Below, one piece after another: positions 1 to 36,216 of a stretch of 36,216 bases of DNA; the first letter of the stretch is position 1, and each line of letters starts with the position of its first letter. The DNA comes from Ignavibacteria bacterium RIFOXYC2_FULL_35_21 (GTDB lineage: Bacteria; Bacteroidota; Ignavibacteria; Kapaibacteriales; UBA2268), in contig MHAY01000088.1 of NCBI GenBank assembly GCA_001804705.1, positions 23,279 through 59,494 on the forward strand, given 5' to 3'. The notes beneath the pieces are model-generated. The model was not told the DNA's origin and searched no databases. It saw nothing but the letters and a program-made list of their open reading frames with translations. The position numbers and the translations under genes were made by a program.

Positions 1-88
1 TCGAAAGTCAAAATCGAAAGTCAAAATCGAAAGTCGAAAGTCGAAAGTCGAAAGTCAAAATCGAAAGTCGAAAGTCGTCAGTTGAAAG
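1..88. repeat. Heptad repeat array (CGAAAGT family), left edge of window
   Basis: The first bases are a run of CGAAAGT units mixed with 6-bp CAAAAT units, ending in CGTCAGT and TGAAAG shortly before the PDZ-protein gene. It is the same repeat family as the long array at 2482-2866, in the same orientation. The array is cut by the window edge, so its true length is unknown. It probably lies in the upstream region of the gene starting at 119. Confidence 0.85.
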
Positions 89-118
89 AAATTAATTAAA
101 ATAAATCGTGATATTATT

Positions 119-2479
119 ATGAAAAAATTATTCCCTATTTTCTTATTGTTCGTTATATCATCAACGGCAGAATCATTACCAGTTGACTCATTGATTGAGC
201 AAACTCTTAATTTGTTTGATTTGGATATGTACAATGGACGGATTGAAACACCAAAGCTGAGATTAGGACATTATAGCAACGAAATCGCAATTGATTCGAA
301 TTCAGAAATTGCAGACAATTTCAAGATAAAATATGCTTACAGAATTTGGCATATTATACCGCACACCTCTGCAGACGAAGCAGGGCTATTCATTGACGAT
401 ACTTTAATATATCTTGAAGGAAAGCCTATTTATGATTCGTCATCAAGGGGCGACGACTTTTTAGAGTATTACACACTAACGAAAAAAGAGGGTGATGTTA
501 TAAATATTTCAGTTCTTCGAAATAATTCAGCAATTGAAATTCCTGTTAAGCTTATAGCCATAAAAACATCACCTCTTCCTTATACAAATCCCGGTATTGG
601 CGAAGTTATAAAAGATTCATGGCTGCAAAAACAAATCAATGATTTCAAATTAAATGAATGGGTAGATGCAATTAAAAAACAAATGGCTGAAGCTTCGATA
701 TCAGATTATAACAAAGTTCCTTTTTCAGATAATTTAAATCCGTGGAGGCTAAATGCAATTACTTATCTCCACCGCTATCCAACGAGGATTGGTGCATATT
801 CACGATTCATTGTCAATGACCTTTGGGATGCATATAATAATTCCGAAACAAATGAAGGTTTTCCATCGGTTGTCAGCAGAATTGCAAAACATCTCGACGT
901 AATTGTTAATCCGGGATTAGCTGAAAAGAAGCCTTCAAACATTAACGAACTCAATAATTATTTAGCAGTTGTACAGGCAGACCTTGACAAGGCTTATAAT
1001 CCTATAAAAGGGGAGATTGAGCAAATCACAAATGAACTGCTCAAACTCTTGCAGAGTGATAGCAACTATGAAACAGAGAACGAAAATGCTAAGAATGAAC
1101 CTGATAGAAAAAAGAACAGGAATGATTATGAGCAAAAATTAGCGGGAGTATTTAAGAAAGCTAATCAGGTAGATTTGAAATCAATGATTTCAGGATTAAT
1201 AAAATTATCTGCATTGATTGATAAAAGCTGGCTTCTTGAGCTTACTGAAAATCTTCCTTTGAAAGAGTATTCCAAAAATTATTATGTTATTCCCGGTGTA
1301 AAAGGTGAAATACTTTATTTCTGGGTAGATGGAAATAAGAAATATATTATTGGAGGTAAAGGAGCGAACATCTATACAGAAAATTTCAATTTAATCATTG
1401 ATGCCGGTGGAAATGATATTTATGAAACTGAGCCTGTTCCACATGGTTCATTCAGATATATTGCTGATATGGAAGGAAATGACACATATTCATCCAATAC
1501 CGGGCAAGGCAGTGGTATTGGTTGTATTGATATTCTTTTTGATGTTGAAGGTGATGATACATACAGGTGTAATTATTTTTCACAAGGCTCAGGATTGCTT
1601 GGAGCAGGAATTCTCGCCGATTTCAACGGTAACGATTTATATACATCTCATTGGTGTTCGCAGGGTGCTGCCTGTCTCGGAATCGGGCTTCTGTTCGATG
1701 CTTTCGGAAATGATAATTACATAGCAGATGTGTACTCGCAGGGATTTGGTTATATAAAAGGAATCGGAGTAATAATGGAATACAATGGAAACGATTCCTA
1801 CAAAGCAGGTTGGAAAATTCCGGATTCACGTGACCCGAAAAGAGCCCACCTGTCAATGTCTCAGGGTTTCGGTTTTGGAATGCGACCCTGGTCTCTTGGT
1901 TTAGGTACTGACGGGGGTATAGGGATTCTGACAGATTACAATGGACATGATGTCTATAATTCCGACTTTTTCTCGCAGGGTGGAAGTTATTGGTATGCTC
2001 TCGGGATTCTACATGACAGAAAAGGGTGTGACAGATACACTGCGGGACAATACTCCCAGGGGAGCGGCATTCATTTATCTTTTGGAGCATTGCTGGATGA
2101 CGAAGGAAATGATATGTACGATGCTTATGCCGGACTTGAACAAGGAAATGCACATGACTGGTCTGCCGGTTGTCTCGAAGACCTTGAAGGTGATGACACA
2201 TACAGAGGTTTTACCAGCAGCCAGGGTTCGGCTTTGACTGTTGCTTTTGCTTACCTTTTTGATAAACAGGGAAATGATATGTATATCATGAATAAAAATG
2301 ATACAACATTCAGCCAAGGCGGAGGAAGGCAACAGCCAACGAGAAAAGCAGGTTCGCTCGGCATTTTGCTCGACATTGGAAATGGCTCTGATACTTATAC
2401 AGACCCGCGAATTATAGAAGGAATTCCTTTATTGAAAGGACAAAAGGGAATTGTATTTGATGACGGAAAATTGAAATAA
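119..2479 (+). CDS. Secreted PDZ-domain protein with twelve GxDxY/SQG repeats
   Basis: This 786-residue protein starts with a signal peptide (MKKLFPIFLLFVISSTAES) without a lipobox. Residues about 65-150 look like a PDZ domain (a carboxylate-binding-type loop followed by SADEAG and a GDVI-like strand). Residues 160-420 are mostly helical and charged. From residue 431 to 760 there are twelve GxDxY motifs (G at 431, 453, 478, 504, 530, 557, 609, 636, 663, 691, 718 and 756). Most are followed by SQG and a Gly-rich GIL-x-D strand at spacings of about 22-52 residues. The regular Gly/Asp pattern suggests a beta-solenoid or a metal-binding repeat, resembling but not matching RTX nonapeptides. No protease domain is seen, so the PDZ may tether a partner. 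The start is the first ATG after the repeat array and has no clear Shine-Dalgarno. The function is unknown; periplasmic or surface location is inferred. Confidence 0.85.
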   Translation: MKKLFPIFLLFVISSTAESLPVDSLIEQTLNLFDLDMYNGRIETPKLRLGHYSNEIAIDSNSEIADNFKIKYAYRIWHIIPHTSADEAGLFIDDTLIYLEGKPIYDSSSRGDDFLEYYTLTKKEGDVINISVLRNNSAIEIPVKLIAIKTSPLPYTNPGIGEVIKDSWLQKQINDFKLNEWVDAIKKQMAEASISDYNKVPFSDNLNPWRLNAITYLHRYPTRIGAYSRFIVNDLWDAYNNSETNEGFPSVVSRIAKHLDVIVNPGLAEKKPSNINELNNYLAVVQADLDKAYNPIKGEIEQITNELLKLLQSDSNYETENENAKNEPDRKKNRNDYEQKLAGVFKKANQVDLKSMISGLIKLSALIDKSWLLELTENLPLKEYSKNYYVIPGVKGEILYFWVDGNKKYIIGGKGANIYTENFNLIIDAGGNDIYETEPVPHGSFRYIADMEGNDTYSSNTGQGSGIGCIDILFDVEGDDTYRCNYFSQGSGLLGAGILADFNGNDLYTSHWCSQGAACLGIGLLFDAFGNDNYIADVYSQGFGYIKGIGVIMEYNGNDSYKAGWKIPDSRDPKRAHLSMSQGFGFGMRPWSLGLGTDGGIGILTDYNGHDVYNSDFFSQGGSYWYALGILHDRKGCDRYTAGQYSQGSGIHLSFGALLDDEGNDMYDAYAGLEQGNAHDWSAGCLEDLEGDDTYRGFTSSQGSALTVAFAYLFDKQGNDMYIMNKNDTTFSQGGGRQQPTRKAGSLGILLDIGNGSDTYTDPRIIEGIPLLKGQKGIVFDDGKLK

Positions 2480-2481
2480 GT

Positions 2482-2866
2482 TGATAGTCGAAAGTTGTTA
2501 GTCGAAAGTCGAAAGTCATAAGTCAAAAGTCGGAAGTCGAAAGTTGTTAGTCGAAAGTCATAAGTCGGAAGTCGGAAGTCGGTAGTCGGTAGTTGAAAGT
2601 TGGAAGTTGGAAGTTGAATGTCGGTAGTCGAAAGTCAAAAGTCGGTAGTCGAAAGTTGTTAGTCGAAAGTCATAAGTCGGAAGTCGAAAGTCAAAAGTCG
2701 GTAGTCGAAAGTTGTTAGTCGAAAGTCATAAGTCGGAAGTCGGAAGTCGGAAGTAGAAAGTCGGTAGTCGAAAGTCATAAGTCAAAAGTTGGAAGTTGAA
2801 TGTCGGTAGTCGAAAGTCATAAGTCAAAAGTCGGTAGTTGAAAGTAGAAAGTCGGTAGTCGAAAGT
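2482..2866. repeat. 55-unit AGTCNNN heptad repeat array
   Basis: Starting two bases after the stop codon of the PDZ gene, 385 bp divide exactly into 55 consecutive 7-bp units with no insertion or deletion. Nearly all units end in AGT (two TGAATGT units end in TGT). The common variants are CGAAAGT, CGGAAGT, CGGTAGT, CATAAGT, CAAAAGT and TGTTAGT. Higher-order blocks such as TGTTAGT-CGAAAGT followed by CATAAGT recur, which suggests growth by block duplication. It lacks the 24-40 bp repeats and unique spacers of a CRISPR array. No ORF crosses it. Confidence 0.95.
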
Positions 2867-2959
2867 TAGAGGGTTTTTAAAGAATATGAATGGAAAAAAC
2901 CAAGGATCTATGAATGATGAGGAAATAGTTTACCATGGAAAATAAGGATTTGTTATTAT

Positions 2960-3313
2960 ATGATAATTAAAAGGTTTGAAGATATAATTGCATGGCAGAA
3001 GGCTCAGGATTTAGCTATTATCCTATATAAAGCTTTTGCTAATATAAGAGATTATAGTTTTAAAGTCCAAATATTAAGAGCAGTTGTTTCAATATCTAAC
3101 AATATAGCAGAAGGTTTTGAGAGAAATACTGATACTGATTTTTCGAGGTTTTTATTTATTGCAAAAGGTTCATGTAGCGAAGTAAAATCAATGCTGTACT
3201 TGTCTAAGAAATTAGATTATATTAATAATGAACAAGCTGAAGAATTTATCAATAAATGCACAGAATTAAGTAAAATAATCAGTGGACTAATAAAATCAAT
3301 TAAAAAACAATAA
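2960..3313 (+). CDS. Four-helix-bundle protein (23S rRNA IVP / Avd-like family)
   Basis: The 117-residue protein matches the small four-helix-bundle family first known from 23S rRNA intervening sequences and from the Avd accessory protein of diversity-generating retroelements. The hallmarks are an N-terminal FEDIIAWQKAQDLA helix, then SISNNIAEGFER at about residues 46-57 and FLFIAKGSCSEVKSML at about residues 68-83, with a helical, Lys-rich C-terminus. The length is typical of the family. It is not inside an rRNA gene, and no reverse transcriptase or template repeat is in the window. It sits alone between two inverted AGTCNNN arrays, 93 bp from the left one and 28 bp from the right one. Family members form pentameric basic barrels that bind nucleic acid in the DGR context; the role of free-standing copies is not established. 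Confidence 0.88.
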   Translation: MIIKRFEDIIAWQKAQDLAIILYKAFANIRDYSFKVQILRAVVSISNNIAEGFERNTDTDFSRFLFIAKGSCSEVKSMLYLSKKLDYINNEQAEEFINKCTELSKIISGLIKSIKKQ

Positions 3314-3341
3314 AAAAATATATAAATAATTTTTTTTTACA

Positions 3342-3446
3342 TTAGACTAAAGATTAATGACTTACGACTAATGACTAATGACTTACGACTAATGACTAAT
3401 GACTTACGACTAATGACTTACGACTAATGACTAATGACTTACGACT
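3342..3446. repeat. 15-unit heptad array, inverted relative to 2482-2866
   Basis: Fifteen 7-bp units in perfect register, mostly AATGACT and TACGACT, with TTAGACT and AAAGATT at the left end. Read on the minus strand the units are AGTCATT and AGTCGTA. They therefore share the AGTC(A/G) core with the large array on the other side of the four-helix-bundle gene but run in the opposite direction. The array ends about 20 bp before the macrodomain gene and probably carries or borders its promoter. Confidence 0.93.
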
Positions 3447-3466
3447 TATATACTTATAGATGAATT

Positions 3467-3994
3467 ATGATAAAAGATAGAATTGAAGTAGTACAAGGTG
3501 ATATCACTAAACTTAAGGTTGATGCTGTTGTTAATGCGGCTAATTCATCATTGATGGGTGGCGGCGGTGTTGACGGAGCTATACATAGAGCCGCAGGGCC
3601 AAAGCTTCTGGCGGAATGTAAAGAAATGGTAAAAAGAAACGGCAATTGCCCGACAGGTAATGCTGTAATTACAAGTGCAGGAAATATGCCTTCTAAATTT
3701 GTTATTCATACTGTTGGGCCGGTATATCGGGATGGCGAGCACAATGAACCGGAACTTCTATCTTATGCCTATATAAACAGTCTCAAACTTGCTTTAGAGA
3801 ATAAAGTTAAAACATTAGCATTCCCTAATATCAGCACAGGTATTTATGAATATCCAAAAGAAGAGGCCGCAGAAATAGCTGTTAATACTGTTATGGATTT
3901 CTTGAAAAATGACAATACAATCGAAAAGGTTATTTTTGTATGCTTTGATTATGAAAATTACGTCATCTACAACACAAAATGGAATAAGATTTAA
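3467..3994 (+). CDS. Macrodomain protein, MacroD/YmdB-type ADP-ribosyl hydrolase
   Basis: At 175 residues this is a stand-alone macrodomain. The ADP-ribose-binding signatures are all present: VVQGDIT near residue 10, [19 protein letters not shown] at about 26-44, [16 protein letters not shown] at about 70-85, and [15 protein letters not shown] at about 121-135. The arrangement fits the MacroD/YmdB class, whose members hydrolyse O-acetyl-ADP-ribose and remove mono-ADP-ribose from acidic residues. The protein has no signal peptide, so it is cytoplasmic. The ATG at 3467 is the only start that keeps the full N-terminal strand. It stands alone between a heptad array and an OstA-like gene, and the context does not reveal a substrate. 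Confidence 0.93.
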
Positions 3995-4037
3995 GGATTA
4001 GAGGATTTTAGGATTTAAAATTTCTTGGATATGAGAA

Positions 4038-5462
4038 ATGGGAAATAGGATTTTAAAAATAATAATTTGGATTTTTATTGTTATGCTTCCAACTATTCTT
4101 ATTTGCCAGGAGGCTGGAAAGCAAGAGGCGCCAATTGTACTGAGAAACGCTGATAGTATGTTTGGTTATCCAACTGCAAATGGTTCGGTAAGGGAATTTA
4201 ACGGGAATGTTGTTCTGACACAAGGGAATGTTACTGTAAGAAGTGACAAGGCAATTCATTATATGGACCTGAACATTGCAGATTTAACCGGTAATGTTAT
4301 AATTACACAAAGTGACATGGTTCTGAAAGCTCCGCATATAAATTATAATGGTAATACGAGAATTGCGGTCTCAGATGGAGGTGTTGAACTCAAAGACAAG
4401 GAAATTACTCTATTTGCTGATTTCGGGAAATATTCTACTGAAACACTAATTGCCGATTTTGAAAAAAATGTTACTATGTTGGATGGAAAATCAACTCTTA
4501 AAGCAAAATTTGGAAAATACTCAAGAAAGACTGAAATAGCAGATTTCGATGAAAATGTTATAGTGGAGGATGATTCTGCAACAATCACAGCGAAGAAAGT
4601 TACATTCGACAGAAACAACCGGAACAGCTTTGCTTATGGTAATGTTGTTGTAAAAGGAAAATTCTCAAATGTTATTCTTACCGGAGACACAGTAATAAAT
4701 CTTTCGAAAGACAGATACACTAAGGCTTATGGGAAACCAGTACTTTATCAGATTGATACCATAAAAACTGTAGAACTGTCATCAACTTTTAATGAGTCTC
4801 AGCCCTTTTTAACAGACAGCGGTGAGGTTGTGAAATATGAATTTGATACATTAAGCATTTCCTCCGATACAATGGAAGCCTATAGAAATTTGGATGCTGA
4901 AATATATATTTTTACAAATAATGTTGAAATGAACAAGGGTAATTCCGCAGCCATAGCACAATTTTCAATTTACATGAAACAAGACGAGGTAATTAATCTG
5001 ATGGGAAAACCAATTGTATGGTATGATTCCACTCAGCTTCATGCCGATTCGATTTCAATATCAATTCCAGAAAGGAAGTTGAGAGCCATACTTGCATACG
5101 GTGATGCGCTCGCCGCTACGAGGGATGACTCAATCAATATAAACAGGATAAACCAAATCACAGGTGAGGACATAAGAATTAACATCGAACAAGACACAAT
5201 AAGGAAAATCGAATCTTATGGAAATGCAAAAAGCCTGTATTTCTCAAGCGGTACCGATTCGGATGAAGGAGCCGCAAGAAACAGTTCGGATTCAATTATC
5301 ATTGATTTTGATTTAGGAAAAGTGTATTCAATTCTTTGGCTGGGAGGAATTCAGGGTGAATATTTTCCGCTGATTATGTTTGAAGCTGACCCACTTAAAA
5401 TATTTCTGCCAAATTTCAGGTGGTCAGATAAGAAACCTAAGAAAAGAGAAATGCCTAAATAA
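4038..5462 (+). CDS. OstA/LptA-like periplasmic protein
   Basis: This 474-residue exported protein has an N-terminal hydrophobic signal (about residues 5-22) followed by OstA-like beta-jellyroll repeats such as FNGNVVLTQGNVTVRSDKA and GNVIITQSDMVLKAP. Residues about 130-180 hold a clear internal duplication (FGKYSTETLIADFEKNV and FGKYSRKTEIADFDENV). The family shuttles lipopolysaccharide across the periplasm in the Lpt bridge. At 474 residues it is much longer than E. coli LptA (about 185) and carries several jellyroll segments, as in Bacteroidota OstA_2 proteins. It lacks the LptD barrel. No other Lpt genes are adjacent, so the role in LPS export is inferred from family alone. Confidence 0.78.
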   Translation: MGNRILKIIIWIFIVMLPTILICQEAGKQEAPIVLRNADSMFGYPTANGSVREFNGNVVLTQGNVTVRSDKAIHYMDLNIADLTGNVIITQSDMVLKAPHINYNGNTRIAVSDGGVELKDKEITLFADFGKYSTETLIADFEKNVTMLDGKSTLKAKFGKYSRKTEIADFDENVIVEDDSATITAKKVTFDRNNRNSFAYGNVVVKGKFSNVILTGDTVINLSKDRYTKAYGKPVLYQIDTIKTVELSSTFNESQPFLTDSGEVVKYEFDTLSISSDTMEAYRNLDAEIYIFTNNVEMNKGNSAAIAQFSIYMKQDEVINLMGKPIVWYDSTQLHADSISISIPERKLRAILAYGDALAATRDDSININRINQITGEDIRINIEQDTIRKIESYGNAKSLYFSSGTDSDEGAARNSSDSIIIDFDLGKVYSILWLGGIQGEYFPLIMFEADPLKIFLPNFRWSDKKPKKREMPK

Positions 5463-5487
5463 GTTTTGAGTGTTGAGTGTTAAGTTT
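5463..5487. repeat. Short GAGTGTT heptad run
   Basis: Right after the OstA-like stop codon the sequence reads TTGAGTG twice followed by TTAAGTT. On the minus strand this is the CACTCAA/AACTTAA heptad that ends the composite repeats at 21345-24905. It is a short, probably decayed member of that family. Confidence 0.55.
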
Positions 5488-5508
5488 TTATAGAATTTAT
5501 ATACCTTA

Positions 5509-5570
5509 GGGGCAGAATATTTTCTGCAGGGACAGAATATTTTCTGCAGGGGCAGAATATTTTCTGCCCC
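5509..5570. repeat. Three tandem 20-bp palindromic repeats
   Basis: Three copies of a 20-bp unit (GGGGCAGAATATTTTCTGCA, with one G-to-A change in copy 2) run head to tail at 5509, 5529 and 5549. The last copy ends in CTGCCCC, so GGGGCAGAA and TTCTGCCCC make a strong hairpin in copy 3. Every copy also has the smaller CAGAA/TTCTG arms. It lies between the OstA-like gene and the T9SS cargo gene and may attenuate transcription between them. Confidence 0.9.
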
Positions 5571-5679
5571 TACACCTGAATTAAGGTATAAAAATTATTA
5601 ATATATTTTTGAAATGAACAAATAAAGATTTAACTTTATACGTTTAAATATATTGAAATGGTTATTTTACAGGGAGTGG

Positions 5680-8600
5680 GTGAAATTTAAGCATAAATAT
5701 ATATTTGTTTTTCTGCTGTTATCCTTGATAATAGCGAAAGGAGAAGACCGTTCTTCCTACGAAGGGACCCACTTTCTGATAGGCTTCATGCAGAATGAAA
5801 TTGAGATAACTCAAAGCGGTTTAGTGCTGCAATTATTTATAACCTCATCATATTCGGCTGAAGTTAAGGTCCGGGTCCCGGGACAAACGGAAAAATTGTA
5901 CAGGATAAACCCAAAACAAGTTTTTCATTTAGACCTGCCAATTTATGTTGAAAACAGGCAATCTGAGGTGAACCAGCAAGTTTCAGTTGAAATAATTTCG
6001 GATGTACCTATTACTGTTTATGCCTTCAACAGTCAATATACAACAAGCGACGCTTATGCAGCAATTCCGGTTAATTATTGGGGAAATGAATATGTAATAA
6101 TATCAATGCCAAATGACCAGTATAAAACAGAGCTTGGCCCATATGATCTTGATTCATCAAACATAATTCCACGTTTGAGTGAATTCATGGTAATGGCAGC
6201 TTATGACAATACAACAATTGAATTTCAGCCAAAAGCAATAACAAGAGGAGGTAAGCAGACTTTTATTAAGTACGAACAAACTTTAAATAAAGGTGACTGT
6301 TATCTTGTTCAATCTTATCCGGCAACGAGAGGTAATGCCGATTTAACAGGAACAATTGTAAGGAGCAACAAACCCATCGGAGTTTTATCTGGCCACGTAA
6401 GAACAGCTATACCGCAGAACGACTGGCCTTCTAACGACAAGGACCATCTTTGCGAAATGCTTATGCCTACAAATTCGTGGGGTAAGGAATTTATTTCTGT
6501 TCCATTCGATACAAATCCCGATGGAGATTTATTCAAATTAACAGCAATTTTTGATAATACATTCATCACATATAGAAATCCATATGGAGAGCACACAATT
6601 GTTCTCGATGCTCCGGGAGTTTCAGCAAGTATATGGGATGCATTTGAGCCGACTGCCTGGCGGTCAAACAAACCCGTTCAGATTGGACAATTCATGCGGC
6701 ACAGGTTTGGTAATGACCCTGATAGAACATACGACCCTTGCCTGGTTATACTTCCTCCTGTCGAACAATTTGTCAACAGGATAATATTTCAAACGGTGGG
6801 AAATACACCGAATAATCCAACACAATTCAATGACCACTATATCTATATTGTATGTGAACAAAAAGCTATACCCACTCTAATACTCGATGGTATTAATGTT
6901 AAAGATTCAAACCCGATGATCCAGGTACAGAATGTACCGGGAACTCAATATAATTGGGAAAGAATCAATCTTAATGAAGGGGTGCATGAAATTTATTGCC
7001 TCGATGGAAAATTTTCGGGTATATTATATGGTACAGGTTTTGCCGATTCATACGGAATGACTCTCGGCTCATCTTTAAACAATCCATATAAAAATGATTC
7101 GATACCCCCAACAGTAACAATTAATGAAAATTGCGGCAGGTTAAGAGGCAGAGTTACTGAAACTATTGATTCTATCAATTCGGGGATAAGTTTTTTATAT
7201 GTTGATAAAGACCTCACTTTTAATTATGAATGGCAGATAGAACCCTATACCGATACCTCGTCAAGTGTTAATTTCACAGCACAACCGCTTGACCCAACTT
7301 CTGATGGCCAATTCGTTCTGCTGATATATGATAAAAACAATAACAAAAAGGAGTATAGGTTTTTCTATTATGGATTAGATATTGAAATACCGAATAATGT
7401 AGATTTTGGCATTGTTAATATAAATGATTCTTCCTGTGTAACAATTCCGATAATTAATAATTCATCAGACACTGTCAGGATTGATTCAATCAATATCATA
7501 AGTGATACGAGGTTAAGTGTAAAACCATACTTTTCGATGCCATATTTTTTAGTTTCCGGTGATACGGTATTTTGTGATGTTTGTTTTAAACCTGATTCAA
7601 ATCTTACATCCCTGTCTGCAAATATTCTGGTTGCTTTCGAATGTGAAAGATATAAATACATACCAATTTATGGAACAACAGATTCACCAAACTTACAAGC
7701 TAAAGGATATGATTTTGGGAAAGTGAGAATTGGCGATACTGCATGTGCCGATGTGTATATTGTTAATAATGGAAATCTGCCCGTCAGGCTCGATTCTCTT
7801 GTATCTATTCAGTTTTCTCAGGTATTCAGATTTGACACAACATCAATTTTTCCAATAATAACTGACGTCGGAGACTCACTAAAAATCAATGTTTGCTTCA
7901 CTCCCGATTCATTGATAGATTATCTTACCCAACAGAGAGGAGCAAACGGCCGGTCAATACCAAATTCATTAACAGTTACCGGAAGCGGTGCGGCACCTCA
8001 TATAAATTCAATAGTAGTTGACTGGGAAAGGAGACGAATACAAACAAAAAATGATACAACAATTTATTTTATAAATAGCGGCAATTATAAATGCAATCTT
8101 AAATTTAATAATTATATAGATTCAACCGATGGCTTCGATACAACAGCATTTTCGGCTATGGATTTTAATCTTTTGCCCGGAGATACAATTTCTATCAATA
8201 CAAGTTTTAATCCATTCGATACACTTTATTATCATTTGAACACTCGATTCAAAGTTGACTGGAAATATCATGAACCTGTTACCGTTGAACTGATGGGAAG
8301 AGGCACAGTCCCGCAAATTTCGACAATAGATGTTGCATTTGATACAACGAAAGTTTTTTCGAAACGAGATACAATTGCCGCCGTCATCAAATCCTTTGGT
8401 AATGAAAAACTCACAATTGACTCGGCAAAATATTTTTCCGGTGACAGCAGTTCATTCAAATTCGATTATAATTTATTCAGGAATCTCATAATCAATCCAT
8501 TAGCTGGTGACACCCTGTTTTCATTAGCTATTCAATTCAAGCCGCAAAGAATAGGCCATCATGAGATGACAGTAGAACTGACTCATGATGCCGCTCCGTC

Positions 8601-9681
8601 ATTCATTAGAGAGAAATCATACTTTAAAATTTCAGGCACGTCTGTTTCTGTAGATACAATAAAACCGGTCATCAATGCCGATTTGACAGGAAGATATTTT
8701 CCCTGCATAAAAGATACTGCAAGTATAAGCATCAGCAATGATGGAAATGTTAACCTGGTTTTACAATCAATCACAATTCAGGCAGACAGCATCGAAGCAT
8801 ATTTTTATGACTCACTATCTTTACCGATAATCATCCCACCGGATTCAGTGAGAAAATTTTCAATATATGTTCAACCCTTCCGCAACCGAACAGGAAGAAT
8901 AAAAATTTCATCAAATTTTAATGACAGCATCACAATTGAAAAAGAATTTTTTGTTGTTCCTGAAAAAAATCCTATAACCATAAAGGATTGTAATAACTTA
9001 GGGGTAGAACCGGGAAATGAAATCAGTCTGGAATTGGCAGGAAACATCTCAAAACCAACCGAAATTCCCATAGATTTTGAATTACAGTTATCCACAAAAC
9101 AAAAAAATTTATTTTTAATTAGAAAAAATTTTGATATTTTGATATTCAACACAAAAGGGGTTAGTAAATACAATGCAAATGTTATGCAGGATTCTGATAA
9201 AATAGTTGTCAGAAGCAAAGAAAAAGTATTGATTGAGGAACCCTGCAGTTGGTCTGTAAATCTTGATTTACTCGTTCTTTTAGGCGATGAAATAAAATAT
9301 GAAGTGAATGCGAAGGCAATGGCTGAGCCATGTTACGAGCCGGATTCGACAGATTTTATTGTGGAATTAAAAAATGTTTGCATGTTTCAATTGAGGCATG
9401 TAATATTAGTTGAAAGCCCGCTGTATGATGTCAGGCTGTTGCCAAATCCCGTAACTGATGACATCAATCTCATCTTTATTATGGGTAATGATGATTGGGT
9501 TAATTTTACGGTTTATGATAAATTAGGAAAAAAATGTTTTGAATCGGAAAATTTATTTTTGAAAAAAGGAATACATTCACGTATATTTGAATTTAGTCTA
9601 TTTACAAATGGGATTTATTTCCTAACGATTCAAAATTCAGTAATGGCAAAAAATATAATGTTTATAAAATATTGTTATTGA
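5680..9681 (+). CDS. Giant T9SS-secreted surface protein with IgGFc-binding-like and anchor-D domains
   Basis: The open frame begins at a TTG at 5653, but a GTG at 5680 is preceded by AGGGAG and gives a clean signal peptide (MKFKHKYIFVFLLLSLIIA), so that start is preferred (1333 residues). Residues about 30-460 resemble the N-terminal IgGFc-binding-type domain found in bacterial surface proteins (YEGTHFLIGF, IPVNYWGNEY, LDGKFSGILYGTG). Residues about 570-1080 hold several Ig-like segments of the choice-of-anchor-D/ASPM-Hydin kind (DFGIVNI, YDFGKVRIGD, CFTPDS). The last about 80 residues (LLPNPVTDDINLIF ... GIYFLTIQNS) are a type IX secretion sorting domain. The product should be exported through the outer membrane and anchored or released. 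The ligand is unknown. The next gene begins 10 bp downstream, so the two are likely co-transcribed. Confidence 0.87.
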   Translation: MKFKHKYIFVFLLLSLIIAKGEDRSSYEGTHFLIGFMQNEIEITQSGLVLQLFITSSYSAEVKVRVPGQTEKLYRINPKQVFHLDLPIYVENRQSEVNQQVSVEIISDVPITVYAFNSQYTTSDAYAAIPVNYWGNEYVIISMPNDQYKTELGPYDLDSSNIIPRLSEFMVMAAYDNTTIEFQPKAITRGGKQTFIKYEQTLNKGDCYLVQSYPATRGNADLTGTIVRSNKPIGVLSGHVRTAIPQNDWPSNDKDHLCEMLMPTNSWGKEFISVPFDTNPDGDLFKLTAIFDNTFITYRNPYGEHTIVLDAPGVSASIWDAFEPTAWRSNKPVQIGQFMRHRFGNDPDRTYDPCLVILPPVEQFVNRIIFQTVGNTPNNPTQFNDHYIYIVCEQKAIPTLILDGINVKDSNPMIQVQNVPGTQYNWERINLNEGVHEIYCLDGKFSGILYGTGFADSYGMTLGSSLNNPYKNDSIPPTVTINENCGRLRGRVTETIDSINSGISFLYVDKDLTFNYEWQIEPYTDTSSSVNFTAQPLDPTSDGQFVLLIYDKNNNKKEYRFFYYGLDIEIPNNVDFGIVNINDSSCVTIPIINNSSDTVRIDSINIISDTRLSVKPYFSMPYFLVSGDTVFCDVCFKPDSNLTSLSANILVAFECERYKYIPIYGTTDSPNLQAKGYDFGKVRIGDTACADVYIVNNGNLPVRLDSLVSIQFSQVFRFDTTSIFPIITDVGDSLKINVCFTPDSLIDYLTQQRGANGRSIPNSLTVTGSGAAPHINSIVVDWERRRIQTKNDTTIYFINSGNYKCNLKFNNYIDSTDGFDTTAFSAMDFNLLPGDTISINTSFNPFDTLYYHLNTRFKVDWKYHEPVTVELMGRGTVPQISTIDVAFDTTKVFSKRDTIAAVIKSFGNEKLTIDSAKYFSGDSSSFKFDYNLFRNLIINPLAGDTLFSLAIQFKPQRIGHHEMTVELTHDAAPSFIREKSYFKISGTSVSVDTIKPVINADLTGRYFPCIKDTASISISNDGNVNLVLQSITIQADSIEAYFYDSLSLPIIIPPDSVRKFSIYVQPFRNRTGRIKISSNFNDSITIEKEFFVVPEKNPITIKDCNNLGVEPGNEISLELAGNISKPTEIPIDFELQLSTKQKNLFLIRKNFDILIFNTKGVSKYNANVMQDSDKIVVRSKEKVLIEEPCSWSVNLDLLVLLGDEIKYEVNAKAMAEPCYEPDSTDFIVELKNVCMFQLRHVILVESPLYDVRLLPNPVTDDINLIFIMGNDDWVNFTVYDKLGKKCFESENLFLKKGIHSRIFEFSLFTNGIYFLTIQNSVMAKNIMFIKYCY

Positions 9682-9691
9682 GGTGTAAACT

Positions 9692-10567
9692 ATGAAGGTT
9701 CGTTTACTCACAGGTACTATTATTGTATTTTTATTATTTTTAATTATAACTGCTTGTACTACAGTACAACCAGATATAGACAATCCACTTGTTCCTGTAG
9801 AAAAATCCAAGCCCATATATGTTGGTCCTGTTATTGGATATAATAAAACAATGCACACAGTTGACCTATTAACTTTTGAAGACCCGACGCAACTTTGCAA
9901 GCCGTTTGAAAGTGGTGGTTCTAATGGGTTTTATGCAGGAATTTCCTTTGAATATTTGCTCGGCGATGTCAAGGCTTCCCAATCATCCATTATAGGAAGA
10001 ATACTATTTAATTCTATGCCGGCTTTTATGGAAAGAGAACAGGATGACTATCCGACTCTCGTAAGAGATCCCTTTTGTGAAACATGTTTAATACCTATCA
10101 GGACATCGACAAAGCATGAAGCTGAAGTTACTTATAATTTGCTCACAGCAGAAGTGTGCTATAAATTAAATCCTATTCCAAAAGTTCCACTTGGTATTAC
10201 TATTGGCCCAACATTCGATTTTCCGATATCAACAAAGATTTATCAAACCTACAAACTTATCGGAGACCCATTGAATGCCCAATTTAGGGGACCGATAACA
10301 CAAGAAGAAATTGACTTATGGATATCGAAAGGATGGAAACTAATTGAAAATGACAGAACTATTTTAATTCAGGACGGTCCGATCAAAGAGGCAAATCCAT
10401 TAAGACTTGGTTTGAAAGTCGGAATACAGTATGAAATCATAACAGGAACTCAAATGTATATCGTGCCTGCAGTTTATTATAATCTCGGTATATTAAAAGT
10501 AACGAGTAAGGATGACTGGTGGGTTAATGCAATACAGATTGGCGTTGATGTGAGATGGGCGCTGTAA
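9692..10567 (+). CDS. Hypothetical outer-membrane-type lipoprotein
   Basis: This 291-residue protein has a lipoprotein signal with lipobox LIITAC and lipidated Cys22. The mature part alternates short strands rich in Tyr, Gly and Pro (YVGPVIGYNKT, FYAGISFEYLLGD, LGITIGPTFDFPI, YIVPAVYYNLG) and ends in VDVRWAL. That pattern suggests a small outer-membrane beta-barrel of the PorT/OMP_b-brl kind. A GAGGTG ribosome-binding site lies a few bases before the ATG. It follows the T9SS cargo gene by 10 bp and is followed by a strong terminator, so it closes that operon. The family was not recognised with certainty. Confidence 0.75.
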   Translation: MKVRLLTGTIIVFLLFLIITACTTVQPDIDNPLVPVEKSKPIYVGPVIGYNKTMHTVDLLTFEDPTQLCKPFESGGSNGFYAGISFEYLLGDVKASQSSIIGRILFNSMPAFMEREQDDYPTLVRDPFCETCLIPIRTSTKHEAEVTYNLLTAEVCYKLNPIPKVPLGITIGPTFDFPISTKIYQTYKLIGDPLNAQFRGPITQEEIDLWISKGWKLIENDRTILIQDGPIKEANPLRLGLKVGIQYEIITGTQMYIVPAVYYNLGILKVTSKDDWWVNAIQIGVDVRWAL

Positions 10568-10568
10568 T

Positions 10569-10603
10569 AATTACGAATTACGAATTATGAATTACGAATT
10601 TTA
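10569..10603. repeat. AATTACG heptad array
   Basis: Five 7-bp units (AATTACG, AATTACG, AATTATG, AATTACG, AATTTTA) begin immediately after the lipoprotein stop codon. The same unit opens the composite repeats at 21345, 22665 and 23757. Confidence 0.85.
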
Positions 10604-10625
10604 AATTTTATAATTTAAATAAAAG

Positions 10626-10659
10626 ACGCTTGCTTCGAGAAAAGGCAAGCGTTTTTTTT
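10626..10659 (+). terminator. Rho-independent terminator
   Basis: An 8-bp perfect stem ACGCTTGC / GCAAGCGT encloses an 11-base loop and is followed by seven T residues. It ends the T9SS cargo/lipoprotein unit. Confidence 0.9.
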
Positions 10660-10750
10660 AATTATATCTACAAAAGAAATTTTCATTAATTCCGGGACTG
10701 AATTAAATTGTAGCATAAGAAAAGAACATTTTCTGAAAAAAGAGGTTGAA

Positions 10751-11272
10751 ATGGATATTCTATGGTCACCATGGCGGTCGAAATATATTCAATCTTTCAA
10801 GGATGAAAAAGATTGCCGTGAACATGAAAAAACGTGTATTTTCTGCGATGCTCTGAATGCTGAAGGCAAAGAAAAAGAAATGCTGATTGTCAGCCGCAGG
10901 GAAAAATGTTTTGTCATTTTAAATAAATTCCCATATAACGGCGGACACATTATGGTTGCTCCTGCCAGGCATATAGCAAACATTGAAGAATTGGAAGACG
11001 ATGAAATATATGCCTTAATAAAGACAATCAAAGAATCAATAAAAGTCCTCGAGCATATCAGCAAGCCTCACGGGTATAATATAGGAGTTAATCAAGGGAG
11101 AGTAGCAGGAGCGGGCATACCCGGGCATATACATTTTCATATCGTTCCCCGCTGGAACGGCGATACAAGTTTTATGCCCGTTGTTTCCGATACAAAAATA
11201 GTATCTCAATCTCTTGAAGAAACGCAAGAGATAATATCAAAAACTTTTAATGAACTTTTTCCAGGATTATGA
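10751..11272 (+). CDS. HIT-family nucleotide hydrolase/phosphorylase
   Basis: The 173-residue protein has the histidine-triad motif HIHFHIVPRW (His126, His128, His130) and the upstream strand FPYNGGHIMVAPARH. It starts MDILWSPWRSKYI and has a CIFC pair (Cys29/Cys32), the layout of Ap4A phosphorylase-like HIT proteins with a zinc site. These enzymes split diadenosine polyphosphates or AMP-X bonds in the cytoplasm. An AGAGG ribosome-binding site precedes the ATG. The stop overlaps the rsmA start by 4 bp (ATGA), so translation is probably coupled. The exact substrate cannot be read from sequence. Confidence 0.93.
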   Translation: MDILWSPWRSKYIQSFKDEKDCREHEKTCIFCDALNAEGKEKEMLIVSRREKCFVILNKFPYNGGHIMVAPARHIANIEELEDDEIYALIKTIKESIKVLEHISKPHGYNIGVNQGRVAGAGIPGHIHFHIVPRWNGDTSFMPVVSDTKIVSQSLEETQEIISKTFNELFPGL

Positions 11273-12117
11273 ATAAACAGTCGGAATATTATTTCAAACC
11301 GAAGAAACTGTTTAGCCAGAATTTTTTGATTGACCAAAACATAGCAAAAAAAATTGCCTCTTCGATACATTCGAACGAAGATGACTATATTATTGAAATA
11401 GGCTGTGGTACAGGCTCTCTGACAAAATACCTACTTGAAAAAAAATCAACATTAATAGGAACCGAAATTGACTGGCCAGCTATTGAAATTTTAAGTAAAA
11501 TATTTCCAAAAAAAACATTTCCAAATTTTATTTTGCTTAATCAGGATATTTTGCAAATCGGCCTTTCAGAACTGATTCAAAAACATAATCTTCCGAAAAG
11601 TTATAAATTTCTCATTGCCGGAAACATTCCTTATAAAATATCGAGTGAAATATTTTTTTGGCTCTTTCATCAATCCAAAAATATAAAGAATGCAATTCTA
11701 ATGATTCAAAAGGAAGTTGCACAACGGTTGACCGCCAATCCAAGAACTAAGGAATATGGTATTTTAACAATAGCAATGGAGCTTGTCGGAAATTGTAAAT
11801 CATTATTTGATGTTCCACCAACATGTTTTCATCCGAGGCCGGATGTAACTTCTACGGTAATCGAGATGACATTTAACAAAACAATAGAAGTTCAATATTT
11901 CAGAAATGTGATGGTAATCGTTCGTACTGCCTTCAACCAAAGAAGAAAAACCCTGAGAAACAGTTTAATGAATGTTTTCAAAAAAAAATTCAAATCAGAT
12001 AAAGAAAAAATCAGTAAATTTATTTTTGAAAACAATGATAAATATTTTAAGAAGAGAGCAGAAGAACTTACAACGGAAGATTTTATAGGATTGTATAAAC
12101 TTATAAACAATGAGTGA
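11269..12117 (+). CDS. rsmA: 16S rRNA dimethyladenosine transferase RsmA (KsgA)
   Basis: The 282-residue protein dimethylates the two adjacent adenosines of helix 45 in 16S rRNA with S-adenosylmethionine, a late step in small-subunit maturation. Diagnostic features are KKLFSQNFLID at about residues 12-22, the SAM motif EIGCGTGSLT at 43-52, the acidic TEID at 65-68, and the catalytic NIPY at 119-122. A FHPRPDVTSTVI segment follows, then the C-terminal helical domain with AFNQRRKTLRNSL. The length is normal. It overlaps the HIT gene by 4 bp. A REP-like palindromic element lies just downstream. Confidence 0.97.
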   Translation: MNKQSEYYFKPKKLFSQNFLIDQNIAKKIASSIHSNEDDYIIEIGCGTGSLTKYLLEKKSTLIGTEIDWPAIEILSKIFPKKTFPNFILLNQDILQIGLSELIQKHNLPKSYKFLIAGNIPYKISSEIFFWLFHQSKNIKNAILMIQKEVAQRLTANPRTKEYGILTIAMELVGNCKSLFDVPPTCFHPRPDVTSTVIEMTFNKTIEVQYFRNVMVIVRTAFNQRRKTLRNSLMNVFKKKFKSDKEKISKFIFENNDKYFKKRAEELTTEDFIGLYKLINNE

Positions 12118-12134
12118 TATCATTTTATATTAGA

Positions 12135-12266
12135 TGAATAGCCACTATCTTTAGATAGTGGAGGTTGGTCCCATGATTACGACTTTAATCACTTATTTTT
12201 ATTAGGGGATAAATCCTAATATGTGAGGGCTATTTATTCCCACTATTTAAAAATAGTAGCTATTCA
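12135..12266. mobile_element. Inverted-repeat element, REP/IS200-type, non-autonomous
   Basis: The left end reads TGAATAG followed by a hairpin (CCACTATC, loop TTTA, GATAGTGG at 12142-12161). The right end, read on the other strand, reads TGAATAG followed by a similar hairpin (CTACTATT ... AATAGTGG). The roughly 27-bp ends are thus inverted copies of each other, each containing its own stem-loop. A third small hairpin (ATTAGG ... CCTAAT) lies near 12201-12220. There is no ORF. The paired subterminal hairpins resemble REP doublets or IS200/IS605-type ends mobilised in trans by a Y1 transposase; no transposase is in the window. Confidence 0.7.
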
Positions 12267-12336
12267 AATAATATATAAGGACTGATTCTAACTTGTCTTA
12301 TGTTTGTTTTAACATCGCATCGGCGGTGGTCAAGAA

Positions 12337-12402
12337 CTCAGTATGACAATTATACTGTCACTCTGAGTTTATCGAAGAGTGAGTTTATCGAAGAGTGAGT
12401 TT
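12337..12402. repeat. Palindrome and 16-bp tandem duplication of GTCATTCTGAG-type element
   Basis: ACTCAGTATGACA and TGTCACTCTGAGT face each other at 12337-12369. They are followed by two tandem copies of the 16-bp GAGTTTATCGAAGAGT (12365 and 12381) plus a partial third GAGTTT. The arms belong to the same family as the elements at 13451 and 17541. The array ends about 20 bp before the radical SAM gene. Confidence 0.75.
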
Positions 12403-12420
12403 AACAATATGAAATAAATT

Positions 12421-13296
12421 ATGTTGACTGTTAATGAACTTGATTTAGCTTTTGATATTTTAGAAAATTGCACTCTCTGCCCTCGAAATTGCAAGACAAA
12501 CAGATACGTTGATGACAGCGGTATTTGTACGATGGGTAGGGAAATGAAAATTTCATCCTTTGGGCCTCATTATGGCGAAGAACCCGAAATTGTGGGTATG
12601 ACAGCATCCGGGACAATCTTTTTTTCGGGTTGCAGCCTTCTCTGCCTGTTTTGCCAGAATTCCGAGATTAGTCATTATGGTGAAGGATTTTTTGTCGGTG
12701 AACGCGAATTAACTGAAATAATGCTAAAGCTCCAAAATGCCGGATGTTCCAATATAAATCTTGTAACACCTACGCATTTTGTTCCACAGATAATTTCATC
12801 ATTACTCGAGGCAAAGGATTTGGGATTAACAATTCCAATCGTTTATAACACCAGCGGATACGAAAAAATCGAGACATTGAGATTGCTTGAAGGGTTGATT
12901 GATATATACATGCCTGACCTTAAATTCTTCAGCCCCGAAAAAAGCAAGCTTTACACAAACTCTTATGATTATTTTGAATATGCTTCCAAAGCCGTTCTCG
13001 AAATGCACAGGCAGGTAGGTGATTTAGTTGTAAAAAATGGCGTTGCAAGGCGAGGCTTACTCATAAGGCATCTTATACTGCCCAATAATCAGTCAGATAC
13101 CGACATGATAATAGATTTTATTGCCGATAACTTAGGCACTCAAACCTATCTCAACTTAATGGAGCAATACAGGCCTTGTTACAAAGCACCCGGTTTTACA
13201 CTTTTGAATGAATACCTCTCAAAAGTGGATTATGAAAATCACGTGAATTATGCTCGTTCAAGAGGGTTTCATAAACCAGAATATATTTATGGTTAG
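12421..13296 (+). CDS. Radical SAM protein, PflA-like (COG1313/PflX type)
   Basis: The 291-residue protein has the radical SAM cluster CSLLCLFCQN (Cys71, Cys75, Cys78, CxxxCxxC), preceded by an N-terminal Cys-rich segment (CTLCPRNC at 17-24 and Cys36) that typifies the PflX/COG1313 branch. Downstream are INLVTPTHFVPQI and the YMPDLKF strand of the partial TIM barrel. Such proteins cleave SAM reductively. The better-known relatives activate glycyl-radical enzymes, but this branch has no assigned substrate, and no glycyl-radical enzyme is in the window. The C-terminal AGF/YARSRGF segment is family-typical. The length is normal and the ATG start is unambiguous. Confidence 0.9.
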   Translation: MLTVNELDLAFDILENCTLCPRNCKTNRYVDDSGICTMGREMKISSFGPHYGEEPEIVGMTASGTIFFSGCSLLCLFCQNSEISHYGEGFFVGERELTEIMLKLQNAGCSNINLVTPTHFVPQIISSLLEAKDLGLTIPIVYNTSGYEKIETLRLLEGLIDIYMPDLKFFSPEKSKLYTNSYDYFEYASKAVLEMHRQVGDLVVKNGVARRGLLIRHLILPNNQSDTDMIIDFIADNLGTQTYLNLMEQYRPCYKAPGFTLLNEYLSKVDYENHVNYARSRGFHKPEYIYG

Positions 13297-13450
13297 ATAA
13301 CACATGTTAAACAACATAAGAGTATTTATATAAGAATTAAATTTTCAATTTTCAATTTTACAATTTTCATTGAATTTTCAATGAAAAAAATTTAAAAAGA
13401 TTTAATTAATTAAAAATTATTCATTAGAAATGCAAGAAAATCTTAATAAT

Positions 13451-13523
13451 GTCATGCTGAGCGAAGTCGAAGCATCTCACACCATTGTAAGAGATTCTTC
13501 GTCGCTACACTCCTCAGAATGAC
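13451..13523. repeat. GTCATNCTGAGCGAAG inverted-repeat element
   Basis: The left arm GTCATGCTGAGCGAAGTCGA (continuing to CATCTC) is mirrored by the right arm GAGATTCTTCGTCGC ... CTCAGAATGAC across a short centre. It is a member of the very widespread GTCATTCTGAGCGAAGCGAAGAATC palindromic family. It lies in the 790-bp gap between the radical SAM gene and the glycosyltransferase. Confidence 0.85.
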
Positions 13524-13676
13524 CGTGCTATACTTACCTTTCGCATATAATTTATTTTTCAATGAATAATCCGGGATTAATTAAAAATTATTTTAAAGAG
13601 AAATAATAGCTTAAGAGTAAAATGAGTTAAATGAAAAAAAATCTCCATCTTATAAATGGGGAAAATTATGGTAAAA

Positions 13677-13995
13677 CTATTTTTCAAGAATAATTTGCTC
13701 GAAATTTTTCAATTGATTTTTTGTTCCAAGTAAAACAATCTGTATAAAAAATACTGTTATATAGAATGCAAGAACATTTGTAGTTAGGGTGTTAGACTGG
13801 TAGGGTGTTAGACTGGTAGGGTGATACATTTAAATCTTTCCATAATATGGAATAACCAATGACACCGGAGAGCATGACCACAAGAAACAACATCCCGGGA
13901 AGAATAGGTATTTTCAGATTTGGTTTGGTTTCCAAATATAGTTTATCCACTATATTTTTGTAATGATGTCTTCCCTTATGCTTCATCAGTCTCAT
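13677..13995 (-). pseudogene. Small two-TM membrane protein gene frameshifted by a 16-bp duplication
   Basis: The frame starting at the ATG at 13993-13995 reads 67 codons: a basic N-terminus (MRLMKHKGRHHYKN), a membrane segment (IPILPGMLFLVVMLSGVIGY), then a stop inside a 16-bp tandem duplication (units at 13785-13800 and 13801-13816). If one 16-bp unit is removed, the frame continues to a stop at 13677-13679. That adds a second membrane segment (VLAFYITVFFIQIVLLGT) and a charged tail (KNQLKNFEQIILEK), for 100 residues in all. The restored frame makes good protein sense on both sides, so the duplication probably broke, or reversibly switches, a real gene. It would be transcribed divergently from the glycosyltransferase at 14089. 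No family was recognised; the VIGYSILW end of the first segment slightly recalls two-TM ion channels, but no selectivity filter is present. Confidence 0.55.
13785..13823. repeat. 16-bp tandem repeat, two copies plus 7 bp
   Basis: TAGGGTGTTAGACTGG occurs exactly twice in tandem (13785, 13801), followed by a partial TAGGGTG. Because 16 is not a multiple of three, copy number changes the reading frame of the minus-strand gene it lies in. Confidence 0.97.
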
Positions 13996-14088
13996 AAGTT
14001 TTAAGAATTAAACAATCAATTAAAATTTAATATATTTGAACTTTTGTTATTTTCAAAAAGTTTTTAATATTAAGCTTAAATTTAGCGA

Positions 14089-15030
14089 ATGAAAATAAGT
14101 GTCGTTATTGTTACAAGGAACAGGATTGATGACCTTAGAGTCTGCATCAACGGCTACATGAAACAAACATATCCCGACAAAGAAATCATTGTGGTAGATA
14201 ATGCCTCGACAGACGGGACACGGGAAATTATTCCGATTGAATACCCAATGGTTAAGTATTTGTGGCTGCCTGACAATTTTGATATAAGAACAATCAACAT
14301 TGGTGTCGAGATGTCATCAGGTGATATAATATGGAGGACTGACAGTGATTCACATCCCGAAAGTGAAGGCACATTTGAACGGGTCGTAGAGATTTTCAGG
14401 GCTAATCCGCATATTGATATAATAGCGACCGAGGATATTGAGGTCAAAAAGAACAGCGAACCCTGGGATTGGTATCCATTGAAAATTGATAAGAACAAAA
14501 TGCCTGAAGACGGATTCAAGGCTAATTTTTTTCCCGGTACAGGTGCGGCAATCAAAAGAAAAGTTTTCGACACAATAGGCGGGTTTTGGGAGTTTGGATT
14601 TGAGGAGCTTGATTTCTGCACGAGGGCAATTGTTGCAGGTTTCAACGTTAGATACTTTCCAACCATACGAACCTTGCATTATGCCTCGCCTCAGGACAGG
14701 GATAATCCTAACCGATGGGTGATGGCATCTAAACAGCATATAAGATATAACTGGAGATATTTCCCTTTTTTCAGGGCATGGCTGAGGTCAACCGAAATAT
14801 TTTTCTTTCAGATTTTTCTTGCTATTATATCACGGCTGCCATTGTCAGCCATTTTGGAAGGAATGTTTGGTATGATTTCTGTAATTTTTTACACAATAAG
14901 AAATGAAAGGAACGTTATTCCAAAAGATAAAATTAAAGATATAACTCTTGGAGTAACTGTTTTCCATACACAAATGAGGTACTTCAGGCAGATATTTTCA
15001 AATAAAATCAGAAGATGGCTAAAAAAATAA
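14089..15030 (+). CDS. Family 2 glycosyltransferase
   Basis: At 313 residues this has a GT-A fold with an N-terminal MKISVVIVTRNR strand, VVDNASTDGT at about 35-44 (nucleotide-sugar binding) and RTDSDS at 83-88, which holds the metal-binding acidic pair. The acceptor-side FEELDFCTRA lies at about residue 173. Residues about 235-275 are hydrophobic (IFFFQIFLAIISRLPLSA), suggesting membrane association. GT2 enzymes of this layout move a sugar (often rhamnose-like) to surface polysaccharide or lipid-linked acceptors. It overlaps the next glycosyltransferase by 16 bp, so the two are co-translated and probably act in one glycan pathway. Donor and acceptor cannot be told. Confidence 0.93.
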   Translation: MKISVVIVTRNRIDDLRVCINGYMKQTYPDKEIIVVDNASTDGTREIIPIEYPMVKYLWLPDNFDIRTINIGVEMSSGDIIWRTDSDSHPESEGTFERVVEIFRANPHIDIIATEDIEVKKNSEPWDWYPLKIDKNKMPEDGFKANFFPGTGAAIKRKVFDTIGGFWEFGFEELDFCTRAIVAGFNVRYFPTIRTLHYASPQDRDNPNRWVMASKQHIRYNWRYFPFFRAWLRSTEIFFFQIFLAIISRLPLSAILEGMFGMISVIFYTIRNERNVIPKDKIKDITLGVTVFHTQMRYFRQIFSNKIRRWLKK

Positions 15031-16235
15031 GGATATTACAGATTGCCCCAAGATTTCCCTTCCCGGCAGACGATGGAGGTAAAATCGGGATTGCTAATAT
15101 TCTTAAAGAATTTTCTAATCAGGGGGCGGAAGTAACTTTTTTTTCATTTCAAGATAACATTCGAAATAAAGTAACACCCGAGGCTTTGGAGGAAGGAAAA
15201 AATTATGCAGATATTAAACTTCTGGAGCACTCGACAAAAAATTCATTTTACAGAATAATAAAAACCTTTGTTAATTATCAATCCATTTATATTGAAAAAC
15301 ACATAAATGAAAAAATATTAAATTACATTTCAAAACTAATACAAGAAAAGAAATTTGATGTTGTTCATGCAGACCATTCCTGCATGGCTCGATTAGCTCT
15401 TTTTGTTAAAAAAACAAGTAATATCCCTGCAGGACTGCGTCTGCATAATATAGAATGGGTAATTTGGAAAAGGTATGCTGAAAATTTAAAACGTTACAAT
15501 CCGAAAAGATTATATGTTGAACAACAGACTTATTTCCTTAGGAATGAAGAAACAAAAATATACTCAAAGATGGATGTATGTTTTCCTATTACTGAACCCG
15601 ATAAGCAGAGAGCCATGGAATTAGCACCTGAAGGTAATTATGTAGTTGCCAGTGCAGGAGTAAATCCTGATGAATGGAAGTCCTCACCGGATATTAATAG
15701 AAATCCAAATCAATTAATATTAGCAACAACATATCAGTGGATACATAACATCGAAGCTCTTAAATGGTTTATCGAGCAGGTTATGCCGGATTTAAGAAAA
15801 ATAAATCCTGATATTACTTTAAATTTAATCGGCAAAGGCCAGCCGAAATGGTTATCGAAATATTCAGGAATTGGTGTAAAACCCCTGGGGTATGTTGCCC
15901 AGGTTCAACCCTATTTGAATGAATCAGCTATTTATATTGCACCATTGTTTGTCGGAGGAGGAATCAGAATCAAGATTCTCGAAGCTATGGCAATGGAACT
16001 TCCGGTTGTGGCAACCCCGCTTGCCGCAGAAGGAATAAATGCAAAGCCTGAAGATGGACTTATTTTATCTGAAGATAAAGATAGTTTTATAAAAAATATT
16101 TTATTCCTTATAAAAAATCCCTTATACACAAAATCTCTTGGAAAAAATGCCAGGAAATTTATTACCAGAGAATTTTCTTGGAAGAAAAATGTCGAAATTA
16201 TGTTAAATGAATACAGAAGACTCACAAATTTATAG
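15015..16235 (+). CDS. Family 4 (GT-B) glycosyltransferase
   Basis: The 406-residue protein has a GT-B N-terminal domain (IRILQIAPRFPFPADDGGKIG, a glycine-rich acceptor loop) and a C-terminal GT4 domain. The latter has TTYQWIHNIEALKWFIEQ at about 238-255 and FVGGGIRIKILEAMAMELPVVATP near 314-337, where the E of ILEAMA is the nucleotide-sugar-binding glutamate. It is a retaining cytoplasmic or membrane-peripheral enzyme. It overlaps the GT2 gene by 16 bp. A palindrome (16294-16315) lies between its end and the convergent mnmA. Confidence 0.92.
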   Translation: MAKKIRILQIAPRFPFPADDGGKIGIANILKEFSNQGAEVTFFSFQDNIRNKVTPEALEEGKNYADIKLLEHSTKNSFYRIIKTFVNYQSIYIEKHINEKILNYISKLIQEKKFDVVHADHSCMARLALFVKKTSNIPAGLRLHNIEWVIWKRYAENLKRYNPKRLYVEQQTYFLRNEETKIYSKMDVCFPITEPDKQRAMELAPEGNYVVASAGVNPDEWKSSPDINRNPNQLILATTYQWIHNIEALKWFIEQVMPDLRKINPDITLNLIGKGQPKWLSKYSGIGVKPLGYVAQVQPYLNESAIYIAPLFVGGGIRIKILEAMAMELPVVATPLAAEGINAKPEDGLILSEDKDSFIKNILFLIKNPLYTKSLGKNARKFITREFSWKKNVEIMLNEYRRLTNL

Positions 16236-16293
16236 TTACCATGGATACATAGTTAGAAATTTTATTAATTGTTTTTCACAATTCACCATGTAA

Positions 16294-16315
16294 GGACAGA
16301 ACAATGTTCTGTTCC
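16294..16315. repeat. Palindrome between convergent genes
   Basis: GGACAGAACA and TGTTCTGTTCC pair almost perfectly (one bulge), overlapping at the centre. It sits between two genes that converge and lacks a T-run, so it is not a typical intrinsic terminator. The pattern (GGxCAGAA ... TTCTGxxCC) resembles the triple repeat at 5509-5570. Confidence 0.6.
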
Positions 16316-16320
16316 AACAA

Positions 16321-17424
16321 TTAATTCCCTTCCCAACTTTTTATAATGCCGCCGGCTACAATGTCATTACCCTTGTATATCACAACAGTCTGTCCGGGTG
16401 TAATTGCTCTTCTGTTACTAAGGAAATTAATCAGCATTTTCCCGTCATCGGTTAATTTGCAGTTTGCGTCGGCTCCAATGTCTTTGTATCGGATTTTTAC
16501 CTGATAAGCCTTATCATCCGATAGATGAGAATATTTCATCAAATTGATATCTTCGGCTATCAGGCTTTTACTGAACAATTCCTCAATTGGACCAACTACA
16601 ACAATATTTTTTTCAGGTATGATATTCTTTACATACAACGGCACACTGTGTGAAACCCCCAGGCCTTTCCTTTGGCCAATGGTATAGAAAGGATAGCCTG
16701 AGTGCTTTCCGATAATATTACCATCAAACACAATGTCACCTTCAGGAATAACCCTGCCTTCTTTATTCAACTGCTTTTTCAGGAAACCATGATAATTATT
16801 ATCGGGAATAAAGCAAACTTCCTGAGAATCTGCCTTACTATGAACAGTCAATTCAAACCTTCTTGCAATTTCCCTTGTTTCCCTCTTATTCAAATCACCT
16901 AAAGGAAAAATTGTTCTTGAAAGTTGTTCCTGGGACATTTTCCAAAGGAAATAGGACTGGTCTTTGTTATTATCATCACCTTTTGATAAATAAAACCGCC
17001 CGGAGTCGCTATCCTGCTTCACTTTTGCATAATGCCCGGAAGCAACAAAATCAGCACCAATTGAATCAGCCTTTTCGAGCATACCACCCCATTTAATTGC
17101 AGGGTTGCATTTAACGCAAGGATTTGGCGTTCTGCCAGTTAAATACTCATTGACAAAATCCTCTACAATGTTTTTCCTGAAAGCTTCGGTCAGGTCAATG
17201 AGATAATGCTCAATTCCGAGTTTTTTGCAAACATCGTTTGCATCAATTACGCTTTTGAATGAGCAGCAACTTCTTTCCCTGAGTTTGACCTGGCAATCAT
17301 CATCTATTTTGAATGGTGTTATGGTCAAGCCCGAAACATCATAACCTGCTTCGAGAAGCAAGGCCGCAGACACTGATGAATCAACACCGCCGGACATTCC
17401 AACCAATACTTTTTTATTTGACAT
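16321..17424 (-). CDS. mnmA: tRNA-specific 2-thiouridylase MnmA
   Basis: The 367-residue enzyme makes the 2-thio group of wobble uridine-34 in tRNAs for Lys, Glu and Gln, using ATP to adenylate the base. The PP-loop SGGVDSS is at residues 11-17, the catalytic region TPNPCVKCN at 99-107 (Cys103, with a second Cys106), and the second catalytic Cys in QEVCFIPDN at 201-209 (Cys204). YTIGQRKGLGV and the C-terminal ITPGQTVVIY barrel are also present. The CxxC plus Cys204 set could hold an Fe-S cluster, as reported for some MnmA proteins. An additional CCS at 53-55 lies in the region after the PP-loop. The length is normal; the gene is isolated on the minus strand. Confidence 0.96.
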   Translation of the reverse strand: MSNKKVLVGMSGGVDSSVSAALLLEAGYDVSGLTITPFKIDDDCQVKLRERSCCSFKSVIDANDVCKKLGIEHYLIDLTEAFRKNIVEDFVNEYLTGRTPNPCVKCNPAIKWGGMLEKADSIGADFVASGHYAKVKQDSDSGRFYLSKGDDNNKDQSYFLWKMSQEQLSRTIFPLGDLNKRETREIARRFELTVHSKADSQEVCFIPDNNYHGFLKKQLNKEGRVIPEGDIVFDGNIIGKHSGYPFYTIGQRKGLGVSHSVPLYVKNIIPEKNIVVVGPIEELFSKSLIAEDINLMKYSHLSDDKAYQVKIRYKDIGADANCKLTDDGKMLINFLSNRRAITPGQTVVIYKGNDIVAGGIIKSWEGN

Positions 17425-17540
17425 ATAAATCCCACTTTTATAAAGAAAACGCTTAATTTGATTAAATAGTTTGGCTTGAAACGTTTCTTCAATTTGATTA
17501 TTGCTGTCTCAAGCACAAGGAATTGCTAAATTGGTGTACA

Positions 17541-17621
17541 TGTCATTCTGAACGAAGTGAAGAATCTCCTAAAAATTGCGACAGTACTTATATTAGATTC
17601 TTCGCTTCGCTCAGAATGACC
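17541..17621. repeat. GTCATTCTGA inverted-repeat element (MITE-like)
   Basis: TGTCATTCTGAACGAAGTGA (continuing GAATCT) on the left is mirrored by AGATTCTTCGCTTCGCTCAG ... AATGAC on the right, around a roughly 27-bp unique centre. It is the cleanest copy in the window of the GTCATTCTGAGCGAAG family. It lies between the divergent mnmA and rpmB genes. Confidence 0.88.
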
Positions 17622-17660
17622 AGAATTATATATTAAATTAGCAAACCAAGCATAATGAAT

Positions 17661-17691
17661 TTTGTAGTTAAAAGAAAAAATCATAAATTTG
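17661..17691 (+). promoter_or_regulatory. Bacteroidota-type promoter of rpmB
   Basis: TTTG at 17661-17664 and TAAATTTG at 17684-17691 are separated by 19 bp. This matches the -33 TTTG / -7 TAnnTTTG consensus known for the primary sigma factor of Bacteroidota. It is 38 bp before the rpmB start, which is preceded by an AAAGG ribosome-binding site. Confidence 0.7.
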
Positions 17692-17728
17692 TAGTCTTGT
17701 TAGATTTATTTTTTTTAAAGGTATTGAA

Positions 17729-17938
17729 ATGGCACGACGCTGTGAATTAACCGGAACAGTAGCATTAGTTGGGAATAATGTTTCCCATGCTCATAATAAA
17801 ACAAAGAGAAGGTTTCTTCCGAATCTTCAAAAGAAACGTATATGGCTGCCCGAAGAAAAGAGATTTATTACGATAAAAGCAACTGCAAGAGCCTTGAAAA
17901 CACTCGACAAAAAAGGCATAAAAGCAATGATGAAATAA
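17729..17938 (+). CDS. rpmB: 50S ribosomal protein L28
   Basis: The 69-residue basic protein starts MARRCELTG and contains [19 protein letters not shown], the L28 signature, then [15 protein letters not shown]. Only one Cys (Cys5) is present, so this is the zinc-independent form. It is a large-subunit protein and should be highly expressed. It is a single-gene unit with its own promoter (17661-17691) and terminator (17954-17981). Confidence 0.97.
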
Positions 17939-17953
17939 TCAAAATTTATAATT

Positions 17954-17981
17954 AGCTCCTGAAAATCAGGAGCTTTTTTTT
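17954..17981 (+). terminator. Rho-independent terminator of rpmB
   Basis: AGCTCCTGA and TCAGGAGCT form a 9-bp perfect stem around a three-base loop and are followed by seven to eight T residues, 15 bp after the rpmB stop codon. Confidence 0.93.
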
Positions 17982-18234
17982 CCTAAATAATTAAAACATA
18001 TTTTCTCATACCCGTCCATCAAAAAGTCTTTATAAACTTTTTCAATTAAAGTAATATATAAAGTAATAGCTTATTAAAACTAATTTTTATATAATTATGT
18101 CATTAGTTTAGTGAATAGCTAATTTTGGAGCTGAAAAATTATATGATTGATAAAAATTTAATAAAAAATAATTTTTCAAATTTTAAATTAGTAATTAGTC
18201 ATTTGTATTTAGTAATAATTTAGAACCTGAATAT

Positions 18235-21200
18235 ATGAAATCAAAAGTAACTTATTTTATAATAATCATGTTGGGATTTGTTTTATTATCTCAACGGGGA
18301 AATGCTCAATTTGGGATAAATAAGGTTCAGTACCAAAGCTTTGAATGGAAATATCTGGAAACAAAAAACTTTGACGTATATTTCTATAATAATTCAAATT
18401 ATCTTGCACATTTCGCCGCAGTGGAAGCGGAGAAAGCACTGCAATCCATTCAATCATTTCTGAAATACCGTATTAACAGGCGGGTTCCGCTTATAGTTTA
18501 TAACTCACATAATGAATTTCAACAGACAAATGTCATAGGTTCATATTTACCAGAAGGTGTCGGAGGTGTGACAGAATTGTTTAAGAATCGTGTGGTAGTG
18601 CCATATATGGGCGATTGGGAGCAATTCAGGCACGTGATACATCACGAACTTGTACATGCGGTTCTTAATGATATGTTTTACGGTGGGACTTTTCAGTCCG
18701 CTATGACAAGCGGGAACTTAAGACAGATACCGTTGTGGATGAATGAAGGACTTGCCGAATATCTGAGCCAATATGGGTATGACCAGCAAACCGACATGTT
18801 TATGCGCGATATATCTTTGAGTGAAAATTTAACGGGTGGTTTGGAAAACCTCAATGGATACATGGCTTATCGCGGTGGCCAGACCTTTTACTGGTACGTT
18901 GCCGAAAAGTATGGCAAGGAAAGAATTGCAGACCTGATAAACAGGCTCAGGATTCAAGGTAATGTAAACAGTACTTTCCAAAGTACTTTTAACTTATCGC
19001 TGGAAGATTTTTCAGAACAATGGGAGAAGGATTTAAAAAAATATTATTGGCCCGACATTGATAAATTTCAGTCTGCTGAAACTTTTTCATCAAGAATAAC
19101 AAACCACAAAAAGGAATATAATTTTTATAATTCATCCCCAGCTATTTCACCCGATGGTGAGAGAATGGCATATATTTCAGATGATGGGGGATTATTGGGT
19201 GTATTTACTCGGTCATTAGACAAAAAAGACGATAAGCATGAACTGATTACCTCACTCAGGGAACAGGATTTCGAAGAATTGAACATTTTAACCCCGGGTA
19301 TTTCATGGAACCCAAAAGGAACGCACCTTGCTATATCTGCTAAATCCGGTGGGGAAGAAGCAATTTATATTGTTGATGCTAAAAACGGCGATTATGATAA
19401 GCTCAAGTTTGGAATTCAATCAATAACCTCAGTAAACTGGTCTCCCGATGGTAAATACCTCGCATTCATCGGAAGCCCAGGGGAACAGACAGATATTTAT
19501 ATCTATAACATGGATACAAAAAAGATTCAGAACCTTACAAACGATGTTTTTACAGATAAAAACCCAGTCTGGCCTAATGATTCAAAAAAAATTTATTTTA
19601 TTTCGGATAGAGGAGAAAACGCAACGATAAATTATACCAATGATAATTTTTTAATGTGGAAATATGACTATAAACAATCCGATATTTACACCTTAGACAT
19701 TGAAACAAAACAAATAAAACGAATCACAAATAGTCCGAAAAATAATAAGACTTCAATTGCCATATCAGCCGACGGCAACAAAATGTTGTATGTCTCTGAC
19801 GAAAACGGCATCGGAAATATTTATGAAATGAATCTTCTTACGGGGGCAACAAAACCAAAGACCAATTCACTATCATCAATATCACAGTTGTCACTCTCTA
19901 AGGATGGTAATAAGCTGTTGTTCAGTTCCCTGACCGGCGGGGGTTATGACATATTCTTATTTAGGTTTCCATTCGACAAAAACCTTGCTAATGATACGTT
20001 GCCGATTACAAAATTCAGAACTCAGTTATTAGAAAAGGATAAGATCCAGAAAGAATTGGCAGATACTAACAAAACCGGCTCTTTAGCACAAACTGAACAG
20101 CATTTGACAAGTTACGGTGATTTTGTTCTTGATTTTTCCAGACAGGAGCTTGTGAAAGCAAATCCTGATGTTATAAATAATGATACTCAAACTGAATTTG
20201 AAAACTCATATTCTGATATCGAAGACCAGATTTTTCCTGTGCATGACTACAAAATAAAATTTTCGACTGATGCTGTATTAGGAAATCCATGGTACAACAC
20301 ATATAGTGGTTTTCAGGGAGCCGCACAAATGCTTTTCAGTGATGTACTTGGAGACCATCAAATTTATGCTCAGGCATATTTCCTTAATGACTTGAATAAT
20401 AGTTCATTCCTTGTTCAATATTCTTATTTACCCACAATCATTGATTATTCTTTTACGGCATATCACAGTGCCGTTTATGCTTATAGCGATATTAATACAT
20501 GGTATAGATTCAGGAACTGGGGGTTAGCAATAAATGCGTCATATCCATTAGACCTTTTCAATAGAGTAGAGGGGGGATTAAGTTGGATGAATGTAACAAA
20601 AGAAAACATCTATGAAGTAGGTTATGGTAATTTATCCAGAATGTTATTCGTACCCGAAATAAAATATGTTCATGATAACACTCTCTGGGCTGGTTTTGGG
20701 CCTCATCAGGGAAGCAGGTATAATATAGATTTAAAAGGCAGCCCTAAACTATCTTCGAGTGGAATTAGCTTTATAACATTGACAGGTGATTTTAGGCAAT
20801 ATGTTCCTGTAACAAATTATATGAGCCTGGCACTTCGTGCTGCTGCGGGGAAAAGCTTCGGAGCTAATCCGAGAAATTTCTTTCTCGGAGGAACAGAAAA
20901 CTGGATAAATCCTTCATGGTATAATGGGTATTTCCCATTTGACCAGCCAGAAGATTTTGCTTTTATGGACTTCCCTATGCCATTGCGTGGTTGGGCTGTC
21001 GGAGAAAGTAAAGGTTCACAATTTTTTCTAACAAACGCTGAATTTCGTTTTCCTTTATTCAGGGCTCTTTTAGCAGGGCCTATACCGGTTTTAATTCAGA
21101 ACTTTCAGGGCTGTTTCTTTTTTGATATGGGTGGAGCCTGGTATGGAAATTTATCGGATTTTAAATCCACAACAACAGATATTGACGGTAATATCAAAGT

Positions 21201-21342
21201 AAACCATTTATTAATGAGTACAGGAATCGGAACCAGATTATATCTCCTTGGCATTCCATTAAAGATAGATGTAGCATGGAGAAACCTTTATTATGCATGG
21301 TCTGAGCCTTCATGGCTGTTTTCACTTGGATATGACTGGTAA
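18235..21342 (+). CDS. Outer-membrane fusion: gluzincin-like peptidase, TolB-type propeller, BamA-like barrel
   Basis: The 1035-residue protein has a signal peptide (residues 1-24, ending GNAQ). Residues about 30-280 resemble an MA-type zinc peptidase, with HELVH at 137-141 and NEGLAEY at 170-176 offering Glu171 as third metal ligand. Residues about 300-600 carry PD40/TolB-like propeller blades (SPAISPDGERMAYISDDG, VNWSPDGKYLAFIG, AISADGNKMLYVSDENG). From about residue 680 to the end the sequence is beta-barrel-like with Omp85/surface-antigen features: FFLGGTENW, LRGWAVGE, FRFPLFR, and a terminal aromatic SLGYDW typical of Bam-recognised barrels. The same architecture occurs in FCB-group genomes, usually annotated only as a Tol or peptidase protein. 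It is flanked by repeats, not by secretion genes. Peptidase activity is inferred from motifs. Confidence 0.85.
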   Translation: MKSKVTYFIIIMLGFVLLSQRGNAQFGINKVQYQSFEWKYLETKNFDVYFYNNSNYLAHFAAVEAEKALQSIQSFLKYRINRRVPLIVYNSHNEFQQTNVIGSYLPEGVGGVTELFKNRVVVPYMGDWEQFRHVIHHELVHAVLNDMFYGGTFQSAMTSGNLRQIPLWMNEGLAEYLSQYGYDQQTDMFMRDISLSENLTGGLENLNGYMAYRGGQTFYWYVAEKYGKERIADLINRLRIQGNVNSTFQSTFNLSLEDFSEQWEKDLKKYYWPDIDKFQSAETFSSRITNHKKEYNFYNSSPAISPDGERMAYISDDGGLLGVFTRSLDKKDDKHELITSLREQDFEELNILTPGISWNPKGTHLAISAKSGGEEAIYIVDAKNGDYDKLKFGIQSITSVNWSPDGKYLAFIGSPGEQTDIYIYNMDTKKIQNLTNDVFTDKNPVWPNDSKKIYFISDRGENATINYTNDNFLMWKYDYKQSDIYTLDIETKQIKRITNSPKNNKTSIAISADGNKMLYVSDENGIGNIYEMNLLTGATKPKTNSLSSISQLSLSKDGNKLLFSSLTGGGYDIFLFRFPFDKNLANDTLPITKFRTQLLEKDKIQKELADTNKTGSLAQTEQHLTSYGDFVLDFSRQELVKANPDVINNDTQTEFENSYSDIEDQIFPVHDYKIKFSTDAVLGNPWYNTYSGFQGAAQMLFSDVLGDHQIYAQAYFLNDLNNSSFLVQYSYLPTIIDYSFTAYHSAVYAYSDINTWYRFRNWGLAINASYPLDLFNRVEGGLSWMNVTKENIYEVGYGNLSRMLFVPEIKYVHDNTLWAGFGPHQGSRYNIDLKGSPKLSSSGISFITLTGDFRQYVPVTNYMSLALRAAAGKSFGANPRNFFLGGTENWINPSWYNGYFPFDQPEDFAFMDFPMPLRGWAVGESKGSQFFLTNAEFRFPLFRALLAGPIPVLIQNFQGCFFFDMGGAWYGNLSDFKSTTTDIDGNIKVNHLLMSTGIGTRLYLLGIPLKIDVAWRNLYYAWSEPSWLFSLGYDW

Positions 21343-21344
21343 AA

Positions 21345-21461
21345 TCAATTACGAATTATGAATTACGAATTACGAATTTAAATTTATAAACAATTTCATT
21401 CATCAATTTGCATTCTACATTTTGCATTCTGCATTCAACACTCAACATTCAAAACTCAAAT
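21345..21461. repeat. Composite heptad element, copy 1
   Basis: The element starts ATCAATTACG right after the stop codon, continues as AATTATG/AATTACG heptads, then an AATTTATAAA spacer, then CATTCTA, CATTTTG, CATTCTG and CATTCAA heptads, and ends with CACTCAA/AACTCAA abutting the stop codon of the minus-strand regulator. It fills the whole gap between two convergent genes. Confidence 0.85.
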
Positions 21462-22658
21462 CTATTCTCTGACAAACAACAGTCCTAATATTGGGTCGGA
21501 AGAGTTATGAGCAACAATTTTATCAATTAATGACCCATTCAAAACAGCACCTGCAGAAACTATTTTTATACCAGAGTTTGTATATACATCTCTGGTCAGG
21601 GACATACCCTCCAGCATTTCATTCAGCATAATTGCTTTTTCTTTCAGAATGCCTTCAATACCACCCCTCGAGGCTATGTATTGCTCCATCAATATAACAA
21701 CCCTTTGGTCATAAAGCCGTTTGGATTCTGTATGCAATTTCTCAATAATCGTTTGCGGCGGTATTTTCCTGAATGCCCTTAATTCCTCATAATCAAGTGC
21801 TACTCTGATTATCCTGGAACCTATAGGTATCTGCCATGATTTTATATGTTCGGGAATACCGGACCCGTCAAAATTTTCATGGATATGATATAAAATTTTT
21901 GCGGCCTGTTTTAATATTCGCGCCGAAGAAAGTATCTCATGGGCAAAAACAGGAACCTGGTACATTAAATTGTTAGAAGGGACACCATCTACAAGAACCT
22001 GTGTTTTTAACATTGTATCGGGTAAGAAAATTTTCCCTGTATATGATAGTAATGCGGCAGTTTCAATATCATAAATCTCATCTTCTTCAATATCACCAAA
22101 ACTAATTGCTATCCACTTTGATGCCTCGGAGATGCGCCTAAACATTTCCAAAGAAGCAGGAAATCTCGACTGACAAAATTTAAGTGATAAATTCAGAAAA
22201 TCTTTAATATCCTGCTGAAGCTGGTCTGCTATATCATGAACCAACTGGCTATCGTCTGTCATTTTATTCTGCAGTTCTATTATCCTGAATGCAACACCCA
22301 GCTTAGTTTTTAATTCCTCTTCGACGAACGGCTTGTTGATAAAATCATCGGCACCTTCCTGCAAGGCAAGAGACCTTTGTGCTTTTTCCACAATAGCAGT
22401 TAAAATAATAAAATAAGTTTCTTTAAACTCACTCACTTCTCTAAGCTTTTTGCAGATTTGAATTCCATTCATTCCCGGTATATTCAAATCCGAAATTATC
22501 AACTTCGGTTTATTATTAACAACTATCTCCCATCCGTCCCAACCGTCCTCAGAAACAAAAATCAGTGCCTGTGGAAATGATTTGGCAATGATAGCCTTCA
22601 AATACAACACAAGCGTCTTGTCTTCAATTATAAGCAATATTGGTACTGACTCTTCCAT
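21462..22658 (-). CDS. Response regulator with degenerate HD-GYP-like output domain
   Basis: The frame extends to a TTG at 22664, but the ATG at 22658 is preferred (398 residues). Residues 5-125 form a CheY-like receiver with LLIIED, phospho-acceptor Asp57 in IISDLNIPGMNG, and NKPF as the conserved Lys. Residues about 190-330 align by eye with HD-GYP phosphodiesterases: LSYTGKIFLPD stands where LLHDIGKIGIPD is expected, and HENFDGSGIPEHIKSW where HHExWDGxGYPxGLKG is expected. The HD dyad is therefore SY and the GYP is GIP, so cyclic-di-GMP hydrolysis is unlikely; binding or a partner role is possible. The last 60 residues are unassigned. It lies directly downstream of motAB in the same direction, which suggests a motility link. 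A composite heptad element ends 3 bp before the ATG. Confidence 0.85.
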   Translation of the reverse strand: MEESVPILLIIEDKTLVLYLKAIIAKSFPQALIFVSEDGWDGWEIVVNNKPKLIISDLNIPGMNGIQICKKLREVSEFKETYFIILTAIVEKAQRSLALQEGADDFINKPFVEEELKTKLGVAFRIIELQNKMTDDSQLVHDIADQLQQDIKDFLNLSLKFCQSRFPASLEMFRRISEASKWIAISFGDIEEDEIYDIETAALLSYTGKIFLPDTMLKTQVLVDGVPSNNLMYQVPVFAHEILSSARILKQAAKILYHIHENFDGSGIPEHIKSWQIPIGSRIIRVALDYEELRAFRKIPPQTIIEKLHTESKRLYDQRVVILMEQYIASRGGIEGILKEKAIMLNEMLEGMSLTRDVYTNSGIKIVSAGAVLNGSLIDKIVAHNSSDPILGLLFVRE

Positions 22659-22662
22659 ACTC

Positions 22663-22831
22663 AATCAATTACGAATTACGAATTACGAATTAGAATTTAT
22701 AAATATTATCCAATTTCATTCCCTCATTTTGCATTTTACATTCAGCATTCAACAACAAACACTCAACACATTACATTTTATATTCAATCATATATCCGAC
22801 ATTCGTAATTCGTAATTCGTAATTCGTAATT
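22663..22831. repeat. Composite heptad element, copy 2, with inverted AATTACG ends
   Basis: Three AATTACG units at about 22665-22688 are followed by the spacer AATTTATAAATATTATCC, CATTTTG/CATTTTA/CATTCAG/CATTCAA and CACTCAA heptads. Unlike the other copies it then ends in four AATTCGT units (22803-22831), the reverse complement of the opening units, running into the motB stop codon. The two ends could pair as a stem of more than 20 bp. Confidence 0.85.
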
Positions 22832-23747
22832 ACTTCTTGAACTCTTCCGGTATAAAATCCTTTGCCGACATCTGTTTCACCAATATACTAACCCTCCTGT
22901 TCGATATATCAAAAGGATTTCCATTATTCCTCAGCTTCCGGTCCGCGAAACCCGTTACCTTGTCAACCTGGCCTTCCCAAAAGCCGTTTGACTCCAGTAT
23001 CCTCCTCGAAGCATTCGCCCTGTCCGATGACAACTCCCAATTCGAATAAACAGCCTTCCCTGCATACTTCCTGCTGTCCGTATGTCCCTCGATATCCACC
23101 TGGTTCGGCAGCTTCCCGATTTCCTGTGCAAGCTTAACCAACAACTCCTTAGCCTTCTCCTTCACATTAGCACTCCCAACCTCAAAAAACATAGACTCCG
23201 ACGACTCAATCAACTCTATTCTCAATCCCTCCTTAGTCATCTCAATCTTTATCGAACTCAGTATATCCTTCATATCCGGCTTCGCCGCCAACTGTTCCTT
23301 CATAAACGACTCAAACTCCTCCTTTATCTTTTCAACCCTCCTCGCAGCCGTACTACTGTCCCTCATAGCCTTATCCCTAATCCTATTCACAATCGAATCC
23401 TGCAGCTCCGTACTCAGCCAAAAAACAAAACCATCCTTCTTGCTACTATCCTTACCATCCTCACCATCACCCTCCCCCGAAGGCTTCAAATTCAAATCAA
23501 TAGGCACTGCCCTCTTACCCGTTACAAAATTGAAAGCACCCGGGTCCTTAAAATACGAAGTAACAGATTTTCTAATTTGCTCACTCTGCCCCAAAATCCA
23601 CATCACAATAAAAAACGCCATCATCGCCGTAACAAAATCCGCATACGCCACCTTCCACGCACCCCCGTGCGCCCCATGAGCCACGTGGGCACGCTTCTTC
23701 TTTATTATTATCGGCTCTTCTTTATGATGCTTCTCTTCCCCTGCCAT
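22830..23747 (-). CDS. motB: Flagellar-type motor stator protein MotB
   Basis: The frame opens at a TTG (23753), but the ATG at 23747 gives MAGEEKHHKEE and is preferred (305 residues). After a basic, His-rich cytoplasmic N-terminus, the single membrane helix WKVAYADFVTAMMAFFIVMW (31-50) carries the proton- or sodium-binding Asp37. Residues 70-105 are a linker with a Gly/Glu/Asp-rich stretch. Residues about 180-295 are an OmpA-like peptidoglycan-binding domain with DIEGHTDSRKY and the SDRANASRRIL helix. MotB anchors the stator to the wall while MotA/MotB conducts ions to turn the motor. It is downstream of motA with about 144 bp between them, filled by a composite heptad element. The coding strand is purine-rich and more G+C-rich than its neighbours. 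Confidence 0.95.
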   Translation of the reverse strand: MAGEEKHHKEEPIIIKKKRAHVAHGAHGGAWKVAYADFVTAMMAFFIVMWILGQSEQIRKSVTSYFKDPGAFNFVTGKRAVPIDLNLKPSGEGDGEDGKDSSKKDGFVFWLSTELQDSIVNRIRDKAMRDSSTAARRVEKIKEEFESFMKEQLAAKPDMKDILSSIKIEMTKEGLRIELIESSESMFFEVGSANVKEKAKELLVKLAQEIGKLPNQVDIEGHTDSRKYAGKAVYSNWELSSDRANASRRILESNGFWEGQVDKVTGFADRKLRNNGNPFDISNRRVSILVKQMSAKDFIPEEFKK

Positions 23748-23754
23748 AACCAAT

Positions 23755-23888
23755 CAATTACGAATTATGAATTACGAATTATGAATTAAAATATATAAAT
23801 ATTATCCTATTCCAATCTACATTCTACATTTTACGTTCTACACTTTTCATTTTACATCCAACACTCAAAATTCAACACTCAAAACTTC
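23755..23888. repeat. Composite heptad element, copy 3
   Basis: ATCAATTACG then AATTATG/AATTACG units, the spacer ATATATAAATATTATCC (nearly identical to copy 2), CATTCTA/CATTTTA/CGTTCTA heptads, and CACTCAA, AATTCAA, CACTCAA, AACTTCC at the end, reaching the motA stop. It occupies the full motA-motB gap. Confidence 0.85.
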
Positions 23889-23891
23889 CAA

Positions 23892-24752
23892 TCACTTCCC
23901 CTTCGTCTGCTTAATAGCCTCCTCCGTCTCCCTGAACGACGGCCTGCTCTCCGGGTCCACCGCCCTGCGACCGTACTCTATCGCCACCGACGCCGGCGCA
24001 CCTTTCGCAAACGACAACAACGCCGCCTTTATCGCCTGCATATACCTCCCCTCCTTCTGCACTATATTATCCATATTTTTTGCCAGCGGGCCTACAAGGC
24101 CATAAGACAACAGCACACCTAAGAACGTACCAACCAGTGCCGCCGCTACATGGTGGCCCACCGTCTCCGCACCCTCCGAAATACTCTGCATCGTAACCAC
24201 AACACCCAGCACCGCTGCCACAATACCCAAACCCGGGAATGCATCAGCCATCGTACTCAAAGCCGCCGGTGCCACCGCCTCCTCCGCATGATGAGCCTCC
24301 AGGTCGATGTCCATAAGCTCCTCCAGGTCATAAGCCGGCACTCCCCCGCTCAGCACCACCTTCAACGTATCACACAAAAATTCCACTCCGTTGTGATTCT
24401 CCAAAAAAGTAGGATACTTCGACAAAATCGAACTCGACTCAGGATTCTCCACATGCGACTCCAAAGCAATCAAGCCCTCCCTCTTCGCAAACTGGAACAC
24501 CTCATAAAGAAGCTGAAGCAACTCGACGTATGCCTGCTTGCTCACCTTGGGTCCTTTCAACGTTTGCAAAACGCCGGCGATAATCTTCTTTATTGTCGTC
24601 ATCGAATTAGCTATCACAAGCGAACCAACTGCAGCTCCCCCGATTATGATAAACTCGCTGATTTGAAGCAGAACCATAATGTTGCCGCCTGCCATCAGGT
24701 AACCCACCATCAAAGCACCGAAAACTATCACTATACCGATTATAACAAACAT
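23892..24752 (-). CDS. motA: Flagellar-type motor stator protein MotA
   Basis: The 286-residue inner-membrane protein has four membrane segments (residues about 2-22, 25-48, 172-192 and 201-224). The functionally important prolines fall at Pro173 in AFPGLGIVAAVLG and Pro222 in LVGPLAKN, the same positions known in E. coli MotA. The cytoplasmic loop carries KREG at 90-93 and the charged rotor-facing helices. It forms the 5:2 stator with MotB. No other flagellar gene is in the window. The 3' half is strikingly G+C-rich (bases 23941-24000 count 44 of 60 G+C) against neighbours near one third. This could reflect selected codon use or transfer. Confidence 0.95.
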   Translation of the reverse strand: MFVIIGIVIVFGALMVGYLMAGGNIMVLLQISEFIIIGGAAVGSLVIANSMTTIKKIIAGVLQTLKGPKVSKQAYVELLQLLYEVFQFAKREGLIALESHVENPESSSILSKYPTFLENHNGVEFLCDTLKVVLSGGVPAYDLEELMDIDLEAHHAEEAVAPAALSTMADAFPGLGIVAAVLGVVVTMQSISEGAETVGHHVAAALVGTFLGVLLSYGLVGPLAKNMDNIVQKEGRYMQAIKAALLSFAKGAPASVAIEYGRRAVDPESRPSFRETEEAIKQTKGK

Positions 24753-24775
24753 TATCTATTCCCCATAATATCACA

Positions 24776-24905
24776 CCGAATTATAAATTACGACCCTTCG
24801 ACTACGCTCAGGGTGACATGATTACAAATCAAAAATAATTTAATTATCAAATACATCCAACATTTTACATTTTACATACTTCATTCAACAATACATCCGA
24901 AATTA
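24776..24905. repeat. Composite heptad element, copy 4, interrupted by GTGACCCT-type half palindrome
   Basis: A decayed start (CGAATTATAAATTACG) is followed at 24794-24817 by CCCTTCGACTACGCTCAGGG plus TGAC, a half-copy of the GTCATTCTGAGCGAAG family. After that come CATCCAA, CATTTTA, CATTTTA, CATACTT and CATTCAA heptads before the TPR gene stop. It is the weakest of the four copies. Confidence 0.65.
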
Positions 24906-24920
24906 AAAATTGAAAATTTA

Positions 24921-26558
24921 TTATTTAATTCCCTCCAATTTTTTTATAACATTAGCATTACCGGCATCCAGTTCAAGCGACTTTTGATACGCATCGATAG
25001 CATAACCTTTATTACCAAGCTTCAACTGAATATCCCCCAGATGCTCATACACCTCTGCACTGGCTTTACCTGTAATAATCGCCTTATTAATATATTCGAG
25101 AGCCTTCTCATAATCACCTGATTTATATGCAATCCATCCGTAAGTATCCAGATAGGAGGAATTGTTACTGTCTGCGGAAAGAGCAATTTCAGTCATCCTC
25201 AAAGCCTCATCGAGTTTAATTCCGCGTTCCGATAATGAATAAGCATAATTATTATTGATTAACGGGTCGCCGGGATTAACATCAAGTGCCAACTCATACA
25301 TTGAATCAGATTTTACAAAATCCCTCAAATTATTATAAACCAAACCGAGCTGTCCAAGCACTACGACATTTTTTTCTTCTAAATCCAAGGCCCGGTTCAA
25401 TGGTTCAATTGCCTTCGAATTACTATCCATAGCGGCATACACCGTCCCTATATAAAACGGATATAAATAATTATCGGGAAAAATCGTTTCGAATTTACTG
25501 AAAATATGTAGTGCTTTACTATAATTTTTATTATTATAAAATACCACACCAATATCAATAGGAACATCCTGGTTTGTATCTGTAAAATCAAGGGCTTTAG
25601 AAAAAAACTTGTCCGTCAGACTCGTATCTTTTATTTTATAAGCCAGAAACCCGCCTAAATAATATACCGACCATCTTGAAAAAAACCTTTGGTCTATTTT
25701 ATTTAAAAATTTTGGAATATATAATTTTGATTCTGCACTTGTGTCAAGGTATAATAAATCACCATATTTCAAATAAAAACTTGTCAAGTCATCCTCGATT
25801 AAATTTACATCGGCTTTACCAACAACATTATAAGCATCATCATATTTTTTATTCAGATAGTATGCTTCAACGAGGTTATTCAGAATGGGTAGCCTGTATG
25901 CTTTATTTTCATTGATTTTCAATGTCATATTCAAATATTTCTCATAATCACCTTTACTCTTGTACAATTCAGAAAGCCTAAGCATAATATCCTCATTCTC
26001 ACCATCTTCCAGCATTTCTTGATATAGTGCAATTGCTTTTTCTTTATCCTGAAGTTCATAAAGTCGAGCTAAAGTTAATTTTCTGAAATATGTTGGTTCG
26101 ATATTTACAATTTGTGAATATATTGTAATTGCTTCATCAATCTTAGGAATATAAGAGTAAAACTGAAACATAACCTCCATAGCCGGAATGTTCAAAGAGT
26201 CAATTTTCAAAGCCTTTAAAGCATTAGCCCTAGCCTGCTCATATTTACCGAGCTGTAGATAGCTTTTGCCAATAGCAGAGAATATTACAGCGGAACTGTC
26301 ATACTTTAAAGCTTCCTGAAATTCAAGAATTGCTTCGGCGAACCTGTTCATCTGCTGTAAGTTTGATGCTCTAATCACATGGCTCTTAGCCGAATCCAAC
26401 ATGTGAGTAGTATCCATCAGGCCTAATTCCCTCTCAGACTGTTCGATTAAAGTTTTGTAATCCTTGTTTAGATGCTGCTCGCTTAAACTGCACCCAAACA
26501 CGACAATCGAAAAAATAAAAGTTATTAGCGAATAATTTATATGAAATTTATTTTTCAT
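24921..26558 (-). CDS. TPR-repeat lipoprotein
   Basis: The 545-residue protein has a lipoprotein signal with lipobox VFGC (Cys23). The mature part is a solenoid of tetratricopeptide repeats, clear at about residues 65-135 (AEAILEFQEALKYDSSA, YEQARANALKALKIDS) and again at about 365-545 (AIEPLNRALDLEEKN, YEKALEYINKAI, YAIDAYQKSLELDAGN). The middle repeats are diverged. Such proteins act as periplasmic or outer-membrane scaffolds for assembly complexes. It is upstream of motA in the same direction, but the intervening repeat element and distance make an operon uncertain. The partner is unknown. Confidence 0.88.
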   Translation of the reverse strand: MKNKFHINYSLITFIFSIVVFGCSLSEQHLNKDYKTLIEQSERELGLMDTTHMLDSAKSHVIRASNLQQMNRFAEAILEFQEALKYDSSAVIFSAIGKSYLQLGKYEQARANALKALKIDSLNIPAMEVMFQFYSYIPKIDEAITIYSQIVNIEPTYFRKLTLARLYELQDKEKAIALYQEMLEDGENEDIMLRLSELYKSKGDYEKYLNMTLKINENKAYRLPILNNLVEAYYLNKKYDDAYNVVGKADVNLIEDDLTSFYLKYGDLLYLDTSAESKLYIPKFLNKIDQRFFSRWSVYYLGGFLAYKIKDTSLTDKFFSKALDFTDTNQDVPIDIGVVFYNNKNYSKALHIFSKFETIFPDNYLYPFYIGTVYAAMDSNSKAIEPLNRALDLEEKNVVVLGQLGLVYNNLRDFVKSDSMYELALDVNPGDPLINNNYAYSLSERGIKLDEALRMTEIALSADSNNSSYLDTYGWIAYKSGDYEKALEYINKAIITGKASAEVYEHLGDIQLKLGNKGYAIDAYQKSLELDAGNANVIKKLEGIK

Positions 26559-26837
26559 TTTCTTTAATTTATTTAAATATATTTTTCGTCAAAAATTCAA
26601 TTAACTGTAATAATTCGGTTCATATTAAATAGAACTCTCCTTAACCTCACTACATTTTAACGGATTGATTAATGTTAAAAATTCAATTTAATAATTTTTT
26701 CAATTTAATAGTTCATTTGGGATTGAATTCTAAGGAATATAAAGGTTCAAATCTAACAAATACTGTTATTCAGGGTTTGTTCAATAATTCTCCGATTTCC
26801 ATTCATAATTCAGAATTCTGAAATCTTCATTCTTTTA

Positions 26838-27569
26838 CTATTCTTCAATTTTATAGCCTATGCCTCTGATGTTTTTAATAAAAACACCTGCAGGGCCGAG
26901 TTTCTCTCTTAGATTCTTAATATGCACATCAACCGTTCTGTCCAGGACACCTTTTTCTTGGGAACCGATATGATCAAGAATCTGGTCGCGGGCATAGACC
27001 CAGCCTTTTCTTTCGGAGAGCAGTCTGAGTATTTTAAATTCAGTTGTAGTCAAATCAACCTTTTTGCCATTAATAGAAGTTTCAAATTTTTGAAGGTCAA
27101 TTTCCAGCATATTGCCTATTCTAATTTTATAACTTTTATTTTCAACTTCATCCCTACGTAGTACTGCCTTAACCCTGGCAATAAATTCTCTTGGTGAGAA
27201 AGGTTTTGTTATATAATCATCGGCTCCAAGTTCCAGGCCTGTTACCTTATCGGTTTCTTCGCCTTTGGCAGTCAGCATTATTACCGGAATCGAGGAATAT
27301 TTGTCATGCTTTTTGAGATATTTGCATATTTCAAATCCGTCGGCATCGGGAAGCATGAGGTCAAGCACCACAAGGTTAGGAGTTTTAATTTTTAAGAAAT
27401 TCAGAAAGCCTGCACCATCTTCGAAACCTTTTACTTTGAAGCCTGCTTTTTCAAGATTGATCCTCAACAATTCAACAATATCTGCTTCATCGTCAACTAC
27501 GGCTATCAGCTTGGCTGAACCATGTGTTTTTAAAGGTAAGTTATCAACTTCATAATTTATTTTTTTCAT
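26838..27569 (-). CDS. OmpR/PhoB-family response regulator
   Basis: The 243-residue two-domain regulator has a receiver (residues about 20-138) with VVDDEAD, phospho-acceptor Asp70 in VVLDLMLPDADG, LTAKGEE and KPFSPREFIARV. It is followed by a winged-helix DNA-binding domain (about 148-242) with FKILRLLSERKGWVYARDQI, RTVDVHIKNLREKL and IRGIGYKI. It is a transcription factor. A 20-residue N-terminal extension precedes the receiver. There is no histidine kinase beside it, so it is an orphan here and its signal is unknown. A short palindrome (TTCAGAATTCTGAA, 26809-26822) lies just past its stop. Confidence 0.95.
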   Translation of the reverse strand: MKKINYEVDNLPLKTHGSAKLIAVVDDEADIVELLRINLEKAGFKVKGFEDGAGFLNFLKIKTPNLVVLDLMLPDADGFEICKYLKKHDKYSSIPVIMLTAKGEETDKVTGLELGADDYITKPFSPREFIARVKAVLRRDEVENKSYKIRIGNMLEIDLQKFETSINGKKVDLTTTEFKILRLLSERKGWVYARDQILDHIGSQEKGVLDRTVDVHIKNLREKLGPAGVFIKNIRGIGYKIEE

Positions 27570-27691
27570 AACAGTAGATATGTATATTCCTTTTTTAATT
27601 AAATATCAAGAAGATTATAAAATTTAATTTAAATAAAAATTTATAAAAAAAACAAATAAAATTATTTAAATCAGGTAAAAGTCTATTAAAT

Positions 27692-28933
27692 CTATTTTCT
27701 ATTTCTCTTCAAAAAACTTGTGATTTCTTCCTGAGCTTCAATCAGAGAACCTTCGACAGATTTTTCGGTATAAATTGCTTTTTCTATTTCATTTTCAATT
27801 ATAGTTTCAATATCGTACCATTTATAATGCTTAGGAGCTAATTTTGAATTAGTGATTTGCTTACTTATCACCGAAATGATGCTATCTTGAAAGAAGGTGA
27901 ACAAATAGTTTTTTCTGGCAGGCACTCCATATTTTAATAAATCTTTAGAAAAACCATTATTGAATTTCCATTCGGAAAGCTCTTTAATAAATTTCAATGA
28001 TAATTCTTTTTTTGTAGATTTGGAACTCACTCCAAGCATGACAGCATCGGTATAAGAAATACCAGGTTTATTCCCATTCTGTGGAATTTGTTCAATCATA
28101 AAATCATGTAAAACATTTTTTTCGATTAACTTTTGAATTAAAGATAAATCAGAAAAGCAATATGCTATATGACCCTCTATAAATTGGTTTTCAATTTCCC
28201 TTTTGGTTTCCATAAGTCCTGAACGGCTTAATTTCAGATAAAAATATATGCCGGTTGAATTATTATTTCTATTCAAATCAAGTTTCCCGGTACTATCTGC
28301 CAAATCCCCTCCAAATGATAATAATAGAGGCATAATATTCTTGAACATAGCTTGTTTGCTCGGCCCCACAAGCCCGGTTCCAAAATATTTTTCCCGCTCA
28401 TTAATCATAACGGAGTAATCGAGTAGCTGCTGGAAATCTAATGGCGGATTTACGATTTTATTATCTTGTGTAATTTTTCGATTGATATACAGTAATCTTG
28501 TGTTGACAAGCCAAGGCAAACAATGTGATTTTCCCCTGGTGTTACAATAATCAATAAGTAAATGATAATAAGAAGTGTCAATATTTTTTTCTTCCGGAAA
28601 ATCGTATAATAATCCATTATCCCGAAGCTGAGCAAGCCACTCCGAGTTAAATGCTATAACATCATTCTTTTGATTGCCGGTCAATATAGATATTAATTCA
28701 TTCGGTCCCAGGGAATAATCATAAAATTTAACATCAACATTACAATTATTTTTACTTTCAAAATTTTCGATTAAATACTTAATCGCTTTTTGCTCCTGAG
28801 TGCCATTGAAAAAATGCAGGAATGTAACAGTATTTTCATTTCTCGAGGAACAGGATATGCTACCAATAATGCTCAGTGTGAAAAGCAGGAACCGGGTAAA
28901 TAAGAAAATTTCTTTACTGAATTTTGAAATCAT
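27692..28933 (-). CDS. Family 1 extracellular solute-binding lipoprotein
   Basis: The 413-residue protein has a lipobox SISC (Cys28) and a type-1 periplasmic binding fold: VTFLHFFNGTQEQKAIKYL, DVIAFNSEWLAQLRDNGLLYDF, then LPWLVNTRLLYINRK and a FGTGLVGPSKQAMF segment. It resembles sugar-binding proteins of ABC importers. No permease or ATPase gene is adjacent, so it either serves a distant transporter or has a sensory role. The C-terminal 60 residues are basic and helical. The ligand is not predictable. Confidence 0.82.
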   Translation of the reverse strand: MISKFSKEIFLFTRFLLFTLSIIGSISCSSRNENTVTFLHFFNGTQEQKAIKYLIENFESKNNCNVDVKFYDYSLGPNELISILTGNQKNDVIAFNSEWLAQLRDNGLLYDFPEEKNIDTSYYHLLIDYCNTRGKSHCLPWLVNTRLLYINRKITQDNKIVNPPLDFQQLLDYSVMINEREKYFGTGLVGPSKQAMFKNIMPLLLSFGGDLADSTGKLDLNRNNNSTGIYFYLKLSRSGLMETKREIENQFIEGHIAYCFSDLSLIQKLIEKNVLHDFMIEQIPQNGNKPGISYTDAVMLGVSSKSTKKELSLKFIKELSEWKFNNGFSKDLLKYGVPARKNYLFTFFQDSIISVISKQITNSKLAPKHYKWYDIETIIENEIEKAIYTEKSVEGSLIEAQEEITSFLKRNRK

Positions 28934-29013
28934 TCTATATGAAAAAATTTTTATTTGTCTTGATTAACCAAACTAAATTAATCAAATAATAACATATTTT
29001 CTAAATGGGTAAA

Positions 29014-29043
29014 TAAAAAAACCCGCCATTTTGTAGCGGGTTT
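29014..29043 (-). terminator. Rho-independent terminator of the cytochrome gene
   Basis: On the minus strand AACCCGC and GCGGGTT form a 7-bp stem around a 9-base loop followed by a T-run, about 30 bp after the cytochrome stop codon. Confidence 0.88.
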
Positions 29044-29072
29044 GTATTATTCTATTTAAACCATTCTTCCTA

Positions 29073-29612
29073 TTATGGTTTTGGGTGCTTAATAAGTTCC
29101 CATCTATCTTTAAAAACAAAGTCTTTATAAGTTGGACTCTTCTCATTATGACAGTTCTTACACCATGCCTCTATTGCCGCTTCATCCTTATACTCTATCA
29201 AACCGGCAGCAATAGATTTTGCTTTATCCTTCATAATCGGCATTGTTTTGTATCCTGAACCGGCACCATGACAAGTTTCACATTGAACACCGTCCTTAAT
29301 GTCAAACTTGCTATCGAATAAAGCCGGGTCAACGGTTTTTCCAAGTGTGTGACATTCAAGACATTCTTTTGCTTCCGCCGGATTTGCTATACCTTTTGAC
29401 TTTGCAATTTCTATAGCTTTATCAGAAGTCAGCGTGGTGTATGCCTGGGAATGATTGCTTTTTTGCCATATAGCTGCCTGCTTACCTGATTTCTCTGTCG
29501 TGTGGCACATTATACAGCCCTTTTTACCGATATACTTATTTTGGCTAAATGCCAAAGTTTGAAAAGCAACGAACACTGTAATAATTGTTAAAATCACTGT
29601 TAATTTACGCAT
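29073..29612 (-). CDS. Secreted tetraheme cytochrome c
   Basis: The 179-residue protein has a signal peptide (1-23, LAFSQ) and four CxxCH heme sites: CIMCH (33-37), CLECH (84-88), CETCH (111-115) and CKNCH (151-155). The spacing and the GVQCETCHGAGSGY segment resemble cytochrome c554-like multiheme proteins. Free His residues (for example NHSQAY near 53-58) could be distal ligands. It should carry electrons in the periplasm, but the redox partners are not nearby. A strong AGGAGAGG ribosome-binding site (29617-29624) precedes the ATG. It is a single-gene unit ended by the terminator at 29014-29043 and divergent from pyrG. Confidence 0.92.
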   Translation of the reverse strand: MRKLTVILTIITVFVAFQTLAFSQNKYIGKKGCIMCHTTEKSGKQAAIWQKSNHSQAYTTLTSDKAIEIAKSKGIANPAEAKECLECHTLGKTVDPALFDSKFDIKDGVQCETCHGAGSGYKTMPIMKDKAKSIAAGLIEYKDEAAIEAWCKNCHNEKSPTYKDFVFKDRWELIKHPKP

Positions 29613-30102
29613 AAATCCTCTCCTAAAATTTATATAATCGGGTTTATTTATCCTAAAAACATTTTATCCGTTTATAAATTTAATCCTTGTAAAATTAAAT
29701 ATACGATAAATATTTAAAAATACGAAAAAGAATTATTGGAAAAATTAATCTAAACAATGTAACTTTATTAAAATTAAGTGTTAATAATATTATAACTATA
29801 TCAAAAAAAATATAAAATTATCTATAACATTTATTTCCAACAATCAATTCATACTTCTAAATATAGGACGATAAAATCATCCGATTTAGTTTCAAATTTC
29901 TAAAAAAAAGTTATTATGACACAAAATAAATGATTATTTATTAATATAAAAATGAAGTTTTTCATAAATCAAACAAATACTGTTTCAAAAAAAATGTAAA
30001 ATAATTGAAAAAATATTACCTTTATCTTTTTTCATTGAACTATTTTCAGTAATTTGTAATCCCGTAATTAGACTCTTCATTTTTCATCATTAAAAGGGTT
30101 AT
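29613..30102. other. 490-bp A+T-rich divergent intergenic region
   Basis: This stretch separates the divergent cytochrome and pyrG genes and must hold both promoters. It is very A+T-rich. No ORF of significance, no hairpin terminator and no clear TAnnTTTG promoter was found. The part nearest pyrG has loosely heptad-like AGTAATT/TGTAATC units, probably decayed. Confidence 0.5.
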
Positions 30103-31782
30103 ATGGCTTCCAAAGCACATAAGTTGAAACAGACTAAGTATATTTTTATTACGGGTGGTGTTCTGTCTTCACTTGGCAAGGGTATTGCATCTGCATCCAT
30201 CGGACTTCTTTTAAAGCAAAGAGGTTACAAGACAACTATTATGAAACTTGACCCATACATCAATGTTGACCCCGGGACTATGAACCCCTTTCAACATGGT
30301 GAAGTCTATGTAACAGATGACGGAGCAGAAACAGACCTGGATTTAGGACACTATGAAAGATTCCTGGGAGAATCACTAAATAAAACTAATAACACAACCA
30401 CAGGCCAGGTTTATTACGAGGTGATTCGTAAGGAAAGACGAGGATTATATCTTGGAAAAACAGTGCAGGTAATTCCTCACATAACAGACGAAATCAAAAA
30501 GAGAATACTTACACATGAAGGCCAATTTGATTTTGTGATATGTGAAATCGGAGGCACTGTCGGTGATATTGAATCCTTGCCATTCCTCGAAGCTATTCGT
30601 CAGTTTACTCTCGAACGCGGAGTTCAAAATGCATTGAACATTTTATTGACTTATGTTCCATACATAAAATCCTCAGGCGAATTGAAAACCAAGCCGACAC
30701 AGCACTCATTTAAAACACTGATGGAATATGGTATTCAGCCGGATATTTTGATTTGCAGGACAGAAACAAAACTATCAAAAGAGGAACGCTCGAAAATAGC
30801 TCTATTTTGCAATGTGAGTGAGGAAGCTGTTATTGATGGCTTGGATGTAGAAAACACAATTTATGAAGTGCCACTCTTGTACGAAAAGAGTTCGATGACT
30901 GAATTAATCCTAAAGAAACTCAGGATGCCGTTAAATCATCTTAACCTTAAGACATGGTCCAACTTTGTACATAGAATAAAGCATCCTAAGAATGAAGTTA
31001 CGGTTGGATTAATAGGCAAATACACAAAATACAGAGATTCATATAAAAGTATAATTGAAGCTTTTATACATGCAGGCTCGATAAATAACACGAGAGTAAA
31101 TGTCGAATTAAAAAATTCAGAAGATATTACAGGGGAAAATGTGGCAGAAGTCCTCCAGGGTTTAGACGGAATACTTGTAGGACCCGGCTTCGGTTCACGT
31201 GGCATCGAAGGAAAAATAGCGTCTATTAAATATGTCCGGGAAAATAAAATACCTTTTTTCGGAATATGTCTTGGATTGCAATGTGCAGTCATTGAATTTG
31301 CAAGAAATGTTTGTAACTTAACAGATGCAAATTCTTATGAATTTGATAAAATTACAAAAAATACTGTCATTGATTTGATGGAAGAACAAAAGAAAATAAA
31401 AAACAAGGGAGGCACAATGAGGCTGGGTGCTTATCCGTGTATCCTTATAAATTCGACAAAAGCACATGATGCTTATAAACAGGATTCTATTTCCGAAAGG
31501 CACAGGCACAGGTATGAAGTAAATAACAATTTCAGAGAACTGCTCCAACAAAACGGTATGATTATGAGCGGATTATCACCTGACCAAAAACTAGTGGAAA
31601 TTATCGAGCTTAAAAACCACCCATGGTTTCTTGGGACTCAATTTCATCCCGAGTTGAAATCAAGAGCTGTAACAGGACAACCTTTGTTCATTAGCTTTAT
31701 CAAATCAGTTCTTAAAAGAAAAAAAAGTAGAAATTCAAGAAATAATGGCAATAAAAAAGAACAAATAACTGTTATTAATTAA
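30103..31782 (+). CDS. pyrG: CTP synthase
   Basis: The 559-residue enzyme converts UTP, ATP and glutamine to CTP, the last step of pyrimidine synthesis. The synthetase domain has [19 protein letters not shown] (16-34), [20 protein letters not shown] and the [10 protein letters not shown] motif. The class-I glutamine amidotransferase domain has [13 protein letters not shown], the nucleophile Cys389 in FFGICLGLQ, and His515/Glu517 in QFHPELKSR. The length is normal, with a short Lys-rich tail. It heads a run of closely spaced genes (14 bp to the FKBP gene, then 9 bp, then 2 bp) ending at 36030. Confidence 0.98.
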
Positions 31783-31796
31783 AATCGGAGGTTCAA

Positions 31797-32237
31797 ATGA
31801 AAATATTATCAACCGCAATGGTTTTGATGCTTGCTTTAATTTTTATAGCATGCACCAGCACAACAACAACAACTAAAACAGAAACTAAAGAGGAACCGGG
31901 AATGATTACAACTCCGTCAGGATTGCAATACCAGGATATCGTTGCCGGAACCGGCACAGAAGCAAAAACCGGCAATAAAGTAAAAGTACACTATGTTGGA
32001 ACTTTAACCGACGGAACAAAATTCGACAGTTCTGTTGACCGGGGCCAGCCATTTGACTTTGACCTTGGAGCAGGACGGGTTATTAAAGGATGGGACGAAG
32101 GAGTTGCAGGAATGAAAGTCGGTGGAAAAAGAAAACTCGTCATTCCACCTGAACTTGGTTATGGCGGCAGGGCAATCGGCAAGATTCCTGCAAATTCTAC
32201 GTTAATATTCGAGGTCGAATTGTTAGATGTAAAATAA
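31797..32237 (+). CDS. FKBP-type peptidyl-prolyl isomerase lipoprotein
   Basis: The 146-residue protein has a lipobox FIAC (Cys19), a Thr-rich linker (about 21-33), and one FKBP domain with VKVHYVGTLTDGTKFDSS, FDFDLGAGRVIKGWDEGV and IPPELGYGGRAIGKIP. The active-site aromatic and Asp residues (Tyr, Phe, Asp, Trp of the GWDEG helix) are present. It should isomerise prolyl bonds of envelope proteins from a membrane-anchored position. A CGGAGG ribosome-binding site precedes the ATG. It is in the pyrG unit. Confidence 0.95.
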   Translation: MKILSTAMVLMLALIFIACTSTTTTTKTETKEEPGMITTPSGLQYQDIVAGTGTEAKTGNKVKVHYVGTLTDGTKFDSSVDRGQPFDFDLGAGRVIKGWDEGVAGMKVGGKRKLVIPPELGYGGRAIGKIPANSTLIFEVELLDVK

Positions 32238-32246
32238 AATTTAAAA

Positions 32247-33524
32247 ATGGAAATTGAATCAATTTTGCTATTTGAATCTGAAAGGGTAGATTACCTCTAC
32301 CCTTTTTCAATCCTTCACTGTGCATGGGAAGTCCGATGCGGTGCATTCATGCTTTTTGAAAAAATTCAAAAGCAATTCCCTGATGCCAGAATAATTTATA
32401 AAGGAAGAGTAAAGCATGTTAATTCTTTTCTTGCAAGATATGAACACAAACCTCAAGATTTAAGAAAAGAGAACACACTCGTTTTAAGCGCATCTCTGAT
32501 GCCTGATAAAGCTTTCTGGGATAATATATTCGATGCATACAGTCAATTCCAATCACAAAACAGCGAGAAAAAATCGGTCGTTTTCAGATACCAAAACTTC
32601 CCGATTGCCGCTTATATACCTAAGAATGAGTTAATTAACCCAACAGATTTCGATAAGCAGTTTTTACCAAAATTTTTATATAAGTTCGCTATTGTCCTTC
32701 CCCAAATTGATATTGATGAACCGAAAGTTATCAACTTTCTCTGGGATGCAATTGAATATAATTCATCTGCAATTGAAGATGATTTCCGATTTTTCAATAA
32801 TATTACTGATTTTGATATATTAAAGAAATCAGGTGTTTTTCTGCTCAATAAAGATAAAATAAAAATTGATAAAACAGCAAAGATTGCACCGACAGTAGTG
32901 ATTGATGCTTCGGAAGGTCCCGTGATTATTGAAAATGAAGTTACAATAATGCCACAATCAACAATTTATGGCCCCTGCTTTATTGGTAGTAATTCAATAG
33001 TAAAAGTTGGAGCAAAGATTTTTAGCAAAACAAGTATCGGCCCTTGGTGCAAAGTCGGAGGCGAGGTTGAAAATGCAATTATACAATCTTATTCAAACAA
33101 ACAGCATGACGGCTATTTGGGCCACTCTTACTTATGCGAATGGGTAAATCTCGGTGCGGGAACTAATACTTCAGACCTGAAAAATACATATGGAAATATT
33201 AATGTTCAGCTCGGAGATAAAGAAATAAATACCGAAAGAATGTTTCTTGGACTGCTTTGTGGCGACCATACAAAATCTGCAATCAATACAGCATTTACAA
33301 CAGGCACTACAGCAGGTATATTCGGTATTCTCGTATCAGATGGTTTTCTGCCAAATACAATTCCATCCTTTGCATGGAGAGGAACAAAAGGATGTACCCA
33401 CTATAAAATTGAGAAAGCTTTAGAGACGGCACATATCGTAATGCAGAGGCGAAACAAAACTCTATTATCTGATGAAATTGAATTAATAAAACAAGAATAC
33501 AAAACTATCACAAGCCCTCGATAA
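32247..33524 (+). CDS. GlmU-related putative sugar nucleotidyltransferase
   Basis: At 425 residues this resembles the alternative GlmU-like family of the Bacteroidota/FCB group. The N-terminal half (residues about 1-185) is a divergent nucleotidyltransferase-like domain (LYPFSILHCAWEVRCGAF). From about 205 to 360 a left-handed beta-helix of hexapeptide repeats follows (IAPTVVIDAS, VTIMPQSTIYGPCFIG, IVKVGAKIFSKTSIGPWCKVGG), with HSYLCEWVNLGAGTNTSDLKN near 290-310 corresponding to the GlmU acetyltransferase active-site region. It may make UDP-N-acetylglucosamine or a related nucleotide sugar for the two glycosyltransferases that follow. The canonical GlmU N-terminal signature LAAGxGTRM is absent, so the uridylyl step is uncertain. 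Confidence 0.82.
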   Translation: MEIESILLFESERVDYLYPFSILHCAWEVRCGAFMLFEKIQKQFPDARIIYKGRVKHVNSFLARYEHKPQDLRKENTLVLSASLMPDKAFWDNIFDAYSQFQSQNSEKKSVVFRYQNFPIAAYIPKNELINPTDFDKQFLPKFLYKFAIVLPQIDIDEPKVINFLWDAIEYNSSAIEDDFRFFNNITDFDILKKSGVFLLNKDKIKIDKTAKIAPTVVIDASEGPVIIENEVTIMPQSTIYGPCFIGSNSIVKVGAKIFSKTSIGPWCKVGGEVENAIIQSYSNKQHDGYLGHSYLCEWVNLGAGTNTSDLKNTYGNINVQLGDKEINTERMFLGLLCGDHTKSAINTAFTTGTTAGIFGILVSDGFLPNTIPSFAWRGTKGCTHYKIEKALETAHIVMQRRNKTLLSDEIELIKQEYKTITSPR

Positions 33525-33526
33525 AA

Positions 33527-34657
33527 ATGCATGAAATCAATTACATGTTCATCGTCCCCGGATTTGGCTTTGGCGGCTTGGAAATGCAGACTGTTTATCG
33601 TGCAAATGATGCGATAGAGCTTGGTTATAACGCTTTTCTAATTTGCGATAAATATTCTCGAACATTTGATTTTTCACTTTTACAAGGTATTAATACTTAT
33701 CCAATCAAACAAAGAATAAAATATTTTGATTTATTTTATTCAATGAAGTTATCGAAATTATTTATGCGGCATGATATTAATATATGCGTTGTTTCCTCGA
33801 CTAAGGCTCTGAGCCTTACAATTATTGCAAGAAAGTTTTCAACTAATAAGCCAAAAATAATTCTTTATCAACACATGCAGTCAGGATTAAAGAAAAAGGA
33901 CTGGTTCCACAATTGGATTTATCGAAACATAGACGGAGTCATTGTTATTACTCAGAAAATGAAGGAAGAACTTAAAACTACAACAATATTCAATGAAGAT
34001 AAAATTGAAGTTGTAACTCTTGGAATTCATCTTCATAAATTTAATCCGAAAAATCACAACAAACAATTAACTAAAAAGTTGTTTAATTTACCCGATGATA
34101 AATTTATTATCGGATGTGTCGGTAGATTAGATATTCACAAAGACCAGCTTACTGCAATCAAAGCATTATCACTTATCAATAATGAAAATATTATTTTGGT
34201 TCTTGTTGGAAATAAAGAAAATGAATACGTTGATTATTATAATCAAATGTTGGAATTAATCAATAGATTAGACTTACATAATCGAGTAATTATCCTGCCA
34301 TTCACAGATAGGGTTCCTGAATTAATGAATTGCTTTGATATATTAGTCCACCCGGCACGTTCGGAAACATTTGGATTGGTTATTATCGAGGCAATGGCTT
34401 CAGGACTGCCTGTAATAGCTACAAACTCAGGTGGAGTTCCTGAGATTATAACACACAACGAAAATGGTTATTTGTTTGAACAATGCGATTATAATAATTT
34501 GGCAAAGTTGTTAATGAATTTAATTGATGATGAATCACTACGAGCAAAATTCACTCAAACAGCTTTTTTTAATGTAAAAGAAAATTATGATTATGTAAAT
34601 CAGAGAGATAAATATTTTAACTTTTGTATGAAAGTATTATTCGAACAAAATAATTAA
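33527..34657 (+). CDS. Family 4 glycosyltransferase
   Basis: The 376-residue GT-B enzyme has an acceptor-side loop [17 protein letters not shown] (10-26), the GT4 domain start [20 protein letters not shown], and the nucleotide-sugar site [20 protein letters not shown] with its EX7E glutamates. It follows the GlmU-like gene by 2 bp, so the two are tightly coupled and probably belong to one glycan pathway. Donor and acceptor cannot be told. Confidence 0.93.
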
Positions 34658-34670
34658 AGAGGATATAATT

Positions 34671-34874
34671 ATGGATTGTAAAATCGAAAGAAATATGAAA
34701 AGATGTAATTGCACATATAATCCATGTTCGAGAAAGGGCAACTGCTGTGATTGTATAATCTATCATATAAATAGTAGAGAATTGCCTGCATGCTTTTTCA
34801 CCACTGATGCTGAGCGGACTTATGACAGGTCTTACGAACATTTTGCAAGATTGGTAACTCAAGGAAGAATTTGA
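34671..34874 (+). CDS. Small Cys-rich protein, DUF6485 type
   Basis: This 67-residue protein has eight cysteines (3, 12, 14, 19, 25, 26, 28, 41) in [20 protein letters not shown], then NCCDCIIYH and ELPACFF, and a C-terminal [13 protein letters not shown] helix. The pattern matches a small conserved family of unknown function (DUF6485) seen in anaerobes. The Cys set could hold a metal or Fe-S cluster. It lies between two glycosyltransferases, 13 bp after one and 7 bp before the next, preceded by AGAGGA. It is very likely translated. Confidence 0.82.
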
Positions 34875-34881
34875 AAAAATT

Positions 34882-36030
34882 ATGAAAATTGCTTTTACTT
34901 CTTTGTTTGATATTGATGACCCGAATATTATATCGGGGACTTTATATTACATGTCTCATTATTTAATAAAGCAAGGACTGAATGTCATTCATATTGACAA
35001 ACTTCATAAAACTTATTATAAATTTTTAAAAATTAAAACTATTTTTCATTCTTTTAATAAAAAGAAATATCTGCGTTTGAGAGACCCATTCCTCGTTAAA
35101 AGAATAACAAAGCAAATTCAGAAACAAATTGACATAATAAATCCTGATATAGTATTTTCTCAGGGTTCACTTGAAGTATCCCTGCTGGGATGTAAACAAC
35201 CAATTGTCATTTGGTGCGACGGCAATTTTGCTGATTTGATTGACAGGCATCCGCATTATTGCAATCTATCTGATAAGACTATAAAAGATAGTTTGATGTT
35301 GGAAAAAAAAGCTTATGACAGGGCTGCCCTGCTGATATTTCCTTCCGAATGGGCGGCTCAAAGCACAATTGAAAAATATAGTGTAAATCCATCCAAGGTT
35401 CATGTTGTTCCTTATGGAGCAAATATTGATTATGATATGGATGAAGAAGAAATAAAACAAAAAATTCTATCCAGACCAAGTGATATTATTAAAATATTAT
35501 TTTCAGGAGTTGATTGGTATTATAAAGGCGGAGATGTTCTACTTGAAGCTGTTAATATATTAATTAGAAATGGTTTTAAGGTTGAACTGAATATTGTCGG
35601 TTGTAATCCTTCGCCGGATGAAGATATTTTAAAATATACAAAAGTTCATGGCTTTTTGAGAAAATCAATTGAAAGTGAAAGAAATCTTTTGCAACAACTA
35701 TATCTCGATTCTCATTACTTTGTTCTACCTACAAGGTATGAAACTTATGGTATTTCATTTTGTGAAGCCAATGCTTATGGTTTGCCAGCTTTGGGAACTA
35801 ATACAGGAGGTGTTCAATCTATTATAACAAATGGTATTAATGGTTTTCTTATTGAAGGAATCAATGCACCACAATTCATTGCAGAAAAAATTATTCGGTT
35901 ATTCACTAATTATAATGAATATATTAATCTTGCCTTATCATCATTCAATGAATATAAAACAAGATTAAACTGGGATGCAGCTTGTTCAAAAGTGAAAAAT
36001 TTATTACAGCAAATAAATGTAATCAAATAA
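34882..36030 (+). CDS. Family 4 glycosyltransferase
   Basis: The 382-residue GT-B enzyme begins MKIAFTSLFDIDDPNIISGT and has a middle linker KVHVVPYGANIDYD. The GT4 domain has FSGVDWYYKGGDVLLEAV and VLPTRYETYGISFCEANAYG, where the Glu residues of the EX7E motif lie. It is the last gene of the pyrG-to-glycosyltransferase run. The final 186 bp of the window after it are A+T-rich and hold nothing recognisable. Confidence 0.92.
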   Translation: MKIAFTSLFDIDDPNIISGTLYYMSHYLIKQGLNVIHIDKLHKTYYKFLKIKTIFHSFNKKKYLRLRDPFLVKRITKQIQKQIDIINPDIVFSQGSLEVSLLGCKQPIVIWCDGNFADLIDRHPHYCNLSDKTIKDSLMLEKKAYDRAALLIFPSEWAAQSTIEKYSVNPSKVHVVPYGANIDYDMDEEEIKQKILSRPSDIIKILFSGVDWYYKGGDVLLEAVNILIRNGFKVELNIVGCNPSPDEDILKYTKVHGFLRKSIESERNLLQQLYLDSHYFVLPTRYETYGISFCEANAYGLPALGTNTGGVQSIITNGINGFLIEGINAPQFIAEKIIRLFTNYNEYINLALSSFNEYKTRLNWDAACSKVKNLLQQINVIK

Positions 36031-36216
36031 CTTTACTTTTTATACTTATCTATAACAGAATAATAATATCACTCTTTTTTCTTTAAATATAAAATAAATT
36101 ATATCGATAAATTTCGTAATATAAATAGTAAAAATACACATTCAATCATTACTGTCCAGTTAAGGAAAAGAACAAAAAATGTAAATTATTAAAATACAAT
36201 AAAATATAAATTAAAT

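Follow-up and report, generated by a model that had tools for sequence, protein, structure and literature searches.

What a free-standing gene of the IVP family is doing between two long, oppositely oriented arrays of 7-bp units (heptads) is the question raised by this locus, which lies in a 36,216-nucleotide stretch of the genome of Ignavibacteria bacterium RIFOXYC2_FULL_35_21 (the whole stretch is called the window below). An earlier note on this DNA had suggested that the gene and its arrays may be one unit, with the protein binding the repeats or the arrays serving as the ends of a small mobile unit. The suggestion was to fall if heptad arrays were no more common beside this family than beside other genes and if no empty sites indicated that gene and arrays move together. 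The features concerned are listed in Table 1.

Table 1. Features of the IVP locus and its neighbours, in window coordinates.
Feature	Position	Strand	Details
Upstream host gene, 786 aa	119–2479	+	Weak PDZ match, under the Pfam cut-off; left flank in the empty-site comparison
Left (upstream) heptad array	2482–2866	+	55 units, core AGTC/AGTT + 3 bases; starts 2 bp past the stop of the 786-aa ORF
IVP gene (23S_rRNA_IVP / four helix bundle protein, 117 aa)	2960–3313	+	PF05635 4.7e-33; TIGR02436 5.9e-33
Right (downstream) heptad array	3342–3446	-	15 units; AGTC core reads on the other strand, in inverted orientation to the left array
Downstream host gene, macro-domain (ADP-ribose) family	3467–3994	+	PF01661 2.9e-48; right flank in the empty-site comparison

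The two arrays and the encoded protein

The arrays are 385 and 105 bp long (55.0 and 15.0 units), and their positions and unit counts, like the position of the ORF, are those read in the earlier note. TRF gives 0% indels at a period of 14 bp for the left array and at periods of 7, 21 and 35 bp for the right one; the 56-bp row on the left has 4%. Among 54 whole units of the left array, 52 start with AGT (39 AGTC, 11 AGTT), and 14/15 units of the right array start with AGTC in reverse complement. The inverted arrangement of this core, also part of the original description, is reflected in the alignment scores: the score of the left array is 52 when the right array is reverse-complemented and 8 when it is taken as written, and shuffled versions of the right array reach a mean of 12 and a maximum of 22. 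A lag scan of the window (threshold 15) returned 10 arrays at lag 7, none at lags 4–6 and 8–12, and 0.0 in shuffles; lag scans and shuffles together rule out chance or low complexity as the origin of the arrays. Matches to the AGTC heptad pattern are spread over many contigs of the genome, 65 of them forward and 66 reverse, and a reversed control pattern has none. Further TCGAAAG/AGTC heptads, of the left-array family, occur upstream of the 786-aa ORF at window positions 1–88 and just ahead of the window (contig C88, 23002–23089), where no IVP gene was found. Tandem repeats of other periods also lie between window ORFs, at 5508–5567 (20 bp), 12364–12403 (16 bp) and 13785–13823 (16 bp).

The encoded protein scores 114 bits against PF05635 (cut-off 33.8) and 113.3 against TIGR02436 (cut-off 24), which establishes the family membership assigned to it earlier. 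PF05635 is its sole Pfam match at E ≤ 0.001, and family matching with Pfam and TIGR02436-type models found no catalytic domain and no transposase family. Its fold is inferred from solved chains that it matches in sequence, without a predicted structure; the solved relatives are 2gsc (XCC0516) and 2rld, with five chains each, and in passages of PMC4990558 the Xanthomonas campestris protein is said to be a homopentamer whose subunits are four-helix bundles. The genome contains 17 PF05635 matches, 15 of them above the curated cut-off, and PF05635/TIGR02436 is present in 229/294 sampled genomes of the class. No assigned role was found for free-standing members of PF05635/TIGR02436. Eighteen IVP genes are reported from cas loci in passages of PMC3936711, one of them sitting between cmr3 and cmr2, a position that fits insertion between adjacent genes.

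Heptad arrays beside IVP genes

In the genome that contains the window, a period-7 array lies within 150 bp of 13/17 IVP genes, as against 43/204 control ORFs from 20 arbitrary stretches (Fisher 5.7e-6), and arrays lie on both sides of 6/17 IVP genes and 4/204 control ORFs (Fisher 1.4e-5). In this count an array could overlap the gene start by 60 bases for IVP genes and by 30 for control genes, several of the arrays score only slightly above the threshold, and four IVP genes have none (L010, L019, L020, L024). A second set of named genomes comprised the best 80 loci of a longer list, obtained with an alignment built from IVPs only distantly related to the one in the window. Here 42/80 IVP loci have an array within 150 bp, compared with 42/590 neighbouring ORFs of the same loci, and 21/80 have arrays on both sides, compared with 4/590; the permitted overlap was 40 bases for IVP and control genes alike. 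At a stricter threshold the counts are 26/80 (any side) and 5/80 (both sides) for IVP loci, and 13/590 and 1/590 for neighbouring ORFs. Control genes for these loci, in the array and the flank comparisons, were excluded if centred less than 1,200 bp from the IVP gene or near the locus ends. No array was detectable at the threshold at 38/80 loci. The period is specific: a lag scan of the 80 loci found lag 7 at 41, its multiple lag 14 at 30, and any other lag between 4 and 13 at 0 or 1.

By their record titles, the array-bearing loci belong to Bacteroidetes, Ignavibacteria, Cyanobacteria, Verrucomicrobiota, Clostridia and Oscillospiraceae, Epsilonproteobacteria, Rickettsiales, a gammaproteobacterium, Nitrospira, Cloacimonadota, KSB1, a Kuenenbacteria genome and Thermoflexus. 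These comparisons show that heptad arrays and IVP genes co-occur far beyond the level of control genes in many phyla, as the enrichment test outlined in the earlier note required. Two control families were drawn from the same class. ParE-toxin genes have arrays at 0/27 loci by every measure (3/30 loci were left out for want of an ORF), and Y1_Tnp loci have heptad arrays at 0/20; in both families the ORF was picked by overlap with the match and not by frame. Array enrichment as a trait of any small, laterally moving gene is ruled out by these two results. A need for a reverse transcriptase or a Y1 transposase is likewise ruled out, by IVP-rich genomes without detected copies (G033, with 8 IVPs, 0 RVT_1 and 0 Y1_Tnp; G082, with 11 IVPs and 0 Y1_Tnp).

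The inverted arrangement extends beyond the window. When the 140-base flanks on the two sides of the gene were compared (79/80 loci of the named genomes), a similarity of at least 18 was reached in inverted orientation at 42/79 loci and in direct orientation at 11/79, with 17/622 neighbouring genes inverted; flanks mixed between loci reach an inverted score of at least 18 in 9% of cases. In a class-wide set (the top-scoring PF05635 matches among 294 genomes of the class), a score of at least 16 was reached by 16/27 loci inverted and 1/27 direct; at the same score, the flanks of Y1_Tnp loci are inverted in 6/20 and direct in 6/20, with REP-kind palindromes among the matches listed. This second flank comparison used 27/28, 24/27, 17/17 and 80/80 loci of its sets, the omissions from the set of 27 being two fragments that could not be placed (L059, L069) and one locus too close to a contig edge. 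In the first comparison, that of the named genomes, the direct score exceeds the inverted one in 5/50 loci listed (L096, L100, L126, L127, L130). The matched inverted stretch has a median of 32 bases per locus (IQR 28–39); its length is shaped by the score cut-off, and its closeness to five heptads is only suggestive. As judged from these alignments, the two arrays of one locus are shown to tend towards a common, locus-specific heptad in inverted orientation. At L048 and L062 (G007:C80), two IVP genes stand 0.8 kb apart with CACCAAT arrays of several hundred bases in a single orientation, an exception to the inverted rule.

The heptads themselves vary by locus even within the one genome (AGTCGAA, GGAAGCC, AATTACG, GTTGAGT, ACTATTC and others). 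When 121 arrays (79 loci) were aligned by phase without supervision, a shared core of A (.91), R (.95) and T (.93) emerged, followed by predominantly T or G, two free positions and predominantly G or A, with C rare. The profile of upstream arrays agrees with that of reverse-complemented downstream arrays, and 37/60 downstream arrays fit the upstream profile better when reversed. Because AATT is palindromic, the core alone gives only a weak orientation, and orientation therefore rests on the flank alignments. The AGTC heptad of the window keeps ART and does not keep the fourth base of the profile, which favours the reverse strand of the left array. Similar IVPs go with similar heptads (Mantel r = 0.43, p 0.0005; corrected for GC, 0.42, p 0.001), and the GC-corrected correlation is 0.28 for pairs below 50% identity. 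The Mantel set comprised the 82 loci with a detectable array out of 163 intact IVP proteins, and it includes orthologous loci, so that descent contributes to the correlation. With that qualification, array sequence is shown to track IVP sequence.

Orthologous sites and arrays without genes

The macro-domain gene downstream of the window arrays has matches in 4/4 genomes of the genus, and the site differs among them. It is intact in G000, with 55 and 15 units and the IVP gene. In G003 the flanks are the same, a short AGTC (AGTCGAT) array lies directly at the upstream stop codon and the IVP gene has an in-frame stop; a short inverted array ahead of the macro-domain gene was seen by eye only, having been missed by the detector. 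G001 has both arrays, no IVP gene and a different upstream neighbour. In G002 the same two genes stand 90 bp apart, with no IVP gene and no array at threshold 13. At this orthologous site in G001 (L254, reverse complement 1180–1480), an unrelated ORF enters the heptad array in frame, which suggests a rearrangement with a breakpoint inside the array.

The second site compared lies beside a gene that is presumably Ogg-like. Related IVPs (94/110 residues) with AATTACT/AATTAGT arrays are found there in G001 and G003 (L064/L065) in opposite orientations; both flanks match, and the IVP of G001 has an in-frame stop. In G000 and G002 the site has no IVP gene and about two heptad-like units. In the genus labelled g52, one pair of related IVPs (L233/L249) is reversed relative to one common flank, the other flank being unmatched. 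At another g52 site, both flanks are common to L241/L250 and L242, whose IVPs (27/96 identical residues) and heptads are different; the spacers that hold the downstream arrays differ by 35 bp between L241 and L250. At L251/L252 in the same genus, one shared gene has IVP gene and arrays on one side in the first locus and on the other side in the second; at the reciprocal junctions, inspected by eye, neither genome has an IVP gene or arrays at the position of the other.

Gene and arrays are thus shown, as far as aligned junctions can tell, to be jointly present or jointly absent at some orthologous sites, and the empty-site test that the earlier note had called for is met at the window site of G002 and, by eye, at both L251/L252 junctions. 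The same alignments show that the orientation of the IVP gene between its arrays varies between species and that one site can hold a different putative cassette. They also show that arrays change in their number of units and occur without the gene where relatives have it. Most compared sites in g52 are conserved between species, and movement would therefore be rare. The flanks of empty sites are only about 67–82% identical, so that insertion and old loss cannot be separated in every case; for the same reason, target duplication, which together with a transposase would mark a classical IS or MITE, is undefined at these sites.

Arrays without a gene are also frequent at the genome scale. Sampled stretches of 14 IVP-free genomes contain 0 arrays in 484,471 bp, those of 21 other IVP-bearing genomes 18 arrays in 823,368 bp, and those of the genome with the window 38 arrays in 312,240 bp. 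Within its own family the counts are 0 arrays in 211,832 bp (6 IVP-free genomes) and 10 in 280,564 bp (5 IVP-bearing genomes). Array number correlates with IVP copy number (Spearman 0.47, p 0.0035). The genomes were hand-picked, the IVP-free ones all come from the same order as the window, and part of the copy numbers derive from at most 15 candidates scored per genome. No array was found in the sampled stretches of 13/22 IVP-bearing genomes, for which there is little sequence per genome. All 38 sampled arrays of the window's genome lie away from any IVP gene, and over all IVP-bearing stretches 3/56 lie near one; in the 21 other genomes, the stretches include three IVP frames, and 3/18 arrays are at two of those frames.

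Ten neighbouring array pairs less than 500 bp apart were found in the genome of the window, its own IVP locus included. Three are clearly convergent and gene-free (window 21347/21411, window 23756/23813 and L031 9041/9150), and six include an array of undecided strand. Three gene-free stretches between non-IVP ORFs of the window (21347–21462, 22667–22831 and 23756–23885) have an AATTACG array at one end and, by eye, opposite-strand CATTNNN- or ATTCGTA-type heptads at the other, and are possible cassette remnants or REPIN-like units. A period-7 array of about 290 bp and CCACTTC type has no IVP gene nearby (L045 7425–7715, G000:C30). At L014 (G000:C71), an IVP gene with AATTACG/AATTCGT arrays stands between two stretches that, by eye only, resemble tRNA genes. 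In RAYT/REPIN systems, REPINs outnumber RAYTs. The surplus of arrays over IVP genes in this genome may be of that kind, or the arrays may have an additional means of spreading; the orphan arrays are not explained by the tests run.

A proposed cassette, its rivals and known systems

The observations are probably best explained if the gene and its two arrays form a selfish cassette, mobile or formerly mobile, with the arrays as its ends and probably as binding sites of the protein; there are no data on binding or movement. The first proposal, that the gene makes up one unit with its inverted arrays, is supported by the enrichment and by the empty sites, and neither of the results that would have refuted it occurred. 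The predicted layout is (ARTNNNN)n, the IVP gene and an inverted (ARTNNNN)n, in which the arrays would serve both as cassette ends and as IVP binding sites. A single pentameric ring might contact one array, each subunit taking roughly one heptad, an inference drawn, without any test of oligomers, from the homopentameric relative and from a median matched stretch close to five heptads. Bound rings could then pair both ends, or hold the ends as hairpins in single-stranded DNA, and replication and recombination enzymes of the host would cut and join, thereby moving or copying the cassette. Cutting and joining are assigned to the host because no catalytic domain was found in the IVP protein. Once inserted near the end of a gene, the cassette might be lengthened, flipped or deleted by slippage and by recombination between its arrays, and orphan arrays would remain. 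Of the 27/80 loci measured, 24 have an upstream array that begins no more than 25 bp from the edge of the preceding ORF; among the 23 with this ORF on the same strand, where the edge is a stop codon, the number is 21. Insertion thus seems to favour gene ends, for which there is no control set.

Several other readings could account for parts of this evidence. In an RNA-level unit, the transcribed arrays would base-pair into a stem for RNase III to cut, the insert would be taken out or insulated, and the protein would protect or bind this RNA. Such a unit would share the architecture of the Coxiella intervening sequence, inverted repeats with an ORF in the loop (as given in passages of PMC4990558), and the frequent position of arrays at the edge of the upstream ORF makes co-transcription likely. 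Selected pairing should favour G-U, however, and the mismatches between arrays comprise 114 of G-U type and 117 of A-C type (116/178 loci passing the score, orthologues included). The missing bias speaks against selection for an RNA stem; an RNA role is not favoured, and this reading is considered unlikely. The arrays could also be older, hairpin-like intergenic repeats into whose loops IVP genes home, which would make them targets and not parts of the element. That IVP-less sites can lack arrays altogether (the window site of G002 and both L251/L252 junctions), that the sampled stretches of IVP-free genomes have none and that array sequence follows IVP sequence all weigh against such homing. 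It would nevertheless suit the three clear gene-free convergent pairs among ten and, in G000 and G002, the roughly two heptad-like units of the L064-type site, and it remains a quite improbable reading.

An operator, with the arrays as binding sites that control the IVP gene and no mobility, would fit the array beside the start codon at many loci, and a correlation between protein and array suits any binding role. The inverted downstream array, the opposite orientations, the exchange of cassettes and the empty sites would all be unexpected on such a model, which appears very unlikely. Neutral slippage, by which the arrays would be chance microsatellites near the gene, is contradicted by the enrichment, the inversion, the common core and the control families and is scarcely credible as a full explanation; it may still account for changes in array length, which occur by whole units (35 bp in the L241/L250 spacers).

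The selfish, heptad-ended cassette thus remains the preferred reading, and a wider form of it may be put forward only tentatively, as a possibility that is open to doubt. The IVP four-helix bundle would then be the dedicated mobility or array-building factor of heptad-ended elements throughout bacteria, a non-catalytic pentameric ring with one heptad per subunit that recruits host enzymes. Such elements would be the hidden source of the intergenic heptamers of cyanobacteria, Xanthomonas, Beggiatoaceae and Bacteroidota, and 23S intervening sequences would be their rRNA-inserted branch. The surprising part is that the ends of the proposed cassette are heptad arrays, across many phyla. Inverted, locus-specific arrays provide a concrete candidate substrate for a widespread protein family and join it to two old puzzles, the 23S intervening sequences and the heptamer repeats of bacteria. 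All three become testable questions on one protein and one short oligonucleotide, and IVP cassettes may account for some of the puzzling 7-letter repeats in bacterial genomes.

Avd, the accessory protein of diversity-generating retroelements (DGRs), is pentameric. Unlike the DGR arrangement, the window locus has no linked reverse transcriptase: the single RVT_1 match found in its genome is on contig C61 and the window on C88, so that the DGR criterion of a linked reverse transcriptase is not fulfilled. RVT_1 occurs in 13/61 sampled genomes and in none of the IVP-rich G064, G085, G067 and G033. Passages of PMC10053308 describe Avd as a homologue of PF05635 proteins that is essential to retrohoming.

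Heptamer repeats, which resemble the window arrays in their period of 7 and their intergenic position, have been described in Beggiatoaceae (TAACTGA), Xanthomonas (GGGAATC), Nostoc/Cyanobacteria and Bacteroidetes (passages of PMC4692102 and PMC4679880). In X. campestris there are 70 convergent inverted heptamer pairs, alongside which the authors generally did not find mobile elements (passages of PMC4692102). No link between IVP and heptamers is made in the passages of these two papers, and their main texts, without supplements, contain neither ‘four helix’ nor ‘23S’ (PMC4679880) and neither ‘xcc0516’ nor ‘four-helix’ (PMC4692102). Among the matches listed in titles and abstracts, which do not cover subscription papers and preprints, none ties free-standing IVP genes to heptad arrays. 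The nearest published observation, from passages of PMC4990558, concerns heptamers beside the S23p ORF of one rRNA-embedded intervening sequence. The stem of this Coxiella 23S element is an inverted repeat of 28 bp, and its S23p (IVP) ORF is preceded by tandem heptamers whose number varies between strains; the same passages term it a selfish element and quote hypotheses of mobility.

The 23S intervening sequences with an S23p/IVP ORF (Coxiella, Leptospira and others) share with the window locus the protein family and an ORF within terminal inverted repeats, a criterion that its arrays fulfil by their inverted score. Unlike them, the window cassette lies between protein genes, and no Rfam match at gathering score was found in the 36-kb window, so that the criterion of a position inside an rRNA gene is not fulfilled. 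Its ends, again unlike theirs, are both heptad arrays, of up to 55 units, and there are 17 family matches in the genome. L055, an IVP locus with 23S motifs nearby, was rejected as a 23S insertion because it sits after a 5S gene and not in the 23S gene. RAYT/REPIN systems, as presented in passages of PMC3116915, likewise have a gene flanked by short repeats and coevolution of protein and repeat; their repeats also occur as gene-free inverted pairs, which in the genome of the window are clear in 3 of the 10 neighbouring array pairs and undecided in 6. RAYTs are, however, Y1 tyrosine transposases and REPs single palindromes, whereas the IVP is a four-helix bundle and its repeats are tandem heptads; the criterion of a Y1 tyrosine transposase gene is not fulfilled by the window protein. 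The window cassette is best read as a free-standing version of the IVS/IVP kind of selfish element, RAYT/REPIN-like in its working without being a member of the RAYT/REPIN group.
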